A stretch of DNA of 64,000 bases from Lichenicola cladoniae (GTDB lineage Bacteria > Pseudomonadota > Alphaproteobacteria > Acetobacterales > Acetobacteraceae). The position numbers and the translations under genes are program-made. Below the pieces are notes generated by a model. It was not told the DNA's origin. It did no database searches and was given only the letters and a program-made list of their open reading frames with translations. The stretch spans positions 1,677,501-1,741,500 of the forward strand of contig NZ_CP053708.1 of NCBI RefSeq assembly GCF_013201075.1, read 5' to 3'. Below are positions 1 to 64,000 of this stretch, piece by piece; within the stretch, counting starts at the first letter, position 1; each line of letters opens with the position of its first letter.

Positions 1-1603
1 AGACGTTTGGGTCGTTGGCCAATGCATCATGAAATCTGCTAACGTCCCTTACCCCATGATTTACAGCCTGATTTATAAGTGTGTAATAGCTAGATTTCTC
101 CGCGATATCTGCAAACAGGGGTGAGAATGACCCTACGAGCCTGCCCATGCGCTCATGAGAAGCCCATAAAGCCTGAGTGGCTTGTATCGTATCTAGCAGG
201 GCTTGCGTCGTATCGTATTTAGATTGCAGCCACATCTTACAGTAAAGGCCAAAGTATGTTTGAACATCGCACGCCGCTTGGACGCGCATGATATGATCAT
301 GGCGCTTTCCTTTTCTGGGAACAAGTGCTTCGAGCAGATAGTTGACGAGATCTACCCGTCCGGCATCATCGACAAGTAGCGGTGACCTAGCACACTCCGC
401 AGCCATCTTTGCCAAAGAAATAGAGAAGTCAGACCGCATTATGTAGCTACATACATTTTCTCTTACTGAGGGGCGGTTAAGAAAGACCCTTTTCAAATCT
501 TCAGTATCGAGTATTGCTCCTGTTTTTGCAGCAAGATTTATCCATCGCTTTAAGACCTTGTCTCCGTTGCCATGATCGAAAGACTTTTTTGCAAGTCCGG
601 ACGATACGGCCTTTTCGATGCGGGCAACCTCGACGGTGATCTGTTTTCCGCTCGCGACCTTTAAAGCAATGTTTTCAGTAAGCTTATCAAGTTGAGAATT
701 CTGAAATATTCGAAAGTGTTTTGCGGCAGCATCTTTGCGTAGAATCAGTGTTTTTCCACTGTTTAGCCGAACCTGTTTTGTTTGTAGAACTAGGTCCATC
801 GCTTTGAGAACTTGTTTGGCGTCGGAGATCCTGTCGACACCCACGTCGATATCATCCATAAATCTAACGAAATCCCGGTTGGGGTCGCTGGCTAGAAATT
901 TATCGAGCTCATAAAGAAAACAGTGCGCGAGCAAGCGGGGCGCATCAAGGTTCATTTGTGGCAGTCCGATTTCAACACGAGGCATATAATCAGGCTGCCA
1001 AAGAAGGCTGCTCAGCACATGAATAAGCATGTCTAAAACACACTCTTCGACCCCTGAAATCGCCGATATCACGTTTCGAAGGTGGGTATAAGAGATGGAA
1101 TCATAGTAATTTGATATGTCGGTGACGACTATATAGTTCCGATTTGCAGAGAAGTTGAACAACTCCCGTTGAAAATTTAGCCAGGCAGGGATTGAACCAT
1201 ATTGGCTCTTCTGTATTGAGAATTTATGGTTCTTGGGCTCAAAGAAAGCGCATTTCGTTGGCTCTTTTCCTTTTACCTCGGTGTATAGCGCATCAGATAA
1301 ACACTGTAAAACGATGGCATCTTTAACAGAGGGGATAACCAGCTGCCGGCAAAGCCCCTTGCTCTTCTCGACTAGTATTCGTTGAGCACGTTCTGGAACA
1401 TAGTCACCGGCTAAGATCAAACGTGAAAGCTTCTGGCACTCGGCCTTCCTTGCAACGTGAAAGTCGAGGTGTTCAATTCCGTCATTTAAAAACTGCTGTC
1501 GCATATATACTCGGACTTTGGTTGTCCAAATCTTTTCCAGATTTGACGGAGAAAATATTGTTCTCAGCGGGGCCGAGCGGGTATCAAAGTTTGGAGACTT
1601 CAT
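1..1603 (-). CDS. Reverse transcriptase, defence/Abi-like (partial, C-terminus off the left edge)
   Basis: I translated 534 codons from ATG 1603 to the window edge with no stop. The palm-domain motifs of a reverse transcriptase are visible: RQLVIPSVKDAIV (motif 1/2-like, about residues 87-99), motif A TDISNYYDSI with Asp162, a motif-B-like GLPQMNLDAPRLLAH in place of the usual PQG..SP, and motif C RFMDDIDVGVD with the Asp250-Asp251 pair. After the palm comes a long, mainly helical C-terminal region. No group II maturase or retron signature was recognised. This layout (altered motif B plus a helical extension) is seen in the unknown-group/Abi reverse transcriptases, many of which act in phage defence; the exact class is not assignable. 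GC content is clearly lower than in the core genes, which suggests transfer. No strong ribosome binding site precedes the ATG and the frame stays open some way upstream, so the start is uncertain. Confidence 0.85.
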   Translation of the reverse strand, partial: MKSPNFDTRSAPLRTIFSPSNLEKIWTTKVRVYMRQQFLNDGIEHLDFHVARKAECQKLSRLILAGDYVPERAQRILVEKSKGLCRQLVIPSVKDAIVLQCLSDALYTEVKGKEPTKCAFFEPKNHKFSIQKSQYGSIPAWLNFQRELFNFSANRNYIVVTDISNYYDSISYTHLRNVISAISGVEECVLDMLIHVLSSLLWQPDYMPRVEIGLPQMNLDAPRLLAHCFLYELDKFLASDPNRDFVRFMDDIDVGVDRISDAKQVLKAMDLVLQTKQVRLNSGKTLILRKDAAAKHFRIFQNSQLDKLTENIALKVASGKQITVEVARIEKAVSSGLAKKSFDHGNGDKVLKRWINLAAKTGAILDTEDLKRVFLNRPSVRENVCSYIMRSDFSISLAKMAAECARSPLLVDDAGRVDLVNYLLEALVPRKGKRHDHIMRVQAACDVQTYFGLYCKMWLQSKYDTTQALLDTIQATQALWASHERMGRLVGSFSPLFADIAEKSSYYTLINQAVNHGVRDVSRFHDALANDPNV

Positions 1604-3049
1604 GTTAAGCAGCGGCCCATTAGTTACGTAGTATGAGTAGGTTAGAGGGAGTCTTCCTGCGTGATCGGGGTTCTACCCTCAGCAGTCATAAAGCCTGGTA
1701 AAAGACGGACCACGGTAGCCAACGAATTTCTGCATGTCTTGCAATCGGTCCCCGTTTTGACGACATGAAAAAATGTCGCTCGTATCAGTATGTCCAAAAT
1801 TCGTCGCATTAGCCAATGCCAGCGGCGTATTTCCAACGAACATTTAACTGCCTCCGGTCCAATCTGCCGACGGCGTCGTGCGGCTAGTGCTGCCCCGCCG
1901 CGGCCGGAACGGTGGCCCGTCATTCTTATTCCCGGGGATGGCTTGATCGAGATAGTGTACATCCGCTGTGCCGCTTACGGATTGGACGGAAAGGCACCGC
2001 GTCCACCTCCTTGATGTTTCAGCCCCAACGCGTCGGACCCTCGGTCGTGGTGGAAATCCCCAACCGTTACAGCGGCGATCTCCTGCATGACATAGGTCAG
2101 CCTGCTGATCGACCGGGAAGACCACCTTTTCGTGCATGTCCGCCAATGTAGCAAGAGATGTGCATCGACCCGGTAGCGTGCCTTTACTTTCGACAGGGTG
2201 GAGATACAGCTCACCTCATGGTTCATGTCTGGTTGTTCCACGTGCACCACGCGATTATAATTGGCGGTATCGTGTCGCACCAGATGCTCGGACAGGCTTG
2301 ATAGCCCCGAAACGGCGGCGGCACACGGTCGATGGCACTGCACTCTGTTGCTCGCGAACACGATGATCGATCTGGCGCAGCTGGTGGGGCGTCGCGATGC
2401 CAAGGTTTCTGAGTTGCTCCGAACTGAGCTTGTTAGCGGAGGGCGCGGACGCTTTTCTTGCTAGCAACCCAGATGCGTTCCTCAAGGAGAACCCGGGCGC
2501 GTCGAGGTGTGCAAGCTGGCCCGATCGAGCGATAAGGACGGGAAGGAAAGGCGTCACAAGCATGCGATAGCGTAGCAGACCGTTAGCGCGTGATAATTGA
2601 GCCTTCTTGAGCGGCGAAACGATGTTGATGTTTCACAGAGCTGACTTGCGGAAGGAACGCTGCCCGCCTTGGCGCCACAAGGACGGTCTTGCCGGTGTCA
2701 TACTGTGTGCACTTTTCAAGTTAATGTTAATTCTCTGCTTGAAGCGCCGGAGCGTGTATCTTAGAGATTATATAGTTCGGCTGCTACTGTGCTCACGCAC
2801 TTAAATAAAGTGAAGAAATACTGTGGCATCCTCAAGAAGTATTACTTGCCAGTATATTTCCGAATTTCCACCGCGATGCGCACCTACAAGACAGGAGAAC
2901 ACTCGCAAGCAACGCTAGCCGATCTGTATGAAAGCTTAAATATTTGAAGTTGTTGTTGCAGATACAGCGTTTGAAATACTGATCTAATATCCGCCAAGGT
3001 AAGATTATTGCATAAGACAGACCACAAAAGATCAATAGAATTCCGAGGG
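1604..3049. other. About 1.4 kb with no convincing gene, upstream of the reverse transcriptase
   Basis: Only short open frames lie here, on both strands, with no recognisable domain, and they mutually overlap. One minus-strand frame around 2255-2563 contains LSSEQLRNLGIATPHQL, faintly like a DUF1127 tail, but nothing else supports it. The stretch from about 2700 to 3040 is AT-rich. A small hairpin (CGACAT, loop GAAAAA, ATGTCG) sits at 1761-1778. The region looks like decayed accessory DNA. A non-coding RNA serving the neighbouring reverse transcriptase cannot be excluded. Confidence 0.5.
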
Positions 3050-3238
3050 CTGCAGCATCGCCTAGCCCCGTGCCTTGACGAAGGCAAGTAGCGTGCGGGC
3101 CTTGTCGCCAGTCATGTCGCTATGCAGCCCGGGGCGAAACACGATGGTCGGCTCGTTACTCATGTGGACGACGACAGCCCGGACACAAAGGCACCGCGGC
3201 CAGTTTTGTCTTCTTCAGCCGCGACGGCCCAGCGAAGT
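3050..3238 (-). pseudogene. Decayed copy of the alpha/beta-hydrolase / DUF5872 gene junction
   Basis: This stretch aligns by eye, in the same orientation, with about 8002-8240. It shares gccttgtcgccagtcatgtc and acacgatggtcgg (start of the hydrolase gene) and, further right, cttcttcagccgcga (3' end of the DUF5872 gene). About 65 bp corresponding to 8096-8160 are missing, and point changes and frame breaks are scattered through it. It therefore holds the N-terminal part of one gene and the C-terminal part of the next, neither translatable. It is a relic of a second copy of the locus that is intact at 7407-8706. Confidence 0.75.
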
Positions 3239-3370
3239 TAGCTCGGCTCAGTCAGTGCCTCCTACAAAGGTGAACAATCTCAAGCATCGAAACAACGTTG
3301 TCTAATTTCAACGAAGACCTGGATGGTCGAGGTTATATTTTAAGGATAATCTTCAGAATCCTCCATCTTA

Positions 3371-3396
3371 CTCAGCAGTCGGTGATATAAGCTACA
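3371..3396. repeat. IS630 left terminal inverted repeat
   Basis: Matches the inverted complement of 4446-4471 with about four mismatches over 26 bp and is flanked by TA at 3369-3370. It includes the TGA stop codon of the transposase gene. Confidence 0.88.
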
Positions 3397-4421
3397 CTTG
3401 CCACTCTGAAGAATGAGCGCACCAGCTTGGGCATACGTTTGAGTTTGGCAAGCTGACCCTCGATCTTCTCGCCCAAGCTATCGCCCTTCCGCAATGGTGT
3501 TCTGGCTACACCGGTACGCTTGATGTGGCTCCACACGAGCTCGTCCGGGTTAAGATCGGGAGCGTAGCCGGGAAGAAAGTGAAGCGTCAGCATCCCGTTG
3601 GTTGATTGGATGTAGGCGTTCACGAGCTTTGTCTTGTGGGCTGGAAGACCATCGACTACGAGATGAACAGGCTTGCGGCGGTTACGCATCATCATCTTCA
3701 GTAGGACGATAAACAGCTCCGCGTTGAGGCCGCCCTGGTAGGTGCAATACCAGAACGCACCGCGAGCGTTGACGGCTGATGCCGCGCTGATCGACTGCCG
3801 TTGACCCGGGCGCTCGACAACCGGTGTTTGTCCCTTCTTGCCCCAGGTCTTCCCATGCACCGTATCGGCACGGAACCCCGATTCGTCCCAGAAGTAGATC
3901 TCGCCGCCCTCGCTTTTTGCTCTACTGGCAATAGAAGGAAACGTATCACGCTGCCACGTCTGGATGGCTTCAGGGTCGCGTTGATAAGCCCTCTGCAACG
4001 GCTTCTGCGGCGTGAGCTCCAGCCTCGCCAGTAGGGTGCCGACTGCCGTCAAGCCAATTTTGATGCCGAACTTCTCCTCGATCAAAGCGGAGATCATGGA
4101 GCGCGTCCAAAGACCGAAATCCAGACCATACTGACGAGGATCTTTCCCATTGACCCAAAGGAACACCTGCTGCTCCTGACTTGGCGTCAGACTGCGCGGC
4201 GGGCCCAGAGACTTTGTCGAATGCAGCGCCTCATCTCCCAGTTCAGGCGTTGACGCTGCTCTGAGCCATTTGTAGATCGTGGTCCGGCAGAAGCCATACG
4301 ACGCTACGACAGAGGACGGCCGTTCACCGTCGCGAACGCGTTCAACTGCCATCAGCCGTATGGCTTCCAGCGTCCCATGATCAAAAGTTCGGCCATCTCT
4401 CTTCATGCCTGACCGTATCAA
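3372..4421 (-). CDS. IS630 family transposase
   Basis: A 349-residue DDE transposase that would cut and paste the surrounding element at TA sites. The N-terminal 65 residues form a helix-turn-helix DNA-binding region (SYGFCRTTIYKWLRAA). The RNase H-fold catalytic residues read Asp179 in YFWDESGF, Asp257 in LVVDGLPAHK and Glu294 in LNPDELVW, the usual IS630 spacing. The length is normal for a single-frame IS630 transposase and there is no frameshift. ATG 4421 is the first start; an internal ATG six codons in (MKRDGRTF) is an equally possible start. Confidence 0.95.
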   Translation of the reverse strand: MIRSGMKRDGRTFDHGTLEAIRLMAVERVRDGERPSSVVASYGFCRTTIYKWLRAASTPELGDEALHSTKSLGPPRSLTPSQEQQVFLWVNGKDPRQYGLDFGLWTRSMISALIEEKFGIKIGLTAVGTLLARLELTPQKPLQRAYQRDPEAIQTWQRDTFPSIASRAKSEGGEIYFWDESGFRADTVHGKTWGKKGQTPVVERPGQRQSISAASAVNARGAFWYCTYQGGLNAELFIVLLKMMMRNRRKPVHLVVDGLPAHKTKLVNAYIQSTNGMLTLHFLPGYAPDLNPDELVWSHIKRTGVARTPLRKGDSLGEKIEGQLAKLKRMPKLVRSFFRVASVAYITDC

Positions 4422-4445
4422 ATGGCAGATACTAGTACAAGGGAT

Positions 4446-4471
4446 TGTAGCCTATGTCACCGACTTGTGAG
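4446..4471. repeat. IS630 right terminal inverted repeat
   Basis: Inverted partner of 3371-3396, flanked by TA at 4472-4473. It lies 25 bp outside the transposase start and only 27 bp before the start codon of the neighbouring transporter gene. Confidence 0.88.
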
Positions 4472-4498
4472 TAGTAGCTCTTTATATGAGATGATCCC

Positions 4499-5371
4499 AT
4501 GAGCCAGTCTGAGGACGACCAAGCAGAGCCCAGTGGGCACGCGCTCAGCGACGCATCAAGCCTGTCGGCGGTGTCCGAGCCCGAGCGGAAGATCATCGAA
4601 GCGCATAGCCGCCCGAACGCGGCTCTCATCCATGAGACGATCCGCGCGGAGGGCGAAAGCGAACTCAGCCGGCCGGTCACGGCGCTCCTGCTGTCCGGAC
4701 TCGCAGCCGGGCTTGCGATGGGGTTCTCCCTGATCGCCGAGGGGGTGCTTCGAGCACACCTGCCCGATGCGCCCTGGCGGGACCTCGTAGCCAAGTTCGG
4801 TTATACGATCGGCTTCCTGATCGTCGTACTCGGACGCCAGCAACTCTTCACCGAGAATACGCTGACCCCGGTGCTGCCGCTCCTTTACAATCGCGACCTA
4901 CGCACCCTCGGCTTGGTCGTGCGCCTCTGGGCGCTCGTTCTCGCCGCCAACCTCGCCGGCACCTGGGCTATTTCGGCCGTCCTCGCAGGGACAAGCCTTT
5001 TCCCGCCGGAGGTCAAGGAAGCGTTCCTGGCGATCAGCCGGCACGTCGTCGAAGGGTCGTTCTGGATTACGACCATGAGGGGGATTTTCGCGGGCTGGCT
5101 GATCGCGCTGATGGTGTGGCTGATACCCGGGGCAGGGCAATCCCGGTCCGCGGTGATCGTGCTGCTCACCTGGCTGGTCACCGTGGCAGGGTTCGCGCAC
5201 ATCGTTGTCGGCTCGGTGGATGCAAGCTTCCTCGTTCTCTCGGACCAAGCTAGCATCACCGATTATTTGTGGCGCTTCTTCACCCCTACCTTGCTCGGAA
5301 ACGTCGTAGGCGGCGTGGCCCTGGTCGCCGCGCTCAACTCCGGACAGGTCGCGAGCGCGGTGCAGGATTGA
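4499..5371 (+). CDS. Formate/nitrite transporter family protein (YfdC-like)
   Basis: A 290-residue inner-membrane protein. An acidic cytoplasmic N-terminus of about 60 residues is followed by six hydrophobic segments. Family landmarks include GRQQLFTENTLTPVLPLL and the C-terminal TPTLLGNVVGGVALVAALNS. The long charged N-terminus and FTENTL motif resemble the YfdC branch rather than FocA or NirC, so the substrate (a small anion such as formate or nitrite) is uncertain. The IS630 right end lies 27 bp upstream of the ATG, so its native promoter has probably been displaced and expression may depend on the element or be lost. Confidence 0.85.
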   Translation: MSQSEDDQAEPSGHALSDASSLSAVSEPERKIIEAHSRPNAALIHETIRAEGESELSRPVTALLLSGLAAGLAMGFSLIAEGVLRAHLPDAPWRDLVAKFGYTIGFLIVVLGRQQLFTENTLTPVLPLLYNRDLRTLGLVVRLWALVLAANLAGTWAISAVLAGTSLFPPEVKEAFLAISRHVVEGSFWITTMRGIFAGWLIALMVWLIPGAGQSRSAVIVLLTWLVTVAGFAHIVVGSVDASFLVLSDQASITDYLWRFFTPTLLGNVVGGVALVAALNSGQVASAVQD

Positions 5372-5604
5372 CCTCGACGGCATCACAGGCCAGATTAAGG
5401 AACTGGCGTGGTCTGTCTTTGAAAAGGTATGCACGCGATGCGGTTGCGCCATTCCGGTAGCGGTACCTACCTCGGGATATCGCTCGGCGCCTGGGCGACG
5501 AGAGTGAGGACCGTATTGACCGAGCTTCACCTCCAGCCATACCGCCGATAAGGCGCGCCTGGGAGCCGTCGCCTTCTGCCTCCACCACTGCCACATACAT
5601 CGTC

Positions 5605-5781
5605 ATGGCCTGCGTGTGGCTCGCCATGAGCTACCTGCGATCCGACACGCATGGCACGCCGCTCGAGGTAACGATCCTCGCCCTCCAATCCCTGTGCCTG
5701 GTTGTGTTGGTCATGTCGCGCCGCTGGGTTCTGGTAAGCTCCGCCGTGATCCTCATGCTAGCGACGTTCTACAGATTGTGA
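5605..5781 (+). CDS. Small membrane protein, 58 aa
   Basis: Frame MACVWLAMSYLRSDTH to FYRL, with two hydrophobic stretches (about residues 24-37 and 43-56) separated by SRRWV. The stop codon overlaps the ATG of the next small gene (TGATG), a typical translational-coupling arrangement that supports both. The frame is open upstream, so a longer N-terminus is possible. No family was recognised. Confidence 0.45.
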   Translation: MACVWLAMSYLRSDTHGTPLEVTILALQSLCLVVLVMSRRWVLVSSAVILMLATFYRL

Positions 5782-6065
5782 TGGAAGCCGCGTTCACGCG
5801 ACTCGACGCCTGGTCGGGCTGGCTTTACGTGGCGTGTCTCATGGTCGGCAGCTGGTCCGCAACGACGCTGCGTCGCACCATACAGGACGTGATTCCGGTT
5901 CCTTTGGATTGGGCCATCGTCGTCACCCTGGCGGTTTTGACCGTCACGTGCTTCGTTCCCGAGCCTTTCGGCAGGCGGATGAGGACTCTGATTCAACTGA
6001 CGGTGTTAGGTTGTTTCGTGCTCCTCATTTTCAGCGCACGCATGGATGAGCTTGGATTGTCTTAG
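5781..6065 (+). CDS. Small membrane protein, 94 aa
   Basis: Begins MEAAFTRLDAWSGW at the ATG that overlaps the TGA of the preceding gene. Three hydrophobic segments are visible: around residues 12-24 (GWLYVACLMVGSW), 42-56 (WAIVVTLAVLTVTCF) and 69-83 (LIQLTVLGCFVLLIF). An upstream in-frame ATG would give 149 residues, but the extra sequence is low-quality, proline/arginine-rich and covers the upstream gene, so the shorter form is preferred. No family recognised; probably a two-protein membrane unit with its neighbour. Confidence 0.5.
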   Translation: MEAAFTRLDAWSGWLYVACLMVGSWSATTLRRTIQDVIPVPLDWAIVVTLAVLTVTCFVPEPFGRRMRTLIQLTVLGCFVLLIFSARMDELGLS

Positions 6066-6408
6066 GCTGAAAAAGCAATAAAGACGACGCCGGTCTCTCA
6101 CCCCTCCGCGCCCTTTGCAACGATTTCGGCACTTCTTCGTGCCGACTATAAACGTAGACATTTGCAGGCGTGGAAGCAGACATTTTTCGAGTTTGGGACG
6201 GCCCCGACTGCGCAGGCTTTCAGTCAAGGAAGGCCCTTGTGGTCCCCTATGACGCCACCGGCATCTTCGCCCGGGTTCGTAGCCAGTAGAACGGCACGAT
6301 GGAAGTTGTCAGTGTTCCAAAGCGTCCAAGGCACTACTCGCTTGCCCACCGGCGCCGGACTGCGTGCCGGTAGGCAGGAGACAGATGAGCGTAGCGCCCA
6401 CCATACGA
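6066..6408. other. 343-bp gap between convergent accessory genes, nothing recognised
   Basis: Only short overlapping frames without codon-usage support. I see no clear terminator, repeat or RNA gene. It separates the small membrane-protein pair (plus strand) from the minus-strand cassette that ends at 6409. Confidence 0.5.
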
Positions 6409-6714
6409 TCAAGGCCAGAGCTTAAACCTGTCCATCAGCCAGTAGCCGATCAAGAGGACAATGACGATTGGTCCAACAACAGAGCAGAACTTCATGAGAG
6501 CTCGGTCCCGCTCGCTGATTTCCTGCGACTGTTGATAGAGCGCCCAAAGAAGAAGCATCATTGCACTGGCGATCATCGCGATGATGTTGCTCGACATCAA
6601 AGCAATGAAACATAGGATTACGACGATGCCACCTGTCACCCGACCGACCAACGGATGCATTCCGGTCCTCATCTCAGCTTGCGCCTCCGGTTCTCGAGTG
6701 AATACTTTCGCCAT
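6409..6714 (-). CDS. Hypothetical membrane protein, 101 aa
   Basis: A charged N-terminus (MAKVFTREPEAQAEMR) precedes hydrophobic segments at about residues 27-43, 44-60 and 82-96 (GPIVIVLLIGYWLMD), with a polar stretch QQSQEISERDR between them. The start overlaps the last 46 bp of the upstream gene at 6669-7313, so the two are probably co-transcribed and translationally coupled. GC is lower than in the core genes nearby. No family recognised. Confidence 0.55.
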   Translation of the reverse strand: MAKVFTREPEAQAEMRTGMHPLVGRVTGGIVVILCFIALMSSNIIAMIASAMMLLLWALYQQSQEISERDRALMKFCSVVGPIVIVLLIGYWLMDRFKLWP

Positions 6715-7313
6715 TGCTCTGCCTGCTTGGCATCGGTTATCGGATTGTTGCTGACGAAGGTGCCCTCCGCCACCGTGTTTGAAACGGCGATTGCCGCCGA
6801 CCGGGCTAGCGCGGCACCTCCTACCCCGGCTATCATTACGCCAGCGAGGGCGGTCTCAGGAATGACCGCGATCGCGGCGGCGCCGACGAACGTGGCGAAC
6901 AACGTTTTCGCGATAATCGCGCCCGCATCCCGGTAAACATTTGGCGGGGTATAATCGTTACCGTCGATCTTTCCGCCCCACTGTCGGGTGCAGTTCACCT
7001 TCCACTCATCCGGCGTTAAGCAAAACGGATAATCTGTGGGTGAAGCCATCATGTCGTGCTTTGCTTGAAGCACAGAGCTTGGGTAAATGGTCCACTTGCT
7101 CTGCCTGTTCGCACCCTCAATCGCTTGATCAACAAGTTTTCGGAAAGCCGGCGTTGCCATCCGATACAGTGGCAACGCAGCCCACAGGGCACGATACATG
7201 TCTGGGTTCGGCGAACTCTTGATCCTGGCGTTGACGCCACCGGTGCCCCATCTGGTCTGTGCAAGCAGTAACTCCAGGTTCGGGTCACTGAGTTTCGAGC
7301 TTCCTGTAGGCAT
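6669..7313 (-). CDS. Hypothetical protein with C-terminal hydrophobic region, 214 aa
   Basis: The first 140 residues look like a soluble domain with several Trp and Tyr residues and two Cys (PFCLTPDEWKVNCTRQW). Residues about 142-175 are hydrophobic and Ala/Gly-rich (ATFVGAAAIAVIPETALAGV), suggesting one or two membrane helices, followed by a basic tail. A good Shine-Dalgarno sequence (AGAGGAAA) lies about 7 nt before ATG 7313. It is first in a two-gene unit with the small membrane protein at 6409-6714. I do not recognise the family; a soluble domain paired with a membrane partner could be many things, including a toxin-immunity type pair, but nothing proves that. Confidence 0.6.
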   Translation of the reverse strand: MPTGSSKLSDPNLELLLAQTRWGTGGVNARIKSSPNPDMYRALWAALPLYRMATPAFRKLVDQAIEGANRQSKWTIYPSSVLQAKHDMMASPTDYPFCLTPDEWKVNCTRQWGGKIDGNDYTPPNVYRDAGAIIAKTLFATFVGAAAIAVIPETALAGVMIAGVGGAALARSAAIAVSNTVAEGTFVSNNPITDAKQAEQWRKYSLENRRRKLR

Positions 7314-7406
7314 GGGGTTTTCCTCTTCGTCCTCGGTGCTTGTAGGTCCCTAGAATGTCCCGGCAAGTCAGTCGGCTTTTTCGCGATAATCTGCCGGATG
7401 CTCCCT

Positions 7407-8174
7407 TCAGGAAGACGCTGTTTGCCCGTTCAGCAAGGACTGAAGCACTGCCTGCAGAAGCCCGATATCCTGCACCCGCGACAACCGGTGATCACCGTCC
7501 TTCACCAGCGTGACCACGCAATCCTCGCTCGTCACCAGCTTGGCGATCTCCAGCGCCGTCTTCCACGACACCACGTCGTCGCGCTGCCCATGCAGCAGCC
7601 GGACCGGGCACGCCACCGCGATCGGCCCGTCCATCAGGCTGCACGCCTCGCCGTCCGCCACCGCCCGGCTCGTCAGCACCAGCGGATCCGGTTCCGCCGG
7701 CAGCACCACCCGTCCGTCCCGCGCCAGCGCCTCCAGCGCGATCGGCGGCAGTCGCGCCACCATTTCGCGCGTAAAGTCCGGTGCGGCGGCGATCCCCACC
7801 AGTCCGCGCACGCGGGCCTCGCCGGCCAGCCCGATCGCCACCATCAGCGCGATCCAGCCGCCCATCGACGATCCCACCAGCACCACCGGCCCCGGCGCCA
7901 GCGCGTCGATGATGGCGATCGCGTCGTCGCGCCACACCGCGACGCTGCCCTCGTCGAACCGGCCGCCGCTCTCGCCATGGCCGGAATAATCCAGCCGCAG
8001 CATCGCCTGGCCCCGTGCCTCCGCGAAGGCGACCAGCGCGCGGGCCTTGTCGCCGGTCATGTCGCTGCGCAGCCCGGGCAGGAACACGATGGTCGGCGCG
8101 CGGCCGGGCAGGTGCCGCGCGGCGAGCCGGATGCCGTCGGGGCGGGTGATCTGGTGCAGGGTCTCGTTGCTCAT
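7407..8174 (-). CDS. Alpha/beta hydrolase
   Basis: A 255-residue single-domain alpha/beta hydrolase. The oxyanion region FLPGLRSD lies near residue 31. The nucleophile elbow GSSMGG places Ser103 as nucleophile. The acid is probably Asp199 (HGQRDD), and His229 (GDHR) completes the triad. No signal peptide, so cytoplasmic. The size and FLPGLRSDMTG motif resemble the ABHD10-like acyl-thioesterase/esterase group; the substrate is unknown. It sits 19 bp downstream of the DUF5872 gene in the same orientation. A decayed copy of its 5' end lies at 3050-3238. Confidence 0.88.
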   Translation of the reverse strand: MSNETLHQITRPDGIRLAARHLPGRAPTIVFLPGLRSDMTGDKARALVAFAEARGQAMLRLDYSGHGESGGRFDEGSVAVWRDDAIAIIDALAPGPVVLVGSSMGGWIALMVAIGLAGEARVRGLVGIAAAPDFTREMVARLPPIALEALARDGRVVLPAEPDPLVLTSRAVADGEACSLMDGPIAVACPVRLLHGQRDDVVSWKTALEIAKLVTSEDCVVTLVKDGDHRLSRVQDIGLLQAVLQSLLNGQTASS

Positions 8175-8193
8175 GCGGGCGAGGATAGCCCGG

Positions 8194-8706
8194 TCAGGTC
8201 AGCGCCGCGACCAGCTCGGCCTTCTTCAGCCGCGAGCGCCCGGCGATGTTCCGCCCGGCCGCCTTCCGCAGCAGCTCGGCCCGGGTGAGGGTTGCTAGGT
8301 CGGTCTTGCCGGTGTCGCGATGCTTCGCGGTCTTGGCGGCGATGTCGGCCGGCTGCTTCGAGAACTGCAGGCCCTTTTCGGTGTCGGCGCGCTTCTTTTC
8401 CGTGGTGCGCTTGTAGTCCTTCGGGTCCAGCGCATCCCGCGCCTCCTTCGGCAGATAGCGCTCGCCGGTATGCTCCAAGGTGTCGCCGGACTTTGTGCCC
8501 CAATCCTCGCGGGTCCACTGCCTCAGATGGTTGTCCTCGGTCTTCGGGCCGGCATAGGTCCCGCCGCGCTTCTTGTATTCGGCGGTGGCGAGCTGGGCCT
8601 TCCGCGCCGACCACTGGCCGGCATGGCCGCCCTTGTCGCCGTCGGTGATCTCGGCCTTCACGCTGTCCCAGAGCTTCGGGTCGGTCTTCTTCGCGGTGGT
8701 TGCCAT
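8194..8706 (-). CDS. DUF5872 protein with C-terminal SAP/Rho-N-like motif
   Basis: A 170-residue basic protein. The N-terminal two thirds carry the pattern GQWSARKAQLATAEYKKRGG, then WTREDW and GERYLPKEA, which I associate with DUF5872. The last 32 residues (LTRAELLRKAAGRNI, GRSRLKKAELVAAL) form the short helix-helix motif of SAP/Rho-N domains that bind nucleic acid. Related proteins are often labelled plasmid stabilisation proteins, but a mechanism is not established. The C-terminal part is repeated as a relic at about 3190-3238. The start ATG 8706 begins the clear domain; a longer minus-strand frame upstream is an overlap with the glycosyltransferase gene and is not used. Confidence 0.8.
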   Translation of the reverse strand: MATTAKKTDPKLWDSVKAEITDGDKGGHAGQWSARKAQLATAEYKKRGGTYAGPKTEDNHLRQWTREDWGTKSGDTLEHTGERYLPKEARDALDPKDYKRTTEKKRADTEKGLQFSKQPADIAAKTAKHRDTGKTDLATLTRAELLRKAAGRNIAGRSRLKKAELVAALT

Positions 8707-8841
8707 CCAATCGTCTCCTGGCCTGCTGCCGGACCCGGAACGATCGCGTCGCCCTCGGAGTTCGCGCAACACCCTGTGCGCCGCACCGTTCGCCGCGCCC
8801 GGGCTGGTGTTTCCGGCGTGGTCCCATGCTATGGCGCGCCC

Positions 8842-10023
8842 ATGTCGATCGCCGCCCACCCACCGGTCATCCTGCAGGTGCTGCCTGCCTTGCAGGCCGG
8901 CGGCGTCGAGCGCGGCACCATCGAGATGGCGCGGGCGATCGTGCAGGCCGGCGGCACCGCCCTGGTCGCCAGCGCCGGCGGAAGGCTGGTGCCGCTGCTG
9001 GAGCGGGCGGGGGGCGTCCACTTGGCCCTCGACCTGATGACCAAGGATCCGCTGTCGATCTGGCTCAATGCCGGCCGGCTGGCCCGGCTGATCCGCCGGC
9101 ACAAGGTCGAGCTGGTGCATGCACGCTCGCGCGGCCCGGCCTGGTCGGCGAGGATCGCGACACGGCGCACCGGCACGCCGTTCCTCACCACCTGGCACGG
9201 CGTCTACAGCGAGAACTTCCCGTTCAAGCGGCGCTACAACGCCGTCATGGCGTCCGGCGAGCGGGTCATCGCGATCAGCAACTACGTGGCCGAGCGCATC
9301 GCCGGCCGCTACGGCGTCGGCACCGACCGGCTGCGGATCATCCCGCGCGGCGCGGACACCGCGAGCTTCGATCCCGCCATCGTGCGCGGCGACCGCATCC
9401 ATGCGCTGGCCCGCGAATGGGCGCTGCCCGACGGCGCCCAGGTGATCATGCTGCCGGCCCGGATCACCGCATGGAAAGGCCACGCGCTGCTGCTCGATGC
9501 GCTGGCCCGGATGGAGGCGCAGTCGCCCGGCCCGGACTGGGTCTGCGTCATGGTCGGTCCGGCAAAGGAGGGCACGGGCGGGTTCGCCGGCACGCTGCTC
9601 GCCCAGGCCGACCGGCTCGGCCTGCGGTCCCGGCTGCGCTTCGCCGGCCATTGCGCCGACATGCCGGCGGCGCTGGCAATGGCGGACGTGGTGGTGGTGC
9701 CGTCGCTGAAGCCGGAGCCGTTCGGTCGCACCGTGGTCGAGGCGCAGGCGATGCAGCGGACCGTGCTGGTCGCGGGCCACGGCGCGGCGCTCGAAACCGT
9801 CGAGCACGGCATCACCGGCTTCAGCTTCCCGCCGGGCGACGTCCAGGCGCTGTCCGAACTGATCCGGCACGCGCTGCTGCTGGCGCCGGACCATCGCGCC
9901 TGGCTCGGCGAGCAGGCCCGCGCCCACGTGCTGGACCGGTACACCACCCAGGCGATGCAGGACGCCACGCTGTCGGTGTACGAGGAGCTGCTCGGGCGGC
10001 CATTCCCGGATGCCATCGCATGA
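8842..10023 (+). CDS. Glycosyltransferase family 4 (GT-B fold)
   Basis: A 393-residue retaining glycosyltransferase likely to add a sugar in LPS core or exopolysaccharide assembly at the cytoplasmic membrane. The N-terminal domain has the glycine-rich ALQAGGVERG loop. The C-terminal nucleotide-sugar domain has LPARITAWKGH, VMVGPAKEG and the E-x7-E motif (Glu292 to Glu300, EPFGRTVVE). The ATG at 8842 begins the conserved domain; the longer upstream frame crosses the divergent DUF5872 gene. The stop overlaps the start of the next glycosyltransferase by ATGA, so the two form an operon. Confidence 0.9.
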   Translation: MSIAAHPPVILQVLPALQAGGVERGTIEMARAIVQAGGTALVASAGGRLVPLLERAGGVHLALDLMTKDPLSIWLNAGRLARLIRRHKVELVHARSRGPAWSARIATRRTGTPFLTTWHGVYSENFPFKRRYNAVMASGERVIAISNYVAERIAGRYGVGTDRLRIIPRGADTASFDPAIVRGDRIHALAREWALPDGAQVIMLPARITAWKGHALLLDALARMEAQSPGPDWVCVMVGPAKEGTGGFAGTLLAQADRLGLRSRLRFAGHCADMPAALAMADVVVVPSLKPEPFGRTVVEAQAMQRTVLVAGHGAALETVEHGITGFSFPPGDVQALSELIRHALLLAPDHRAWLGEQARAHVLDRYTTQAMQDATLSVYEELLGRPFPDAIA

Positions 10024-10913
10024 AGCGCATCGTGGTCATCAAGCTGGGGGCACTCGGCGACTTCGTGCTGGCCTTCGCGCCGTTCGCCGCCATCCGCGCG
10101 CATCACCCGGACGCCCACATCACCCTGCTGACCACCGCACCCTTCGTCGGCCTCGCCACCGCGAGCCCGTGGTTCGACGCGGTCGCCATCGACAGCCGGC
10201 CCTCCTGGTGGGACCTCGCCGAACTGAAGCGGCTGCGCGCGATCCTGCGCGGGCAGGACCTCGTGTACGACCTGCAGACCTCGGGCCGGTCGTCGCGGTA
10301 TTTCCTGCTCGCCGGCCGTCCCGACTGGTCCGGCATCGCACGCGGCGCCTCGCATCCGGACGCCGATCCCGAACGCGACCGCCTGCACACGCGCATCCGG
10401 CAGGCCGGCCAGCTCGCCAGCGCCGGCATCGCATCGGTGCCTGATCCGGACCTGTCCTGGCTGGCGCGCGGCGGACCGCCGGTTCCGTCGCCGTTCGGAC
10501 TGCTGGTGCCGGGTGCCGCACCGCACCGCCCGGCCAAGCGCTGGCCGGCGGACCGGTTCGCGGCGTTGGCCACGATCATGCGCGACAGGGGCCTGCAGCC
10601 GGTGGTGATCGGCAGCGCCGCGGACGCGCCGCTGGCCGCCGAGATCCGCGCACTCTGCCCGGAGGCGCTTGACCTCACCGGCCAGACCAGCCTGCTGGCG
10701 CTCGGCGGCCTGGCGGCGCGGTCGACGGTGGCGGTCGGCAACGATACCGGGCCGATGCACCTGGCGGCGTCGATGGGCTGCCCGTCGATCGTCCTGTTCT
10801 CGGCGGAGAGCGACCCGGCCCTGACCGCGCCGGTCGGCCGCTCGGTGAGCGTGCTGCGCGTGCCGGACCTGGGCGACCTGCCGGTGTCCAGGGTTGCGGC
10901 CCTGCTGCCCTGA
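10020..10913 (+). CDS. Glycosyltransferase family 9 (heptosyltransferase-like)
   Basis: A 297-residue ADP-heptose:LPS heptosyltransferase-family enzyme, probably acting on the LPS core. It starts [18 protein letters not shown], the typical N-terminal Rossmann strand and loop. The C-terminal half has the donor-binding [17 protein letters not shown] signature followed by VLFS. It overlaps the preceding GT4 gene (ATGA at 10020-10023), so the pair is translationally coupled. It is short compared with WaaC/WaaF (about 320-350 residues), and substrate assignment is open. Confidence 0.88.
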
Positions 10914-10953
10914 CGCCATACGGGGCGCCTACTATTTGCTGGAAGCGTTCCCC

Positions 10954-12915
10954 ATGCCCGCCATCACCCTGCCCGACGGATCAATCCGCCAGTTCGACGG
11001 ACCGGTCACGGGCACGGACGTGGCCCTCGCGATCGGCCCGGGCCTGGCCAAGGCCGCCCTGGCGATGGAGCTGGACGGCACGCTGGTCGACCTGTCCCGC
11101 GAGATCGCGGCCGATGCCTCGGTGCGCTTCATCACCCGCAAGGACGGCGTGGCGCTGGAGATGATCCGCCATGACGTGGCGCATGTGCTCGCCGAGGCGG
11201 TGCAGTCGCTGCATCCCGGCACCCAGGTCACCATCGGGCCGCCGATCGAGAACGGCTTCTATTACGATTTCGCCCGCAACGAGCCGTTCACCCCGGACGA
11301 TTTCCCGGCGATCGAGGCCCGCATGCGCGAGATCGTCGCCGCCAACGCCGGCTTCGTGCGCGAGGAATGGCCGCGCGAGGAGGCGATCGCCTTCTTCGAG
11401 GCCCGTGGCGAACGCTACAAGGCCGAGCTGATCCGCGACCTGCCCGGGGACGTGCCGATCTCGATCTACCGGCAGGGCGAGTGGCTCGACCTCTGCCGCG
11501 GGCCGCACATGCGCGGCACCGGCGATGTCGGCACCGCCTTCAAGCTGATGAAGGTGGCCGGCGCCTACTGGCGCGGCGACCATCGCAACCCGATGCTGAC
11601 CCGCATCTACGGCACCGCCTGGCGCGACGGGAAGGAGCTCGAGGCGCACCTGCTGCAGCTCGAGGAAGCCGAGAAGCGCGACCATCGCCGCATCGGCCGC
11701 GAGATGGACCTGTTCCACTTCCAGGAGGAAGCCACCGGCTCGATCTTCTGGCACCCGAAGGGCTGGCGCCTGTACTCGACGCTGCAGGACTACATGCGCC
11801 GGATGCAGAACGGCGAGGGCTACCAGGAGGTGCGGACCCCGCAGCTGGTCGATCGCTCGCTGTGGGAGGCGTCCGGGCACTGGGAGAAATATCGCGAGCA
11901 CATGTTCATCGCGACGGTCGAGGACGAGGACAAGGTTCTCGCCCTGAAGCCGATGAACTGCCCGTGCCACGTGCAGATCTTCAAGCACGGCCTGCGCTCG
12001 TATCGCGAGCTGCCGCTGCGCATGGCCGAGTTCGGCGCCTGCCATCGCTACGAGCCGTCCGGCGCGCTGCACGGCATCATGCGGGTGCGCTCGTTCGTAC
12101 AGGACGACGCGCACATCTTCTGCACCGAGGAGCAGATCGCGCCTGAGACCGCGCGCTTCGTGGCCATGCTGACGCAGGTCTATGCCGATCTCGGCTTCGA
12201 CGGGTTCGTGGTGAAGTTCGCCGACCGCCCGGACAGCCGGGCCGGCGACGATGCATCGTGGGACAAGGCCGAGGCGGCACTGATCGAGGCCTGCCGGCTG
12301 GCCGGCGTCGAGTACGAGCTGAACCCGGGCGAGGGGGCGTTCTACGGCCCCAAGCTGGAATTCGTGCTGCGCGACGCGATCGGCCGCGACTGGCAGTGCG
12401 GCACGCTGCAGGTCGACTACGTGCTGCCGGACCGGCTGGACGCCAGCTATATCGGCGACGACAGCACCCGGCATCGTCCGGTCATGCTGCACCGTGCCAT
12501 CGTCGGCAGCTTCGAGCGTTTCCTGGGCATCCTGATCGAGCAGTATGCCGGCAAGTTCCCGCTCTGGCTGGCGCCGGTGCAGGTGGTGGTGGCGTCGATC
12601 GTCAGCGATGCCGAGCCGTACGCGCTGGAAGTGGCGCAAGCCCTGCGCCATGCCGGCCTGGTCGTGACCGCCGACACCGCGAACGAGAAGATCAACGCCA
12701 AGATCCGCACCCACAGCCTGGCGCGGGTCCCGGTGATCCTGGTGGTCGGCCGCAAGGAAGCGGAGGCCCGCACCGTGGCGATGCGCAGGCTGGGCGGCGC
12801 GTCGCAGGAGGTCGTTTCGCTCGACGAGGCAGTGGCGGCCCTTGCACTCGAGGCGACGCCACCCGACCTCAAGCGGAATGGACGGGGCCTGAATCAGCAT
12901 CTGCCGACTTCGTAA
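10954..12915 (+). CDS. thrS: Threonyl-tRNA synthetase
   Basis: A 653-residue class II synthetase charging tRNA-Thr. The order is TGS domain (residues 1-62), editing domain ([10 protein letters not shown] near 73, ENGFYYDF), catalytic core with [13 protein letters not shown] (zinc Cys336) and the motif-2 region [17 protein letters not shown], then the anticodon-binding domain. Length is normal. The ATG at 10954 is preceded by GGAAG at 10941-10945; an upstream in-frame ATG at 10894 overlaps the glycosyltransferase and would add an unconserved leader. infC follows 139 bp downstream, the classical thrS-infC arrangement. Confidence 0.97.
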
Positions 12916-12991
12916 TCCAGCCTGCCGGACCGGCGCAGCAGGGTTGCGTCGGCGGACGGGTCTTGACACAGCCCGCATGGTAGCATCTGAG

Positions 12992-13020
12992 GCCGGCCTA
13001 GCGTTCATAGCGCGGCCGGC
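12992..13020 (+). promoter_or_regulatory. Hairpin in the thrS-infC spacer (infC leader or attenuator)
   Basis: GCCGGCC (12992-12998) pairs with GGCCGGC (13014-13020). The sequence between (TAGCG...GCG) can pair further. There is no U-run, so it may be a leader structure rather than a terminator. A TTGACA hexamer, a possible -35, lies upstream at 12963-12968, but I see no good -10. Confidence 0.35.
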
Positions 13021-13053
13021 ACGAGCCGTTTCAACAGTGACAGGAGCAGTCCA

Positions 13054-13590
13054 ATAGCCAGACCCCCGATGCCCGCGCCGCCGACTCGCGAGGGCCCCCG
13101 CGTCAACGAAGAGATCCGCGTTCCGAATGTTCGTCTGATCGACGAGGAAGGCGAGATGCAGGGCGTGATGACCACGCGCGACGCGATGCAGCGCGCCTTC
13201 TCCGTCGGCCTCGACCTGCTCGAAATCAGCCCGAACGCAGAACCCCCGGTCGTGAAGATTCTCGACTACGGCAAGTTCAAGTACGAGCAGCAGAAGAAGA
13301 AGAACGAGGCCCGGAAGAAGCAGAAGGTCATCGAGATCAAGGAGGTCAAGGTTCGTCCGAATATCGACGAGAATGACTACCAGGTTAAGATGCGCGCCAT
13401 GAAGTCGTTCATCGAGGACGGCGACAAGGTGAAGGTGACGCTCCGCTTCCGAGGCCGCGAGATGGCCCATCAGGATCTCGGCGTGAAGGTGCTGGAGCGT
13501 ATCCGCGGCGACATGGACGAGCGTGCCAAGGTCGAGCAGATGCCCCGCATGGAAAACCGCCAGATGATCATGGTGCTCTCGCCGCGCTGA
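13054..13590 (+). CDS. infC: Translation initiation factor IF-3, probable AUA start
   Basis: A 178-residue IF-3, which blocks premature subunit joining and checks the initiator codon. The N-domain motif [21 protein letters not shown] is followed by the lysine-rich linker ([16 protein letters not shown]) and the C-domain ([26 protein letters not shown]). The start is chosen as ATA 13054. AGGAG at 13042-13046 lies 7 nt before it, and the codons give I-A-R-P-P, matching the common M-A-R-P-P start of alphaproteobacterial IF-3. The first ATG (13069) has no Shine-Dalgarno at a workable distance. A rare start codon fits the known IF-3 autoregulation through its own initiation codon. Confidence 0.93.
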
Positions 13591-13621
13591 TCCGATCGTT
13601 CGGCTCCAGGTTACCGGATCG

Positions 13622-13650
13622 GCCCGGCTGCGCAGGCAGCCGGGCTTTTT
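13622..13650 (+). terminator. Rho-independent terminator after infC
   Basis: Perfect 10-bp stem GCCCGGCTGC (13622-13631) / GCAGCCGGGC (13636-13645) with a 4-nt loop, directly followed by TTTTT (13646-13650). It lies 32 bp after the infC stop codon and ends the thrS-infC unit. Confidence 0.92.
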
Positions 13651-13713
13651 CGTGTCCGGCCCGGGGCTGTCGGGCACTTGTCGGCAGTCGAACCTCCTGC
13701 GTAACGTCGGCCG

Positions 13714-15435
13714 ATGAAATCGACGACCTTCCGGCATGCCGTCACCTACGCAATCCCGTTCCTGCTCTGCGTCTCGGGCGGTGCCCGGGCCCGTAGCCTC
13801 GCCGAGCTGGCGCAGGCGCATTACCAGGCCGACTGGGCGGCGGGGCCGGTCTCGGCAACGCAACTCGGGATACACCAGGGCGACAGCCGGCTCGACGACG
13901 TGTCGTTCGCTGCGATCGCCGCTCAGACCACACGGCTGCATGGCGAGCAGGCCGAGATCGCCGCGCTGGACACCGCCGGCCTGTCGCCGCCCGAGCGTGA
14001 CGACCGCGACGTGCTCGCCGCCGCCATCGGCCGCGAGCTGCTGGCGAACGAGCGCATCCAGCCGTTCCACCACGATCCCGACAGCTACATCTCGCTCGCG
14101 ACCAACGCCGTCTATTCGCTGATCGACCGGGACTACGCGCCGCCGGCCGATCGCCTGCGCGCGGTGATCGCCCGCGAGCAGGCGATCCCGGCGATGCTGG
14201 CGCTGGCCGAGACCCAGCTCGCGGGCGTGCCGCAGGTGTTCCTCGACATCGCCCGCGAGGATCTCGACGGCTCGTTCAGCTTCGTCGCCAAGGATGTGCC
14301 GGAGGCCTTCGCCGGCGTGCGCGACCAGGCGCTGCAGAACCAGCTCGCAGCCTCGACCAAGGTCACGCTCGCCGCCTTCACCCGCTACAAGGCGTTCCTC
14401 GGCGGCCTGAAGGCGAGCGGCAGCTTCGTGCTCGGGCCGGACGTCATGCGCGCCCTGCTGGCAGCCGACCTCGTCGACCTGCCGATCGACACCGTGGTCG
14501 CCGCCGGCCGCGCCCAGCTCGCCAAGGACAAGGCGGCCTTCATCGAGATCGAGCGCCGTCTCGACAAGGCGCACCCGGCCGACAGCCTGGTGCTGGTGCG
14601 GCACGACCATCCGCCGGCCAACAAGCTGATCGCCACCGCGACCGACCAGCTGCACGGGCTGCAGGATTTCGTGGTCGGCCACCACATCGTCACCCTGCCG
14701 GCGATGATCCTGCCGACGGTGATCGAGACGCCGCCGTTCCAGCGCGCGCTGATCACCGCCGCGATGGACTGGCCGGGCGCGTTCGAGACCAGCACCCGGC
14801 CGGGTGCGCAGACCTCGTTCTACTACATCACGCCGCCATCCTCGGCGTTCACACCGGAGCAGGTCGAGCAGGCGCTGGGCGACTTCAACCGTCCCGAGCT
14901 CGAGATCACCACCGCGCACGAGGCGATGCCGGGCCACTTCGTCCAGGGCCTGACGTTGCGGGCGCATCCGGAGTGGTCGCTGATCCGCAAGGCGGCGCAG
15001 TCCTACGCCACCACCGAGGGCTGGGCGCATTATTCCGAGCAGATGATGGTCGACCAGGGCTTCGGCGGCGGCGACCTGAAGATACGGCTGATGCAGCTGC
15101 AGGATGCCCTGCTGCGCGACTGCCGTCTGGTCGACGCATTCGGCATGCAGGCACAGGGCATGAGCCTCGCCGACGCCACCAGCCTGATGCAGACCGAGTG
15201 CTTCCAGTCGCCGATGTCGGCCTACAAGGAGGCCCGTCGCGGTACCGAGGACCCCGGCTACTACTCCTACACGCTCGGCAAGCTGATGATCCTGCACCTG
15301 CGCGATGACATGCAGCGCAGCCAGGGTGCGGCGTTCTCTCTCACGCGCTTCCATGACGGGCTGCTGGGCGCAGGCCTGGTGCCGATGACGATCATCCGGC
15401 GCGAACTGACCGGGCACGACGCGCCGATGCTCTGA
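13714..15435 (+). CDS. DUF885 family protein, putative secreted metallopeptidase
   Basis: A 573-residue protein with an N-terminal signal peptide (FLLCVSGGARA, cleavage probably near residue 27), so exported. The C-terminal half carries the DUF885 hallmark HEAMPGH (His402-Glu403 ... His408), a zinc-binding HExxxGH-type motif, plus TTEGWAHYSEQ and a final YTLGKLMI region. The fold is helical, in the M32-like peptidase group. Enzymatic activity is inferred from the motif only. It stands alone between a terminator and the type III PKS cluster. Confidence 0.88.
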   Translation: MKSTTFRHAVTYAIPFLLCVSGGARARSLAELAQAHYQADWAAGPVSATQLGIHQGDSRLDDVSFAAIAAQTTRLHGEQAEIAALDTAGLSPPERDDRDVLAAAIGRELLANERIQPFHHDPDSYISLATNAVYSLIDRDYAPPADRLRAVIAREQAIPAMLALAETQLAGVPQVFLDIAREDLDGSFSFVAKDVPEAFAGVRDQALQNQLAASTKVTLAAFTRYKAFLGGLKASGSFVLGPDVMRALLAADLVDLPIDTVVAAGRAQLAKDKAAFIEIERRLDKAHPADSLVLVRHDHPPANKLIATATDQLHGLQDFVVGHHIVTLPAMILPTVIETPPFQRALITAAMDWPGAFETSTRPGAQTSFYYITPPSSAFTPEQVEQALGDFNRPELEITTAHEAMPGHFVQGLTLRAHPEWSLIRKAAQSYATTEGWAHYSEQMMVDQGFGGGDLKIRLMQLQDALLRDCRLVDAFGMQAQGMSLADATSLMQTECFQSPMSAYKEARRGTEDPGYYSYTLGKLMILHLRDDMQRSQGAAFSLTRFHDGLLGAGLVPMTIIRRELTGHDAPML

Positions 15436-15594
15436 GCGGGGCGCGGGGCAGGCCCGGATCGCCATCCCGAGCCTGTCGTGCGACGACTTCGCCGGTACGT
15501 TCCGTGACTGGTTGCCTGGCGCCTGGCGGCGCATGATCTGTAGTGCCGGAACCGTCAGCATGTCGGTTCCGCCAGTTCGCGAGATGGTTGGCCG

Positions 15595-16662
15595 ATGACA
15601 GATGCGTTCCTGAACAGGATCGGCACCAGCGTGCCGGAGCATGACGTGCACGACGTGTTCGTGGCCTTTGCCGGGACATTGCTGACCGACGACCGGCTGC
15701 GGCGGCTGTTCAACCGCATGGCCGACCGCAGCGGCATCTCGCATCGGCATTCGACCCTGCAGCCGGCGAACGATCCGACTTCCGAAAGCCTCGACGAGGG
15801 CGGTTTCTACCGGCGCGGCGCCTTCCCGACATCGGCGGCCCGCATGGGCTGCTACGAGACCGCCGCACTTCCTCTGGCACTGCAGGCGATCGGCCGGCTC
15901 GGCGATAGCGCGCAGCTCGACCGGGTGACGCACCTCGTGGTGACGTCGTGCACCGGTTTCTATGCGCCCGGCCTGGACCTAGAGCTGGTCGCGCAGCTCG
16001 GGCTGCGCTCCTCGGTCGAGCGCACCATGGTCGGGTTCATGGGGTGCTACGCCGCCTTCAACGCCCTCAAGCTGGCCCGCCATATCGTGCGCTCGGAGCC
16101 GTCGGCGCGCGTGCTGCTGGTCAATATCGAGCTGTGCACGCTGCATCTGCAGGACACCTCCAACCTGGAGCAGGTGCTGTCGTTCCTGGTGTTCGCGGAC
16201 GGATGTGCCGCGTCGCTGGTGAGTGCCGAGCCGGTCGGCCTGCGCCTGGACCGCTTCCACGCCGAACTGCTGCCGGACACCGCGCCGCTGATCAGCTGGC
16301 GGGTCGGCGACCAGGGTTTCGACATGGTGCTGTCCGGCCAGGTGCCGGGCGCGATCGGCGCCGGCCTGACCCGGTCGGGGTGCCGTATCCTGGAAGGCGC
16401 CTCGACGGATGCAATCGATCTCTGGGCGGTGCACCCGGGTGGCCGTTCGGTGCTGGATGCGGTGCAGAATGCGCTGCAGCTCGCTCCGGACGCGCTGTCC
16501 GCATCCCGGGAGATCCTGCGCGAGTATGGGAACATGTCGTCGGCGACGATCCTGTTCGTGCTGGAGCGGATGATGCGCACGGCCCGGTCCGGGGCGTCCG
16601 GCATCGCGATGGGGTTCGGGCCGGGACTGGTCGCGGAGACGCTGCGCTTCCAGGTCGCCTGA
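15595..16662 (+). CDS. Type III polyketide synthase (chalcone/stilbene synthase family)
   Basis: A 355-residue ketosynthase that condenses acyl-CoA starters with malonyl-CoA. The catalytic triad is visible: Cys151 in GFMGCYAAFN, His280 in WAVHPGG and Asn313 in YGNMSSAT. VTSCTGFYAPG is also typical. It is the first of three adjacent genes with a methyltransferase and an FAD oxidoreductase. That layout resembles the srsABC-type phenolic-lipid clusters, so the likely product is an alkylresorcinol or alkylpyrone lipid. The product is inferred from context, not from the active-site sequence. Confidence 0.93.
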   Translation: MTDAFLNRIGTSVPEHDVHDVFVAFAGTLLTDDRLRRLFNRMADRSGISHRHSTLQPANDPTSESLDEGGFYRRGAFPTSAARMGCYETAALPLALQAIGRLGDSAQLDRVTHLVVTSCTGFYAPGLDLELVAQLGLRSSVERTMVGFMGCYAAFNALKLARHIVRSEPSARVLLVNIELCTLHLQDTSNLEQVLSFLVFADGCAASLVSAEPVGLRLDRFHAELLPDTAPLISWRVGDQGFDMVLSGQVPGAIGAGLTRSGCRILEGASTDAIDLWAVHPGGRSVLDAVQNALQLAPDALSASREILREYGNMSSATILFVLERMMRTARSGASGIAMGFGPGLVAETLRFQVA

Positions 16663-16663
16663 G

Positions 16664-17389
16664 ATGGCCGGCCGCTTCGCGCACCGGGTCATGCTGCCCG
16701 AACTGATGGACGACGCCTCGTGCGGTCCGGACGAGTTCCGCCGCTGCCTGGTCGACCTGGCGAAGGTGAACCGGCTCACCCTCGCCACGCGACCGACGCT
16801 GCACTTCCTGAAGCACGCGGTGCGCCGGCTGCCGGCCGGCCGGGCATTGCGCATCCTCGATGTCGGCGGCGGCTACGGCGATGCGCTGCGCGACATCGAC
16901 CGCTGGGCGGCACGGCGCGGGATCGCACTCGACATGACCAGCGTCGACCTGTCGCCCTGGGCCAGGAACGCCGGCGAAGCGGCACCGCCGACGCGGCAGG
17001 CGATCCGATGGGTGACCGCGGATATCTTCGACTACCGGCCGGAACAGCCCCCGGACGTCGTGCTGTCCTCGCTGTTCACCCATCATCTGGACGACGCATC
17101 GGTGGTCCGGTTCCTGGGCTGGATGGAGCAGCAGGCAACCCTCGGCTGGTTCGTGAACGACCTGCAACGGCACTGGCTGCCCTATTATGGCTTCAAGCTG
17201 TGGTCGCGTGCCGCCGGCTGGCATCGGTTCGTGCAGCACGATGGCCCGGTCTCGTTCGGCCGGGCGTTCATCGTTCCGGAATGGCGGATGCTGCTCGGCC
17301 AGGCGGGCCTGCCTCCGGATGCCGCAACCATCCGATGGTGGCTGCCGTTCCGGGTGTGCGTGTCGCGCTTCAAGCCGCCTGCGCAGTAA
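16664..17389 (+). CDS. Class I SAM-dependent methyltransferase, phenolic-lipid cluster
   Basis: A 241-residue methyltransferase. The SAM-binding motif I ILDVGGGYGDAL sits near residues 64-75, and ADIFDYRPEQPPDVVLSSLF supplies the later strands. The N-terminal 50 residues are helical. The start ATG follows the polyketide synthase stop by one base, indicating tight coupling. It probably methylates the polyketide-derived ring or hydroxyl. It differs from the small membrane methyltransferase of the actinobacterial srs cluster, so it would be a non-orthologous substitute. Confidence 0.88.
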   Translation: MAGRFAHRVMLPELMDDASCGPDEFRRCLVDLAKVNRLTLATRPTLHFLKHAVRRLPAGRALRILDVGGGYGDALRDIDRWAARRGIALDMTSVDLSPWARNAGEAAPPTRQAIRWVTADIFDYRPEQPPDVVLSSLFTHHLDDASVVRFLGWMEQQATLGWFVNDLQRHWLPYYGFKLWSRAAGWHRFVQHDGPVSFGRAFIVPEWRMLLGQAGLPPDAATIRWWLPFRVCVSRFKPPAQ

Positions 17390-17398
17390 AGGGCTCAG

Positions 17399-18571
17399 GT
17401 GCTTCACGGAATGACCCAAGGCAGGTCCACGACCGACATCGCGATCATCGGCGGCGGTCTGGCCGGTGCCGCACTGGCGATCCAGAGCGCGTCGCATGGA
17501 CGCCAGGTGACGCTGATCGAGCGCGAGGCGGGCCCGCACGACAAGGTCTGCGGCGAGTTCCTGTCGCGCGAGGCCCTGCTGCACCTGCGCGCCCTGGACA
17601 TCGATCCGGCGCGGCTGGGCGGCATGCCGATCGACCGGGTCCGGCTGGCGACCGGGCGGGCGATGGCGGAGGTGGTGCTGCCGTTCCAGGGCATGGGCCT
17701 CTCGCGGCGCGTGCTCGACGAGGCGCTGCTCGCCCGTGCGCAGGCGGGCGGGGCGACCCTGCGACGGGGCTCCGCGGCCGGCGGGCTGGATGGCGGGCCG
17801 GGCGAACATCGCGTGCGCCTGCAGGATGGTTGCGAAATCGTCGCCCGCGATGTCGTACTGGCGACCGGCAAGCATGATCTGCGCGGCTGGAAACGCGGAC
17901 CCGGCCGGCAGAACGACCTGGTCGGATTCAAGCAGCATTTCCGGCTGACGCCCGGCCAGGCGGCCCGCCTGGCCGGCGCGGTCGAGCTGACGCTGTTCGC
18001 CGGTGGCTATGCGGGCCTGCAACTGGTCGAGGACGGGCAGGCGACATTGTGCCTTCTGGTCCGCCGCAGTCGCCTGGCCGAACTCGGCGGACGCTGGGGC
18101 GGGGTCCTCGCCTCGGTCGCGGAGGATGCACCCCTGCTGGGCGAGCGCCTGGCCGGCGCGCAGCCGGTGCAATCCCGTCCGCTGACCATTTCCGGCATCC
18201 CCTATGGCTTCGTGGCGCCGGCCACCGCCGGTCCGTCCGGGGCGGGCATATGGCGTCTCGGCGACCAGTCGGCGGTGATCCCGTCCTTCACCGGCGATGG
18301 CATGTCGATCGCGCTGCACAGCGCGGCACTGGCTGCGCGGATGCTGCGAGAGGGCAGCACGCCGGACGATCTGCAGGAGGCGATGCGTCGCGATGTCGGC
18401 AGGCAGGTCGCGGGGGCCGCATTGCTGTCGCTCGGCGCGGTCAGGCGGCCGTTGCAGCGGCCCCTGGTCGCGATCGCCCGGCTGGTTCCGGCGATCTCGA
18501 CGGCGATCGCGGCCGCGACCCGCATACCCGATGCCGCCCTGCAACGTGGCCTCGCCGGCGTCCGGGCCTGA
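17399..18571 (+). CDS. FAD-dependent oxidoreductase (hydroxylase / geranylgeranyl-reductase-like)
   Basis: A 390-residue flavoprotein with the dinucleotide-binding motif DIAIIGGGLAGAALA at the N-terminus and a KVCGEFLSREALLHL segment, as in the geranylgeranyl reductase / ring hydroxylase family. The second FAD motif is WRLGDQSAVIPSFTGDGMS. GTG 17399 is preceded by AAAGGG at 17388-17393; ATG 17411 is the alternative. It is the third gene of the polyketide cluster and likely oxidises the phenolic lipid ring, for example towards a quinone. Confidence 0.85.
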   Translation: MLHGMTQGRSTTDIAIIGGGLAGAALAIQSASHGRQVTLIEREAGPHDKVCGEFLSREALLHLRALDIDPARLGGMPIDRVRLATGRAMAEVVLPFQGMGLSRRVLDEALLARAQAGGATLRRGSAAGGLDGGPGEHRVRLQDGCEIVARDVVLATGKHDLRGWKRGPGRQNDLVGFKQHFRLTPGQAARLAGAVELTLFAGGYAGLQLVEDGQATLCLLVRRSRLAELGGRWGGVLASVAEDAPLLGERLAGAQPVQSRPLTISGIPYGFVAPATAGPSGAGIWRLGDQSAVIPSFTGDGMSIALHSAALAARMLREGSTPDDLQEAMRRDVGRQVAGAALLSLGAVRRPLQRPLVAIARLVPAISTAIAAATRIPDAALQRGLAGVRA

Positions 18572-18686
18572 TCCCGCCTGGGTGCATGACTGGCCAGGCG
18601 GCCGCCGCGGCAGGACGGCGCATCATCCTTGCTTCGGAGAAACGAACCTGCCTTCATCGAAAGACCAGTGGCTGGGCTGCCAGAGC

Positions 18687-21600
18687 ATGGTGAACCTCAC
18701 GAACGAGATGAATTTCGTCGGCGGCCCGGGCGAGATGGCGGGCCTCGTCCGGTCGAAGGACTGGTCGGCCACGCCGCTCGGGCCGATCGAACACTGGCCG
18801 CAGAGCCTGCGCACCACGGTCGGTCTCTGCCTGGCGTCGAATTTCCCGATCAACATCATCTGGGGCCCGGAACACACCCAGATCTACAATGACGGCTACA
18901 GCGTGCTGTGCGGCGAGCAGCACCCGGCTTTCCTCGGCATGAGCTATCCGGTCTCGTGGGCGTCGGCATGGCCGGCGATCGGCAAGCCGTTCGCCATGGC
19001 GCTCGCCGGGCAAACCTCGTTCCTGGAGAACCAGCGCATGTTCCTGAAGCGGAACGGCTATCTCGAGGAGTCGTTCTTCACCTTCTCGACCAGCCCGATC
19101 TACGACGAGGCCGGCGGCATCGGCGGGCTGTTCCATCCGGTCACCGAAACGACCGCCGCGATGCTCGCCGAGCGACGCAGCCGCCTGGTACGTGACCTGA
19201 TCGCGCGCCTCTCCGATGCGAACGATGTCGATACGGTTTTCGAACGTGCGGCCGCGACTCTCGCGGAATTCACATTCGACCTGCCGTTCGTCATTTTCTA
19301 CCGGCTGGAACCGCAGGACCAGTCCGACCGTCGCTACAGGGTGGCGGCCGCGGTCGGCCTGTCCAGCAATATCGCGGCCACTCCCGACAGGATCGGGCTC
19401 GACGCGATGGTCCCCTGGCCGATTGCCGCTTCGGTCCGCTCGAGGGGCCCCGAGCGGGTCGACGGCCTGGCCGCGATGCTGGCGGCGGGGCAATGCGGCC
19501 CGTACGAGGAACCGCCGGACGCCGCGTTCGCCGTGCCGATCAGCGTGCCCGGACCAGGCCTGCCGGTCGCGATGATGATCGCCGGCGCCAGCGCGCGACT
19601 GCCGATCGGGGACGGGTATCGCGGGCTCTACGAACTGATCGGCGCCGCGGTCGGGGCCGCCCTGGCAAACGCCCAGGCATCCGAGGACGAGCTTCGCAAG
19701 GCGCAGGCGCTGGCGGCGATCGATCGTGCCAAGACCACGTTCTTTTCCAACGTCAGCCACGAGTTCCGCACGCCGCTGACCCTGATGCTTGGACCGATCG
19801 AGGAAGCGCTCGCCGATGGCGGCGACCTGCCGGCATTGCAGCGCGAGCGGCTGCAGGTTGCGCACCGCAATGCGTTGCGGGTCCTGAAGCTGGTCAACTC
19901 GTTGCTGGATTTCTCCAGTATCGAGGCAGGACGATTGAAGGCCCGGTTCGCGCCGGTCGATCTCGCAAGCTTCACCGGCGAACTCGCCAGCAATTTCCGG
20001 TCCGCATGCGAAGTCGCGGGCCTGGAGCTGGTGGTCGACTGCCCGACGCTGGAGGCCCCGGTCTATCTGGATCGCGACATGTGGGAAAAGATCATTCTCA
20101 ACCTGCTGTCGAACGCGTTCAAGTTCACCTTCGCCGGACAGATCTCGGTGTCGCTGGTGCGTGAGGACGGGGCCGTGGCGTTGATCGTCGAGGATACCGG
20201 CATCGGTATTCCCGCAGCCGAGCTGCCGCGCATCTTCGAGCGCTTCCATCGTGTCGATGCCCAGCGCGGCCGCTCGCACGAAGGTACCGGCATCGGCCTC
20301 GCCCTGGTCGAGAGCCTGGTCCACCTGCATGCAGGCACGGTCACCGTCAGCAGCGTCGTAGACCAGGGAACGGTGTTTCGCGTGACGCTCCCGCTTGGTC
20401 ACGCCCATCTGGCGGCCGGGACGTTGCTGGACGACCAGGCGGTGGTGGCTGAGCCCATGCGACACTCAAGGGCAAGCATCTATGCCGACGAGGCGGCGCG
20501 CTGGCTGGCGGACACCGCAAGCGATGATACGGGCCGGCCAGACGTCGAGGGCAGGACGCGAATATTGCTGGCCGAGGACAATGCGGACATGCGGCGCTAT
20601 GTCGCACGCATTCTCGGCCAGGCCGGCTATCGCGTCGAGCTTGTCGGGAATGGCCTCGCTGCCGTCGCCGCATTGCGCACGGGCGCGTTGCCCGACCTGA
20701 TCCTGACCGACGTGATGATGCCGGGCCTCGATGGATTCGGCCTGTTGCGCCACATCCGCGCGGACAGCAGCCTCGACGGGATCGTGGTGATCCTGCTGTC
20801 GGCGCGTGCCGGAGAGGAGGCTCGTCTCGAAGGGCTTGCAGCCGGAGCCGACGACTACATCGTCAAGCCGTTCAGCGCGCGGGAATTGCGGGCCCGGATC
20901 GATGGCGCCATCAACCTGGCCCGGCAGCGTCGGGATGCTGCCATACGGGAGCAGGAACTGCTCGCGGAAATCGTCAACGAGCGCGCCCGTACGACGCTGC
21001 ACGAAACCGAGCGGCGTCTGGAATTCGCGCTGGAGGCGGGCCGTCTCGGAAGCTGGGAACTCGACCTGGTGGCACACGGCCTGATCGCATCGGCGATCGG
21101 GCGCGAGAATTTCGGAATCGACGGTTCGGATCCGCACAGCATGTACGATGCGTTGCTGGGCCGGATCCACCCCGAGGACCGGGACCGCCAGCGCCTCGCA
21201 TTGCAGCACGCGATCGACACACGCTCGGCCCTGGACATCGAGCACCGTACGGTCTGGCCGGACGGCCGCGTCACCTGGGTCGAGGTCTGCGGTCATGCGG
21301 TCTATGCCGAGGATGGCACCCCGCTTCGCATGATCGGCGTGTCGCTCGACGTGACGATGCGCAAGCAGGCGGAAGCGCAGCGAACGACGCTGCTCGACGA
21401 ACTCAACCATCGCGTCAAGAACACGCTGGCGGTCGTCCAGGCGATCGCGCGGCAGACGGAACGGAATGCCACGTCGCCGGCCGCCTTCATGACCGATCTC
21501 ACCGCCAGGATCACTGCCCTGGCGCGCGCGCACGACCTGCTTACCGAGGCATCCTGGGACGGTGCGCAACTGGCGGACGTGATCGACCAGACGCTGGAGT

Positions 21601-21992
21601 TCTATTCGAACAAGGATGGCGGGGTCAGCCAGGTTTCCGCGCAGGGGCCTGCGGTCAGGCTGAGCCCGAACGCCGCCATCTCCCTCAACATGGCGTTCCA
21701 CGAACTGGGGACCAACGCCGCGAAATACGGTGCGCTGTCGGTGCCGTCGGGGCGGGTCGGCGTCGACTGGCGGATCGATCGCTCGGTCGATCCATCGTGC
21801 GTCGATATCAGCTGGTCGGAAACCGGCGGCCCGGCGGTCGACATACCGACCAAGCGCGGCTTCGGATCGCGCATCATCGAGAGCGGACTTCCCGACATGT
21901 TCGGCGGCGAGGTTCGCCTGCACTTCGAGCCCGGCGGCGTCCGCTGCACCATGCGCCTGCCATTCTCCGGCGACATCATGGGCGTGGCCTGA
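18687..21992 (+). CDS. Hybrid sensor kinase with two transmitter modules (PAS-GAF-HisKA-HATPase-REC-PAS-HWE)
   Basis: About 1101 residues with no signal peptide or clear membrane helix. In order: a PAS-like region (GPEHTQIYNDGYSVL), a GAF-like region (residues about 180-320), a HisKA core with His358 in SHEFRTPL, an HATPase (EDTGIGIPAAELPRIFERF), a receiver with Asp675 in ILTDVMMPGLDG, a PAS domain (residues about 790-895), and a second kinase of the HWE type with His908 in ELNHRVKN and HELGTNAAKYG. Two different phosphoacceptor cores in one chain are unusual. The start is uncertain: no clear Shine-Dalgarno precedes ATG 18687 and the frame is open further upstream. It overlaps the next gene by TGATG. 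Confidence 0.9.
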   Translation: MVNLTNEMNFVGGPGEMAGLVRSKDWSATPLGPIEHWPQSLRTTVGLCLASNFPINIIWGPEHTQIYNDGYSVLCGEQHPAFLGMSYPVSWASAWPAIGKPFAMALAGQTSFLENQRMFLKRNGYLEESFFTFSTSPIYDEAGGIGGLFHPVTETTAAMLAERRSRLVRDLIARLSDANDVDTVFERAAATLAEFTFDLPFVIFYRLEPQDQSDRRYRVAAAVGLSSNIAATPDRIGLDAMVPWPIAASVRSRGPERVDGLAAMLAAGQCGPYEEPPDAAFAVPISVPGPGLPVAMMIAGASARLPIGDGYRGLYELIGAAVGAALANAQASEDELRKAQALAAIDRAKTTFFSNVSHEFRTPLTLMLGPIEEALADGGDLPALQRERLQVAHRNALRVLKLVNSLLDFSSIEAGRLKARFAPVDLASFTGELASNFRSACEVAGLELVVDCPTLEAPVYLDRDMWEKIILNLLSNAFKFTFAGQISVSLVREDGAVALIVEDTGIGIPAAELPRIFERFHRVDAQRGRSHEGTGIGLALVESLVHLHAGTVTVSSVVDQGTVFRVTLPLGHAHLAAGTLLDDQAVVAEPMRHSRASIYADEAARWLADTASDDTGRPDVEGRTRILLAEDNADMRRYVARILGQAGYRVELVGNGLAAVAALRTGALPDLILTDVMMPGLDGFGLLRHIRADSSLDGIVVILLSARAGEEARLEGLAAGADDYIVKPFSARELRARIDGAINLARQRRDAAIREQELLAEIVNERARTTLHETERRLEFALEAGRLGSWELDLVAHGLIASAIGRENFGIDGSDPHSMYDALLGRIHPEDRDRQRLALQHAIDTRSALDIEHRTVWPDGRVTWVEVCGHAVYAEDGTPLRMIGVSLDVTMRKQAEAQRTTLLDELNHRVKNTLAVVQAIARQTERNATSPAAFMTDLTARITALARAHDLLTEASWDGAQLADVIDQTLEFYSNKDGGVSQVSAQGPAVRLSPNAAISLNMAFHELGTNAAKYGALSVPSGRVGVDWRIDRSVDPSCVDISWSETGGPAVDIPTKRGFGSRIIESGLPDMFGGEVRLHFEPGGVRCTMRLPFSGDIMGVA

Positions 21993-22384
21993 TGGTCGCC
22001 GGCGCGATCCTGTCCGGCCTGCGGTTTCTCGTCGTCGACGACGAGCTGATGGTCGCCATGTATGTCGAGGACATGCTGATGGACCTTGGCTGCGCCGCCG
22101 TCGAATGCGCCGGCACGGTCGAGAAGGGCCTGGCGATCGCCGGCCGTCGCGAAACCGGTCTCGACTGCGCGATCCTCGACGTGAACGTCGCCGGGCAACG
22201 CTGTACCCCGATCGCCGACGCACTTGCCGCCCGGGGCGTGCCGTTCATCTTCGCGACCGGCTATGGACGCAGCGGTGTCGATGCGAGGTATGCCGACCGG
22301 CCCGTCCTCACCAAGCCCTTCGGCCCGGTGGGATTCGAACAGGCGGTGGCGGCGACGCTGGGCGTCAGCCCTCGATCAGGGTGA
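21992..22384 (+). CDS. Single-domain response regulator
   Basis: A 130-residue CheY-like receiver without an output domain. FLVVDDELMVA supplies the acidic pair, Asp63 in AILDVNVAG is the phosphoacceptor, and VLTKPFG supplies the conserved lysine. The ATG overlaps the TGA of the hybrid kinase, so it is almost certainly that kinase's partner, perhaps of the HWE module. Its last 20 bp overlap the 3' end of convergent glyS. Confidence 0.9.
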   Translation: MVAGAILSGLRFLVVDDELMVAMYVEDMLMDLGCAAVECAGTVEKGLAIAGRRETGLDCAILDVNVAGQRCTPIADALAARGVPFIFATGYGRSGVDARYADRPVLTKPFGPVGFEQAVAATLGVSPRSG

Positions 22385-24425
22385 AGTCGGCTACCCGCGC
22401 CAGCGTCGCACGGGTCTGCGACAGGAGGCGCAGCCGGTTGCGCCTGACGGGAGCGCTGTCCGCATTGACCGTGACCGCGTCGAAGAACACGTCGAGCGGC
22501 CGGCGCAGGCTGGCCATCGAGGCCATCGCCGCGTCGTAGCTCTCGTCGGCGAGCGCCGTATCGATGGTCGGCAGCGCCCGGGCGAGCGCATCGGCAAGTG
22601 CGTGTTCCTCCGCCTGGATCATCAGGGACAGGTCGGGCGCGCCGTCATGCGGACCGTCCTTCTTGTCCTCGATGCGCAGGATGTTGGCAGCGCGCTTGGC
22701 AGCGGCGAGCAGGTTCCTGCCGTCATCGGTGCCGAGCAGCCCTGCAACCGCCTCGGTGCGCGCGAGTAGCCTTGTAAGGTCCGGATCTTGTCCGACGGCC
22801 GATACCGCCGTCAGCACGTTATGCCGCGCACCCTCGGCGCGAAGCTGCACGCGCAGGCGGTCGGCGATGAAGCCGGGCAGGAGTGCGAGTTCGTCGTTCC
22901 GTGCGAGTGCGTCCGGGTAGAACGATGCCGCCTCGCGGAACAGCGCATCGAGGTCGATCCGGAGCCGATGCTCGCGGACGATGCGGATCACGCCGAGGGC
23001 GGCGCGACGAAGCGCATACGGATCGCCGGAGCCGCCGGGCTTCTCGCCGATCGCGAAGAACCCCGTCAGCGTATCGATCTTGTCGGCCAGCGCGACCGCG
23101 ATGGACACCGGCGCCGCCGGCAACGCATCGCCGGGACCGCGTGGCTGGTAGTGCTCGCGTATCGCGGCGGCAACCGGCGCGGCCTCGCCGTCATGCGTGG
23201 CGTAGTAGCCGCCCATCACCCCCTGGAGTTCGGGAAATTCGCCCACCATGCCGGTGGTGAGGTCGGCCTTGGCCAGCAGCCCTGCGCGTGCGGCCTGCAT
23301 CGCATCCGCGCCGATCGCGGTCGCCACGGCGGCGGCAAGCGACTGCAGCCGGACCGCGCGCGCGCCCTGGGTGCCGAGCTTCGCATGGAAGGTGACGCCA
23401 TCCAGGGCCGCGATTCGGCCGGCCAGGGTGACGGTGCGGTCGAGATCCCAGAAATGGCGCGCATCGGAAAAGCGTGCGGCCAGCACTCGCTCGTTACCGG
23501 CGATGATGGTGGCGCCGCCGTCGCCAGGAATGGTGTTGGCGATGAAGCCGAAGCGCGGGGCGGCACGGCCGTCCGGCTGGCGCAACGCGAAGTAGCGCTG
23601 GTTCACCCGCATCGACACCTGCATCACTTCGGGCGGCAGATCCATGAAGCGGTCGCCGATGCTGCCGATCAGCGGCACCGGCCATTCGACCAGGCCGGCG
23701 ACCTCGTCGAGCAGGCCGCCATCCGCGACCACGGTCAGGCCTTCCTGCGCCGCCAGTGCACCGATGCCGGACTCGACCAGACGCCGGCGCTCCTGCGCAT
23801 CGACATTCACATGACGCGAGCCAAGGGTTTGCTGCCAGTCGGCCGCGTCCCCGATCCGTACGGCGCCCGGCGAGAGGAAGCGATGCCCTTCGGTCAGGTC
23901 CGAGGCGACCAGTCCGTGTCCGTCGTCGCTGCCGTCGGCGAGACTGAACGGAACGACCTCTCCTCCCAGCAGGCAGACGATCCGGCGCAGCGGCCTGACC
24001 CACGCGAATGCGCTGGTGGCGCCCCAGCGCATCGATTTCGGCCATGGAAACCGGCGCAGCAGCCCGGGCATCGCCTCGGACACCAGTCGTGCCGCCTCGA
24101 TCGCCGGCGTCTCCCTGGAGAGTACCCAGAAGCCGTTCTCCAGGGTCAGCGCGTCGCGGCTGGCCTGGTGCTTGCGCAGGAAGCCGGCGAGCGCCTGCTC
24201 GGGAGCGCTTTCGCGCGGGCCGCGCTCGCTGCCGGAGCCGGCCGCGACGCCGGCGGCGACCGTCACCGCGAGTGCGATCCGGCGCGGACCGGAGAACGAG
24301 CGCGGCGCGGCCGGTGACAGCGGCGCCAGCGCCTCGACGACCAGCCGGGCGAGATCGGCCGCGGCCGGGGCCTGCATCCGCGCCGGGATTTCCTCGCAGA
24401 ACAGTTCGATAAACAACTCGGGCAT
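22365..24425 (-). CDS. glyS: Glycyl-tRNA synthetase beta subunit
   Basis: A 686-residue beta subunit of the bacterial alpha2beta2 glycyl-tRNA synthetase, carrying tRNA recognition. It begins ELFIELFCEEIPARMQ, the standard start, followed by GPRRIAL, and ends in the DALR-type anticodon region (RLRLLSQTRATLARVADFTLIEG). Length is normal. It starts 3 bp after the glyQ stop, so glyQS is an operon. Confidence 0.97.
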   Translation of the reverse strand: MPELFIELFCEEIPARMQAPAAADLARLVVEALAPLSPAAPRSFSGPRRIALAVTVAAGVAAGSGSERGPRESAPEQALAGFLRKHQASRDALTLENGFWVLSRETPAIEAARLVSEAMPGLLRRFPWPKSMRWGATSAFAWVRPLRRIVCLLGGEVVPFSLADGSDDGHGLVASDLTEGHRFLSPGAVRIGDAADWQQTLGSRHVNVDAQERRRLVESGIGALAAQEGLTVVADGGLLDEVAGLVEWPVPLIGSIGDRFMDLPPEVMQVSMRVNQRYFALRQPDGRAAPRFGFIANTIPGDGGATIIAGNERVLAARFSDARHFWDLDRTVTLAGRIAALDGVTFHAKLGTQGARAVRLQSLAAAVATAIGADAMQAARAGLLAKADLTTGMVGEFPELQGVMGGYYATHDGEAAPVAAAIREHYQPRGPGDALPAAPVSIAVALADKIDTLTGFFAIGEKPGGSGDPYALRRAALGVIRIVREHRLRIDLDALFREAASFYPDALARNDELALLPGFIADRLRVQLRAEGARHNVLTAVSAVGQDPDLTRLLARTEAVAGLLGTDDGRNLLAAAKRAANILRIEDKKDGPHDGAPDLSLMIQAEEHALADALARALPTIDTALADESYDAAMASMASLRRPLDVFFDAVTVNADSAPVRRNRLRLLSQTRATLARVADFTLIEG

Positions 24426-24428
24426 GAT

Positions 24429-25340
24429 CTAGGCCTCGCCCCGGAGCCATTCCTCGGCGCAACCGCGCGCGAGGTTGCGTACGCGGCCGATATAGGAAGC
24501 ACGTTCGGCCACCGAAATGACGCCGCGTGCGTCGAGCAGGTTGAACAGGTGGCTCGCCTTCAAACACTGGTCGTAGGCCGGCTGGGCAACGCCGTGTTTC
24601 ACCAGAGCGGCACTTTCGCGCTCGGCATCGGCGAAGTGGCGCAGCAGCATGTCGGTGTCGGCAAGCTCGAAATTATGTCGCGAGTAGTCCCGCTCGGCGC
24701 GCAGGAACACGTCGCCATAGGTCAGGCCGTGTCCGTTGAAGTCCAGGTCGTAGACGTTGTCGACGCCCTGCACGTACATCGCCAGCCGCTCGAGCCCGTA
24801 GGTAAGCTCGGTCGAGGGCAGCACCGTCGGGATGCCGCCGATCTGCTGGAAATAGGTGTACTGCGTCACTTCCATGCCGTCGCACCAGACTTCCCAGCCG
24901 AGCCCCCAGGCGCCGATGGTCGGATTTTCCCAGTCGTCCTCGACGAACCTGATGTCGTGTTCGAGCGGATCGATGCCGATGGCGCGATAGCTGTCCAGCA
25001 GCAGCGCCTGGCTGTCGTCCGGGGTCGGCTTCAGCAACACCTGGTATTGATAATAATGCTGCAGCCGGTTGGGGTTCTCGCCATAACGGCCATCGGAAGG
25101 TCGCCGGCATGGCTGCACATAGGCGGCGCGCCAGGGTTTCGGGCCGAGCGCACGCAGGCTGGTGGCGGGATGCAGCGTCCCGGCGCCGACTTCGGTGTCG
25201 TACGGTTGCAGGATCGCGCATCCCTGGTCCGCCCAGAACCGGTGCAGCGTCAGGATCAGGTCCTGGAACGACAGCGCTCCCGGCTTGCGGGAAACGGTGC
25301 CCCGCGCCTGGGTCGGGTTAGATGCCACCGCCGTTTCCAT
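24429..25340 (-). CDS. glyQ: Glycyl-tRNA synthetase alpha subunit
   Basis: A 303-residue catalytic alpha subunit with class II motifs: [40 protein letters not shown] and [19 protein letters not shown], all characteristic. ATG 25340 ([11 protein letters not shown]) gives a short non-conserved leader before the core; the frame is open further upstream. It is followed immediately by glyS. Confidence 0.96.
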
Positions 25341-25494
25341 GGTCGTTCGGTCTCCAGAAGCTGGACGCGAGTTTACCCCCCCGTCATCGGCGGGCAGGGG
25401 ACAGGGGCGGCACCATACGGTCGGCCCCAATCGGCGGCAAGAAACCGGGGCGCTGCAGGAAATATCGGCGCGGCTGCCCATATGAGAGGTGGCC

Positions 25495-25977
25495 ATGACA
25501 GGGAGGGCCCAGGTGGACGACAGCACGGCCGACGGACTGGACGACACCGGCGTCGCTGCGATCCTGACCCGGACACGCCGCATTGCCCTGGTCGGCGCAT
25601 CGGCGAAGCCCGAGCGCGCGTCGAACGCGGTGATGCGGTTCCTGCTCGACCAGGGCTACGACGTGGTACCGGTCAACCCGGGCCTAGCCGGCCAGACCAT
25701 CCACGGGCGTACCGTGGTCGCGACGATCGAGCAGGCCGTGCCGCTGGATATGGTCGATATCTTCCGGGCCACCGACCAGGTGGCGCCCGTGGTGGACGAG
25801 GCGATCAGGCTCGGAGCCCGGACCATCTGGATGCAGCTCGGGATCGTGGACCCGGCCTCCGCGGCCCGCGCCTGCGCTGCCGGCCTGTCAATGGTGATGG
25901 ACCGTTGCCCGAAGATCGAGTGGCCGCGCCTCCGGCCGGGGCGCCTTCGAGCGGTGCCGGGAGACACATCGCCATGA
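25495..25977 (+). CDS. CoA-binding domain protein (YccU-like)
   Basis: A 160-residue single Rossmann-fold protein of the CoA_binding family, with [21 protein letters not shown] and the later [12 protein letters not shown] and [11 protein letters not shown]. Such proteins bind CoA or a nucleotide, but their role is not established. The start is ATG 25495, with AGAGG about 7 nt before it; an in-frame GTG two codons earlier is less likely. It is divergent from glyQ, with a 154-bp spacer. Confidence 0.87.
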
Positions 25978-26046
25978 GCGGCCTATGTTGACGCACCTGC
26001 TGCCAGAGCCGACGATTCAGCAACCCTTCAACCGGATCAACCAGCC

Positions 26047-26886
26047 ATGAACAACGAAGAACGCGAACTCATCGAACGCTTCATCGCCCGTGTCGGCGGC
26101 AGCCCGCAGTCATCGGCGTTCGGCAGCGTCCCGGCCACGACCTCGCAGTCGTCGAACCTGCCGCCGCTCGATCCGGAGGCGGATCGCACCATCCGCGACA
26201 ATTTCCAGCGCTTCCCCGAGGCGCCCTATCGCATCACCCAGATGGCGGTGGTGCAGGAAGCGGCACTGGCCGAATCACAGAACCGCATCAAGCGGCTCGA
26301 GTGGGAACTGCAGCAGGCGCAGACGCAACTGCAGACGGTCCAGCAGCAGCCGCAGCAGAAGAGCGGTGGCTTTTTCGGCGGCCTGTTCGGCGGCGGCCAG
26401 CAGAACCAGCAGCAGCAGCCTCCGCCGCGCTGGGGCGGCCAGCAGGGCCAGGGCTACCAGGGCCAGGGTTATCAGGGCCAGCAAGGCTACCAGGCGCAGC
26501 AGGGCTACCAGGGCGGACCGCCGCAGCCGAGCTATCCGCCAGGCTACCAGCCCGGCATGTTCCAGCGGCAGGGCTCCGGCTTCCTGGGCTCGGCACTGAC
26601 CACCGCGGCCGGCGTGGCCGGCGGCATGGTGGCCGGTAACGTGCTGATGGACATGTTCAGCGGCCACGGCCTTGGTGGCGGCATGGGCGGTGGAATGGGC
26701 GAAGGCATGGGTGGCGGCTTCGGCGGCGGCGGCGGTGCGGGCGCCGATGGCGGCTTCAGCGGCGACGCCTTCGGCAATGCCGGCGGCGATGTCGACCCGA
26801 ACTTCGACAATGGCGGCGGCGGTGACAGCGATTTCGGTGGCGACAGCGGCGGCGGCGGCGATTTCGGCGGCGACAACAGCTTCTAA
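26047..26886 (+). CDS. DUF2076 domain-containing protein, low-complexity
   Basis: A 279-residue protein. An N-terminal helical part (NNEERELIERFIARVGG, RFPEAPYRITQMAVVQEAAL) and coiled-coil-like QQAQTQLQTVQQQ lead into a tandem (Q)GYQGQ-rich segment near residues 135-160. A hydrophobic GFLGSALTTAAGVAGGMVAGN follows, and the tail is almost only Gly/Asp/Phe/Ser. The arrangement is that of DUF2076 proteins. Function unknown. Its stop is 4 bp before a 17-bp perfect hairpin shared with the convergent gene. Confidence 0.88.
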   Translation: MNNEERELIERFIARVGGSPQSSAFGSVPATTSQSSNLPPLDPEADRTIRDNFQRFPEAPYRITQMAVVQEAALAESQNRIKRLEWELQQAQTQLQTVQQQPQQKSGGFFGGLFGGGQQNQQQQPPPRWGGQQGQGYQGQGYQGQQGYQAQQGYQGGPPQPSYPPGYQPGMFQRQGSGFLGSALTTAAGVAGGMVAGNVLMDMFSGHGLGGGMGGGMGEGMGGGFGGGGGAGADGGFSGDAFGNAGGDVDPNFDNGGGGDSDFGGDSGGGGDFGGDNSF

Positions 26887-26890
26887 CTGC

Positions 26891-26928
26891 CGGTGCGGTT
26901 CAGCCTGGCGGCAGGCTGAACCGCACCG
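26891..26928. terminator. Perfect 17-bp hairpin between convergent genes
   Basis: CGGTGCGGTTCAGCCTG (26891-26907), loop GCGG, then its exact inverted complement (26912-26928). It begins 4 bp after the DUF2076 stop and reaches into the last codons of the minus-strand gene ending at 26900. Position suggests a bidirectional terminator; there is no U-run on either side, so it may instead block RNase or work with Rho. Confidence 0.6.
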
Positions 26929-27784
26929 AGACCGGACAATGATCGGACAAATGTTCCTTCATGTCCGGGCTGGTTTCCCGATACACCAGCACCCGCAGGC
27001 TGTCCGGCTGCATCCAAGACCGCGCCGGCCCGCCCGCCAGGATCTGGTCGATGAAATCCTCGCCGCCCCAGCATGGGCTGGCATGCCCGGCGGTCGCGAC
27101 AGCCAGGGGTGCATCCCGCTGCAGCCCGGCAAGGAACACGTCGCCGGCCTTCAGGCGACGGTTGAAGTCTCCGAGCACCACGAACGCCACGCCTTCCGCC
27201 TCCCGTGCGGCGATCCACGCCTGCAGCACCGGCAGTTGCGCCGCGAGGTCGGCGCAGGCGGCCCGGTGAGTATCCGTGAGCGGTCCTTCCCAGCAGCCGC
27301 TTTTCAGATGCACCGCCAGCACCCGGAGCGACGTTCCGCCGATCGCCAGCGTCGCATCGAGCCCGGTGCGCAGATGCCGCCGGCCGGCCCGGCTCACGTC
27401 GAGTGCGGCCAGGTCGGGATGCCTGGTCACCGTGACGTCCCGGCGCACCGCCAGCGCCACCCGCTGCACGACCCGGTCGCTGGTGATCAGCACCCGGTAT
27501 CGATCGGGCGGAAAGATGCGTGCGACCAGGGCCGAGTCGTCGACTTCCTCGAGCGCTACCGCCGTCGCCTGCAGCTGGGCCGCGTAGCCCGCCAGGGCGG
27601 CAATGTCGGCATCCAGTTTCGGCGAGGCATCGTCGGGAAGCGCCGGGTCGCCGGCCGGCCGGCTGGTCAGCCAGTCCATGTTCCAGGTGGCGATCTTGAT
27701 CCCGACCGGGTCGGCGGCGAACGCCGGACCGCCGGCGAGAACCAGCACCGACGCCAGCGCGATGGCACGCGCCCGGCCGCTCAT
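26900..27784 (-). CDS. Secreted endonuclease/exonuclease/phosphatase-fold protein
   Basis: A 294-residue protein with a signal peptide (AIALASVLVLAGGPAFA). The DNase I-like fold is shown by IKIATWNMDWL, ALEEVDD, AVHLKSGCWEG, VVLGDFNRRL and LSDHCPVSV, which supply the catalytic Asn, Glu, His and Asp residues. It is probably a periplasmic or secreted nuclease or phosphodiesterase. It lies 17 bp downstream of the carbonic anhydrase gene. Confidence 0.87.
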   Translation of the reverse strand: MSGRARAIALASVLVLAGGPAFAADPVGIKIATWNMDWLTSRPAGDPALPDDASPKLDADIAALAGYAAQLQATAVALEEVDDSALVARIFPPDRYRVLITSDRVVQRVALAVRRDVTVTRHPDLAALDVSRAGRRHLRTGLDATLAIGGTSLRVLAVHLKSGCWEGPLTDTHRAACADLAAQLPVLQAWIAAREAEGVAFVVLGDFNRRLKAGDVFLAGLQRDAPLAVATAGHASPCWGGEDFIDQILAGGPARSWMQPDSLRVLVYRETSPDMKEHLSDHCPVSVRFSLPPG

Positions 27785-27801
27785 GCCGAGGCCACGCCTG
27801 C

Positions 27802-28494
27802 TCAAGCGGGCTCGGCACCCTTCAGCGCCGAGAGCGCTTCGTCCAGCGTGCGGGCCACGCGGGTCTGTCCGTCGAACACCCGGATCTTGCCGGTGGCGAT
27901 GTCGTAGAGCCAGCCCTGCAGCAGCAGCGGGCCTTCCGCGATGCGCGCGGCGACTGCGGGATGGGTCCGCAGGTGATCCAGCTGCAGCAGCACGTTCTGC
28001 TCGGCCAGCGCCGCCACGGCATCCGCGCCATGCGCGTGCGGATGGAGTGCGGCGGTGACGGCGCGGGCGGTCTCGGCGTTCCGCAGCCAGCTCGCCACCG
28101 TCGGCATGCTGTCCAGCCCGTGCGCCTCCGGGTCCAGCATCGCCTTCATCGCGCCGCAATCCGAATGGCCGCAGACGATGATGTGCTTCACGCCCAGCGC
28201 AACGACCGCATATTCGATCGCCGCCGACACGCCGCCCAGCATCTCTCCGTAGGCCGGCACAATGTTGCCGATATTGCGCAGTACGAACATCGCACCGGGC
28301 GGCTGCTGGGTGATCATGCCGGGACTGACCCGGCTGTCGGCGCAGGCGATGAACAGGGTGTGCGGAGACTGCCCCGCGGCCAGGTCCGAGAACATCTCCT
28401 GCTTCTCGGGAAACACGCGGACATTGAAGTCGCGCACGCCTTCCAGGAGCGAGATGATCGAGTGGTGGTGGTCGACTGACGGGGCTGCCGGCAT
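27802..28494 (-). CDS. Beta-carbonic anhydrase
   Basis: A 230-residue zinc enzyme interconverting CO2 and bicarbonate. The zinc ligands are Cys51 (IACADSRVSP), His110 and Cys113 (VCGHSDCGAMKA), with the Asp53-Arg55 dyad of the active site. ATG 28494 has a good AAAGGAAA Shine-Dalgarno 5 nt upstream. It is divergent from the bacteriophytochrome operon, separated by 114 bp, so the two may share regulatory DNA. Confidence 0.95.
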   Translation of the reverse strand: MPAAPSVDHHHSIISLLEGVRDFNVRVFPEKQEMFSDLAAGQSPHTLFIACADSRVSPGMITQQPPGAMFVLRNIGNIVPAYGEMLGGVSAAIEYAVVALGVKHIIVCGHSDCGAMKAMLDPEAHGLDSMPTVASWLRNAETARAVTAALHPHAHGADAVAALAEQNVLLQLDHLRTHPAVAARIAEGPLLLQGWLYDIATGKIRVFDGQTRVARTLDEALSALKGAEPA

Positions 28495-28608
28495 GCTTGT
28501 TTCCTTTGTGCCGCAGGCTGTTCCGGCCTGGGCTGGCCGCGTAAGCTGACGCAGCGATATGCAAGCCTCGAACGGGAAACCGCCACACATCATGCCCAGA
28601 CATCTCGT

Positions 28609-31074
28609 ATGCGGGGAAGTCCGCGCTTGAACGGCCATACCCGCAACGAGTCGCGTCCCGCGCAGGATACCGGCTGGAGCGCATGCGACCGCGAACCGGT
28701 GCATGTTCCCGGCACGATCCAGGCACATGGGCTGCTGCTGGTGTTGCGGATGGACCCCGGTGACGGCAGGCCGCTCGTCGTCGCCGCGGGCGGCAACGGT
28801 CTGGACGGTAAGGCGCCTCCATCCATGGACGGCCTCCTGGAGCCCGAAGGCGTCGCGCTGGTCGAGCGCGCGCTGTCGGACCCGGGCGCGGTGGCGGATC
28901 CGGTGATCGAGGGGCTGGTGTCGCGGGACGGGCGTCGCTGGACCGGACTGCTGCGCCGGGACCGGGCGGACATCTTGCTGGAGCTGGAGCCCGAGCAGGC
29001 GACCGATGCCACCTCCATTCGCCGCATCCTGCTCGGCCTCAACCAGGCGATCGCATCGCTGCAGCACCAGACCGATGCGATTTCCGCGTGCCAGGTTGCC
29101 GCGCGGCATGTGCGCGACATCACCGGGTTCGATCGTGTCATGGCCTACCGCTTCATGGCCGACTGGAGCGGCGAGGTCATCGCTGAATCGATCGTGCCGG
29201 GCGTGGATTCCTATCTCGGCCTGGTATTCCCGGCCTCCGATATCCCGGCTCCGGCACGCGCCCTGTATGCCAGCAACCGGCTGCGGCTGATCCCCGACGC
29301 GCGCTCGGCACAGGTGCCGCTGGTATCGCCGGCGGGTCCCGTCGATCTCGGTCAGGCGGTCCTGCGCGGCGTGGCACCGGTGCATCTGGAATACCTGGCC
29401 AACATGGGCGTGCAGGCCTCGATGTCGGTCGCCATCGCCGGCCTGCCGGACGGGGCGGATCGCGAGGCGGGCGCCGCCGGACCCGCGACTCCGATCCCGG
29501 CACTCTGGGGCCTGCTCGCCTGCCACCACCAGCACGGCCCGCTCTTCATCGACCATGTGCGCCGGCAGGCCGCCGAAACGCTCGCGCAGGCCTTGTCGTG
29601 GCGGCTGGGCTGGCTTGCCGATGCCGCGGCCGGTCGTCGGATCGCGATGATCCAGGACGCGGTCGCTCCCATCCTGGGCAGCGAAGCCGGCCCCTCCGTC
29701 GCGGTTTCGGCCGATGGCGTCGAGGCCACGGCGGGCGAGACATTGTTGCGTGCCTGCATGGCGACCGGAATGGCGGTCTTCGGCCCGGCCGGCATGGAGC
29801 TGGCCGGGCCACCCGTGCGGATCGGCGCGCTACCGTCGGAGGCAGCACTGCTGCAACTGGTCGACTGGCTGGATCGGCAGCCCGCCGGGCCGCTGACGAC
29901 CGACCGGTTGCCCAGCCTGTTGCCGCCCGTGCTGCTCGAGATGCTCGGCACCGATCATCCATGCGGCTTGCTGGCCACGCCGCTGGCCACGTCCGCGGCC
30001 GATGCGGCGGGGGCGGGCGGCTGGGTGCTGTGGTTCAGGCCGGAACTGCGGCGCGAGGTCGAGTGGGCCGGCTACAAGGCAACCGATCTGCCGCCGGGCC
30101 GGGAACTGCACCCGCGCGCCTCGTTCGCCGCCTGGCGCGAGGAGGTCGCCGGCCGTTCGGCGACGTGGGGGGCCGACTGCATCGCGGCGGCCAGCTATTT
30201 CCGCGAGACCATCGTGGCGTCGCTGCTTCGGCGGAGCAGGCAGATCGCTCGCGAGGCGACGCAGTTGCGCCGCCGCAACGAGGCGATCAGCTTCTTCGCC
30301 GATGCCGCCACCCATGATCTGCGGGAGCCGCTCTGGCAGATCCAGGTGCTGAGCGGACTGATCCGCGACGGGTTGCGCGGCCTTTTCGCCGAAGCCGATC
30401 CCGCCGAGGCACCGCGCCACCCGGCGCATGAGGCGCTGGTGCGCGAGGTGGCGGATCTCGAGCTCGAAACGATGTCCGGCCTGATCGTCACCTCGGCCGG
30501 ACGGATGCGCGCGATGATCGACGATCTGGCACGGTTCGCCGTCGCCGGCCGGGATGTAGATCAGATACGGGCGGTATCGCTGCGGCGGCTGGCGGACGAG
30601 GCGCTGGACGATGTCGGCGAGGCGGTGCGCGATGTGCGCGACGTGTCGCTGTCGTTCGACGGGCTGGACGGCGTGCTGGTCAACGGCGATCCCGCCCAGC
30701 TCCGGCGGGTGTTCCAGAACCTGCTGTCCAATGCCATCAAGTATCGCGAGGTGTCGCGGCCGCTGGGCGTGGTCGTGTCCGCGCACCGGCACGGCACGTC
30801 GGTGCGGGTCGATGTCATCGATAACGGCATCGGCTTCGATCCGGCCGACCGGGTGACGATGTTCGAGCCGTTCCGCCGGCTGCACCACCCCACATCCGTA
30901 CCGACGGAAGGGCTGGGACTCGGGCTTTCGATCTGCCAGCGTATCGTGGAAGCGCATGGCGGAACCATCGAGGCAACACCGCTGGCGCACGGTGCACGCA
31001 TCAGCTTCACCCTGCACGATCCCGGAATTGTCGCAGCGGCAGGACCGGCGGAAGGCCATCACGATGCTGTCTGA
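28609..31074 (+). CDS. Bacteriophytochrome histidine kinase
   Basis: An 821-residue red/far-red photosensor kinase. The PAS domain carries the biliverdin-attaching Cys26 in SACDREPVHVPGTIQAHG. The GAF domain has FPASDIPAPARALY and VHLEYLANMGVQAS, and the PHY domain has the tongue motif HPRASF. The transmitter has His569 in THDLREPLWQ and an HATPase ending DNGIGFDPADRV ... GLGLGLSICQRI. TTG 28627 is a plausible alternative start: GGGGAAG lies 7 nt before it, while ATG 28609 has no clear Shine-Dalgarno. First gene of a four-gene overlapping operon. Confidence 0.95.
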   Translation: MRGSPRLNGHTRNESRPAQDTGWSACDREPVHVPGTIQAHGLLLVLRMDPGDGRPLVVAAGGNGLDGKAPPSMDGLLEPEGVALVERALSDPGAVADPVIEGLVSRDGRRWTGLLRRDRADILLELEPEQATDATSIRRILLGLNQAIASLQHQTDAISACQVAARHVRDITGFDRVMAYRFMADWSGEVIAESIVPGVDSYLGLVFPASDIPAPARALYASNRLRLIPDARSAQVPLVSPAGPVDLGQAVLRGVAPVHLEYLANMGVQASMSVAIAGLPDGADREAGAAGPATPIPALWGLLACHHQHGPLFIDHVRRQAAETLAQALSWRLGWLADAAAGRRIAMIQDAVAPILGSEAGPSVAVSADGVEATAGETLLRACMATGMAVFGPAGMELAGPPVRIGALPSEAALLQLVDWLDRQPAGPLTTDRLPSLLPPVLLEMLGTDHPCGLLATPLATSAADAAGAGGWVLWFRPELRREVEWAGYKATDLPPGRELHPRASFAAWREEVAGRSATWGADCIAAASYFRETIVASLLRRSRQIAREATQLRRRNEAISFFADAATHDLREPLWQIQVLSGLIRDGLRGLFAEADPAEAPRHPAHEALVREVADLELETMSGLIVTSAGRMRAMIDDLARFAVAGRDVDQIRAVSLRRLADEALDDVGEAVRDVRDVSLSFDGLDGVLVNGDPAQLRRVFQNLLSNAIKYREVSRPLGVVVSAHRHGTSVRVDVIDNGIGFDPADRVTMFEPFRRLHHPTSVPTEGLGLGLSICQRIVEAHGGTIEATPLAHGARISFTLHDPGIVAAAGPAEGHHDAV

Positions 31075-31588
31075 CACGCGCGGCGTCCTGGCCGCACACG
31101 CCCCGTCGCTCATCCTCGTCGCCGAGAACGAGGAAAACCACCGGTTCATCCTGCGCCGGGTGTTCCGCACGGTCGGGCTCGATGTGCGGCTGCGATTCGT
31201 GAATGACGGCCAGGAGATGCTCGATTATCTCGAACATGCCGGCGCCTATGCCGCGGACGGGGCAGCGCCCTGGCCCGACCTGGTGCTGATCGACCTGCAC
31301 ATGCCGCGCCTCGACGGGCTGGGTGCGCTCAAGGCGATGCGCCGCAGCGACCAGTTGCGCACTCTCCCGGTAATCATCTTCTCGTCGTCCGACCAGCCGC
31401 ACCATGTCGACCAGGCCTACGAGTCCGGAGCCAACGCCTATCTGGTCAAGGTCGGCGACTTCGACCAGCTGGTCTCGCACCTGCGCGGCATGGTCGAATT
31501 CTGGCTGCAGGCCGCGCGCCTGCCGCGGCAACCGGAAGGACGCCCGGATCCGATCCCGGACCAGCGTCCCGGGGAGACCGATGCATGA
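31064..31588 (+). CDS. Response regulator of the phytochrome operon (Rcp1-like)
   Basis: A 174-residue single-domain receiver of the phytochrome-associated type: ILVAENEENHRFILRR, phosphoacceptor Asp77 in LIDLHMPRLDG, and IIFSSSDQPHHVDQAYESGA. Its ATG lies 11 bp inside the end of the phytochrome gene, and its stop overlaps the next gene by ATGA. Probably receives phosphate from the phytochrome kinase. The expected conserved Lys is in YLVKVGDF. Confidence 0.92.
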   Translation: MLSDTRGVLAAHAPSLILVAENEENHRFILRRVFRTVGLDVRLRFVNDGQEMLDYLEHAGAYAADGAAPWPDLVLIDLHMPRLDGLGALKAMRRSDQLRTLPVIIFSSSDQPHHVDQAYESGANAYLVKVGDFDQLVSHLRGMVEFWLQAARLPRQPEGRPDPIPDQRPGETDA

Positions 31589-32838
31589 AGGACGGCGCGG
31601 CCGCGTCGATCGGCATCCTGATGATCGACGACAGCGTCGAGGCCTTCATGACGCTGCGAGCGATGCTGGCGCCCAGGCGGACCGGCCAGCGCTCCTACGC
31701 GCTGTCGCACACCAACGACGTGGCCGACGGGCTGGCGGCGATGATTGCCGGCACGCACGATCTCTATCTGGTCGACTACCGGCTGCGCGCCGAAAGCGGC
31801 CTGGACCTGGTGCGGGCCGCGCGGGCGGCCGGCGTCACGCGGCCGATCGTGATGCTGACGGCGTCCGGCATGGTCGACGTGGAGGCACTGGAGGCGGGGG
31901 CCAACGACTTCTTGGTCAAGGGCGCGTTCGACCTGCCGATGCTGGAGCGCACCATCCGCTATGCGATGGGCAACGCCGAAAGCGTTCGTCGGCTGGCGGA
32001 CCTGAATGCCCGGCTCGAAGCGCTGGTCGAGGAACGCACGCGTCAATATGCCGAGGCCAACGAACGCCTGACCGACCAGATCGCCGCCCGCGAACTCGCC
32101 GAGAACGCGCTGATGCGGGCAGAGCGGCTGCAGGCGCTCGGCCGCATGACCGGCAGCGTCGCTCACGACTTCAACAATATCCTGACCGCGCTGTTCGGCA
32201 GCCTGGAAATCCTGAAGTGCCGGCTGGGCGACGATGTCGGGCCACGGATCGCCGGACCGCTGAACACCGCTGTCGAGGCGGCGCGGGTCGGCGAGCGTAT
32301 GGTGGAGGGACTGCTCGCCTTCGCCCGCCGCAGGCCGCTGGCACCGAGGCTGCTGCAGCTCAACGAGGTGATCCGCGACACCGAGGCGCTGCTCAAGCTG
32401 ACCCTGAGCGGCGACGTGCGGCTCATCTGCGACCTGGCCGACACGCTGCCGCAGGTGCTGGTGGACCGCGAGCAGTTCGAGCGTGCCCTGCTCAACCTGG
32501 CGTCCAACGCCCACGACGCCATGGTCGGCCAGGCCGATGCACGGCTGACGATCTCCACCCGTGCCGATGGCCCGGACCGGATCCTGCTGCTGGTCGGCGA
32601 TAACGGGCCGGGCATGTCGCGGGACACGCTCAACCACGCGTTCGAGCCGTTCTTCAGCACCAAGGAAGTCGGGCAGGGCACTGGGCTCGGTCTCGCTCAG
32701 GTCTATGGTTTCGCGCTGCAATCCGGCGGCAGCGCATCGATCGATAGTCAGCCCGGCCAGGGCGTACGGGTAAGGCTGGTGCTGCCGGTGGCGGCCGGGG
32801 AGCCCGTGGAAGCGGCGACCTCGACCGGACCGGCATGA
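31585..32838 (+). CDS. REC-HisKA-HATPase kinase of the phytochrome operon
   Basis: A 417-residue protein. The N-terminal receiver has MIDDS and Asp64 in LVDYRLRAESG. A coiled linker (ALVEERTRQYAEANERL) leads to a HisKA with His194 in GSVAHDFNNIL and an HATPase (GDNGPGMSRDTLNHAFEPFF, GTGLGLAQVYGF). The receiver-first layout means it can take phosphate from the upstream phytochrome and relay it. Overlaps both neighbours by ATGA. Confidence 0.92.
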   Translation: MKDGAAASIGILMIDDSVEAFMTLRAMLAPRRTGQRSYALSHTNDVADGLAAMIAGTHDLYLVDYRLRAESGLDLVRAARAAGVTRPIVMLTASGMVDVEALEAGANDFLVKGAFDLPMLERTIRYAMGNAESVRRLADLNARLEALVEERTRQYAEANERLTDQIAARELAENALMRAERLQALGRMTGSVAHDFNNILTALFGSLEILKCRLGDDVGPRIAGPLNTAVEAARVGERMVEGLLAFARRRPLAPRLLQLNEVIRDTEALLKLTLSGDVRLICDLADTLPQVLVDREQFERALLNLASNAHDAMVGQADARLTISTRADGPDRILLLVGDNGPGMSRDTLNHAFEPFFSTKEVGQGTGLGLAQVYGFALQSGGSASIDSQPGQGVRVRLVLPVAAGEPVEAATSTGPA

Positions 32839-33770
32839 GCGGGCGGGGCGGGTTCGCGCCGGAGCCGGAGTTCGGCGCCAACGAGTTCGGTGTGCAGGCG
32901 GACCTGATCGCAGTGCTGGTGGCGATCAAGGACAATATGCCGAACGTGCTCACCCTGGACGACACCGATGCGTTGCCGGCCGGGCCGCTGGAGCCGGAAC
33001 ATCGGTCGCTGCAGTCCGGCATGCGGTCGTGGGTCGAGCGCACCACCCGCCACCCTTTGAACCATGTCGAACAGCTCTACACCTTTGCCGATCGCGACCG
33101 CGACCGCGCCGAGGGCACCAAGCGTTCCATCTCGATCAGCTACCTGGCCCTGACCCGGCTGATCCCCGACGAGACCGGCTGGTCGAGCTGGTACCGTTAT
33201 TTCCCGTGGGAGGATCAGCGCGAGGAGAACGGCCGTCGGAGCACCGCACGCCTGGTCGAGCTGTTGACGGAATGGTGCGGGCAGGTGCCGGCACCGCTCT
33301 CGCAGGCCAGGCGGCAGCGGCTGACGATCAATTTCGGGCTGGAGCGGTGGGACGAGGAACTCGTGCTGCAGCGCTACGAGCTGCTGTACGAGGCCGGGCT
33401 GGTGGCCGAAGCCGGGTATCCGGCGGTGACGGGCACCGGCCATTCGATGCCGCGTGATCATCGCCGAATCCTGGCCACCGGGATCGCAAGGTTGCGGGCG
33501 CGGATCAAGTACCGGCCGGTGTTCTTCGAATTGATGCCGGACAGTTTCACGCTGCTGCAGCTGCAGCTCACCGTCGAGGCGCTGGCCGGGGTGCTGCTGC
33601 ACAAGCAGAATTTCCGTCGCCTGATCGAGAGCCAGGCGCTGATCGAGGATACCGGCGCCATCACGACGAGCGGTCCCGGCCGGCCGGCGAAGATATTCAG
33701 GTTCCGTCGCGAAGTTCTTGCCGCCCGGCAGGTGGCCGGGTCGAAACTGCCGCTGATGCGGTCGATCTGA
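32835..33770 (+). CDS. NadQ/NrtR-like regulator of NAD synthesis
   Basis: A 311-residue protein. The N-terminal 200 residues resemble the Nudix-derived sensor domain of NrtR-like regulators but lack a canonical Nudix box, so no hydrolase activity is expected. The C-terminal winged helix has LMPDSFTLLQLQLTVEAL and LHKQNFRRLIE, then RGxP-like GPGRPAKIFRFRRE, the typical NrtR/NadQ ending. nadABC lies 2.7 kb downstream with two dyad sites before it, which supports NadQ. Its ATG overlaps the TGA of the phytochrome-operon kinase, an unexpected placement. The family call is by recognition, not alignment. Confidence 0.75.
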   Translation: MSGRGGFAPEPEFGANEFGVQADLIAVLVAIKDNMPNVLTLDDTDALPAGPLEPEHRSLQSGMRSWVERTTRHPLNHVEQLYTFADRDRDRAEGTKRSISISYLALTRLIPDETGWSSWYRYFPWEDQREENGRRSTARLVELLTEWCGQVPAPLSQARRQRLTINFGLERWDEELVLQRYELLYEAGLVAEAGYPAVTGTGHSMPRDHRRILATGIARLRARIKYRPVFFELMPDSFTLLQLQLTVEALAGVLLHKQNFRRLIESQALIEDTGAITTSGPGRPAKIFRFRREVLAARQVAGSKLPLMRSI

Positions 33771-33892
33771 CCCACGGCGTCGACCACAGCGCACAACAAG
33801 TTCAACTCGACGTCTCGGGTCTCGCGACATCCCCGACGTTGATACGACGCCGTGGGGGCAACCGCCGAACTCACCCCGGTCGAAGGAAGACC

Positions 33893-34513
33893 ATGCCCGT
33901 CAAGTTGCTGATCGTTTTCTACTCGCGCACCGGTTCGACCGAGAAGCTCGCGGTCGCGGCGGCGGAAGCCGCGCGTGCGGACGGCGCGGAGGTCCGCCTG
34001 CGCAGGGCACGCGAGGTTGTACCCGCCAGCGTGCTCGATAAGGCGCCCGACTGGCGCAAGCAGGCCGATCGCATGAACGGGCTGTATCCCGAACCCGAGA
34101 CCGACGACACGCTGTGGGCGGACGCCATCCTGTTCGGCACGCCGTGCTATTTCGGCGCCATGGCCACCGAGCTCAAGGCGTTCCTCGACCAGCTCGGCCC
34201 GCAATGGAAAAAGGGCGAGCTGGCGGGCAAGGTCGGCGGCGCATTCGCGTCGGTTTCCTGGCCGCATGGCGGCAGCGAGGTCGTGACCTTGTCGCTCTAC
34301 GCACCGATGGCCCATCTCGGCATGATCATCGTCCCGACCGGCTACACGGACGAGGTAATGCTCGAGGCCGGCTCGCCCTACGGCGCCTCGACCGTGGTCG
34401 GCGCCGAGAACCGGCCGCCGCGCGAAGAGGACTTGGCCGCGATCCGTCACCAGGGACGACGCATGGTGAAGATAGCGGCGGCCCTTGCGGCCGGCGACGC
34501 CGCCACGGGATAG
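33893..34513 (+). CDS. NAD(P)H:quinone oxidoreductase, WrbA type
   Basis: A 206-residue flavodoxin-fold enzyme reducing quinones by two electrons. The FMN phosphate loop is FYSRTGSTEKLA, and FGTPCYFGAMATELKAFLDQ and the later GAFASVSWPHGGSEV are WrbA features. ATG 33893 has GAAGGAAGA at 33882-33890. It lies 122 bp after the NadQ-like gene and is followed by a hairpin, so it may be a separate unit. Confidence 0.92.
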   Translation: MPVKLLIVFYSRTGSTEKLAVAAAEAARADGAEVRLRRAREVVPASVLDKAPDWRKQADRMNGLYPEPETDDTLWADAILFGTPCYFGAMATELKAFLDQLGPQWKKGELAGKVGGAFASVSWPHGGSEVVTLSLYAPMAHLGMIIVPTGYTDEVMLEAGSPYGASTVVGAENRPPREEDLAAIRHQGRRMVKIAAALAAGDAATG

Positions 34514-34520
34514 ATCCATC

Positions 34521-34543
34521 GGGCGGGAACGCCTATCCCGCCC
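34521..34543 (+). terminator. Hairpin after the WrbA gene
   Basis: GGGCGGGA (34521-34528) pairs perfectly with TCCCGCCC (34536-34543) around a 7-nt loop, 7 bp after the stop codon. There is no proper T-run (TCCTTGCC follows), so it is a weak intrinsic terminator at best. Confidence 0.5.
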
Positions 34544-34622
34544 TCCTTGCCCCGCCGTGAGCCAGGCTCTCGAAAGCCGGTGTTCATGACCGGGTCGTTC
34601 ATCACGTCAAAGGATCCCTGCC

Positions 34623-35630
34623 ATGGTATCGCCAAGTGGATCGAGTGCCCTGGTGTGGGATGCCGAGCGTTTGCGTATCGCGAGCGATGCGGCCGGGATC
34701 GCCTTGTGGTCCTGGAACGTCGATACCGACGAGATCGCGCTGGACAAGCGAGCGCATAATCTCTGGGCGGTGCCCGTGGGCGAGACGCCGGTGACATTCG
34801 AAGCCCTGTCCGCGAAGATCCATCCGCACGATCTCGACCGGGTTCGAGCGGCATTCACCAACACCCGGACCCTGGCAGGTCTGTACGAGATCGACTTCCG
34901 GGTCGTGGTCGGCGACGAGGTGGTCCGATGGATCTCGGCGCGTGGCGAGGGTGCAGATATCGGCATCGTCGATCGCGTCATGTTCGGCGTGTTCATGGAC
35001 GTCACCGACCGCAAGCAGGCGGAGGAGGCGCGGGAAATGCTGGCGGGGGAGATGAGCCACAGGGTCAAGAACCTGTTCGCCCTCGCCTCGGCTCTCACCG
35101 GGATCGCTGCCCGCTCGGCGGCGACGACGACCGAGATGGCCAACGACCTGACCCTCCGGCTGACCGCGCTGGGGCGTGCCCACAGCCTCGTGCGGTCGGC
35201 CCCGGGCGAGGAGGGAAAGGCGCTCCTGGGTGATCTGCTCGATGTGCTGCTGGCGCCATACGGCGATGAAGGCATGGTCGGCGACCGGATCACCGTGTCG
35301 GTGCCGGAGATACGCATCGGCGAGACCACCGCCACGACCATAGCCCTGGTGGTTCATGAGCTAGCGACGAACTCGGTCAAATACGGTGCGCTCTCCAACG
35401 AGAACGGCCGGCTGGACCTGTCCTGCGTGGTCGATGGCGATGAAGTGGTCATGGCCTGGACCGAACGCGGCGGGCCGCCGGTCACAGCTCCCAAGGGACC
35501 AATGGGCTTCGGATCGAAGCTGATCGCGCGAAGTGTCACAGGACAACTCGGTGGCTCGATCGTCTTCGACTGGCCCGCCGACGGCGCAGTCGTCAGGCTG
35601 CGGATGAACCGGGCCAAGCTCGGCAGGTGA
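34623..35630 (+). CDS. PAS-HWE histidine kinase
   Basis: A 335-residue cytoplasmic sensor kinase. The PAS domain spans about residues 15-125 (GIALWSWNVDTDEIAL, FGVFMDVTDRKQAEE). The HWE transmitter has His146 in GEMSHRVKNLFALAS and the HATPase HELATNSVKYGALS ... GFGSKLI. HWE kinases are frequent in alphaproteobacteria with photosensors and general stress control. AAAGGA lies about 9 nt before ATG 34623. No response regulator is adjacent. Confidence 0.92.
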   Translation: MVSPSGSSALVWDAERLRIASDAAGIALWSWNVDTDEIALDKRAHNLWAVPVGETPVTFEALSAKIHPHDLDRVRAAFTNTRTLAGLYEIDFRVVVGDEVVRWISARGEGADIGIVDRVMFGVFMDVTDRKQAEEAREMLAGEMSHRVKNLFALASALTGIAARSAATTTEMANDLTLRLTALGRAHSLVRSAPGEEGKALLGDLLDVLLAPYGDEGMVGDRITVSVPEIRIGETTATTIALVVHELATNSVKYGALSNENGRLDLSCVVDGDEVVMAWTERGGPPVTAPKGPMGFGSKLIARSVTGQLGGSIVFDWPADGAVVRLRMNRAKLGR

Positions 35631-36381
35631 TCAACAAGTCTGCGGGCTTATTCCGTATGGTTGCAGTAGTCAGATGAGAGGTGGTGGTTGTTCGTTGATA
35701 ACGCGGCAGGCAGCATCAGCAACCATCACTTGCCTAGTGAGTCGATTTCGTCACCAGACTGGTCGACCGTCAATCGTAATGCGCTTGCGCTACTCGTCAT
35801 GCGCCAGCCGATTGATCCACTCTTCCTGCGCATCAGCCGAATTTTCTGCGTCGTTTAGCAGGCTTCATGCATCGCCTGTTGATGTAGTTTTAACGCGGTA
35901 TACGGTCGGACTTAAATGATCGTGCTCGCGAAGCGCGATTGCACTCATACAGATTACGTAAGCCAGCTTGTCTATTTCCAGCCTCGGCCAACATGCCGGC
36001 TACAATCTCGAGTTCGGATCCCGGCACCGAATTCCGGCTGGCATACATGCCCGGTAACTCAAGTCGATCCTGTCCGCGCCACACGCAGTCATCCGGCATG
36101 ACATCAGATGTCACGCTGCTGCCGATCCTTGACATCGTTCCCGGTCAGCGTGACCGTGCATGCCCCAGCGGGGCTCGTGCCATTAATTCCGAAACTGCTC
36201 GCTACTCTTTCGGTCTGCCGTATCCGGTTCGATTGCCCAAAGGGCAACGTTTCCGGAAGGGCGTGCGGCCTATCGTCGAGCTTCGACGGAGTGCACGTCG
36301 CCTGGTCATGGTGGAAGAGAGGGCGGACATGGCATGTCAGTTCGCTGGGCAGGGTTGCATCGCGCAAACCTTGACCTTCTT
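35631..36381. other. 0.75-kb non-coding stretch before nadA
   Basis: Only short frames with poor codon use occur on either strand. GC is visibly lower than in the flanking genes. No tRNA, IS end or known domain was recognised. It may be decayed DNA from an old insertion, and it carries the nadA control region at its right end. Confidence 0.5.
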
Positions 36382-36398
36382 ATGCTCAACACCAGCAT
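36382..36398. promoter_or_regulatory. Candidate NadQ operator, site 1
   Basis: ATGCTC-AACAC-CAGCAT, a 6-5-6 dyad within TCTTATGCTC...CAGCATATAAGA. It has the same half-site and spacing as site 2, 58 bp downstream, and lies 75 bp before the nadA ATG. Confidence 0.6.
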
Positions 36399-36439
36399 AT
36401 AAGACCGGCGCCATTGGCGTCTCTTTTTCGGCCTTGGTT

Positions 36440-36456
36440 ATGCTCTAAGTGAGCAT
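36440..36456. promoter_or_regulatory. Candidate NadQ operator, site 2
   Basis: ATGCTC-TAAGT-GAGCAT, a perfect 6-bp dyad with a 5-nt centre, just before the nadA Shine-Dalgarno AAGGAT. It overlaps the alternative GTG start at 36449. Repressor bound here would block the 5' end of nadABC. Confidence 0.65.
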
Positions 36457-36472
36457 TAAGGATATCGTCCCG

Positions 36473-37447
36473 ATGCAGGATGTTCTGACTCGTACGGCGC
36501 CACTCTACGACCGGGTCCGGCGCGTGATCCCACCCGCGGAGTGGGCGGTGTTCGCCGACGATATCGACGCGATCCTGGAGCTGAAGCGCACCCGCAACGC
36601 GGTGATCCTCGCGCACAACTACCAGACCCCGGAGATCTTCCACTGCGTCGCCGACATCGTCGGGGACAGCCTGCTGCTGGCCCGCGAGGCGCAGACCGTC
36701 GAAGCCGATGTCATCGTGATGGCCGGCGTGCACTTCATGGCCGAGACCGCGAAGCTGCTGAACCCGACCAAGCGCGTTCTGATGCCGGACATGCGGGCAG
36801 GCTGCTCGCTGGCGGACTCCATCACCGCCGCCGACGTCAGGCTGCTGCGCCAGCGCTATCCCGGCGTGCCGGTGGTGACCTACGTGAACACCTCGGCTGC
36901 GGTGAAGGCGGAGAGCGACGTCTGCTGCACGTCCGGCAACGCCAAGCGCATCGTCGAGAGCCTCGGCAGCGATACCGTCATCATGATCCCGGACGAATAT
37001 CTCGCGCAGAACATCGCCAACGAGACCGGCATCCGCATGATCACCTGGGCCGGGCACTGCGAGGTGCACGAGCGCTTCACCCCCGAGGAGATCCGCCGCC
37101 TGCGCGTCGAGCATCCCGGCATCGTCGTGCTGGCGCATCCGGAATGCCCGCCCGAGGTGGTGGCGGAGGCCGATTTCGCCGGCTCGACGGCCGGGATGCA
37201 GGAGTTCGTGGCCTCCGGGAAGGCGTCCCGCGTGGTGCTCATCACCGAGTGCTCGATGAGCGACAACCTCGCCGTGCTGCATCCCGAGGTGGAGTTCATC
37301 CGGCCGTGCAACCTGTGCCCGCACATGAAGCGGATCACCCTGCCGGCGCTGCGTCATAGCCTGGAGACGATGGGCACCGAAATCATGATCGAGGAGCATC
37401 TGGCGGTCCGCGCCCGCCAGGCCGTCGAGAGGATGCTGGCGCTGTGA
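36473..37447 (+). CDS. nadA: Quinolinate synthase
   Basis: A 324-residue 4Fe-4S enzyme condensing iminoaspartate with dihydroxyacetone phosphate to quinolinate. The cluster cysteines are Cys111 (MRAGCSLAD), Cys196 ([11 protein letters not shown]) and Cys282 ([11 protein letters not shown]). [11 protein letters not shown] and VCCTSGNA are further family motifs. ATG 36473 is chosen because AAGGAT lies 9 nt before it; GTG 36449 would add eight residues but lies inside a candidate operator. Overlaps nadB by 4 bp. Confidence 0.96.
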
Positions 37448-38991
37448 GCACGATCATCATCGGATCAGGCCTGGCCGGACTGCTGACGGCGCTGGAAATG
37501 GCGCCACTCCCCTGCGTGCTGGTCACCCGCGCGCCGCTGGGCGCCGAGGCGGCGAGCGGCTGGGCCCAGGGAGGCATCGCTGCCGCGATCGGCGACGACG
37601 ACAGCCCGGCGCTGCAACTGGCCGACACGCTGGCCGCCGGCGATGGCCTGTGCGACGCCGCGGTCGCCGAGGCGATCACCGGGGCCGGCCCCCAGGTCAT
37701 CGACACGTTGTCCCGCCTGGGCGTGCGCTTCGACCGTGCGTCCGACGATACTCTGGCGCTGGGCCTTGAAGCCGCCCATTCGCGACGTCGCATCGTGCAT
37801 GCGCAGGGCGATGCCACAGGTGCGGAGATCGTCCGGGCTCTGGTCGAGGCGGTGCGTGCGACACCATCGATCGCGGTGTTTCCGAACGCCCTGCTTCGCC
37901 GGGTGCTGACCGAGGATGGCCGGGTGAGCGGCGTGGTCATCGAGCGCAACGGCGACGAGGTGGCATTGTCGGCAACCCGGGTCGTGCTGGCGACCGGTGG
38001 GGCAGGCGGGCTGTTCCGCGACACCACCAATCCGCTCGGCGCCACCGGCACCGGTCTGGCCGCCGCCGCCCGGGCCGGTGCCCGCCTGGGCGACCTCGAG
38101 TTCATCCAGTTCCATCCGACGGCACTGTCCCTGGTCGTCCCGTCCGGCGACGCGTCGGCGAAGCTGCCGCCCGGCAACACGCCGATGCCGCTGGTCAGCG
38201 AGGCCGTGCGCGGCGAGGGCGCCACCCTGATCGACGAGACCGGCCAGCGCTTCATGGACAACGAGCTGGCGCCGCGCGACGTGGTGTCGCGGGCGGTCTG
38301 GAAGCATCTTTCCGACGGTCACCAGGTCTTCCTGGATGCGCGCCCCACCCTGGGCGAGCGGTTCGCAGCGCGGTTCCCGGGCATCACCGCCGTCTGCCGC
38401 GCCCGCGGCATCGACCCGGTCACCGCGCCGATCCCGGTCAGGCCGGCCGCCCACTACCATATGGGCGGCATCCTGGTGGACGCGTGCGGGCGCAGTTCGG
38501 TCCCCGGCCTTTATGCATGCGGCGAGGTCGCCTGCACCGGCCTGCACGGCGCCAACCGGCTCGCCAGCAACTCGCTGCTGGAAGCGGCTGCCTGCGCGAT
38601 CCGGATCGCCGCAGCAATCTCCACCGAGATCGCCGAGACTGGCCCGGATGCACCGATGACCATGGTTCCGGCCGCTTCCGCCGACACCGGCCGCACTGCG
38701 TCGGTGCCGCTGGTCCGCGAGATCATGACCCGTGCCGCCGGCGTGCTACGCAATGCGGCCGACCTCGAGCACGCGATCGTCCAGCTCGCGCCGATGGCCG
38801 GAGACGATGATGCGGCGCTGGTCGGGCTGATGATCTGCGTCTCGGCACTGGAACGCCGGGAGAGCCGCGGCGGGCATTTCCGCACCGATTTCCTGGCCAG
38901 GGATGCGCTCGGGGTGCGGACCGCCATGACCATGTCCGAGGCGATGGCGTTCGCGGACCGGTTCGCAGGCGAGCAGAGGCGCGCCTCGTGA
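37444..38991 (+). CDS. nadB: L-aspartate oxidase
   Basis: A 515-residue FAD enzyme oxidising L-aspartate to iminoaspartate, the NadA substrate. The FAD motif [16 protein letters not shown] is at the N-terminus. [36 protein letters not shown] and [17 protein letters not shown] are family hallmarks. Starts at GTG 37444 overlapping the nadA stop (GTGA); its own stop overlaps nadC by the same arrangement. Confidence 0.96.
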
Positions 38992-39833
38992 ACCCGCTGC
39001 CGGACCTGATGCTGGAGCCGCTGGTGCGTGCGGCACTGCTGGAGGATCTCGGCCGCGCCGGCGACATCACCACGGACGCGATCGTGCCCGACAGCCTGCG
39101 CACACGCTGCGTCCTGCAGGCGCGCGAGCCGGGGGTCGTGGCCGGCCTCGATCTCGCACGGATCTCGTTCGCGCTGGTCGATCCGCGGCTGGTGTTCACC
39201 ATCCATCGTGCAGACGGCGCCGCGATCGTCCCGGGCGACCGCATCGCCACTGTCGAAGGTCCGGCGCGCGGCGTGCTGATCGGCGAACGGGTCGGGCTGA
39301 ACTACCTGTCGCACCTGAGCGGCATCGCCTCGGCCACCAACCGGATCGTGCGTGCGGTGGAACATACCGGCGCGCGCATCTGCTGCACGCGCAAGACCAT
39401 CCCCGGCCTGCGCGCGCTCCAAAAATATGCGGTGCGCGTCGGCGGCGGCATGAACCATCGGTTCGGCCTGGATGATGCGGTGCTGATCAAGGACAACCAC
39501 ATCGCCATCGCCGGCGGCGTGCGCATCGCGATCGAGCGGGCGCGGGCGTCGGTCGGCCACCTGGTCAAGATCGAGGTCGAGGTCGATACGCTGGCGCAGC
39601 TCGACGAGGCGCTGTCGGTCGGCATGGATGCGGTGCTGCTCGACAACATGTCGCTGGACATGCTGCGGGACGCGGTCCGCATGGTCGGCGGCCGGGCCAT
39701 CACCGAGGCGTCGGGCCGGGTGACGCCGGAAACGGCTCCCGGCATCGCCGAGACCGGCGTGGACATGATCTCGATCGGCTGGCTCACCCACTCGGTGTCG
39801 GTGCTGGATATCGGGCTCGACTACGCGGCCTGA
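38988..39833 (+). CDS. nadC: Nicotinate-nucleotide pyrophosphorylase (quinolinate phosphoribosyltransferase)
   Basis: A 281-residue enzyme making nicotinate mononucleotide from quinolinate and PRPP. Motifs: LLEDLGRAGDITTDAIV, NYLSHLSGIASATNRIV, RKTIPGLRALQKYAVRVGGG and the DDAVLIKDNH loop. Starts at GTG 38988 overlapping the nadB stop. Its 3' end overlaps the convergent GH15 gene by 13 bp. Confidence 0.96.
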   Translation: MNPLPDLMLEPLVRAALLEDLGRAGDITTDAIVPDSLRTRCVLQAREPGVVAGLDLARISFALVDPRLVFTIHRADGAAIVPGDRIATVEGPARGVLIGERVGLNYLSHLSGIASATNRIVRAVEHTGARICCTRKTIPGLRALQKYAVRVGGGMNHRFGLDDAVLIKDNHIAIAGGVRIAIERARASVGHLVKIEVEVDTLAQLDEALSVGMDAVLLDNMSLDMLRDAVRMVGGRAITEASGRVTPETAPGIAETGVDMISIGWLTHSVSVLDIGLDYAA

Positions 39834-41659
39834 GCGCCGCTGACGGCCTGGGCAGGATGATCCTGCAGCAGCAGCGCCTGACTGATCAGCGCAACCTGCG
39901 TGAAGGCCTGCGGGAAGTTGCCGCGCTGCTCGCCGGTGGCTTCGTCGATCTCCTCGGCATACAGGCCGAGATCGTTGCCGCGCCTCAGCAACCGCTCGAA
40001 CAGCTCGGTCGCCTCCCGGGTGCGGCCCATCATCGCCAGCACGCCCACCCGCCAGAACGAGCAGGCGGAAAAGGTCGCCTCCTCGCCGCGCAGTCCGTCA
40101 TCCTTGCGATAGCGATAGATCAGGTCGCCATCGGCCAGCTCGCGTTCGATGGTCCGCAGGGTCAGGACCATCCTCGGATCATGCGGATCGATCGCCTTGA
40201 ACAGCACCAACCGAAGCACCGAGGCATCCAGCGTGCTGCTGCCGTAGGCCATCGTGTAGGCCTGCCGTTCCTCGTTCCAGCTCCGGTCGAGATAGTCCGC
40301 CCTGACATCGTCCGCCGCCTGGTCCCAGCGCTCCAGCATCGCCGGGTCCATCGTGCCGATACGGCGTCCCATCGAGGCGGCGCAGCTGAGTGCGACCCAG
40401 ATCATCGCCTGGCTGTGCAGCATGACCTCCTGGCCATCGCGCATCTCCCAGATCCCCTGGTCCGGTTTCCCGCGCAATGACAGGGCCTGGTTCACCAGGT
40501 TGGCCAGCGTTTCCGGCAACCTGTCATTGGTCTTCTGCGGCGGATCGAAGTCGACCGCGTTCAGGAAGTCGTGCAATGCCGCCATCAGCTCGCCGTAGAT
40601 GTCGGTCTGCTGCTGGCCGGATGCGGCGTTGCCGATCCGCACCGGGTCGACGCCCCGCCAGCCTTCGAGGTGGGACAGCTCTTCCTCGTCCGGCGTATCC
40701 CCGGCGATTCCGTACATCAGGCCGAGATCGTTGCCGTGGGTCGGATCGGCATTCCGGAGGAACCGGAGGAATTCCGCTGCCTCCCGTGTGTAGCCGAGCC
40801 GCGCGAACGAGGACACGGTAAAGCTGGCATCCCGAAGCCAGGTCAGCCGGTAGTCGAAGTTGCGGTCGCCGGGCACCGCCTCCGGCAGGGACGTGGTCGG
40901 TGCCGCGATGATCGCCCCGGTCGGTGAATAGGTCAGCAGCTTCAGGCACAGCACGCTTCGAAGGACGGCCTCGCGATAGGGCCCGTCGTAGCGGCATCGG
41001 GCGCTCCACTGCTCCCAGTAGCGCTGCGTGTGCTCGAGACGGCCGATCGCATCGTCGACGCTGTCGAGCGGTGGCCGTTCGCCTTCGCCGTGGGTCAGCA
41101 CCACCACGGCACGCTCGCCGGCCTGCAGCCGGAACGGCATGCGCGCCGACCGGCCCTCGATGGCCGCTCGCAGCGAACCGGCGGCACGGAGCTGGTCACT
41201 CCCGCCCTGGAACACCGCGCTGTCGCCCTGGAGCGAGACGGTGCACTCGACGCGCGCATAGTCGAAAGTCGGGCTGACCACGAAGCTGCCGGAGATCGAT
41301 CCTTCCCTGCACACCAGGATGCGGATGATCCGGCTTTCGGTCTCACCATCCGGCCCCTCGTCGGGCAACGTCTCGGGCGGCTGCACCGGCATCAGGTCGG
41401 TCAGCACCCCGATGCCGGTCTCGGTCGGGAACCGGCTCTCCAGGATGTTGGTGCCGGGCAGGTAGCGACGCGACCGTCCGGTCCGGCCATCGAGCTCGAT
41501 ACGGCAGGCACCGCCCTTCTCCTGGTCGAGCAGCCGCAGGAACAGGGCGGGACTGTCATGACGGGGCCAGCACAACCAGTCCACCGACCCGTCGCGATCG
41601 ATCAGGGCAGTGCTATGCGTGTCGCCTATCAGGCCGTAATCGGAGATTTGACTATACAC
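39821..41659 (-). CDS. Glycoside hydrolase family 15 protein (glucoamylase/trehalase-like)
   Basis: A 612-residue (alpha/alpha)6-barrel enzyme. An N-terminal beta-sandwich region opens with ISDYGLIGDTHSTALIDRDG and SVDWLCWPRHDSP, typical of bacterial GH15. The catalytic part has RLTWLRDASFTVSSF, and the second catalytic-Glu region is near AEEIDEATGEQRGNFPQAFT. GTG 41659 is chosen: AGGAA lies about 7 nt upstream and the conserved sequence begins four residues in. Longer upstream extension is arginine/proline-rich and unconserved. No signal peptide, so cytoplasmic, for example trehalose or maltodextrin breakdown. Confidence 0.92.
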   Translation of the reverse strand: MYSQISDYGLIGDTHSTALIDRDGSVDWLCWPRHDSPALFLRLLDQEKGGACRIELDGRTGRSRRYLPGTNILESRFPTETGIGVLTDLMPVQPPETLPDEGPDGETESRIIRILVCREGSISGSFVVSPTFDYARVECTVSLQGDSAVFQGGSDQLRAAGSLRAAIEGRSARMPFRLQAGERAVVVLTHGEGERPPLDSVDDAIGRLEHTQRYWEQWSARCRYDGPYREAVLRSVLCLKLLTYSPTGAIIAAPTTSLPEAVPGDRNFDYRLTWLRDASFTVSSFARLGYTREAAEFLRFLRNADPTHGNDLGLMYGIAGDTPDEEELSHLEGWRGVDPVRIGNAASGQQQTDIYGELMAALHDFLNAVDFDPPQKTNDRLPETLANLVNQALSLRGKPDQGIWEMRDGQEVMLHSQAMIWVALSCAASMGRRIGTMDPAMLERWDQAADDVRADYLDRSWNEERQAYTMAYGSSTLDASVLRLVLFKAIDPHDPRMVLTLRTIERELADGDLIYRYRKDDGLRGEEATFSACSFWRVGVLAMMGRTREATELFERLLRRGNDLGLYAEEIDEATGEQRGNFPQAFTQVALISQALLLQDHPAQAVSGAQAA

Positions 41660-41874
41660 GAAGGGTTCCTGACGGCAGCGATGGGGCGGAGGGGCGCCGG
41701 GTCCACGGTTGCGACAACGAGGTATCTGCGCACGTGGTCGAGCCGATCGCGTTCTCGTGATGCTGCCATCATAGGAAGGTCGCCCCGCTGCCACGGGTCT
41801 GCCTTAATCCAACCGTTGCATCTATCAGGCGGCTACAGCTGACGCGTGCATCCGTATCTGTAGCCGCCGCCGGC

Positions 41875-42228
41875 TTGTCGAATACCCGGTGGTTGCAACC
41901 TCGACGTCACGACCACGAGTTCGTTCAGTGGCTCCCGTCTAACCTGCTTGGGAATGCCCTGACACACGGCGCATCGACCAGGCCCGTGCTGGTGAGGGCA
42001 ACCTCTCGCAGAGAGACATTCGAGCTCTCGGTAACGAACGGCGGCGAACCGATCCCGCCCGGGGCGCTGGCGACGCTGTTTCAGCCCTTCTTCCGTGTCA
42101 TCGTGACGCCGAACCAGGGGCGCTTCGGTCTCGGCTTCTATATCGCCAAGGCGGATCGCGGCACGCTCGACGCGGCCTCGAGCCCACAGGAAACGCGGTT
42201 CACCTTCAGCATGCCGGCCGGCGTGTGA
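41875..42228 (+). pseudogene. Histidine kinase ATPase-domain remnant
   Basis: The frame encodes part of an HATPase domain: SNLLGNALTHGAS (N-box), SVTNGGEPIPPGALATLFQPFF (G1/F-box region, only partly shown here) and GLGFYIAK ... RFTFSMPAG. All upstream kinase sequence (HisKA, sensor) is missing and no proper start exists. Compared with a normal domain, several residues are deleted around GLGFYIAK-ADRGTLDA. It is therefore a 3' fragment of a lost kinase gene. Confidence 0.75.
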
Positions 42229-42392
42229 CGAGCGGGGATTGCGCGATCGGGCCGGGTCGCGTCAGGAAGGCGGACTGCGCCGGTCGTCCAGGCGACGACC
42301 CCAAGGCCTGGCGCAGCATCAGGCCCGCTACGGCGGCAGTCGCGATCCGCGGCAGAAGGTTCGGCTGAGCCCGCAGGGCGGTGAGATCCCGC

Positions 42393-42725
42393 TCAACCGG
42401 TTTCGACATAGGCGCCGGCGTAGACCACGGCCGCGCAGCCCCCGACCGGTTTCAGCTCGCCGGACCGGACCAGTTCGTACCCCACGACGAAACTGCCATC
42501 CGACAGCGACAGCCGGACCGTCCCGTTCCCGGCCTCGAGTGCGCCGGCGGTGAGGCAGGCCGGAATACGCACCGTGGCCTGGATGAAACAGCTTCCCGGC
42601 TGGCTGCGGGCCACCGGACGGGTCGACCAGGCGACGCCACCGACCACGTCGAAGTCGAGATTATTGACGCTGAGGACGCCCGTCGACGATGCCATGCGCG
42701 GTCCGGACCGCAGCTTCAGGCGCAT
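42393..42725 (-). CDS. Small hypothetical protein, 110 aa
   Basis: A probably beta-rich protein (LSVNNLDFDVVGGVAW, TVRLSLSDGSFVVGYELVRSG). It begins 29 bp downstream of the alaS stop in the same direction. GGGGCGG upstream of ATG 42725 could serve as ribosome binding site; ATG 42695 (MASSTGVLSV) is an alternative giving 100 residues. No family recognised. Confidence 0.5.
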   Translation of the reverse strand: MRLKLRSGPRMASSTGVLSVNNLDFDVVGGVAWSTRPVARSQPGSCFIQATVRIPACLTAGALEAGNGTVRLSLSDGSFVVGYELVRSGELKPVGGCAAVVYAGAYVETG

Positions 42726-42754
42726 GGCATCCGCCCCGGCCTAGGCCGTCGTCA

Positions 42755-45409
42755 TCAGGATGCGGATCCCTGGATGATGCCCTGGCGCACAGCCTGCAGC
42801 GCCTCTTCGGCGCGTCCGGCATCCGGGCCCCCTGCCTGGGCGAGCTCACGCCGGCCACCACCGCCCTTGCCGCCGACCGCGGCGCTGGCCTCGCGCACCA
42901 GCGTCACCGCGTCGAGACGCGCGGTCAGGTCGGGCGAAACCCACACCACCACGCTCGCCTTGCCGTCCGCCGTCGAGATCAGCGCCACCACACCGGATTC
43001 AAGCCCGCGTCCGATCTCCTCGGCGAGGCCCTTGAGCTCCTTCGCCGGGATCTCGCCCAGATTGCGGCCGGAGAAGGCGACGTCGCCGACCTGTTCGATC
43101 GTGGCCGCGCCCGCCGCGCCGGTGGCGATCTTGCGCTGCAGCTCCGAGATCTGCCGCTCGAGACCGCGGCGTTCCTCCAGCAGCACCGAGAGGCGGTCGA
43201 CCGCTTCGGCCGCCGGCACGCGGAGCAGCCCGGCCACCTGGTTCAGACGGGCTTCGGTCAGCAGGGCCGCATGCTCGGCAGCACGGCCGGTGACCGCCTC
43301 GATCCGGCGCACGCCGGCCGAGACTCCACTTTCCGAGGTGATCCGGAACAGGCCGATATCGCCGGTGCGGCGGACATGGGTGCCGCCGCAGAGCTCGATC
43401 GAATAGGCATTCTTGCCAGCGTCGATCGGCTCGCCCATCGAGATGACCCGCACCTCGTCGCCGTATTTTTCGCCGAACAGCGCCATCGCGCCCTGGGCGA
43501 CCGCCTGCTCCGGAGTCATCAGCCGGGTGGTGACCTCGCTGTTCTCGCGGATCTTCTCGTTCACCTCGGTCTCGACCAGGGCGAGTTCCTCGGCGGTGAT
43601 CGGACGCGGCTGAGCCACGTCGAAGCGCAGGCGGTCGGGCGCGTTCAGGCTGCCCTTCTGGTTCACATGCGTGCCGAGCCGGCGCCGCAGCGCCTCGTGC
43701 AGCAGGTGGGTGGCCGAATGATGGGCACGTATGTCCCCGCGCCGCGCGTGATCCACCAGTGCGGTCACCGCCGCGCCGACCATGGCCGTTCCGTGCGTGA
43801 CCCGGCCGACATGCACGAACAGCTCGCCCAGCTTCTTCTGGGTGTCGGTGACGGCGATGGTGAAGTCCTGGCCCGAGATTATCCCGGCATCGCCGACCTG
43901 TCCGCCGCTCTCGGCATAGAACGGGGTCTGGTTGAGCAGCACCATGACCTCATCGCCTTCGCCGGCCTGGGTGACCGACGTACCGCCGGCGACCAGGGCG
44001 AGGATCTGCGCATCGGCCTGCTCGGTGGCGTAGCCCAGGAACTCGGCGTTGCCGACCTGCTCGCGCAGCTCGAACCAGACCTGTTCGGTGGCGGCATCGC
44101 CCGATCCGGCCCAGGCGGCGCGGGCGCGGGTGCGCTGTGCATGCATTGCCGTCTCGAACCCGGCCAGATCCACCGACCGGCCGCGCTCCCGCAAGGCGTC
44201 CTGGGTCAGGTCGAGCGGGAAGCCGAAGGTGTCGTAGAGCTTGAAGGCGACGTCGCCGGGAAGCGCCTGGTCTTCGCCAAGGCGTTCGGTCTCGTCGGTG
44301 AGCAGCGACAGGCCGCGCTCCAGCAGCGCCTTGAACCGGTCCTCCTCGAGCCGCATCGTCTCGCGGATGAGCTGTTCGGTCTGCACCAGCTCGGGATAGG
44401 CGGCACCCATCTGGCGTATCAGCGTCGGCACCAGCTTGTAGAAGACCGGCTCGGTGGTGCCCATCATGTGCAGATGGCGCATGGCCCGGCGCATGATCCG
44501 GCGCAGCACGTAGCCGCGTCCGTCCTTGGCCGGCAGCACCCCGTCGGCGATCAGGAACGAGGATGAACGCAGATGGTCCGCGACCACGCGGTGGCTGGTC
44601 TTGAACGGCCCGTCGGGATCCTGTCCGGTCGCCTCGGCGGATGCCAGGATCAGCGAGCGCAGTGTGTCGGTGTCGTAGTTGTCGTGCTTGCCCTGCAGGA
44701 TCGCCGCGAAGCGCTCGAGCCCCAGGCCGGTATCGATCGAGGGGCGCGGCAGCGGCGTGCGGGTGCCCGGCGGGTCCTCGAAATACTGCATGAAGACCAG
44801 GTTCCAGATCTCCACGAACCGGTCGCCATCCTCGTCGGGGCTGCCCGGCGGGCCGCCCGGGATATGGTCGCCATGGTCGAAGAAGATCTCGGAGCAGGGA
44901 CCGCACGGGCCGGTATCGCCCATGCGCCAGAAATTGTCGGAGGTGGGAATGCGGATGATCCGGCTGTCGGGCAGTCCGGCGATGCGTTTCCACAGCAGGG
45001 CGGCCTCGTCGTCCTCGGAATACACCGTCACCAGCAGCCGGTCCGCCGGCAGGGCGAACTCCCGGGTCAGCAGGTTCCAGGCGAACTCGATGGCAAGCGG
45101 CTTGAAGTAGTCGCCGAACGAGAAATTCCCGAGCATTTCGAAGAAGGTATGATGCCGGGCGGTGTAGCCGACATTGTCCAGGTCGTTATGCTTGCCGCCG
45201 GCGCGGACCACCTTCTGTGCCGTCGCGGCACGATTGTACGACCGGGTTTCCTGGCCGGTAAAGACGTTCTTGAACTGGACCATGCCTGCGTTGGTGAACA
45301 GCAGGGTCGGGTCGTTGCGCGGCACCAACGGACTGCTCGGCACCACCTGATGGTCGTGGCGCGCGAAGTAGTCGAGGAAGGTGGCGCGAATGTCGTTGCT
45401 GGAAGCCAT
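42755..45409 (-). CDS. alaS: Alanyl-tRNA synthetase
   Basis: An 884-residue class II enzyme with editing. The N-terminal catalytic domain starts [20 protein letters not shown] and contains [15 protein letters not shown]. The editing domain has [16 protein letters not shown] and the zinc-binding [13 protein letters not shown]. The C-terminal oligomerisation/DHHA1 region ends with [16 protein letters not shown]. Length and start are typical. Confidence 0.98.
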
Positions 45410-45570
45410 GGCGGGCGGTGAACGATCCTGGACGTGACACCGACCACTAACCCAGGCGCCGCCCGCGCGGAAGGCCGGCGTTCTCGTACCACGAGATTAC
45501 CGGGACCAGCTGGTGGTCCTACTCCGGTTCGACTAACCCCCAATGGCGCCGCACCTCTAGGACTCCGCCG

Positions 45571-45942
45571 ATGCAATTCGCCTACTGGATGCTGCTGCTC
45601 GCGGCGTTGCTACCCTACATCCTGACCGGCATCGCCAAGGCCGGGACGGCCAGCGACAACTCGGCGCCGCGGCTCGATGCCGAGCGCCTGAAAGGATGGC
45701 GGCAACGCGCGGAGTGGGCACACCGCAACCATTTCGAGGCATTCCCGGCCTTCGCCGCCGCGGTGCTGGTCGCCGAACTCGCCCATGCCGCCCAGAACCG
45801 GATCGACTGGCTGGCCGGTATCTTCGTCCTGCTCCGGATCGGATACAGCGTGGCCTACATCGCGAACCGGGCGTCGCTGCGATCGGCCTGCTGGGCCGGC
45901 GGCATCGTCTGCGTGATCGCGCTGTTCTGCATCGGCGCCTGA
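45571..45942 (+). CDS. MAPEG family membrane protein
   Basis: A 123-residue four-helix membrane protein of the MAPEG/YecN-like family. It has YWMLLLAALLPYILTGIAKAG at the start and AEWAHRNHFEAFPAFAAAVL, a family motif (NxxE/F), in the middle. Bacterial members are mostly of unknown function, with possible glutathione-linked activity. Stands alone upstream of the tandem-repeat spacer. Confidence 0.85.
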   Translation: MQFAYWMLLLAALLPYILTGIAKAGTASDNSAPRLDAERLKGWRQRAEWAHRNHFEAFPAFAAAVLVAELAHAAQNRIDWLAGIFVLLRIGYSVAYIANRASLRSACWAGGIVCVIALFCIGA

Positions 45943-46172
45943 ACCGTCTTCGTTCGGTCTGAATGCGATCCCGACCTCGATCGATCACCGGCGGACCGCC
46001 GCCGTATCCGAGCAGCCGTCGCCGGCCGAGGTGCCGTTCCTGCGCGTCCGGATCTCGATGCCGGAAGATGACCGCCCCGCTTCCATCCTGAGCGCGCGCG
46101 GCATCCTGCGCATGCGCGCGTTCACCCTCGGGCTTCGTTCCCGGTCCTTGAGCGTTGGTCGTTGCGAGGCCC

Positions 46173-46226
46173 AGACTTCGGCCGCCAGACTTCGGCCGCC
46201 AGACTTCGGCCGCGAGACTTCAGCTG
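46173..46226. repeat. 14-bp tandem repeat, about 3.8 units
   Basis: AGACTTCGGCCGCC is repeated head to tail at 46173, 46187 and 46201 (last base G in the third), followed by a degenerate unit AGACTTCAGCTGGG at 46215-46228. It ends about 16 bp before the ATG of the SirB1-like gene, within its likely leader. The 301-bp gap 45943-46243 holds no other recognised feature. Confidence 0.85.
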
Positions 46227-46243
46227 GGTGACGGCCACGGCCT

Positions 46244-47155
46244 ATGGCGTTCAGGAGGGTGTTCCGCATGATTGAACCGGGAGAGGCACTGGCGGCGATC
46301 GGCATGCTGCCCGACGTCGAGATCGATCCCGGCCCTGCGGCGATACAGCTGGCCCGGCTCGACGCATCGGGCAGCGACTGGCATGCGGCGTCCGAGCATC
46401 TGTCCGTCCTGGCGCGCGACGCGGTCGCTGTCGGGGCCGTCATGTCGGGTCGTTCCCAGGAGGCTCGCATCGGCGCCCTGGCCGGGCTCATCCATGCGCA
46501 TCATGGCTACCGTGGCGACATCGAGCATTATGACGACCTGGACAATGCCAATCTGGTCAAGGTCATCGAGCGGCGTCGCGGGCTGCCGGTGGCACTCGGC
46601 GTGCTCTGGCTGCACTGCATCCGCGCTGCCGGCTGGGACGGGCACGGCATCGATTTCCCCGGCCACTTCCTGGTCGCTTTGGTCGCCGGCTCGGATCGTG
46701 GTGCGGACGGACGCCACGATTCCGGGACCGCCACGCGGCATTCACGCCAGCAGAGGCGCATGCTGATCGATCCCTTCGGCAACGGGGCCTCGATCGGTAG
46801 CGTCCAGCTCCTGTCGATGCTGCCGCAGAGTGGCGGCGAGGACATCCCGCTCCAGCCGGGAATGACCAGGGCGATGGCGACCCGCGACGTGCTGCTCAGG
46901 CTGCAGCGCAACCTGGTGCAGCGCCGCCTACTGGCAGGCGACCTGAAGGCGGCCCTCCGCTCGCTCGAGGGCATGCTGCTGATCGCCCCGGACGTCATGT
47001 CGAGCTGGCTCGACGCGGCCGAGCTCAACCATGGGCTGGGTCGGGTTTCGGAAGCCCGGAACTGCCTGGAACGGGTAGTCGACAAGGTGCCGGGGAGCGA
47101 TGCGGCCCGCCATGCCCAGGCCCGGCTCGATGCGTGGAGACGGTCCGGGGATTGA
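46244..47155 (+). CDS. SirB1/transglutaminase-like protein with TPR tail
   Basis: A 303-residue cytoplasmic protein. The SirB1 domain carries YDDLDNANLVKVIERRRGLP and LPVALGVLWLHCIRAAGW, with the Cys-His segment GIDFPGHFLVAL. The last 80 residues form TPR-like helices (LLIAPDVMSSWLDAAELN). The family is annotated as a transglutaminase-like domain of unknown substrate. ATG 46268 is an alternative start that removes eight unconserved residues and leaves more room after the tandem repeat. Confidence 0.85.
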   Translation: MAFRRVFRMIEPGEALAAIGMLPDVEIDPGPAAIQLARLDASGSDWHAASEHLSVLARDAVAVGAVMSGRSQEARIGALAGLIHAHHGYRGDIEHYDDLDNANLVKVIERRRGLPVALGVLWLHCIRAAGWDGHGIDFPGHFLVALVAGSDRGADGRHDSGTATRHSRQQRRMLIDPFGNGASIGSVQLLSMLPQSGGEDIPLQPGMTRAMATRDVLLRLQRNLVQRRLLAGDLKAALRSLEGMLLIAPDVMSSWLDAAELNHGLGRVSEARNCLERVVDKVPGSDAARHAQARLDAWRRSGD

Positions 47156-47214
47156 TCGGCCAAACCGTGTCCGGGGCCTTGGCCAGGTGGCTCCGACGCC
47201 CGACATAAGGCTGC

Positions 47215-48264
47215 ATGCCAACCGACCGAAACTGGATCCCGAAGCGCGTGCTGGTGACGCCGGCAGCCCTCCGGTTCGCGCATGGCGATGCCATGGTGGA
47301 ACGTGCCGCCGCCGCCGGTGCCGAGATCGTCCGGCTGTCAGCCGATCGCCTGTCCGGACTGCCCGACAGCTACCGCGATGCCAAGAGCACCATGGCGGTG
47401 GTGGTGGCCTCGCCGAGCCGTCGCAAGCCGCAGCCGATCCCGCCCAGCGCCGACTGGCGCTTCGACTTGGCGGAAGGCTGCCCGGCTCATTGCCAGTACT
47501 GCTATCTCGCCGGCTCGCTCAGTGGCCCGCCGATCATCCGCGCCTATGCCAACCTGCCGGAAATCCTGGCCGAGCTGACGCCGCTGCTCGGCGCCGGCAC
47601 CATCACGTCCCGGTCGGAGCATCGTGCCGCCGAGGGCACGACGTTCGAGTGCTCCTGCTACACCGATCCGCTCGGCATCGAGCATCTGACCGGTAGCTTG
47701 GCTGCCTGCATCGGTCATTTCGGCATGTGGGACTCGCCGGTGCAGCTCCGCTTCACCACCAAGTTCGATGCGGTCGCGCCGCTGCTGTCGCTGCCGCATC
47801 GCGGCCGCACCCGGATCAGGTTTTCCCTGAACTCGAAGGGCGGCGAGCGATACGAGGGCGGGGCGCCACGCATGGACCGTCGCCTGGCGGCGCTGCGCGC
47901 GGTGGCGCAGGCGGGCTACCCGGTCGGGCTCACGATCGCGCCGATCCTACCGCTTCCGGGCTGGCGCCTGGAATACGACCAGCTGCTGGCGGACGTGGCG
48001 GCGGCGCTCGACGGGATCCCGACCTCCGACCTGACCGTCGAGCTGATCACCCACCGGTTCACCGACAAGTCGAAGTCGGTGCTGACAGGCTGGTATCCCG
48101 GCACCAGCCTGCCGCTAGACGAGGCCGACCGGACCCGGAAGCTGACCAAGTTCGGCACCGGCAAGTGGGTGCTGCCGCGTGCCGAGATGACCACGATGCG
48201 CGGCGTGATTACCGATGCGCTGGCGCAACGCCTGCCGGAAGCGCGAACGCTCTACTGGACCTGA
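47215..48264 (+). CDS. Spore photoproduct lyase family radical SAM protein
   Basis: A 349-residue radical SAM enzyme. The 4Fe-4S motif is CPAHCQYC (Cys89, Cys93, Cys96). The surrounding AEGCPAHCQYCYLAGSL and TFECSCYTDPLGIEHLTGSL are typical of the SplB family, as is the C-terminal GKWVLPRAEM. In spore formers SplB repairs UV-made thymine photoproducts; here in a non-sporulating lineage the role is probably DNA photoproduct repair or a related radical reaction, unproven. Confidence 0.9.
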   Translation: MPTDRNWIPKRVLVTPAALRFAHGDAMVERAAAAGAEIVRLSADRLSGLPDSYRDAKSTMAVVVASPSRRKPQPIPPSADWRFDLAEGCPAHCQYCYLAGSLSGPPIIRAYANLPEILAELTPLLGAGTITSRSEHRAAEGTTFECSCYTDPLGIEHLTGSLAACIGHFGMWDSPVQLRFTTKFDAVAPLLSLPHRGRTRIRFSLNSKGGERYEGGAPRMDRRLAALRAVAQAGYPVGLTIAPILPLPGWRLEYDQLLADVAAALDGIPTSDLTVELITHRFTDKSKSVLTGWYPGTSLPLDEADRTRKLTKFGTGKWVLPRAEMTTMRGVITDALAQRLPEARTLYWT

Positions 48265-48272
48265 GCGCCCGG

Positions 48273-49568
48273 CTACGACGCAGCCGTTTCCAGGGTCGCC
48301 AGCGCCTGCGTCAGGTCGGCGATCAGGTCGTCCGGATGCTCGATGCCGATGCTGAGCCGGATCAGCCCGTCGCTGACCCCGGCACTGCGGCGGATCTCCG
48401 CGGGAACACCGGAATGGGTGGTCGAGGCGGGATGGCTGACCAGCGACTCGGTGCCGCCGAGGCTGACCGCAAGCTTGAAGATCACCAGCGCGTTCAGCAC
48501 CCGGAAAGCCTCCGCCTGGCCGCCGGCGATCTCGATGCTGAAGGTCGAGCCCGGGCCGCTGCATTGCCTCGCATAGAGTTCGGCCGCCGGATCGCCGGCG
48601 CGGGCCATGCCCAGCGCGAACACGTGCTCGACTCGCGGGTGCCGGTCCAGGAATGCCGCGACCTTGTCCGCATTGCGCGCGGCCTGGTGCATCCGCAGCG
48701 CAAGGGTTTCCAGCGACCGGCCGATCATCCAGCAACTATGGGGATCGAGCTGGGTGCCGATCGCGCCGCGCAGCAGCCTGACCGGGCGAAGCATCTCCAG
48801 CGAGCCGACCGCGGCGCCGCCGATCAGGTCGCTGTGCCCGCCGACATACTTGGTGAGCGAATAGATGACGATATCCACGCCGTGCAGCAGCGGCGCCTGG
48901 AAGATCGGCCCCATCATGGTGTTGTCGCACATCAGGACGGGACGATGGCCCTGCCGCTCGGCGATCAGGTCGCGCACCGAGGCGACCAGGGCCAGGTCGA
49001 CCAGGGTGTTGAGCGGGTTGGAAGGCGTCTCGACCATGATCGCCGACACCCGGCCGGCCTGCATCGCACGTTCGGCGGCCTCCTCGATCGAGGCGCGATC
49101 CAGCCCGTTGAGGAAGCCGATGGTCCCGATGCCCCAGGCCTTGAAGGTGCGGGTCAGCAGGGTCTCGGTGCCGCCATAAAGCGGCTGGCTGTGCAAAATT
49201 ACGTCGCCCGGACGCGTCGTCGCGAGCAGGCAGGTGGAGATCGCAGCCATGCCGGCGCTGAACAGGAGTGCGGCCTCGGCGCCTTCCTGGATCGCCATCC
49301 GGTTCTCGACGATCTCGCTGTTGGGATGGTTGAAGCGGGAATAGACCAGCCCCGCCCCGCCCGAAGGAGCGGGCTTGCGACCGGCAACCACATCGAAATA
49401 GTCACGGCCTTCCTCGGCGGACCTGAATACGAAGGTCGAGGTCAGGAACACCGGCGGCTTCACCGCACCCTCCGAAAGGGCAGGGTCGTAGCCATAGCCA
49501 AGCATCAGCGTTTCGGGATGCAGTACGTGACTGCCGATCGTACGCTGGCGGCTGCGGTCGTCGCTCAT
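48273..49568 (-). CDS. Cystathionine gamma-synthase family PLP enzyme
   Basis: A 431-residue fold-type I PLP enzyme of trans-sulfuration/methionine metabolism. [20 protein letters not shown] and [17 protein letters not shown] are typical, and [12 protein letters not shown] holds the PLP-binding lysine. The insertion [12 protein letters not shown] marks the cystathionine gamma-synthase family protein subgroup, whose reaction (synthase or gamma-lyase) cannot be told from sequence. ATG 49568 is the natural start; the open frame further upstream is an overlap with the gtrA region. Confidence 0.9.
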
Positions 49569-49621
49569 GATGGTCTCCAGGACGCGCAGACGCGTCGCGA
49601 CGTCCATTCCTGCGCGTCGGG

Positions 49622-50125
49622 CTAGCGGAACACCAGTCTGCGCGACAGGGTGAAGTTCGCGCACATGCCGGCCAGCGACCCGGCGGCCAGGGCGACGACC
49701 GGATAGGCCAGGCAGAACGGGATCGACCAGGCGAGCGCGAATACCGTGCTTCGGTTCAGTACGAAGCCGAAACCGTTGGCGCCGAGGAAGTTCAGCCACT
49801 GCCTGAACAGGCTGTCCTGGCTGCCGCGGCCGCGGAAGGTCCAGAGCCGGTTGAGGACCCAGTTCATCGTCGCCGCAATGAAGTATGCGGCGAAGGTGGC
49901 TGCGACGAAGCCGATGAACGGTCGCAGCGCATACACGGTCGACGCATCCCACAGGAACCCGAATGCCCCGACGGTCCCGAACTTCAGGAACTGTGTCGCG
50001 ATCGGAAGCAGCCCGCCCTTTTCGGGAAGGCTCGCAGCGAGCACCGCATCGACCGACACCGCGTCGGGCGCCGGAGGCTCGCCCGGCAGGGATGGCTCGA
50101 ACAGGTTCAGGACGGTCTCGCTCAC
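49622..50125 (-). CDS. GtrA family membrane protein
   Basis: A 167-residue protein with a 45-residue soluble N-terminus and four membrane helices, starting [20 protein letters not shown] and including [10 protein letters not shown] and [12 protein letters not shown], which are GtrA-family motifs. GtrA-like proteins flip or support transfer of lipid-linked sugars in surface polysaccharide synthesis. It lies 53 bp upstream of the PLP enzyme gene and downstream of a terminator. Confidence 0.88.
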
Positions 50126-50177
50126 GGCGTTTCGCTAAGCTTGGCGGTTGGGACAATACCGGAAACGTCCACACAAC

Positions 50178-50206
50178 AAAAAAAGGGTGCCCTGAGGCAC
50201 CCTTTT
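50178..50206 (-). terminator. Rho-independent terminator of the OmpA gene
   Basis: On the minus strand: AAAA-GGGTGCC, loop TCAG, GGCACCC, then a run of seven T (complement of A at 50178-50184). It lies 62 bp after the OmpA stop codon and separates it from gtrA. Confidence 0.92.
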
Positions 50207-50267
50207 CCGAAGTCTGTCCGAGGAGACGGGATCAATAAAGGCTGGTCCCGTCTCGACGTTATCGAAA

Positions 50268-51410
50268 TCAGTGAAGGATGATTTCGACGCGACGGTTCTG
50301 CGGCTCGCGGGTGTTCGGTCCGGTCGCAACCAGCGGATGGCTCTCGCCGTAGCCGTGGATGTCGATCGCCGTGCCGGGCACGCCGTCGCGGATCAGTTCG
50401 GCCTTCACGCTGGTGGCGCGACGGACGGAGAGGCCCTGGTTGTAGCGAGCGCCACGAGCGCCGCCATGGATGGACGAGGTGTCCGTGTAGCCGTTGACTT
50501 CGATGCGGGTGGTCTGCACGTGGGTCGACGCCTGCGCGGCCTGGGCAACGATCTCGCGAGCGCGGCCGGTCAGCTCAGAACGATCCCAGTCGAAGAAGAC
50601 CAGGTAGGTGCGTGCCTCGGCCGGCGGAGCTGCCGGGACGACCGGAGCAGGCGGCGGCGGCGGCGGCGGGGCGGTGTTGAATGCGTAACGAACACCCAGC
50701 ATGAAGCTGTGGTTGAACTGGTCGTTGAAGTCCGCATTGCCCTTGTGGATGCCACGCGGCGTGTAGGACGTCGACTGATAGGCCTCCTGATCGAGCTGGC
50801 CGAGGAAGCGATACTCGGCGGTCAGCGCCAGGCCGGGGACCGGGGCGATGTTGTAAGCCGCACCGACGATACCCTGGTAGGCGAACGAACCGTTGGTGCC
50901 ACCGGTACGATCAATGTTGCCATTGGCATACTGGGTGGTGAACGGCGACAGGTGGTTCCACATGTAGCCGGCGCCGACGCCGACATACGGGGTGATCGGA
51001 ACAGCCAGGCCGAAGCGGGCCAGATCGATGTCGTACAGCACGTTCACGAGGGCGCCGTAGCTCTCGGCGTGACCGGTGGTGGTGCCTGGAGCGACGGTGC
51101 CGCTGCGGTGGTTCACGTTGTTCATGTAGTAGGCGCCCTGAAGCTCGGCGCGGAGGCCGTTGCCGAAGCCCCAGCCAGCTGAACCGGAACCATCGAAGCC
51201 GTCACCGAAACGGAACGTCGACTTGGAGCCGCCGGCGCGGCCGTTCGAACCGTCGGCAACCGTGCCCGGGCTGTAATGAGCGCCCTGGCTCTGGCGCAGG
51301 TTGTAGCCGGCGCCGAGGCTGACATACGGGCCGACGATCGGCTGAGCCATCGCGGCGACGGAGCTCGCCGCCAGTAGTGTTGTTGCAAGTAGTGCAGTGC
51401 GCAGACGCAT
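50268..51410 (-). CDS. OmpA-family outer membrane protein
   Basis: A 380-residue outer membrane protein. A signal peptide (ALLATTLLAASSVAAMA) precedes an eight-strand beta-barrel (residues about 25-245, GPYVSLGAGYNLRQSQG to FMLGVRYAFN). A proline-rich linker follows (APPPPPPPAP), then the peptidoglycan-binding OmpA C-terminal domain with NGYTDTS, YNQGLSVRRATSVKAEL and NRRVEI. It tethers the outer membrane to peptidoglycan. A 280-bp AT-richer upstream region and own terminator indicate a single, strongly expressed gene. Confidence 0.94.
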   Translation of the reverse strand: MRLRTALLATTLLAASSVAAMAQPIVGPYVSLGAGYNLRQSQGAHYSPGTVADGSNGRAGGSKSTFRFGDGFDGSGSAGWGFGNGLRAELQGAYYMNNVNHRSGTVAPGTTTGHAESYGALVNVLYDIDLARFGLAVPITPYVGVGAGYMWNHLSPFTTQYANGNIDRTGGTNGSFAYQGIVGAAYNIAPVPGLALTAEYRFLGQLDQEAYQSTSYTPRGIHKGNADFNDQFNHSFMLGVRYAFNTAPPPPPPPAPVVPAAPPAEARTYLVFFDWDRSELTGRAREIVAQAAQASTHVQTTRIEVNGYTDTSSIHGGARGARYNQGLSVRRATSVKAELIRDGVPGTAIDIHGYGESHPLVATGPNTREPQNRRVEIILH

Positions 51411-51605
51411 TGTCTCGTCCTTCTAGATCCGTTCGACCCGCCACCAACCATCGGCGGCACAGGCTCATCGGGAGGCATAAGCACCGTATAGTTCCTTCGG
51501 TTGCTGTTGGAGAGAGGAACAGCAGCACCGCAAGACATTCGACGAGTTAACCGTGTTCTGGAAGACACAGTTCGATCCGTTTTGCTAACGACATCGTCGG
51601 AAGTA

Positions 51606-51634
51606 TATAAATTCCAATGATTTAGGCACCACAA
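51606..51634 (-). promoter_or_regulatory. Candidate promoter of the OmpA gene
   Basis: On the minus strand TTGTGG (51634-51629), 17 nt, then TTTATA (51611-51606), within a locally AT-rich stretch. This would give a 5' leader of about 190 nt before ATG 51410, a common feature of post-transcriptionally controlled porin genes. Based on hexamer match only. Confidence 0.4.
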
Positions 51635-51688
51635 GCCAATTTTCGACGGTCACTGAGAAGAGTCGCGCTGATGGTTGTGGCCGATTGG

Positions 51689-53479
51689 TTACGGTTTTTT
51701 TAACCTAAGTGACATGTTTTCAACAATACAGCCTTGCGACTGCAACAACTCTATTACCGCTGATGACGCAATGTCGCGCGAGGTGAATGCCTGTCCAATT
51801 CTATGGACAAGAACGAACGATATCCGGCCGTCGCGCATCTTTTTGTCACGCTGCATATGCGCTGCGAGCGCCGACGCCGAGAGGGCGCAGCCGCAATCGT
51901 CGATGGTCGTTTTCATGCCGAGCCGGCGCAGATGCGCCTCGACCCGGTCCGCATCCGCTGCAGGACACAGGCCCAGCCGCACCGAGAGCCTGAATGCCAA
52001 CAGCAAGCCGATCCCGACCGCCTCGCCATGCAGCAGGCGGCCGTCGAACCGCATTTCCGCTTCCAGCGCATGCGCGAAGGTGTGCCCGAGATTGAGCAGG
52101 GCCCGGCCGTTATCCGGTTTCTCCTCGCGCTCGTCGTCGCCGACCACGCCGGCCTTGAAGCGGCAGGCCCGGCGGACCGCGTCCGCCTGGATCGCCGGAT
52201 CGCCTGCCAGTACTGCGGCACCGTTCGCCTCGCACCACTCGAACAGGTCCGGATCGGCGATCAGCCCGGCCTTGAGGATCTCGGCGTAGCCGGCACGCAA
52301 CTCGCGAATCGGCAGGGTGGCGAGCATGTCGGTGTCGGCCACGACCGCGATCGGCTGGTGGAACGCACCGAGCAGGTTCTTGCCGGCACTCGTGTTGATC
52401 CCGGTCTTGCCGCCGACGCTCGAATCGACCTGGGCCAGCAAAGTGGTCGGAATCTGCACGAACGGCAGACCGCGCATCACCGAAGCGGCCGCGAATCCCG
52501 CGAGATCGCCGATGACGCCGCCGCCGAGCGCGATCACGGCGGTTCGCCGCTCGATGCCCAGAGCAAGCAGGCGATCGGTCACCATGCCGAAGCAGGCGAG
52601 GCTCTTCGACCCCTCCCCAGGCGGGACGATGATCGACTCCGCGTCGATCCCGGTCTCGGCGAGGGAGGCCAGCAACGTCGGCAGGTGGAGTGCAGCGACA
52701 GTCTCGTCGGTCACCACCACGACGCGCTTCTGCGGCAGCACTGGCGTCAGGAGCGCGCCTGCCCGTGCCACCAGCCCGGCTCCGACCATCACGTCGTAGC
52801 GCGCGTGCGACAGCGAAACCTCGACCCGTTCCGGCGGCACCCGGCCGGTGACCGCCCGGTGTACGAGGTCGGTAGTGCGTTCAACGCCGTCGTCGTTGCA
52901 ATCCACGATCAGGTCAGCCTCGGCATAAACGGGGTGGCGGCGCTCGATCAGCGCCGAAAGGATCTCGCGTGGGCGGCCTTCAGCCAGCAGCGGACGGTGG
53001 CCGCGACCGCTGACCCGGCGCACCAGCACCTCCAGCGGGCAGCGCAGCCAGACGCTGACTGCGTCTCGGCGGATGGCATGGCGGGTGACCGGATCCATGA
53101 AGGCGCCGCCGCCGGTCGCCAGCACGATCGGCGGTCCGCTCAGCAGGCGGCGGATCACGCCCTGCTCGCCGCGGCGGAACTCGGCCTCGCCGTAACGCGC
53201 GAACAACTCGGCAATGGTGAACCCGGCAGCCAGCTCGACTTCGGCATCGGCATCACGGAACGGCAGCCCGAGCCGGCTGGCCAGCCGGCGTCCGACAGTG
53301 GTCTTGCCCGCACCCATCAGCCCGACCAGGACGATCGATCGTTGGGGTGCCGCCGGGCCCGAACTGTCGGGCGGTTGCGGCAATTCACCCGGCCGGGCCG
53401 CAAGGCAGCCGGCCTCGACGCCGGACGGCCAGGTGACGTCCGCGGCAGGCGAAGGCAGCGTTTCGAGCGGGCGTGACAT
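51689..53479 (-). CDS. aroKB: Bifunctional shikimate kinase / 3-dehydroquinate synthase
   Basis: A 596-residue fusion of two steps of the shikimate pathway. The shikimate kinase part has the P-loop GLMGAGKT (residues 53-60), DADAEVE and the ATGGGAF segment. The dehydroquinate synthase part (residues about 220-596) has PPGEGSKSL, ALGGGVIGDLAGFAAA, QIPTTLLAQVDSSVGGKTGIN and NLGHTFAHALE, the NAD- and zinc-binding motifs. In most bacteria aroK and aroB are adjacent separate genes; here they are one frame without break. The first 45 residues are an unconserved leader. Confidence 0.94.
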   Translation of the reverse strand: MSRPLETLPSPAADVTWPSGVEAGCLAARPGELPQPPDSSGPAAPQRSIVLVGLMGAGKTTVGRRLASRLGLPFRDADAEVELAAGFTIAELFARYGEAEFRRGEQGVIRRLLSGPPIVLATGGGAFMDPVTRHAIRRDAVSVWLRCPLEVLVRRVSGRGHRPLLAEGRPREILSALIERRHPVYAEADLIVDCNDDGVERTTDLVHRAVTGRVPPERVEVSLSHARYDVMVGAGLVARAGALLTPVLPQKRVVVVTDETVAALHLPTLLASLAETGIDAESIIVPPGEGSKSLACFGMVTDRLLALGIERRTAVIALGGGVIGDLAGFAAASVMRGLPFVQIPTTLLAQVDSSVGGKTGINTSAGKNLLGAFHQPIAVVADTDMLATLPIRELRAGYAEILKAGLIADPDLFEWCEANGAAVLAGDPAIQADAVRRACRFKAGVVGDDEREEKPDNGRALLNLGHTFAHALEAEMRFDGRLLHGEAVGIGLLLAFRLSVRLGLCPAADADRVEAHLRRLGMKTTIDDCGCALSASALAAHMQRDKKMRDGRISFVLVHRIGQAFTSRDIASSAVIELLQSQGCIVENMSLRLKKP

Positions 53480-53563
53480 GGTCGTCAACCTAACATACAG
53501 GCAGCAGAGCAGCCATGCCGCCGCTGCCTGAGTGGCGGGCACGGCACTGTAAAGGGAGTAGGC

Positions 53564-53713
53564 ATGCGCCTGGTATTTGGCATCATCTTGGGGCTTGCGG
53601 TCGTCGTGCTCGGAGGCGGTTTCCTGTCGCTCGGCGCGTTCCCGCCGAAGCCGCCGCAGCACGCGATCCATCAGGTGCTGGCCGCCGACAAGCTGGGCGC
53701 CCAGCCCCAGTAA
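53564..53713 (+). CDS. Small membrane protein, 49 aa
   Basis: One N-terminal hydrophobic helix (LVFGIILGLAVVVLGGGFLSL) followed by GAFPPKPPQHAIHQVLA and a short tail. AAGGGAG at 53551-53557 is well placed for ATG 53564. The gene is just upstream of xerD and divergent from aroKB. A helix followed by PPKPP suggests an inner-membrane anchor with a periplasmic tail. No name known. Confidence 0.7.
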   Translation: MRLVFGIILGLAVVVLGGGFLSLGAFPPKPPQHAIHQVLAADKLGAQPQ

Positions 53714-53734
53714 TTTCTTGGGGGGCGGGCGGCG

Positions 53735-54733
53735 ATGACCCGGGCCGGACTATCCTCGGACGGACGTCACCATGAAGCGTTTCTCGAGATGCTGTCGGCC
53801 GAACGCGGCGCTGCGCCGAACACCCTGAAGGCCTACCACGCCGACCTGACCGACTTCGCGGCGCACGCCACTGCAGCCGGCGAGAGCGCGTCGGGCGCAT
53901 CGGCAAGCACGCTGGCCTCCTATATGGCAGGACTCGCCCGGGCCGGGCTTTCGGCACGGACGGCGGCCCGGAGATTGTCCTGCCTGCGACAGTTCCACCG
54001 CTTCCTGGCGCGCGAGGGACTGCGGGAGGATGATCCGACCGCGAAGCTGGAAGCGCCGCGGGCCGGCCAGACCCTGCCGCGCTTCCTGAGCGAAGCCGAG
54101 GTGGCGGCCTTGCTGCGCGCCGCCGGTCCGTCCGGCGGCCTGCCCGAGCGGCGGCAGAAACTGGCCCTGGCGGCACTCGAGATCCTTTACGCGACCGGGC
54201 TGCGTATCTCGGAGATGCTGGCGCTCCGCCGCGACGCGCTCTCCGGCGATGGGCAGGTGCTGCTGGTGCGCGGCAAGGGCGGGCGCGAACGGATCGTGCC
54301 GTTGTCCGACGAGGCGCGGAAGGCGGCGCAGGAGCTGGTCGCGAGTCGCGTTCCTTCGGCGCCGGGCCGGGTCGATAGACCGTACCTGTTCGCCGGCCGC
54401 GACCCGAAACGGGCGATGACGCGACAGGGGTTCGACCTGGTCCTGCACGAGACGGCGATCAGGGCCGGGCTGGATCCGCTCCATCTGTCGCCGCATGTGC
54501 TGCGACACTCGTTCGCCAGCCACATGCTGGCGCATGGCGCCGACCTGCGCAGCCTGCAACGGCTGCTGGGTCATGCGGACATCGCGACCACGCAGATCTA
54601 TACGCATGTGCTGGCGGAACGACTGCAGCGCCTGGTCGAGCTGCATCATCCGCTCGCGGTGGCCGCACGGAGCCAGGCTTCGAATGGCGGCGCTTCCACG
54701 GGTGGGACTTCGCAACCACCGGAACTGTGCTAA
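53735..54733 (+). CDS. xerD: Tyrosine recombinase XerD
   Basis: A 332-residue site-specific recombinase resolving chromosome dimers at dif with XerC. N-terminal SAM-like domain (LEMLSAERGAAPNTLKAYHA). The catalytic residues are visible: Arg157 (TGLRISE), Lys181 (GKGGRER), His254, Arg257 (PHVLRHSF), His280 (LLGHADIATTQ) and nucleophile Tyr289 (IYTH). Length is slightly long because of a short tail. Context next to accA and aroKB is a core chromosomal setting, not an integrase of a mobile element. Confidence 0.93.
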   Translation: MTRAGLSSDGRHHEAFLEMLSAERGAAPNTLKAYHADLTDFAAHATAAGESASGASASTLASYMAGLARAGLSARTAARRLSCLRQFHRFLAREGLREDDPTAKLEAPRAGQTLPRFLSEAEVAALLRAAGPSGGLPERRQKLALAALEILYATGLRISEMLALRRDALSGDGQVLLVRGKGGRERIVPLSDEARKAAQELVASRVPSAPGRVDRPYLFAGRDPKRAMTRQGFDLVLHETAIRAGLDPLHLSPHVLRHSFASHMLAHGADLRSLQRLLGHADIATTQIYTHVLAERLQRLVELHHPLAVAARSQASNGGASTGGTSQPPELC

Positions 54734-54745
54734 AGCCCGGCGGCA

Positions 54746-55735
54746 ATGCGCCAATTCCTCGATTTCGAAAAGCCCATCGCCGAGCTCGAGAACAAGATCA
54801 ACGAGCTTCGGCAGATGTCCCTGTCCTCCACCGATCCGGATCACCCGCAGGGTGAAGCTGGCGGCCTGTCGATCGCCGACGAGGTCACCAAGCTCGAGGA
54901 AAAGGCCGAGAAGCAGCTTCGGGCAACGTACGTGAAGCTGACCCCTTGGCAGAAGGTCCAGGTGGCGCGCCATGCGCAGCGGCCGCATGCGCTCGACTAC
55001 ATCAGCGCCCTGATCACCGACTACATGCCGCTGGCCGGCGACCGCGCCTTCGCCGAGGACGAGGCCGTGGTCGGCGGGCTGGGCCGGTTCGAAGGCCGTT
55101 CGGTGGTGGTCATCGGCACCGAGCGCGGGTCCGACCTCGACACCAGGCTGCGGCATAATTTCGGCATGGCCCGGCCGGAGGGTTACCGCAAGGCGGTCAG
55201 GCTGATCGATCTCGCCAGCCGGTTCCGGCTGCCGATCCTGACCTTCATCGACACGCCCGGCGCGTTCCCCGGAATCGATGCCGAGGCGCGCGGCCAGGCC
55301 GAGGCGATCGCCCGGTCGATCGATGCCTGCCTGTCCGCACCGGTGCCGATCCTGGCGACGGTGATCGGCGAGGGCGGTTCCGGCGGCGCCATCGCGCTGG
55401 CAGCCGGCGACCGGGTGTTCATGCTGGAACATGCGATCTACTCGGTGATCACGCCCGAGGCATGCTCCTCGATTCTCTGGCGCGACACCACGCAGGCAAC
55501 GGTGGCAGCGGAAGCGCTGCGGCTGACCGCGCAGGACCTCAAGCAGTTCAAGCTGATCGACGAGATCATCCAGGAGCCGCTCGGCGGCGCCCAACGTGAC
55601 CCCAAGCTCGCCATCGAGTCTGTCCGTCATGCGCTCGCGGCCGCACTGCCGGGCCTGTGCCTGCTCGATCCGGCGGCCCTCAAGGTGCAGCGCCGGGACA
55701 AGTATCTGGCGATGGGGCGGCTGGGGTCGAACTGA
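54746..55735 (+). CDS. accA: Acetyl-CoA carboxylase carboxyltransferase subunit alpha
   Basis: A 329-residue subunit that, with AccD, transfers carboxyl from biotin to acetyl-CoA in the first step of fatty-acid synthesis. Starts FLDFEKPIAELENKINELR; WQKVQVARHAQRPHALDYI, IDTPGAFPGIDAEARGQAEA and EGGSGGAIALA are characteristic. Follows xerD by 12 bp. Confidence 0.97.
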   Translation: MRQFLDFEKPIAELENKINELRQMSLSSTDPDHPQGEAGGLSIADEVTKLEEKAEKQLRATYVKLTPWQKVQVARHAQRPHALDYISALITDYMPLAGDRAFAEDEAVVGGLGRFEGRSVVVIGTERGSDLDTRLRHNFGMARPEGYRKAVRLIDLASRFRLPILTFIDTPGAFPGIDAEARGQAEAIARSIDACLSAPVPILATVIGEGGSGGAIALAAGDRVFMLEHAIYSVITPEACSSILWRDTTQATVAAEALRLTAQDLKQFKLIDEIIQEPLGGAQRDPKLAIESVRHALAAALPGLCLLDPAALKVQRRDKYLAMGRLGSN

Positions 55736-55753
55736 CCCCTCCCGCCCGGCCTG

Positions 55754-56488
55754 CTACGGAATGAAGTAGAACGGGTTCGGCAGCAGGAAGCCGCGCATCG
55801 CGTGGCCGCCGAGCAGGTCCGAACGCTGGTCTCCGACAGTCGCGAGTATGGTGTAGCCGCGCGCCTCGATCGTGGCCCGGACCGGCGCCTTGAAGTCGAC
55901 CGCGGACGCGAAATGGCTACCTTCCGGTTCGAGCGACAGGCCGGCCCAGTCATGATAGCCGGCGCGCAGCAGGTTCGCGGCAGTATCGGCCTTGGCCGGA
56001 TCGTGACGCCCGGTGATGAAGAACACGGCGACCCCGAGTGTGCGGGCGATCGCGACCAGGTCCAGCGTCGGAGCCAGTGCCGTTGCCCTGCTCTCGCGCT
56101 GCCAGGCGGTGAAGCCGCACGGACCCTGCGGCAGATGGTCGCAACTGCCGCCGGAAAAGAAGCCGAACCCGTTCGCCTTGATTTCCTCCCAGTTGGACAA
56201 GGCGGTTTCGTCGATGTCGAGCACCAGCGCGGGCTTCGAGACGCGCGGCGCCTGGGCCCGGAGCCACGCGGCGACCTGGTCGTCGACAGCGGCGAAGTCT
56301 CGCAGGTAGGCGCCATCGTGATAGGCGGTCGCCTGCAGTTCGAGCCGGCCGATGTTCGCGGGCTGGGTCCAGCTTGCCGGCGAGGGCGCGATCACCGTCC
56401 GTGCCGGATCGGCGTGAGCAGCCTGGATGCCGAACAGGCCCGCGACGAGAAGCGCCGCGAGTCCGCATTTCACCGTTGCGCGGCTCAT
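55754..56488 (-). CDS. Secreted HAD-type acid phosphatase
   Basis: A 244-residue class B/C-like acid phosphatase. A signal peptide (CGLAALLVAGLFGIQAAHA) shows export. Motif I is VLDIDETALSNW (Asp91, Asp93), the FITGRHDP segment is motif II, and the later GDQRSDLLGG holds the motif IV acidic residues. Its ATG overlaps the stop of the upstream PLD gene (56485-56488), so it is the last gene of a three-gene operon. Confidence 0.9.
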   Translation of the reverse strand: MSRATVKCGLAALLVAGLFGIQAAHADPARTVIAPSPASWTQPANIGRLELQATAYHDGAYLRDFAAVDDQVAAWLRAQAPRVSKPALVLDIDETALSNWEEIKANGFGFFSGGSCDHLPQGPCGFTAWQRESRATALAPTLDLVAIARTLGVAVFFITGRHDPAKADTAANLLRAGYHDWAGLSLEPEGSHFASAVDFKAPVRATIEARGYTILATVGDQRSDLLGGHAMRGFLLPNPFYFIP

Positions 56489-57729
56489 TGGGTACGGGGC
56501 GGCGTGTAGGTGGTTCCGGCGGAGATCCGGGTCACGTTCGGGCTCGTCCAATCTCGTTCGAAAATGCGGGTCAGGGTCGCGGCCGGGCCTTTGCCGTGCA
56601 CGAACACCGAGGCGTCCACGGTCGTGGCGAAGTAGCTCCATTCCCAGTTGCCGGTGCCGACATAGACGCTGTCATCGTCCGCCACGGCATACTTGCAGTG
56701 CTCGACCCGCGCATACGGGATGAAGCCGGACGGCGCCTGCGGAATGCTGCTGAACTTCACGGTGATGCCGGGAAAGACCGCCAGGCTCTTCAGGTAGGAC
56801 TGCATCGGCTCGTGCAGCGCCCAGTCGGCGACGATGATCTCCACCGACACGCCCCGTGCTGCCGCGTCGCGGAATGCGGTGTCCAGTCCGGGCCAGAAGC
56901 CTTTCGGCCCGTACGAGTGGATCGCGCTGAGCGTCATCACCTGAATACGCACGGTGTGACGCGCGGCATGGATCATCTCGATCAGCGCCGGTTCCTCCGA
57001 TGTCAGCCAGGCGGGGACCATCGGCGGCGGGCTGAACGCCGGGAAGGCGACCAGCGGATCGTCGCCGGCGCGATCGAGAACGACCGGATCGGCGCTGGTG
57101 ACCGGCGCGAAGTCGGGCGGCAGCACGGACCGTTTCTGCGCCTTCGGCAGGTCGGGATCGGCGCCGAGTGTCCAGAGCTCCTCGAACGCCGCCTCGAAGC
57201 TGCGGGCAAACCGCGCGTCGGTGATCTCGGCACCGATCTCATGGATTTCCTCGAGCGCGCGCCAATCCCAGTTCTGGCTGCCGACGAACACCTGGGTCGC
57301 ATCGACGATCATGTATTTGGCATGCAGCACCCCGCCGGTGAGCTGGCCGGTCGGCAGGATCTCGATGGTGAGGTTCGGCACGCCCTGCAGTCGCGCGGTG
57401 CTGGGGCCGGTATCCTTCATGAAGGATTTCTCGACCAGCAGCCTGACCGCCACGCCGGCGCGGGCCCGCTCGACCAGCGCATCGAGCACCGGTGCCAGCG
57501 CATGACCCGGTTTGTCGGCGACGTAGAAGGCCGCGATGTCGATCGAATGCCGGGCATGCCGGATCATCTCGAGCCATACGTCCTGGGTCCGCGCCACGCC
57601 GGGTTCGCCGTAGATGCTGGCCTCCGGAACGCTCTCGACGATCCGGAACGACGGCGACGTGTCGGCGGCGGCCCGGGTGCCGGCCAGCAGCGGCGCCACC
57701 AGCAGCAGGGCCCGTGCGGTCCGGCTCAA
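56485..57729 (-). CDS. Secreted phospholipase D-like protein
   Basis: A 414-residue PLD-superfamily protein with an N-terminal signal peptide (LLLVAPLLAGTRA). Two HKD motifs: His136-Lys138-Asp143 (LHAKYMIVD) and His344-Lys346-Asp351 (VEHCKYAVAD), each followed by VGSQNWDW or VGTGNWEW. Two motifs in one chain allow phosphodiesterase activity on phospholipids in the periplasm or outside. Overlaps both neighbours by 4 bp. The downstream phosphatase could act on the product. Confidence 0.9.
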   Translation of the reverse strand: MSRTARALLLVAPLLAGTRAAADTSPSFRIVESVPEASIYGEPGVARTQDVWLEMIRHARHSIDIAAFYVADKPGHALAPVLDALVERARAGVAVRLLVEKSFMKDTGPSTARLQGVPNLTIEILPTGQLTGGVLHAKYMIVDATQVFVGSQNWDWRALEEIHEIGAEITDARFARSFEAAFEELWTLGADPDLPKAQKRSVLPPDFAPVTSADPVVLDRAGDDPLVAFPAFSPPPMVPAWLTSEEPALIEMIHAARHTVRIQVMTLSAIHSYGPKGFWPGLDTAFRDAAARGVSVEIIVADWALHEPMQSYLKSLAVFPGITVKFSSIPQAPSGFIPYARVEHCKYAVADDDSVYVGTGNWEWSYFATTVDASVFVHGKGPAATLTRIFERDWTSPNVTRISAGTTYTPPRTQ

Positions 57730-58484
57730 GCGGGCGGTTCTCCATCGATCGGCGTGCGGTCGAGACTGACGATCAGCGCCACGATCTCCGCCCTCGCTGC
57801 CGACAGCGACGCGTCGTCGGTGCCCTTGGCGAGCAGGGCGACGCCGCGTCGTCCGTCCGGGCGCTCGTAGGGATAGGACCCGACATCGAGGTCCGGGTGG
57901 GCGTCCTGGATCCGCTCCAGGCCCGCGGCCAGCGCGCCCTCGGCCAGTCGCTCGGCATGCACCGTCGTCGAGCGGACCGGGGTGCCTCCGCCGAGGCTCG
58001 GCGCCAGGCTGTCGAACATGGCGCGCATGATGCGCGGCACGCCGGCCATGACGTGCACGTTGCCGATCGAGAAGCCGGGCGCCACCGAGATCGGATTCTC
58101 GATCGGAACCGCGCCCCGTGGCAGCGTCGCCATGCGCTGGCGGGCGGCGTTGAACTGGCCCGGTTCGAAGTGAGCGGCGAGAAGCGTCATGCTCGGCTCA
58201 TGCTGCTCCCACGGCACGCCGAACGCCTCGGCGACGCAGGAGCTGGTGATGTCGTCATGGGTCGGCCCGATGCCGCCGGTGGTGAAGACGTGGTCGAAGC
58301 GGGCGCGAAGCTCGTTCACCGTCTCGATGATGGTGCGGGCGATGTCGGGAATCACCCTGACCTCGCGCAGCCCGATCCCCATCGAGCCCAGCCGCGTCGC
58401 CAGGAACTGGACGTTCACGTCCTGGGTCCGTCCGGACAGGATCTCGTTTCCGATGACAATGATACAGGCGGTGGGGTTCGTCAT
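57726..58484 (-). CDS. Molybdopterin-binding domain protein (CinA N-terminal-like)
   Basis: A 252-residue protein with the MoCF/CinA fold: IVIGNEILSGRTQDVN, FTTGGIGPTHDDIT and NPISVAPGFSIGNVHVMAGVP. It lacks the C-terminal nicotinamide-nucleotide deamidase domain of full CinA. ADP-ribose or NMN-related hydrolase roles are known for relatives, but this one is untested. It is first of the overlapping operon with PLD and acid phosphatase genes. Confidence 0.88.
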   Translation of the reverse strand: MTNPTACIIVIGNEILSGRTQDVNVQFLATRLGSMGIGLREVRVIPDIARTIIETVNELRARFDHVFTTGGIGPTHDDITSSCVAEAFGVPWEQHEPSMTLLAAHFEPGQFNAARQRMATLPRGAVPIENPISVAPGFSIGNVHVMAGVPRIMRAMFDSLAPSLGGGTPVRSTTVHAERLAEGALAAGLERIQDAHPDLDVGSYPYERPDGRRGVALLAKGTDDASLSAARAEIVALIVSLDRTPIDGEPPA

Positions 58485-58552
58485 GCTGTGGCGGCTCCGG
58501 TCGGCACCTGCTGCAGTAGGCAGAGGTGCGCCGGCGTGCAACAGCTTGGACC

Positions 58553-59440
58553 ATGAGCATGTTTCCCAAGCCCGACTGTAACTGGAACCTCAAGGCTGGA
58601 CTGGGCGAGGGACCGGTCTGGTCCGAGGCCGAGCAGGCGCTGTATTTCGTGGATATCGTCGGCTGCCTGATCCATCGCCTGAAGCCCGGTGGCAGTGGCG
58701 ATGCGCAGACGAGCTGGGTGGCGCCGGCGCGCGTCACCTTCATCGTGCCGGTCGAGGGCGGCGGCTTCCTCTGCGGCTGCGAGGATGGGCTCCGGATGTT
58801 CGCACCGGAGACCGGCCTGTTCGGTCCATTGCATCAGGTCGAGGCCGATCTCGGCGAGAACCGGCTCAACGACGGTTATGTGGACGAGGCCGGACGCCTC
58901 TGGTTCGGCACCATGCACGATCCCGAACAGGCCGAGACCGGCGCGCTGTACAGGCTGCAGGGGTTCGGCGACCACCCGATGCCGGTGCTGATGGATGACG
59001 GCTATACCGTCAGCAACGGCCCGACCATCGATCCCGCGCTGAAGCGCCTCTACCACAGCGACTCCTCGAAACGGCGGATCTACGCGTTCGATATCGATGC
59101 CGATGGCGGACTTGGGAAGCGGCGGCTGTTCGCCCAGCTCGAGCACGGCTATCCGGACGGCATGGCGGTGGATGTCGAAGGCACGCTGTGGGTGGCGTTG
59201 TATGCCGGTGGCGGGATCGCCCGGTTCCGTGCTGACGGCACCAGGGACGGAACGATCGACATGCCTTGCGACAACATCACCAAGATCGTGTTCGGCGACG
59301 ATGATCGCCGGACCGCCTACGTGACGACCGCGCGCAAGGGTGTTGCTGAGGACGTGCTCGCGGCGAAACCACTGGCGGGCAGGTTGTTCCGGTTCCGGGT
59401 GGAGGTACCGGGCCTGAAGCAGAACCTGTTCAGGGCGTAG
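58553..59440 (+). CDS. SMP-30/gluconolactonase family protein
   Basis: A 295-residue six-bladed beta-propeller lactonase. GEGPVWSEAEQALYFVDI supplies the metal-binding Glu, and NRLNDGYVDEAGRLWFG and DSSKRRIYAFDIDADG are the family motifs with Asn and Asp ligands. Probably hydrolyses a sugar lactone in the cytoplasm. ATG 58553 is chosen; an upstream ATG at 58526 adds nine arginine-rich residues. Confidence 0.9.
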   Translation: MSMFPKPDCNWNLKAGLGEGPVWSEAEQALYFVDIVGCLIHRLKPGGSGDAQTSWVAPARVTFIVPVEGGGFLCGCEDGLRMFAPETGLFGPLHQVEADLGENRLNDGYVDEAGRLWFGTMHDPEQAETGALYRLQGFGDHPMPVLMDDGYTVSNGPTIDPALKRLYHSDSSKRRIYAFDIDADGGLGKRRLFAQLEHGYPDGMAVDVEGTLWVALYAGGGIARFRADGTRDGTIDMPCDNITKIVFGDDDRRTAYVTTARKGVAEDVLAAKPLAGRLFRFRVEVPGLKQNLFRA

Positions 59441-59595
59441 CGCCTGATTGACGGATCAGCTGGCCCGGTTTCACAGGATTGTCATCCTCAGCGACAGCAT
59501 GCCATGTAACTAAATATTTCTCGATGTCGGCCGACTGATTACGGTGGGGAGCCGGGTGCCACACGGCGATCGCGGCAGACACCGAAAGATATTGC

Positions 59596-61848
59596 ATGAC
59601 ATTCAAATCCGCATCACTCGATAGAGCCCGTCGTCTGCTGTTCGGTTCCTGCGCGGCGGTATCGCTCGCAGGCTTTGCCATGCCGGCATTTGCAGCCGCA
59701 CAGCCGCCGTTGCTGCTTCCGTCGCCCGACCCGACTGCGAACGGTAACTATCAAGTTGCGGAAAGCGAGTATCGTCTTCCTGCCGCAGTCGATCCCCTCG
59801 TCGATACGACGGTCGTCACCGAGATCTGGGCCGAGGTTTACCGTCCGGTCGACACCGCCGGCAAGCCGCACCCCCTGCTCGTGCTGCTGCATGGCAACCA
59901 CGCGACCTGCGGCCATTATGTTGCCGGCACCATCGGACGCGTGGACAACAACTCGCAATATACCACCACCGGAACCTGTCCGGACGGCTATGTCGTCGTG
60001 CCCAATCATCTCGGGTACGAATACGTCGCAACGAAGCTCGCCTCGCTCGGCTACACGGTGGTGTCGATCAACGCCAACCGCGGCATCAATGCCGGTGCCG
60101 GCGTCACCGACGACCGCGGGCTCAACCTCAGGCGTGGTCGCCTGGTATTGCGCCACCTGCAACTGCTCGCGCAATGGAACCAGAGCGGCGGTGCCCCGAA
60201 CTCCCTGGGCTACGACGTGAAAGGCACGATCGACTTCAACCATGTCGGCCTGATGGGTCATTCGCGCGGCGGCGAGGGCATGCTCGCGGCCTATAATTTC
60301 TATAATGATCCAGGCAGCACCTGGCCGGCCCTGATCGGCACCAAGGTCAATTTCGAAGCATTGTTCGAACTGGCGCCGGTCGATGGACAGACCAGCCGGA
60401 CTTTCGTTGCGAACAATATTCCCTGGACGGTCCTGCTGCCGGCCTGTGACGGCGACGTCTCCGACCTTCAGGGCATGAAGGTCTATGATCGGACCCTCGA
60501 ATCATACAGCGAGACTGTTCCGAGAAAGAAGTCGATCTATACAGTCTGGGGCGCGAACCACGACTTCTTCAACACCCAGTGGCAGACCTCGGACTCGATG
60601 GGTTGCAGCGGTGCCGACAACACCCCGATCTTCGATCTTCCTGCCGCCAACTCGACCGCGCAGCAGACCGCGTCGACGTATGCGATGATGGCGATGTTCC
60701 GTGCCTATGTCGGGCCGAATGCCAACCCGTACTGGGCGGGGCTGCTCAACCCGGCGTTCGCGCTGCCCAAGCCGCTGGCAGCCGTGACGAGCTTCGAACG
60801 TGCCTCGAGCGACTCCGCCAATCTCGGCGAGACCCTGCCGCTGGACGACTTCAACACGCCGGGGACCAGCGCCGCCGGATTTCCCGACGTGATCAGCGGC
60901 GCGACCGTGTCGTTCGGGCTGGTCCCCAATCATGACACCACGCTGCAGGCCGCGCAGATCAACTGGACCCGGCCTGTCGCCAACGGCGTGGCCCCTTATG
61001 CGGAGATCAACTTCGCAAGCAGCGGCAACGGCTATGACCTGCTCTCCAGCTACAAGACGCTCGAGTTCCGGATTGCCCAGCATTGCGTCACCGCAGCCGG
61101 GGTCACCTTCACCTGCGCCGCACCGGATCCGCTCAACACAGCAGCGGCGACCGATCTGTCCGTTGCCTTCGTGCGGCCCGATGGCACCCTGACCCGATCG
61201 CTGCCGCTGTCGGCGTTCGCCAACGTGCATGCGCCGGTGGGCGGGTTTGGACAGAACCTGCATCCGATTCTCCAGACGGTGCGCCTGCCCGGCGTATTAT
61301 TCGCCGACTACCCGGGCGAGATGGTGCGAGGCGTCCGCTTCATCTTCGATCGCAGCACATCCGGGGCCATCTGGGTCACCAATGTCCGGGTGGCGAAGAA
61401 CCTCGATGCACTGCTGCCGTTTTCGGCCAGCGGTGGCGGCTTCACGCTGGCATCGGACCGGCACTCCTATCAGACGAGCGCCGCGTCGGCCGCCGCGTTG
61501 CCAGCCCTCGCGGCCGGGCGCATCGCGTCGATCCGTCGCGCTGCGAGCGAGACGTCCAGCGTTGCTGGTCGTGTGGCTGCGACGGATGTGGCAACAGCGG
61601 CGACCGATGTCGAGATCGAGGTTGCCAGCAGCCAGCCGATCCCGGTCAGGGATGCGTTGCTAACGCTCGACGTCGGTGGCACTCCGCTGACCCAGAGCCG
61701 TTTTACGAGCGATGGCACGACGAGCCATGCCGTCTTCACCATGCCTCGCGCGCAGTTCGACGCCCTGCACGATGGTGCCGCATTGACCCTGGTGGATGGC
61801 GCTGAGTCGCAGGGTTTCGGAAGCCTGGACAAGAGCGTGATGCAGTAA
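59596..61848 (+). CDS. Large secreted alpha/beta hydrolase
   Basis: A 750-residue protein with a signal peptide (LFGSCAAVSLAGFAMPAFA). The alpha/beta hydrolase core (residues about 60-380) has VLLHGNHATCGHY, the nucleophile elbow MGHSRGGEG and a possible His in WGANHDFFN. Two further regions follow: a beta-rich middle (residues about 390-600) and an Ala/Ser-rich linker with a small beta domain at the end. Substrate unknown; a lipase or esterase for an extracellular polymer is possible. The 155-bp upstream gap holds nothing recognised. Confidence 0.85.
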   Translation: MTFKSASLDRARRLLFGSCAAVSLAGFAMPAFAAAQPPLLLPSPDPTANGNYQVAESEYRLPAAVDPLVDTTVVTEIWAEVYRPVDTAGKPHPLLVLLHGNHATCGHYVAGTIGRVDNNSQYTTTGTCPDGYVVVPNHLGYEYVATKLASLGYTVVSINANRGINAGAGVTDDRGLNLRRGRLVLRHLQLLAQWNQSGGAPNSLGYDVKGTIDFNHVGLMGHSRGGEGMLAAYNFYNDPGSTWPALIGTKVNFEALFELAPVDGQTSRTFVANNIPWTVLLPACDGDVSDLQGMKVYDRTLESYSETVPRKKSIYTVWGANHDFFNTQWQTSDSMGCSGADNTPIFDLPAANSTAQQTASTYAMMAMFRAYVGPNANPYWAGLLNPAFALPKPLAAVTSFERASSDSANLGETLPLDDFNTPGTSAAGFPDVISGATVSFGLVPNHDTTLQAAQINWTRPVANGVAPYAEINFASSGNGYDLLSSYKTLEFRIAQHCVTAAGVTFTCAAPDPLNTAAATDLSVAFVRPDGTLTRSLPLSAFANVHAPVGGFGQNLHPILQTVRLPGVLFADYPGEMVRGVRFIFDRSTSGAIWVTNVRVAKNLDALLPFSASGGGFTLASDRHSYQTSAASAAALPALAAGRIASIRRAASETSSVAGRVAATDVATAATDVEIEVASSQPIPVRDALLTLDVGGTPLTQSRFTSDGTTSHAVFTMPRAQFDALHDGAALTLVDGAESQGFGSLDKSVMQ

Positions 61849-61866
61849 CCTCGGTCCGAAATGAAG

Positions 61867-61895
61867 GGGAGCGTGGGCAGTCCGCCCGCGCTCCC
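61867..61895 (+). terminator. Stem-loop after the secreted hydrolase gene
   Basis: GGGAGCGTGGGC (61867-61878) pairs with GCCCGCGCTCCC (61884-61895) around a 5-nt loop, with one G-T pair. It lies 18 bp after the hydrolase stop. No T-run follows, so it may be a Rho-assisted stop or an RNA-stabilising stem. Confidence 0.5.
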
Positions 61896-61921
61896 GGTTG
61901 ACTGCACAGGAGACGACCGCG

Positions 61922-62974
61922 ATGCGTATCAACAAACTGGGCCGGACCGGCCTGTTCGTTTCCGAACTCTGCCTCGGCACCATGACCTTCGGCGGCGGCG
62001 AGGGAATATGGAGCAAGATCGGGGCACTTCAGCAGTCGGATGCCGATCGCCTGGTCGGTCGGTCGCTCGATGCCGGCATCAACTTTCTGGACACCGCCGA
62101 CGTGTATTCCGATGGCGTGTCGGAACAGATCACCGGCCAGGCACTGCGCAACCTCAATATCGCGCGCGACGATGTCGTGGTGGCGACCAAGGCCTACGGC
62201 AAGACCGGAAACGGCCCCAACGGCGGCGGCAACTCGCGGCTGCATATCCTGAGTGCGGTCAAGGCGAGTCTGAAGCGGCTGCAACTCGACCATATCGACC
62301 TGTACCAGATCCATGGCTTCGATCCGGCGACGCCGATCGAGGAAACCGTGCGGGCACTCGATATTCTCGTGCAGCACGGCCACGTGCGCTATGTCGGGGT
62401 GTCGAACTGGGCGGCGTGGCAGATCGTCAAGGCGCTGGGCATTTCCGAGCGTCATGGACTGGCCCGGTTCGAGAGCCTGCAGGCCTATTACACGGTTGCA
62501 GGCCGGGATCTCGAGCGCGAGATCGTGCCGATGCTGCGCAGCGAGGATGTCGGGCTGATGGTCTGGAGTCCGCTCGCCGGCGGACTGCTGAGCGGCAAGT
62601 ATGAGCGTGACGACAGGACGGCCGGCGAGGGCAGGCGGGTCGAGTTCGATTTCCCGCCGGTCGAGCGCGACCGGGCGTTCGACTGTATCGACGTGATGCG
62701 GCCGATCGCCGAGCAGCGCGGCGTATCCGTGGCCCAGATTGCGTTGTCCTGGCTGCTGCACCGGCGCGTGGTCAGCAGCGTGATCATCGGCGCCAAGCGC
62801 ATCGAGCAGCTCGACGACAATATCGCAGCGACCGCGATCGAGCTGACCGAGCCGGAAATGGACGCACTCGACAAGGTCAGCATCCTGCCCGCGGAGTATC
62901 CAGGCTGGATGTTCGAGAGACAGGCTATGCGCGCCACGCAACTTGCCGGAGCCGGCCGCAAGACCGCCCGCTAG
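61922..62974 (+). CDS. Aldo/keto reductase
   Basis: A 350-residue NADPH-dependent (alpha/beta)8-barrel oxidoreductase. The catalytic tetrad is Asp57, Tyr62 (DTADVYSDG), Lys90 (VATKAYG) and His131 (YQIHGFD). The C-terminal IIGAKRIEQLDDN binds the cofactor. The start ATG 61922 (MRINKLGRTGL) has AGGAG at 61910-61914; an earlier in-frame ATG (61898) is less likely. Belongs to the YajO/Mocs group by overall sequence; substrate unknown. Confidence 0.93.
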   Translation: MRINKLGRTGLFVSELCLGTMTFGGGEGIWSKIGALQQSDADRLVGRSLDAGINFLDTADVYSDGVSEQITGQALRNLNIARDDVVVATKAYGKTGNGPNGGGNSRLHILSAVKASLKRLQLDHIDLYQIHGFDPATPIEETVRALDILVQHGHVRYVGVSNWAAWQIVKALGISERHGLARFESLQAYYTVAGRDLEREIVPMLRSEDVGLMVWSPLAGGLLSGKYERDDRTAGEGRRVEFDFPPVERDRAFDCIDVMRPIAEQRGVSVAQIALSWLLHRRVVSSVIIGAKRIEQLDDNIAATAIELTEPEMDALDKVSILPAEYPGWMFERQAMRATQLAGAGRKTAR

Positions 62975-63329
62975 CACGTGCAGTCCCGCCGATAGCCGGG
63001 AACGCGCCTGGCCGCAGGTCAGGCGCATCATGGCTCCGTTTCGGAGGGCGATCGTTCGGATCATGGCGACAAGCCAGCGTTTCGGGAGCGGTCGGCGATG
63101 TTCGGACAGCTTCGATAATCCGCCCGGGCCCGTATTCAGTTGCGTGGGCGGCTCATGAAGCGCCAACTGCGCGCCGAGCCGGGCATCGCTGCAGGCCTTC
63201 TACACGCGGCTTCGGACTGGCACTGACTGTCACTGGTCCGGGCCAGGGTATTTCGAACCGAAAATTGTGATTTCGTCGCCGCGTAGCAAAACCACCCGGC
63301 ACCACTTGCACATGCTGCCAACTGCGCCA
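62975..63329. other. 355-bp spacer before the SDR gene
   Basis: No convincing reading frame on either strand. A weak GCGCCTG/CAGGCGC hairpin lies near 63004-63026 and may end aldo/keto reductase transcription. The right end leads into the palindromic operator. Confidence 0.5.
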
Positions 63330-63353
63330 TTATCATACCGATCGGTATAATAA
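63330..63353. promoter_or_regulatory. TetR-type palindromic operator before the SDR gene
   Basis: A 24-bp palindrome with a perfect 14-bp core ATACCGATCGGTAT (63335-63348), flanked by TTAT and ATAA with one mismatched pair. It directly abuts the SDR Shine-Dalgarno AAGGAG (63352-63357), so a bound repressor would block the gene's 5' end. Core composition is like that of AcrR/TetR-family sites. No regulator gene is seen inside the window. Confidence 0.65.
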
Positions 63354-63362
63354 GGAGCTGAC

Positions 63363-64000
63363 ATGAGCAAGCTTGATGGTAGAGTGGCGATCGTCACCGG
63401 GGCGTCCAAAGGCATCGGCGCGGGGATCGCGCTGCGGCTGGCCGCCGACGGTGCGAGCGTCGTCGTCAATTACGCGCGGAGCGCGGATGCCGCCGAACGG
63501 ATCGTGACGACGATCACCGAAGCTGGCGGCCATGCCACGGCGATACAGGCCGACGTGTCCCAGCCGGACGAGATCAAGGCGCTGTTCGCCAAGGCGATCG
63601 CAGCGTTCGGACATGTCGACATTCTCGTCAACAATGCCGGCATCTACGAATTCGGCGATCTGGCCGGCATCACGCCGGACTCGATCGACAGGCAGTTCGG
63701 GCTGAACGTCAAAGGCCTGATCCTCGCCACGCAGGCTGCGGCGGAGGCTTTCCCGGCGACTGGCGGCGTCGTGGTCAACATATCGTCGGGCGCCGGCGTC
63801 ACGCCGATCGCGCAGGCGCAGGTCTACAGCGCGACCAAAGGCGCCGTCGACAGCCTGACGCGCTCGCTGGCGCTGGAGCTTGGGCCACGCAAGATCAGGG
63901 TGGTCGGGATTGCCCCTGGCCTCGTCGCCACGGAGGGCACAAGCGGCATGGGCGAGGAAGGGGCTGCCCCGTTCGTCGCCCGCACACCGCTCGGCCGTAT
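63363..64000 (+). CDS. SDR family oxidoreductase (partial, C-terminus off the right edge)
   Basis: The first 212 residues of a classical short-chain dehydrogenase. The NAD(P) motif TGASKGIG begins at residue 12, then NNAG at about 90-93, catalytic Ser141/142 (NISSGAG) and Tyr155-x3-Lys159 (YSATK). ATG 63363 has a strong AAGGAG. The gene probably continues about 35-40 residues. It is adjacent to the aldo/keto reductase and behind a TetR-type operator, which suggests an inducible reductase gene. Confidence 0.93.
   Translation, partial: MSKLDGRVAIVTGASKGIGAGIALRLAADGASVVVNYARSADAAERIVTTITEAGGHATAIQADVSQPDEIKALFAKAIAAFGHVDILVNNAGIYEFGDLAGITPDSIDRQFGLNVKGLILATQAAAEAFPATGGVVVNISSGAGVTPIAQAQVYSATKGAVDSLTRSLALELGPRKIRVVGIAPGLVATEGTSGMGEEGAAPFVARTPLGR

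Follow-up and report, generated by a model that had tools for sequence, protein, structure and literature searches.

A UG13a reverse transcriptase with an altered motif B on a chromosomal insertion

A reverse-transcriptase gene at the edge of the window (the whole 64,000-nucleotide stretch of DNA that was analysed) raises the question of what kind of enzyme combines intact catalytic motifs with an altered motif B, and whether it would work alone, with a partner gene, or on an RNA template. The original prediction had read it as a reverse transcriptase of the UG/Abi type and as the best candidate for an undescribed system. Recent work on UG/Abi enzymes has brought to light de novo genes, homopolymers, and protein-templated DNA.

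Gene, family, and motif B

The gene fills window 1..1603 on the minus strand, where a reading frame (2-1603) of 534 residues is open as far as the window edge. It had been described as cut by that edge, and upon retrieving the sequence to the left we found this to be so: the full protein has 600 residues, of which the window encodes residues 1-534, with the remaining 66 and the stop codon at L002:17302-17501, the gene ending 200 bases before window base 1. Followed past the edge through L002:17302, the frame is intact, with zero internal stops. The palm motifs were present as first read, with catalytic Asp162 in motif A (VTD; 1118..1120, minus strand), equivalent to Asp166 of the Bradyrhizobium homologue L020, and Asp250-Asp251 in motif C (RFMDD; 851..856, minus strand, supported by family comparison), along with the altered motif B, GLPQMNLDAPRLLAH (residues 213-227; 923..967, minus strand). 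The low GC content held up as well, at 0.47 in the first kb of the window and 0.45 over the full coding sequence, versus 0.65-0.73 across most of the window. Between this gene and its Azospirillum homologue, identity at codon positions 1, 2, and 3 was 0.64, 0.77, and 0.36, an order (2 > 1 > 3) that was repeated in five other UG13a pairs; these values indicate that the protein is under purifying selection, with silent sites near saturation.

Profile searches pointed to a single family. In PADLOC, the window part of the protein matched RT_UG13a at 2.3e-194, with UG21 as the next family at 8.8e-35, and in the genome search the whole gene matched RT_UG13a at 1.9e-208 (694 bits) over model positions 1-587 of 589. 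The best NCBIfam model was a group II maturase, which scored 78.4 bits versus a cut-off of 300; Pfam gave RVT_1 alone, at 28 bits and just below its cut-off; and the only retron model listed was St85, at 21.5 bits versus a cut-off of 235. Because the RT_UG13a match reaches 694 bits, versus 78 bits for group II and a sub-cut-off RVT_1, the protein is, by sequence, a UG13a reverse transcriptase, i.e., it belongs to a UG/Abi group already catalogued in PADLOC. The searches against UG families thus bore out the predicted UG/Abi type, the best match being neither a group II intron nor a retron, but the notion of an undescribed system had to be given up since the family is catalogued as RT_UG13a. 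Our literature search, to which subscription papers were mostly inaccessible, found no paper on the function of UG13 reverse transcriptases. RT_UG13a was likewise the best family for all seven UG13a proteins scanned with PADLOC (the present one, L020-L023, L038, and L039; L018 and L019 were left out). In a 24-row tree, the nine UG13a rows formed one side of one branch (support 100/99). Their nearest row was UG21 (83/81), with UG19 and Drt4-like rows near, where long branches make the deeper order unsure; the join of UG19 and Drt4-like rows was weak (85/49).

The altered motif B proved to be real. All nine UG13a members share the consensus GLP[QV]x[NHQ][LFI][DE]A[PI]RLLAH, located in each of them 34 residues before the Arg of R-x-x-D-D, and compared with group II proteins their loop is one residue longer and lacks PQG. 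Its recurrence in nine of nine proteins means that it is no chance variant or sequencing error. PQG or PQA, on the other hand, was kept in one UG19, one UG21, four DRT9, and two Drt4-like proteins (four Drt4-like loci were found and two, L103 and L104, were read; L101 and L102 were left out because no open frame longer than 200 residues contained an [FYW]xDD motif). Hence, as far as these sequences tell, the altered motif B is a distinguishing feature of UG13a and not general to UG/Abi enzymes. The original prediction had held the whole combination to be common to UG/Abi reverse transcriptases; its type assignment stands, while its extension of the altered motif B to UG/Abi enzymes at large does not, as others keep PQG or PQA.

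Insertion site, neighbours, and distribution

The gene is carried by an insertion of about 8.4 kb, the right part of which covers window 1..7450, and for which empty sites were found in G001, G003, and G004. It lies between an epimerase-like gene (ending at L002:16581) and an alpha/beta hydrolase gene (7407-8174, minus strand), which adjoin each other in these three genomes (the G003 contig ends inside the hydrolase gene). Compared with the empty sites, the DNA is similar up to L002:16558 and again from window 7451 onward, which places the ends of the insertion at about L002:16558-16581 and window 7406-7450. At the same site, G002 carries a different insert with a 1049-residue ORF (L048 1888-5037) that has no Pfam or PADLOC match. 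The insertion also holds an IS630-type element (3369-4473) with 28-base inverted repeats (3369-3396 and 4446-4473, 86% complementary) and a 349-residue DDE_3 transposase (3372..4421, minus strand), a neighbour and not a part of the system. Further cargo consists of a formate/nitrite-type transporter (window 4499-5371) and ORFs at 5616-6065, 6409-6714, and 6669-7313 (149, 101, and 214 residues) with no Pfam match. Window 3049-3156 holds short segments (55-106 bases) that align at 75-82% with the hydrolase gene region of G004, G001, and G002, which marks this part of the insertion as a partial, decayed hydrolase duplicate, about 4 kb from the intact gene at 7407-8174.

Partner genes had been suspected beyond the window edge, and none were found there: the left flank (L002) contains a 100-residue ORF without a Pfam match, followed by genes of chromosomal type, the first of them the epimerase-like gene (weak Pfam match), which is present in all four same-genus genomes. 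No recognised defence gene lies next to this UG13a gene, and no second reverse transcriptase was seen beside UG13a. A fixed partner gene was rejected since, by eye, no neighbour was common to the UG13a loci compared. The sole shared neighbour was a probable rpoD, near the Bradyrhizobium and Hyphomicrobiales reverse transcriptases at different distances (rpoD, uvrA in G1097, and a terminator-like hairpin after the Bradyrhizobium rpoD were recognised by eye, not by model).

The surroundings of the relatives vary. In Sinorhizobium, a phage-integrase-type gene lies 2.3 kb upstream of the reverse transcriptase, and the neighbours tested gave no PADLOC match; in G1015, a tRNA lies about 200 nt downstream; and in G1097 the gene sits behind a probable uvrA. 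In the place of the G1097 reverse transcriptase, G1377 has a DzbA-type gene (PADLOC, 6e-52; L097 1387-3690) beside a 375-residue ORF, a partner candidate with a weak, under-cut-off HEPN-type match, and G1366 has an AlbA_2 (Schlafen-type) gene (L098 2548-3930), so the place behind uvrA looks like a defence hot spot in this genus. Between uvrA and the UG13a gene of G1097 (L039 about 5700-6000) there is also a degenerate repeat of the 3' end of the probable uvrA, possibly a trace of insertions at the site. Such varying sites and surroundings are habits of defence cargo.

Counting one locus per organism, we found nine UG13a loci including the present one, plus one decayed copy. Identity to the present protein was 60% for an Acetobacteraceae MAG homologue (its N-terminus off the contig), 59% for one on a plasmid of Azospirillum B510, 58% for G1015, 43% for a Hyphomicrobiales MAG, 42-43% for Bradyrhizobium (L020), 40-41% for Sinorhizobium plasmid homologues (three records, one matching in two pieces), 31% for G1097, and 27-30% for Leptospira weilii plasmid homologues (three mutually identical records). 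The decayed copy, L029 (G157:C16:72-1772), comes from the same family as the window genome and contains several stops and frame changes; it was called UG13a from its match to the UG13a model only.

The gene is rare at every level searched. It was absent from all four same-genus genomes, and a search of 60 relatives gave, outside the own genome, nothing stronger than 2.7e-14. Among 395 genomes of the order, three proteins passed 1e-25, namely the present one, the decayed copy, and one UG19 protein; among 385 genomes of the class, two passed, the present one and one UG21; and a search of 398 genomes of the phylum, with A1 as the query alignment and 1e-30 as the threshold, gave three, the present one, G1015, and G1097 (the three samples overlap). 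UG13a proper accordingly occurs in two of the 395 order genomes (own and decayed) and, of the 385 in the class, in the own genome alone; in the families of G1015 and G1097 the known locus was again the only one, among 87 and 149 genomes, respectively. Viral relatives amounted to three weak matches to the reverse-transcriptase domain with A1 and none with UG19, UG21, or Leptospira UG13a queries, and phage records to one weak match. A sequence search of the PDB with A1 (E up to 0.01) returned group II, retron-type-named group II, and Cas6-RT-Cas1 chains, and one with a G1097 query (E up to 10) returned similar reverse transcriptases plus retrons.

Sequence and space for a flanking RNA

Upon locally aligning 700-nt flanks from 11 pairs (20 comparisons, 200 shuffles each), we found a single match that combined a strong score with similar offsets in both flanks; it lies downstream of the Bradyrhizobium and Sinorhizobium genes (6/200 shuffles; offsets +510/+495) and, in Bradyrhizobium, past the next gene. 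One upstream match, 19 nt long and shared by the Hyphomicrobiales MAG and Sinorhizobium, scored above all 200 shuffles; with offsets of -151 versus -59, it was judged to be chance or unrelated and was rejected as an RNA. Other low counts were 4/200 (Azospirillum/G1015, upstream), and, downstream, 5/200 (Hyphomicrobiales/Bradyrhizobium), 8/200 (own/Bradyrhizobium), and 11/200 (own/Azospirillum), and some such matches are expected among 20 comparisons. As a control we used DRT9, which has a known upstream ncRNA (three loci with one useful pair; a fourth locus, G894, was cut at its contig start and left out): the pair at 48% identity gave 4/200 at offsets of -180 and -164, and pairs at 30-33% gave nothing. 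Because the known RNA was barely detected, the absence of a flank RNA at UG13a loci is weak evidence, and strongest for the pairs at 54-66%.

Six of eight leaders folded no better than their shuffles, and two folded better, those of Leptospira (z -2.45) and G1097 (z -2.31; 2/200 each). Folds of the eight downstream stretches were borderline at most, with z -1.85 (6/200) for the present locus and z -1.86 (7/200) for the Hyphomicrobiales MAG. Rfam returned two tRNAs and nothing else over eight UG13a loci, and no conserved block of synonymous codons was found inside the gene in five pairs. A small RNA is nevertheless possible at these loci since the DRT10 ncRNA, as published, is only 137 nt long.

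The space beside the gene gives better evidence against an RNA than flank alignment does. In Azospirillum, GC drops from 0.63-0.69 to 0.30-0.49 at about L021 4900-6800 (0.52 in the 100 after that), where the UG13a gene occupies 5001-6803 and the adjoining ORFs end at 4816 and 6869. The low-GC block, of about 2 kb (about 4900-6850), is little larger than the gene, which is thus a compact single-gene unit in at least this organism, and the upstream room measures 184 nt, only about 100 of them low-GC. In Bradyrhizobium, about 125 nt are available upstream, after the terminator-like hairpin behind the probable rpoD, and the reverse-transcriptase stop is followed after 48 nt by a DCC1-like gene; in two related genomes, homologues of the latter align from its 11th base on, with other DNA before it. 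In Leptospira, the upstream room is 162 nt, to a gene annotated as a restriction endonuclease. More free room exists at the present locus (about 1.7 kb upstream, between the reverse transcriptase and the IS element, without a recognised gene), in G1015 (613 nt to the next ORF), and in G1097.

Predicted architecture, mode of action, and known systems

We read the architecture from a predicted model (m6a367b30465d) of the Bradyrhizobium homologue L020, which is 43% identical to the present protein. Built with three UG13a relatives and 15 group II reverse-transcriptase domains in the alignment, it reached a mean pLDDT of 73.6 and a pTM of 0.70. The group II rows, which steer the reverse-transcriptase part and not the tail, came from 15 of 32 loci (L073, which has a stop, was left out, as were L074, L077, L082, L088, L093, and eleven more). 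A first model, from four rows, placed most of residues 1-294 below 50 and was unused for claims on the reverse-transcriptase domain; its helical part was mostly confident too, without group II rows, so that two models back the long helical tail of the original prediction.

The structural values below come from a second alignment of the Foldseek PDB matches, a list from which absence is no evidence. The highest Z rows were group II reverse transcriptases (best Z 20.4, 270 residues) and G2L4 (Z 19.6, 330 residues, 7.9 A). Alignments spanning both the reverse transcriptase and the helical repeats (377-468 residues) were obtained with DRT6 (9wy8; Z 16.8, 430 residues, 4.3 A), DRT4 (9vdo; Z 15.7, 445, 4.6 A), UG15 (9l9s; Z 14.2, 441, 4.8 A), AbiK (7r07; Z 13.9, 463, 4.7 A), Abi-P2 (Z 14.6, 389, 5.4 A), and AbiA (Z 14.3, 377, 5.2 A). 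Five DRT9 entries aligned over 254-271 residues (9vma: Z 16.1, 256 residues, 3.1 A) and DRT2 (9c0i) over 255 (Z 15.8, 2.9 A), both confined to model residues 14-356, mainly the reverse-transcriptase part. Foldseek TM-scores by query length were 0.44-0.50 for DRT4, UG15, DRT6, and AbiK, 0.38-0.41 for AbiA, 0.29-0.35 for Abi-P2, and 0.29-0.34 for DRT9 and DRT2, the DRT9 alignments extending over about 600 columns at an rmsd near 20 A in most rows. The comparison barely tests the model beyond residue 423, and since shape alone can make repeat solenoids align, it supports, and does not prove, a reverse-transcriptase domain fused to an alpha-helical repeat domain as in class 1. Class 1 UG/Abi enzymes are described as such fusions, with HEAT-like repeats (PMC13174585), and two preprints, as far as their accounts go, assign untemplated synthesis to class 1 (reverse transcriptase plus alpha-repeat) and ncRNA-templated synthesis to class 2 (literature used: PMC12483538, PMC12632851, PMC13275509, PMC9508834, PMC8934634, PMC13174585, and PMC13213688).

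The tail offers a candidate primer. All nine UG13a proteins carry D-x-[YH]-Y at 3 to 33 residues before the stop, with the last Tyr (Tyr591 in the present protein) invariant and the preceding residue His in G1097. This position resembles that of the priming tail tyrosines reported for DRT3b (Tyr666) and DRT9 (Tyr496/498); the published accounts further name Ser456 or Tyr444 of the C-terminal tail for DRT10 and, for AbiK, Tyr44 close to the N-terminus. Position and conservation thus suggest Tyr591 as the primer. The tail does not settle the question of templating because DRT9, as described, has priming tail tyrosines and yet needs an ncRNA.

The reading we favour, to which we give about an even chance, is that of a stand-alone UG13a anti-phage polymerase that primes itself and needs no RNA template. 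The reverse-transcriptase-like domain with its remodelled motif B and the C-terminal alpha-helical repeat domain would probably form an oligomer; DNA synthesis would probably start at the hydroxyl of the enzyme's own tail tyrosine, Tyr591 or perhaps Tyr590, and need no RNA template to proceed, as is the case for AbiK, DRT4, and DRT3b; and the DNA thus joined to the enzyme, or its accumulation upon a phage trigger, might then halt growth of the infected cell. We infer the defence function from the family, the varying sites, and the neighbours. A bolder version, which we hold only tentatively, is that the rebuilt motif B loop, one residue longer, without PQG and with an invariant Arg and His, takes the place of the RNA template, the protein itself limiting the incoming nucleotides as Arg241 and Glu22 do in DRT3b, and that the self-primed enzyme makes a new type of product. 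In the description of DRT3b, Arg241 sets nucleotide choice and precedes Asp278 of YVDD by 37 residues; by this spacing it would probably sit near motif B.

The main competitor, possible though clearly less probable, is an enzyme of class 2 character that repeatedly copies a short or fast-evolving cis-encoded ncRNA from a tail-tyrosine primer, as DRT9 and DRT10 do. Priming by tail residues in these two ncRNA-dependent enzymes (Tyr in DRT9, Ser or Tyr in DRT10) is compatible with it, as are the well-folding Leptospira and G1097 leaders, the borderline downstream folds, the free room at the present locus, G1015, and G1097, and the DRT9 control, by which such an RNA could have been missed. It is opposed by the narrow upstream room in Bradyrhizobium, Leptospira, and Azospirillum, by flank alignments whose one strong, like-offset match was that of Bradyrhizobium and Sinorhizobium, by the six ordinary leaders, the missing synonymous-codon block, and the tRNA-only Rfam result, and by DRT9 and DRT2 aligning with the model over no more than 254-271 residues.

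That the host has domesticated the enzyme for DNA repair or other housekeeping, as reported for G2L4, is improbable: the model does align with G2L4, but the group II rows in its alignment favour such matches, and the very patchy distribution, the low GC, the varying sites, and the plasmid locations are at odds with a housekeeping role. Hardly any weight is left for a remnant of a group II intron, retron, or diversity-generating element, to which the weak RVT_1 and group II maturase matches might point, since the former falls just below and the latter far below its cut-off while the family model scores 694 bits, Rfam found no intron RNA in L001, which spans the window part of the gene and 1.5 kb of flank on each side, and the frame is intact and under selection. 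The self-primed, template-free polymerase hence remains favoured over an ncRNA-templated enzyme, a repair enzyme, and a remnant, in that order.

UG13a is thus a rare, catalogued family of reverse-transcriptase-like proteins that probably acts against phage by DNA synthesis without a partner gene. Motif B and the invariant tail tyrosine are two conserved oddities open to a small set of point mutants, and if UG13a writes DNA without a template, it would be a further single-gene system, possibly with a product of its own. Compared with the catalogued RT_UG13a family of PADLOC-DB, the present protein agrees in its full-length match, motif B, tail, length, and single tree group and differs in nothing essential; the gene is a new member, located on a chromosomal insertion. 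DRT4 (UG15), DRT6, and AbiK are likewise single genes whose products combine a reverse transcriptase with helical repeats, aligned with the predicted model over 430-468 residues, but their identity is only 11-14%; two Drt4-like relatives keep PQG or PQA in motif B, whereas UG13a lacks it, and AbiK primes near its N-terminus, whereas the invariant Tyr of UG13a is C-terminal. DRT3b (UG8) shares, going by its description, a reverse-transcriptase-like domain, an alpha-repeat domain, and a tail with an invariant Tyr, but its partners at the locus are DRT3a and an ncRNA, whereas no second reverse transcriptase was seen beside UG13a. DRT9 (UG28) and DRT10 (UG17) have in common with UG13a a conserved hydroxyl residue in the C-terminal tail; both, however, need a cis-encoded ncRNA, and DRT9 keeps PQG and aligns over 254-271 residues only.
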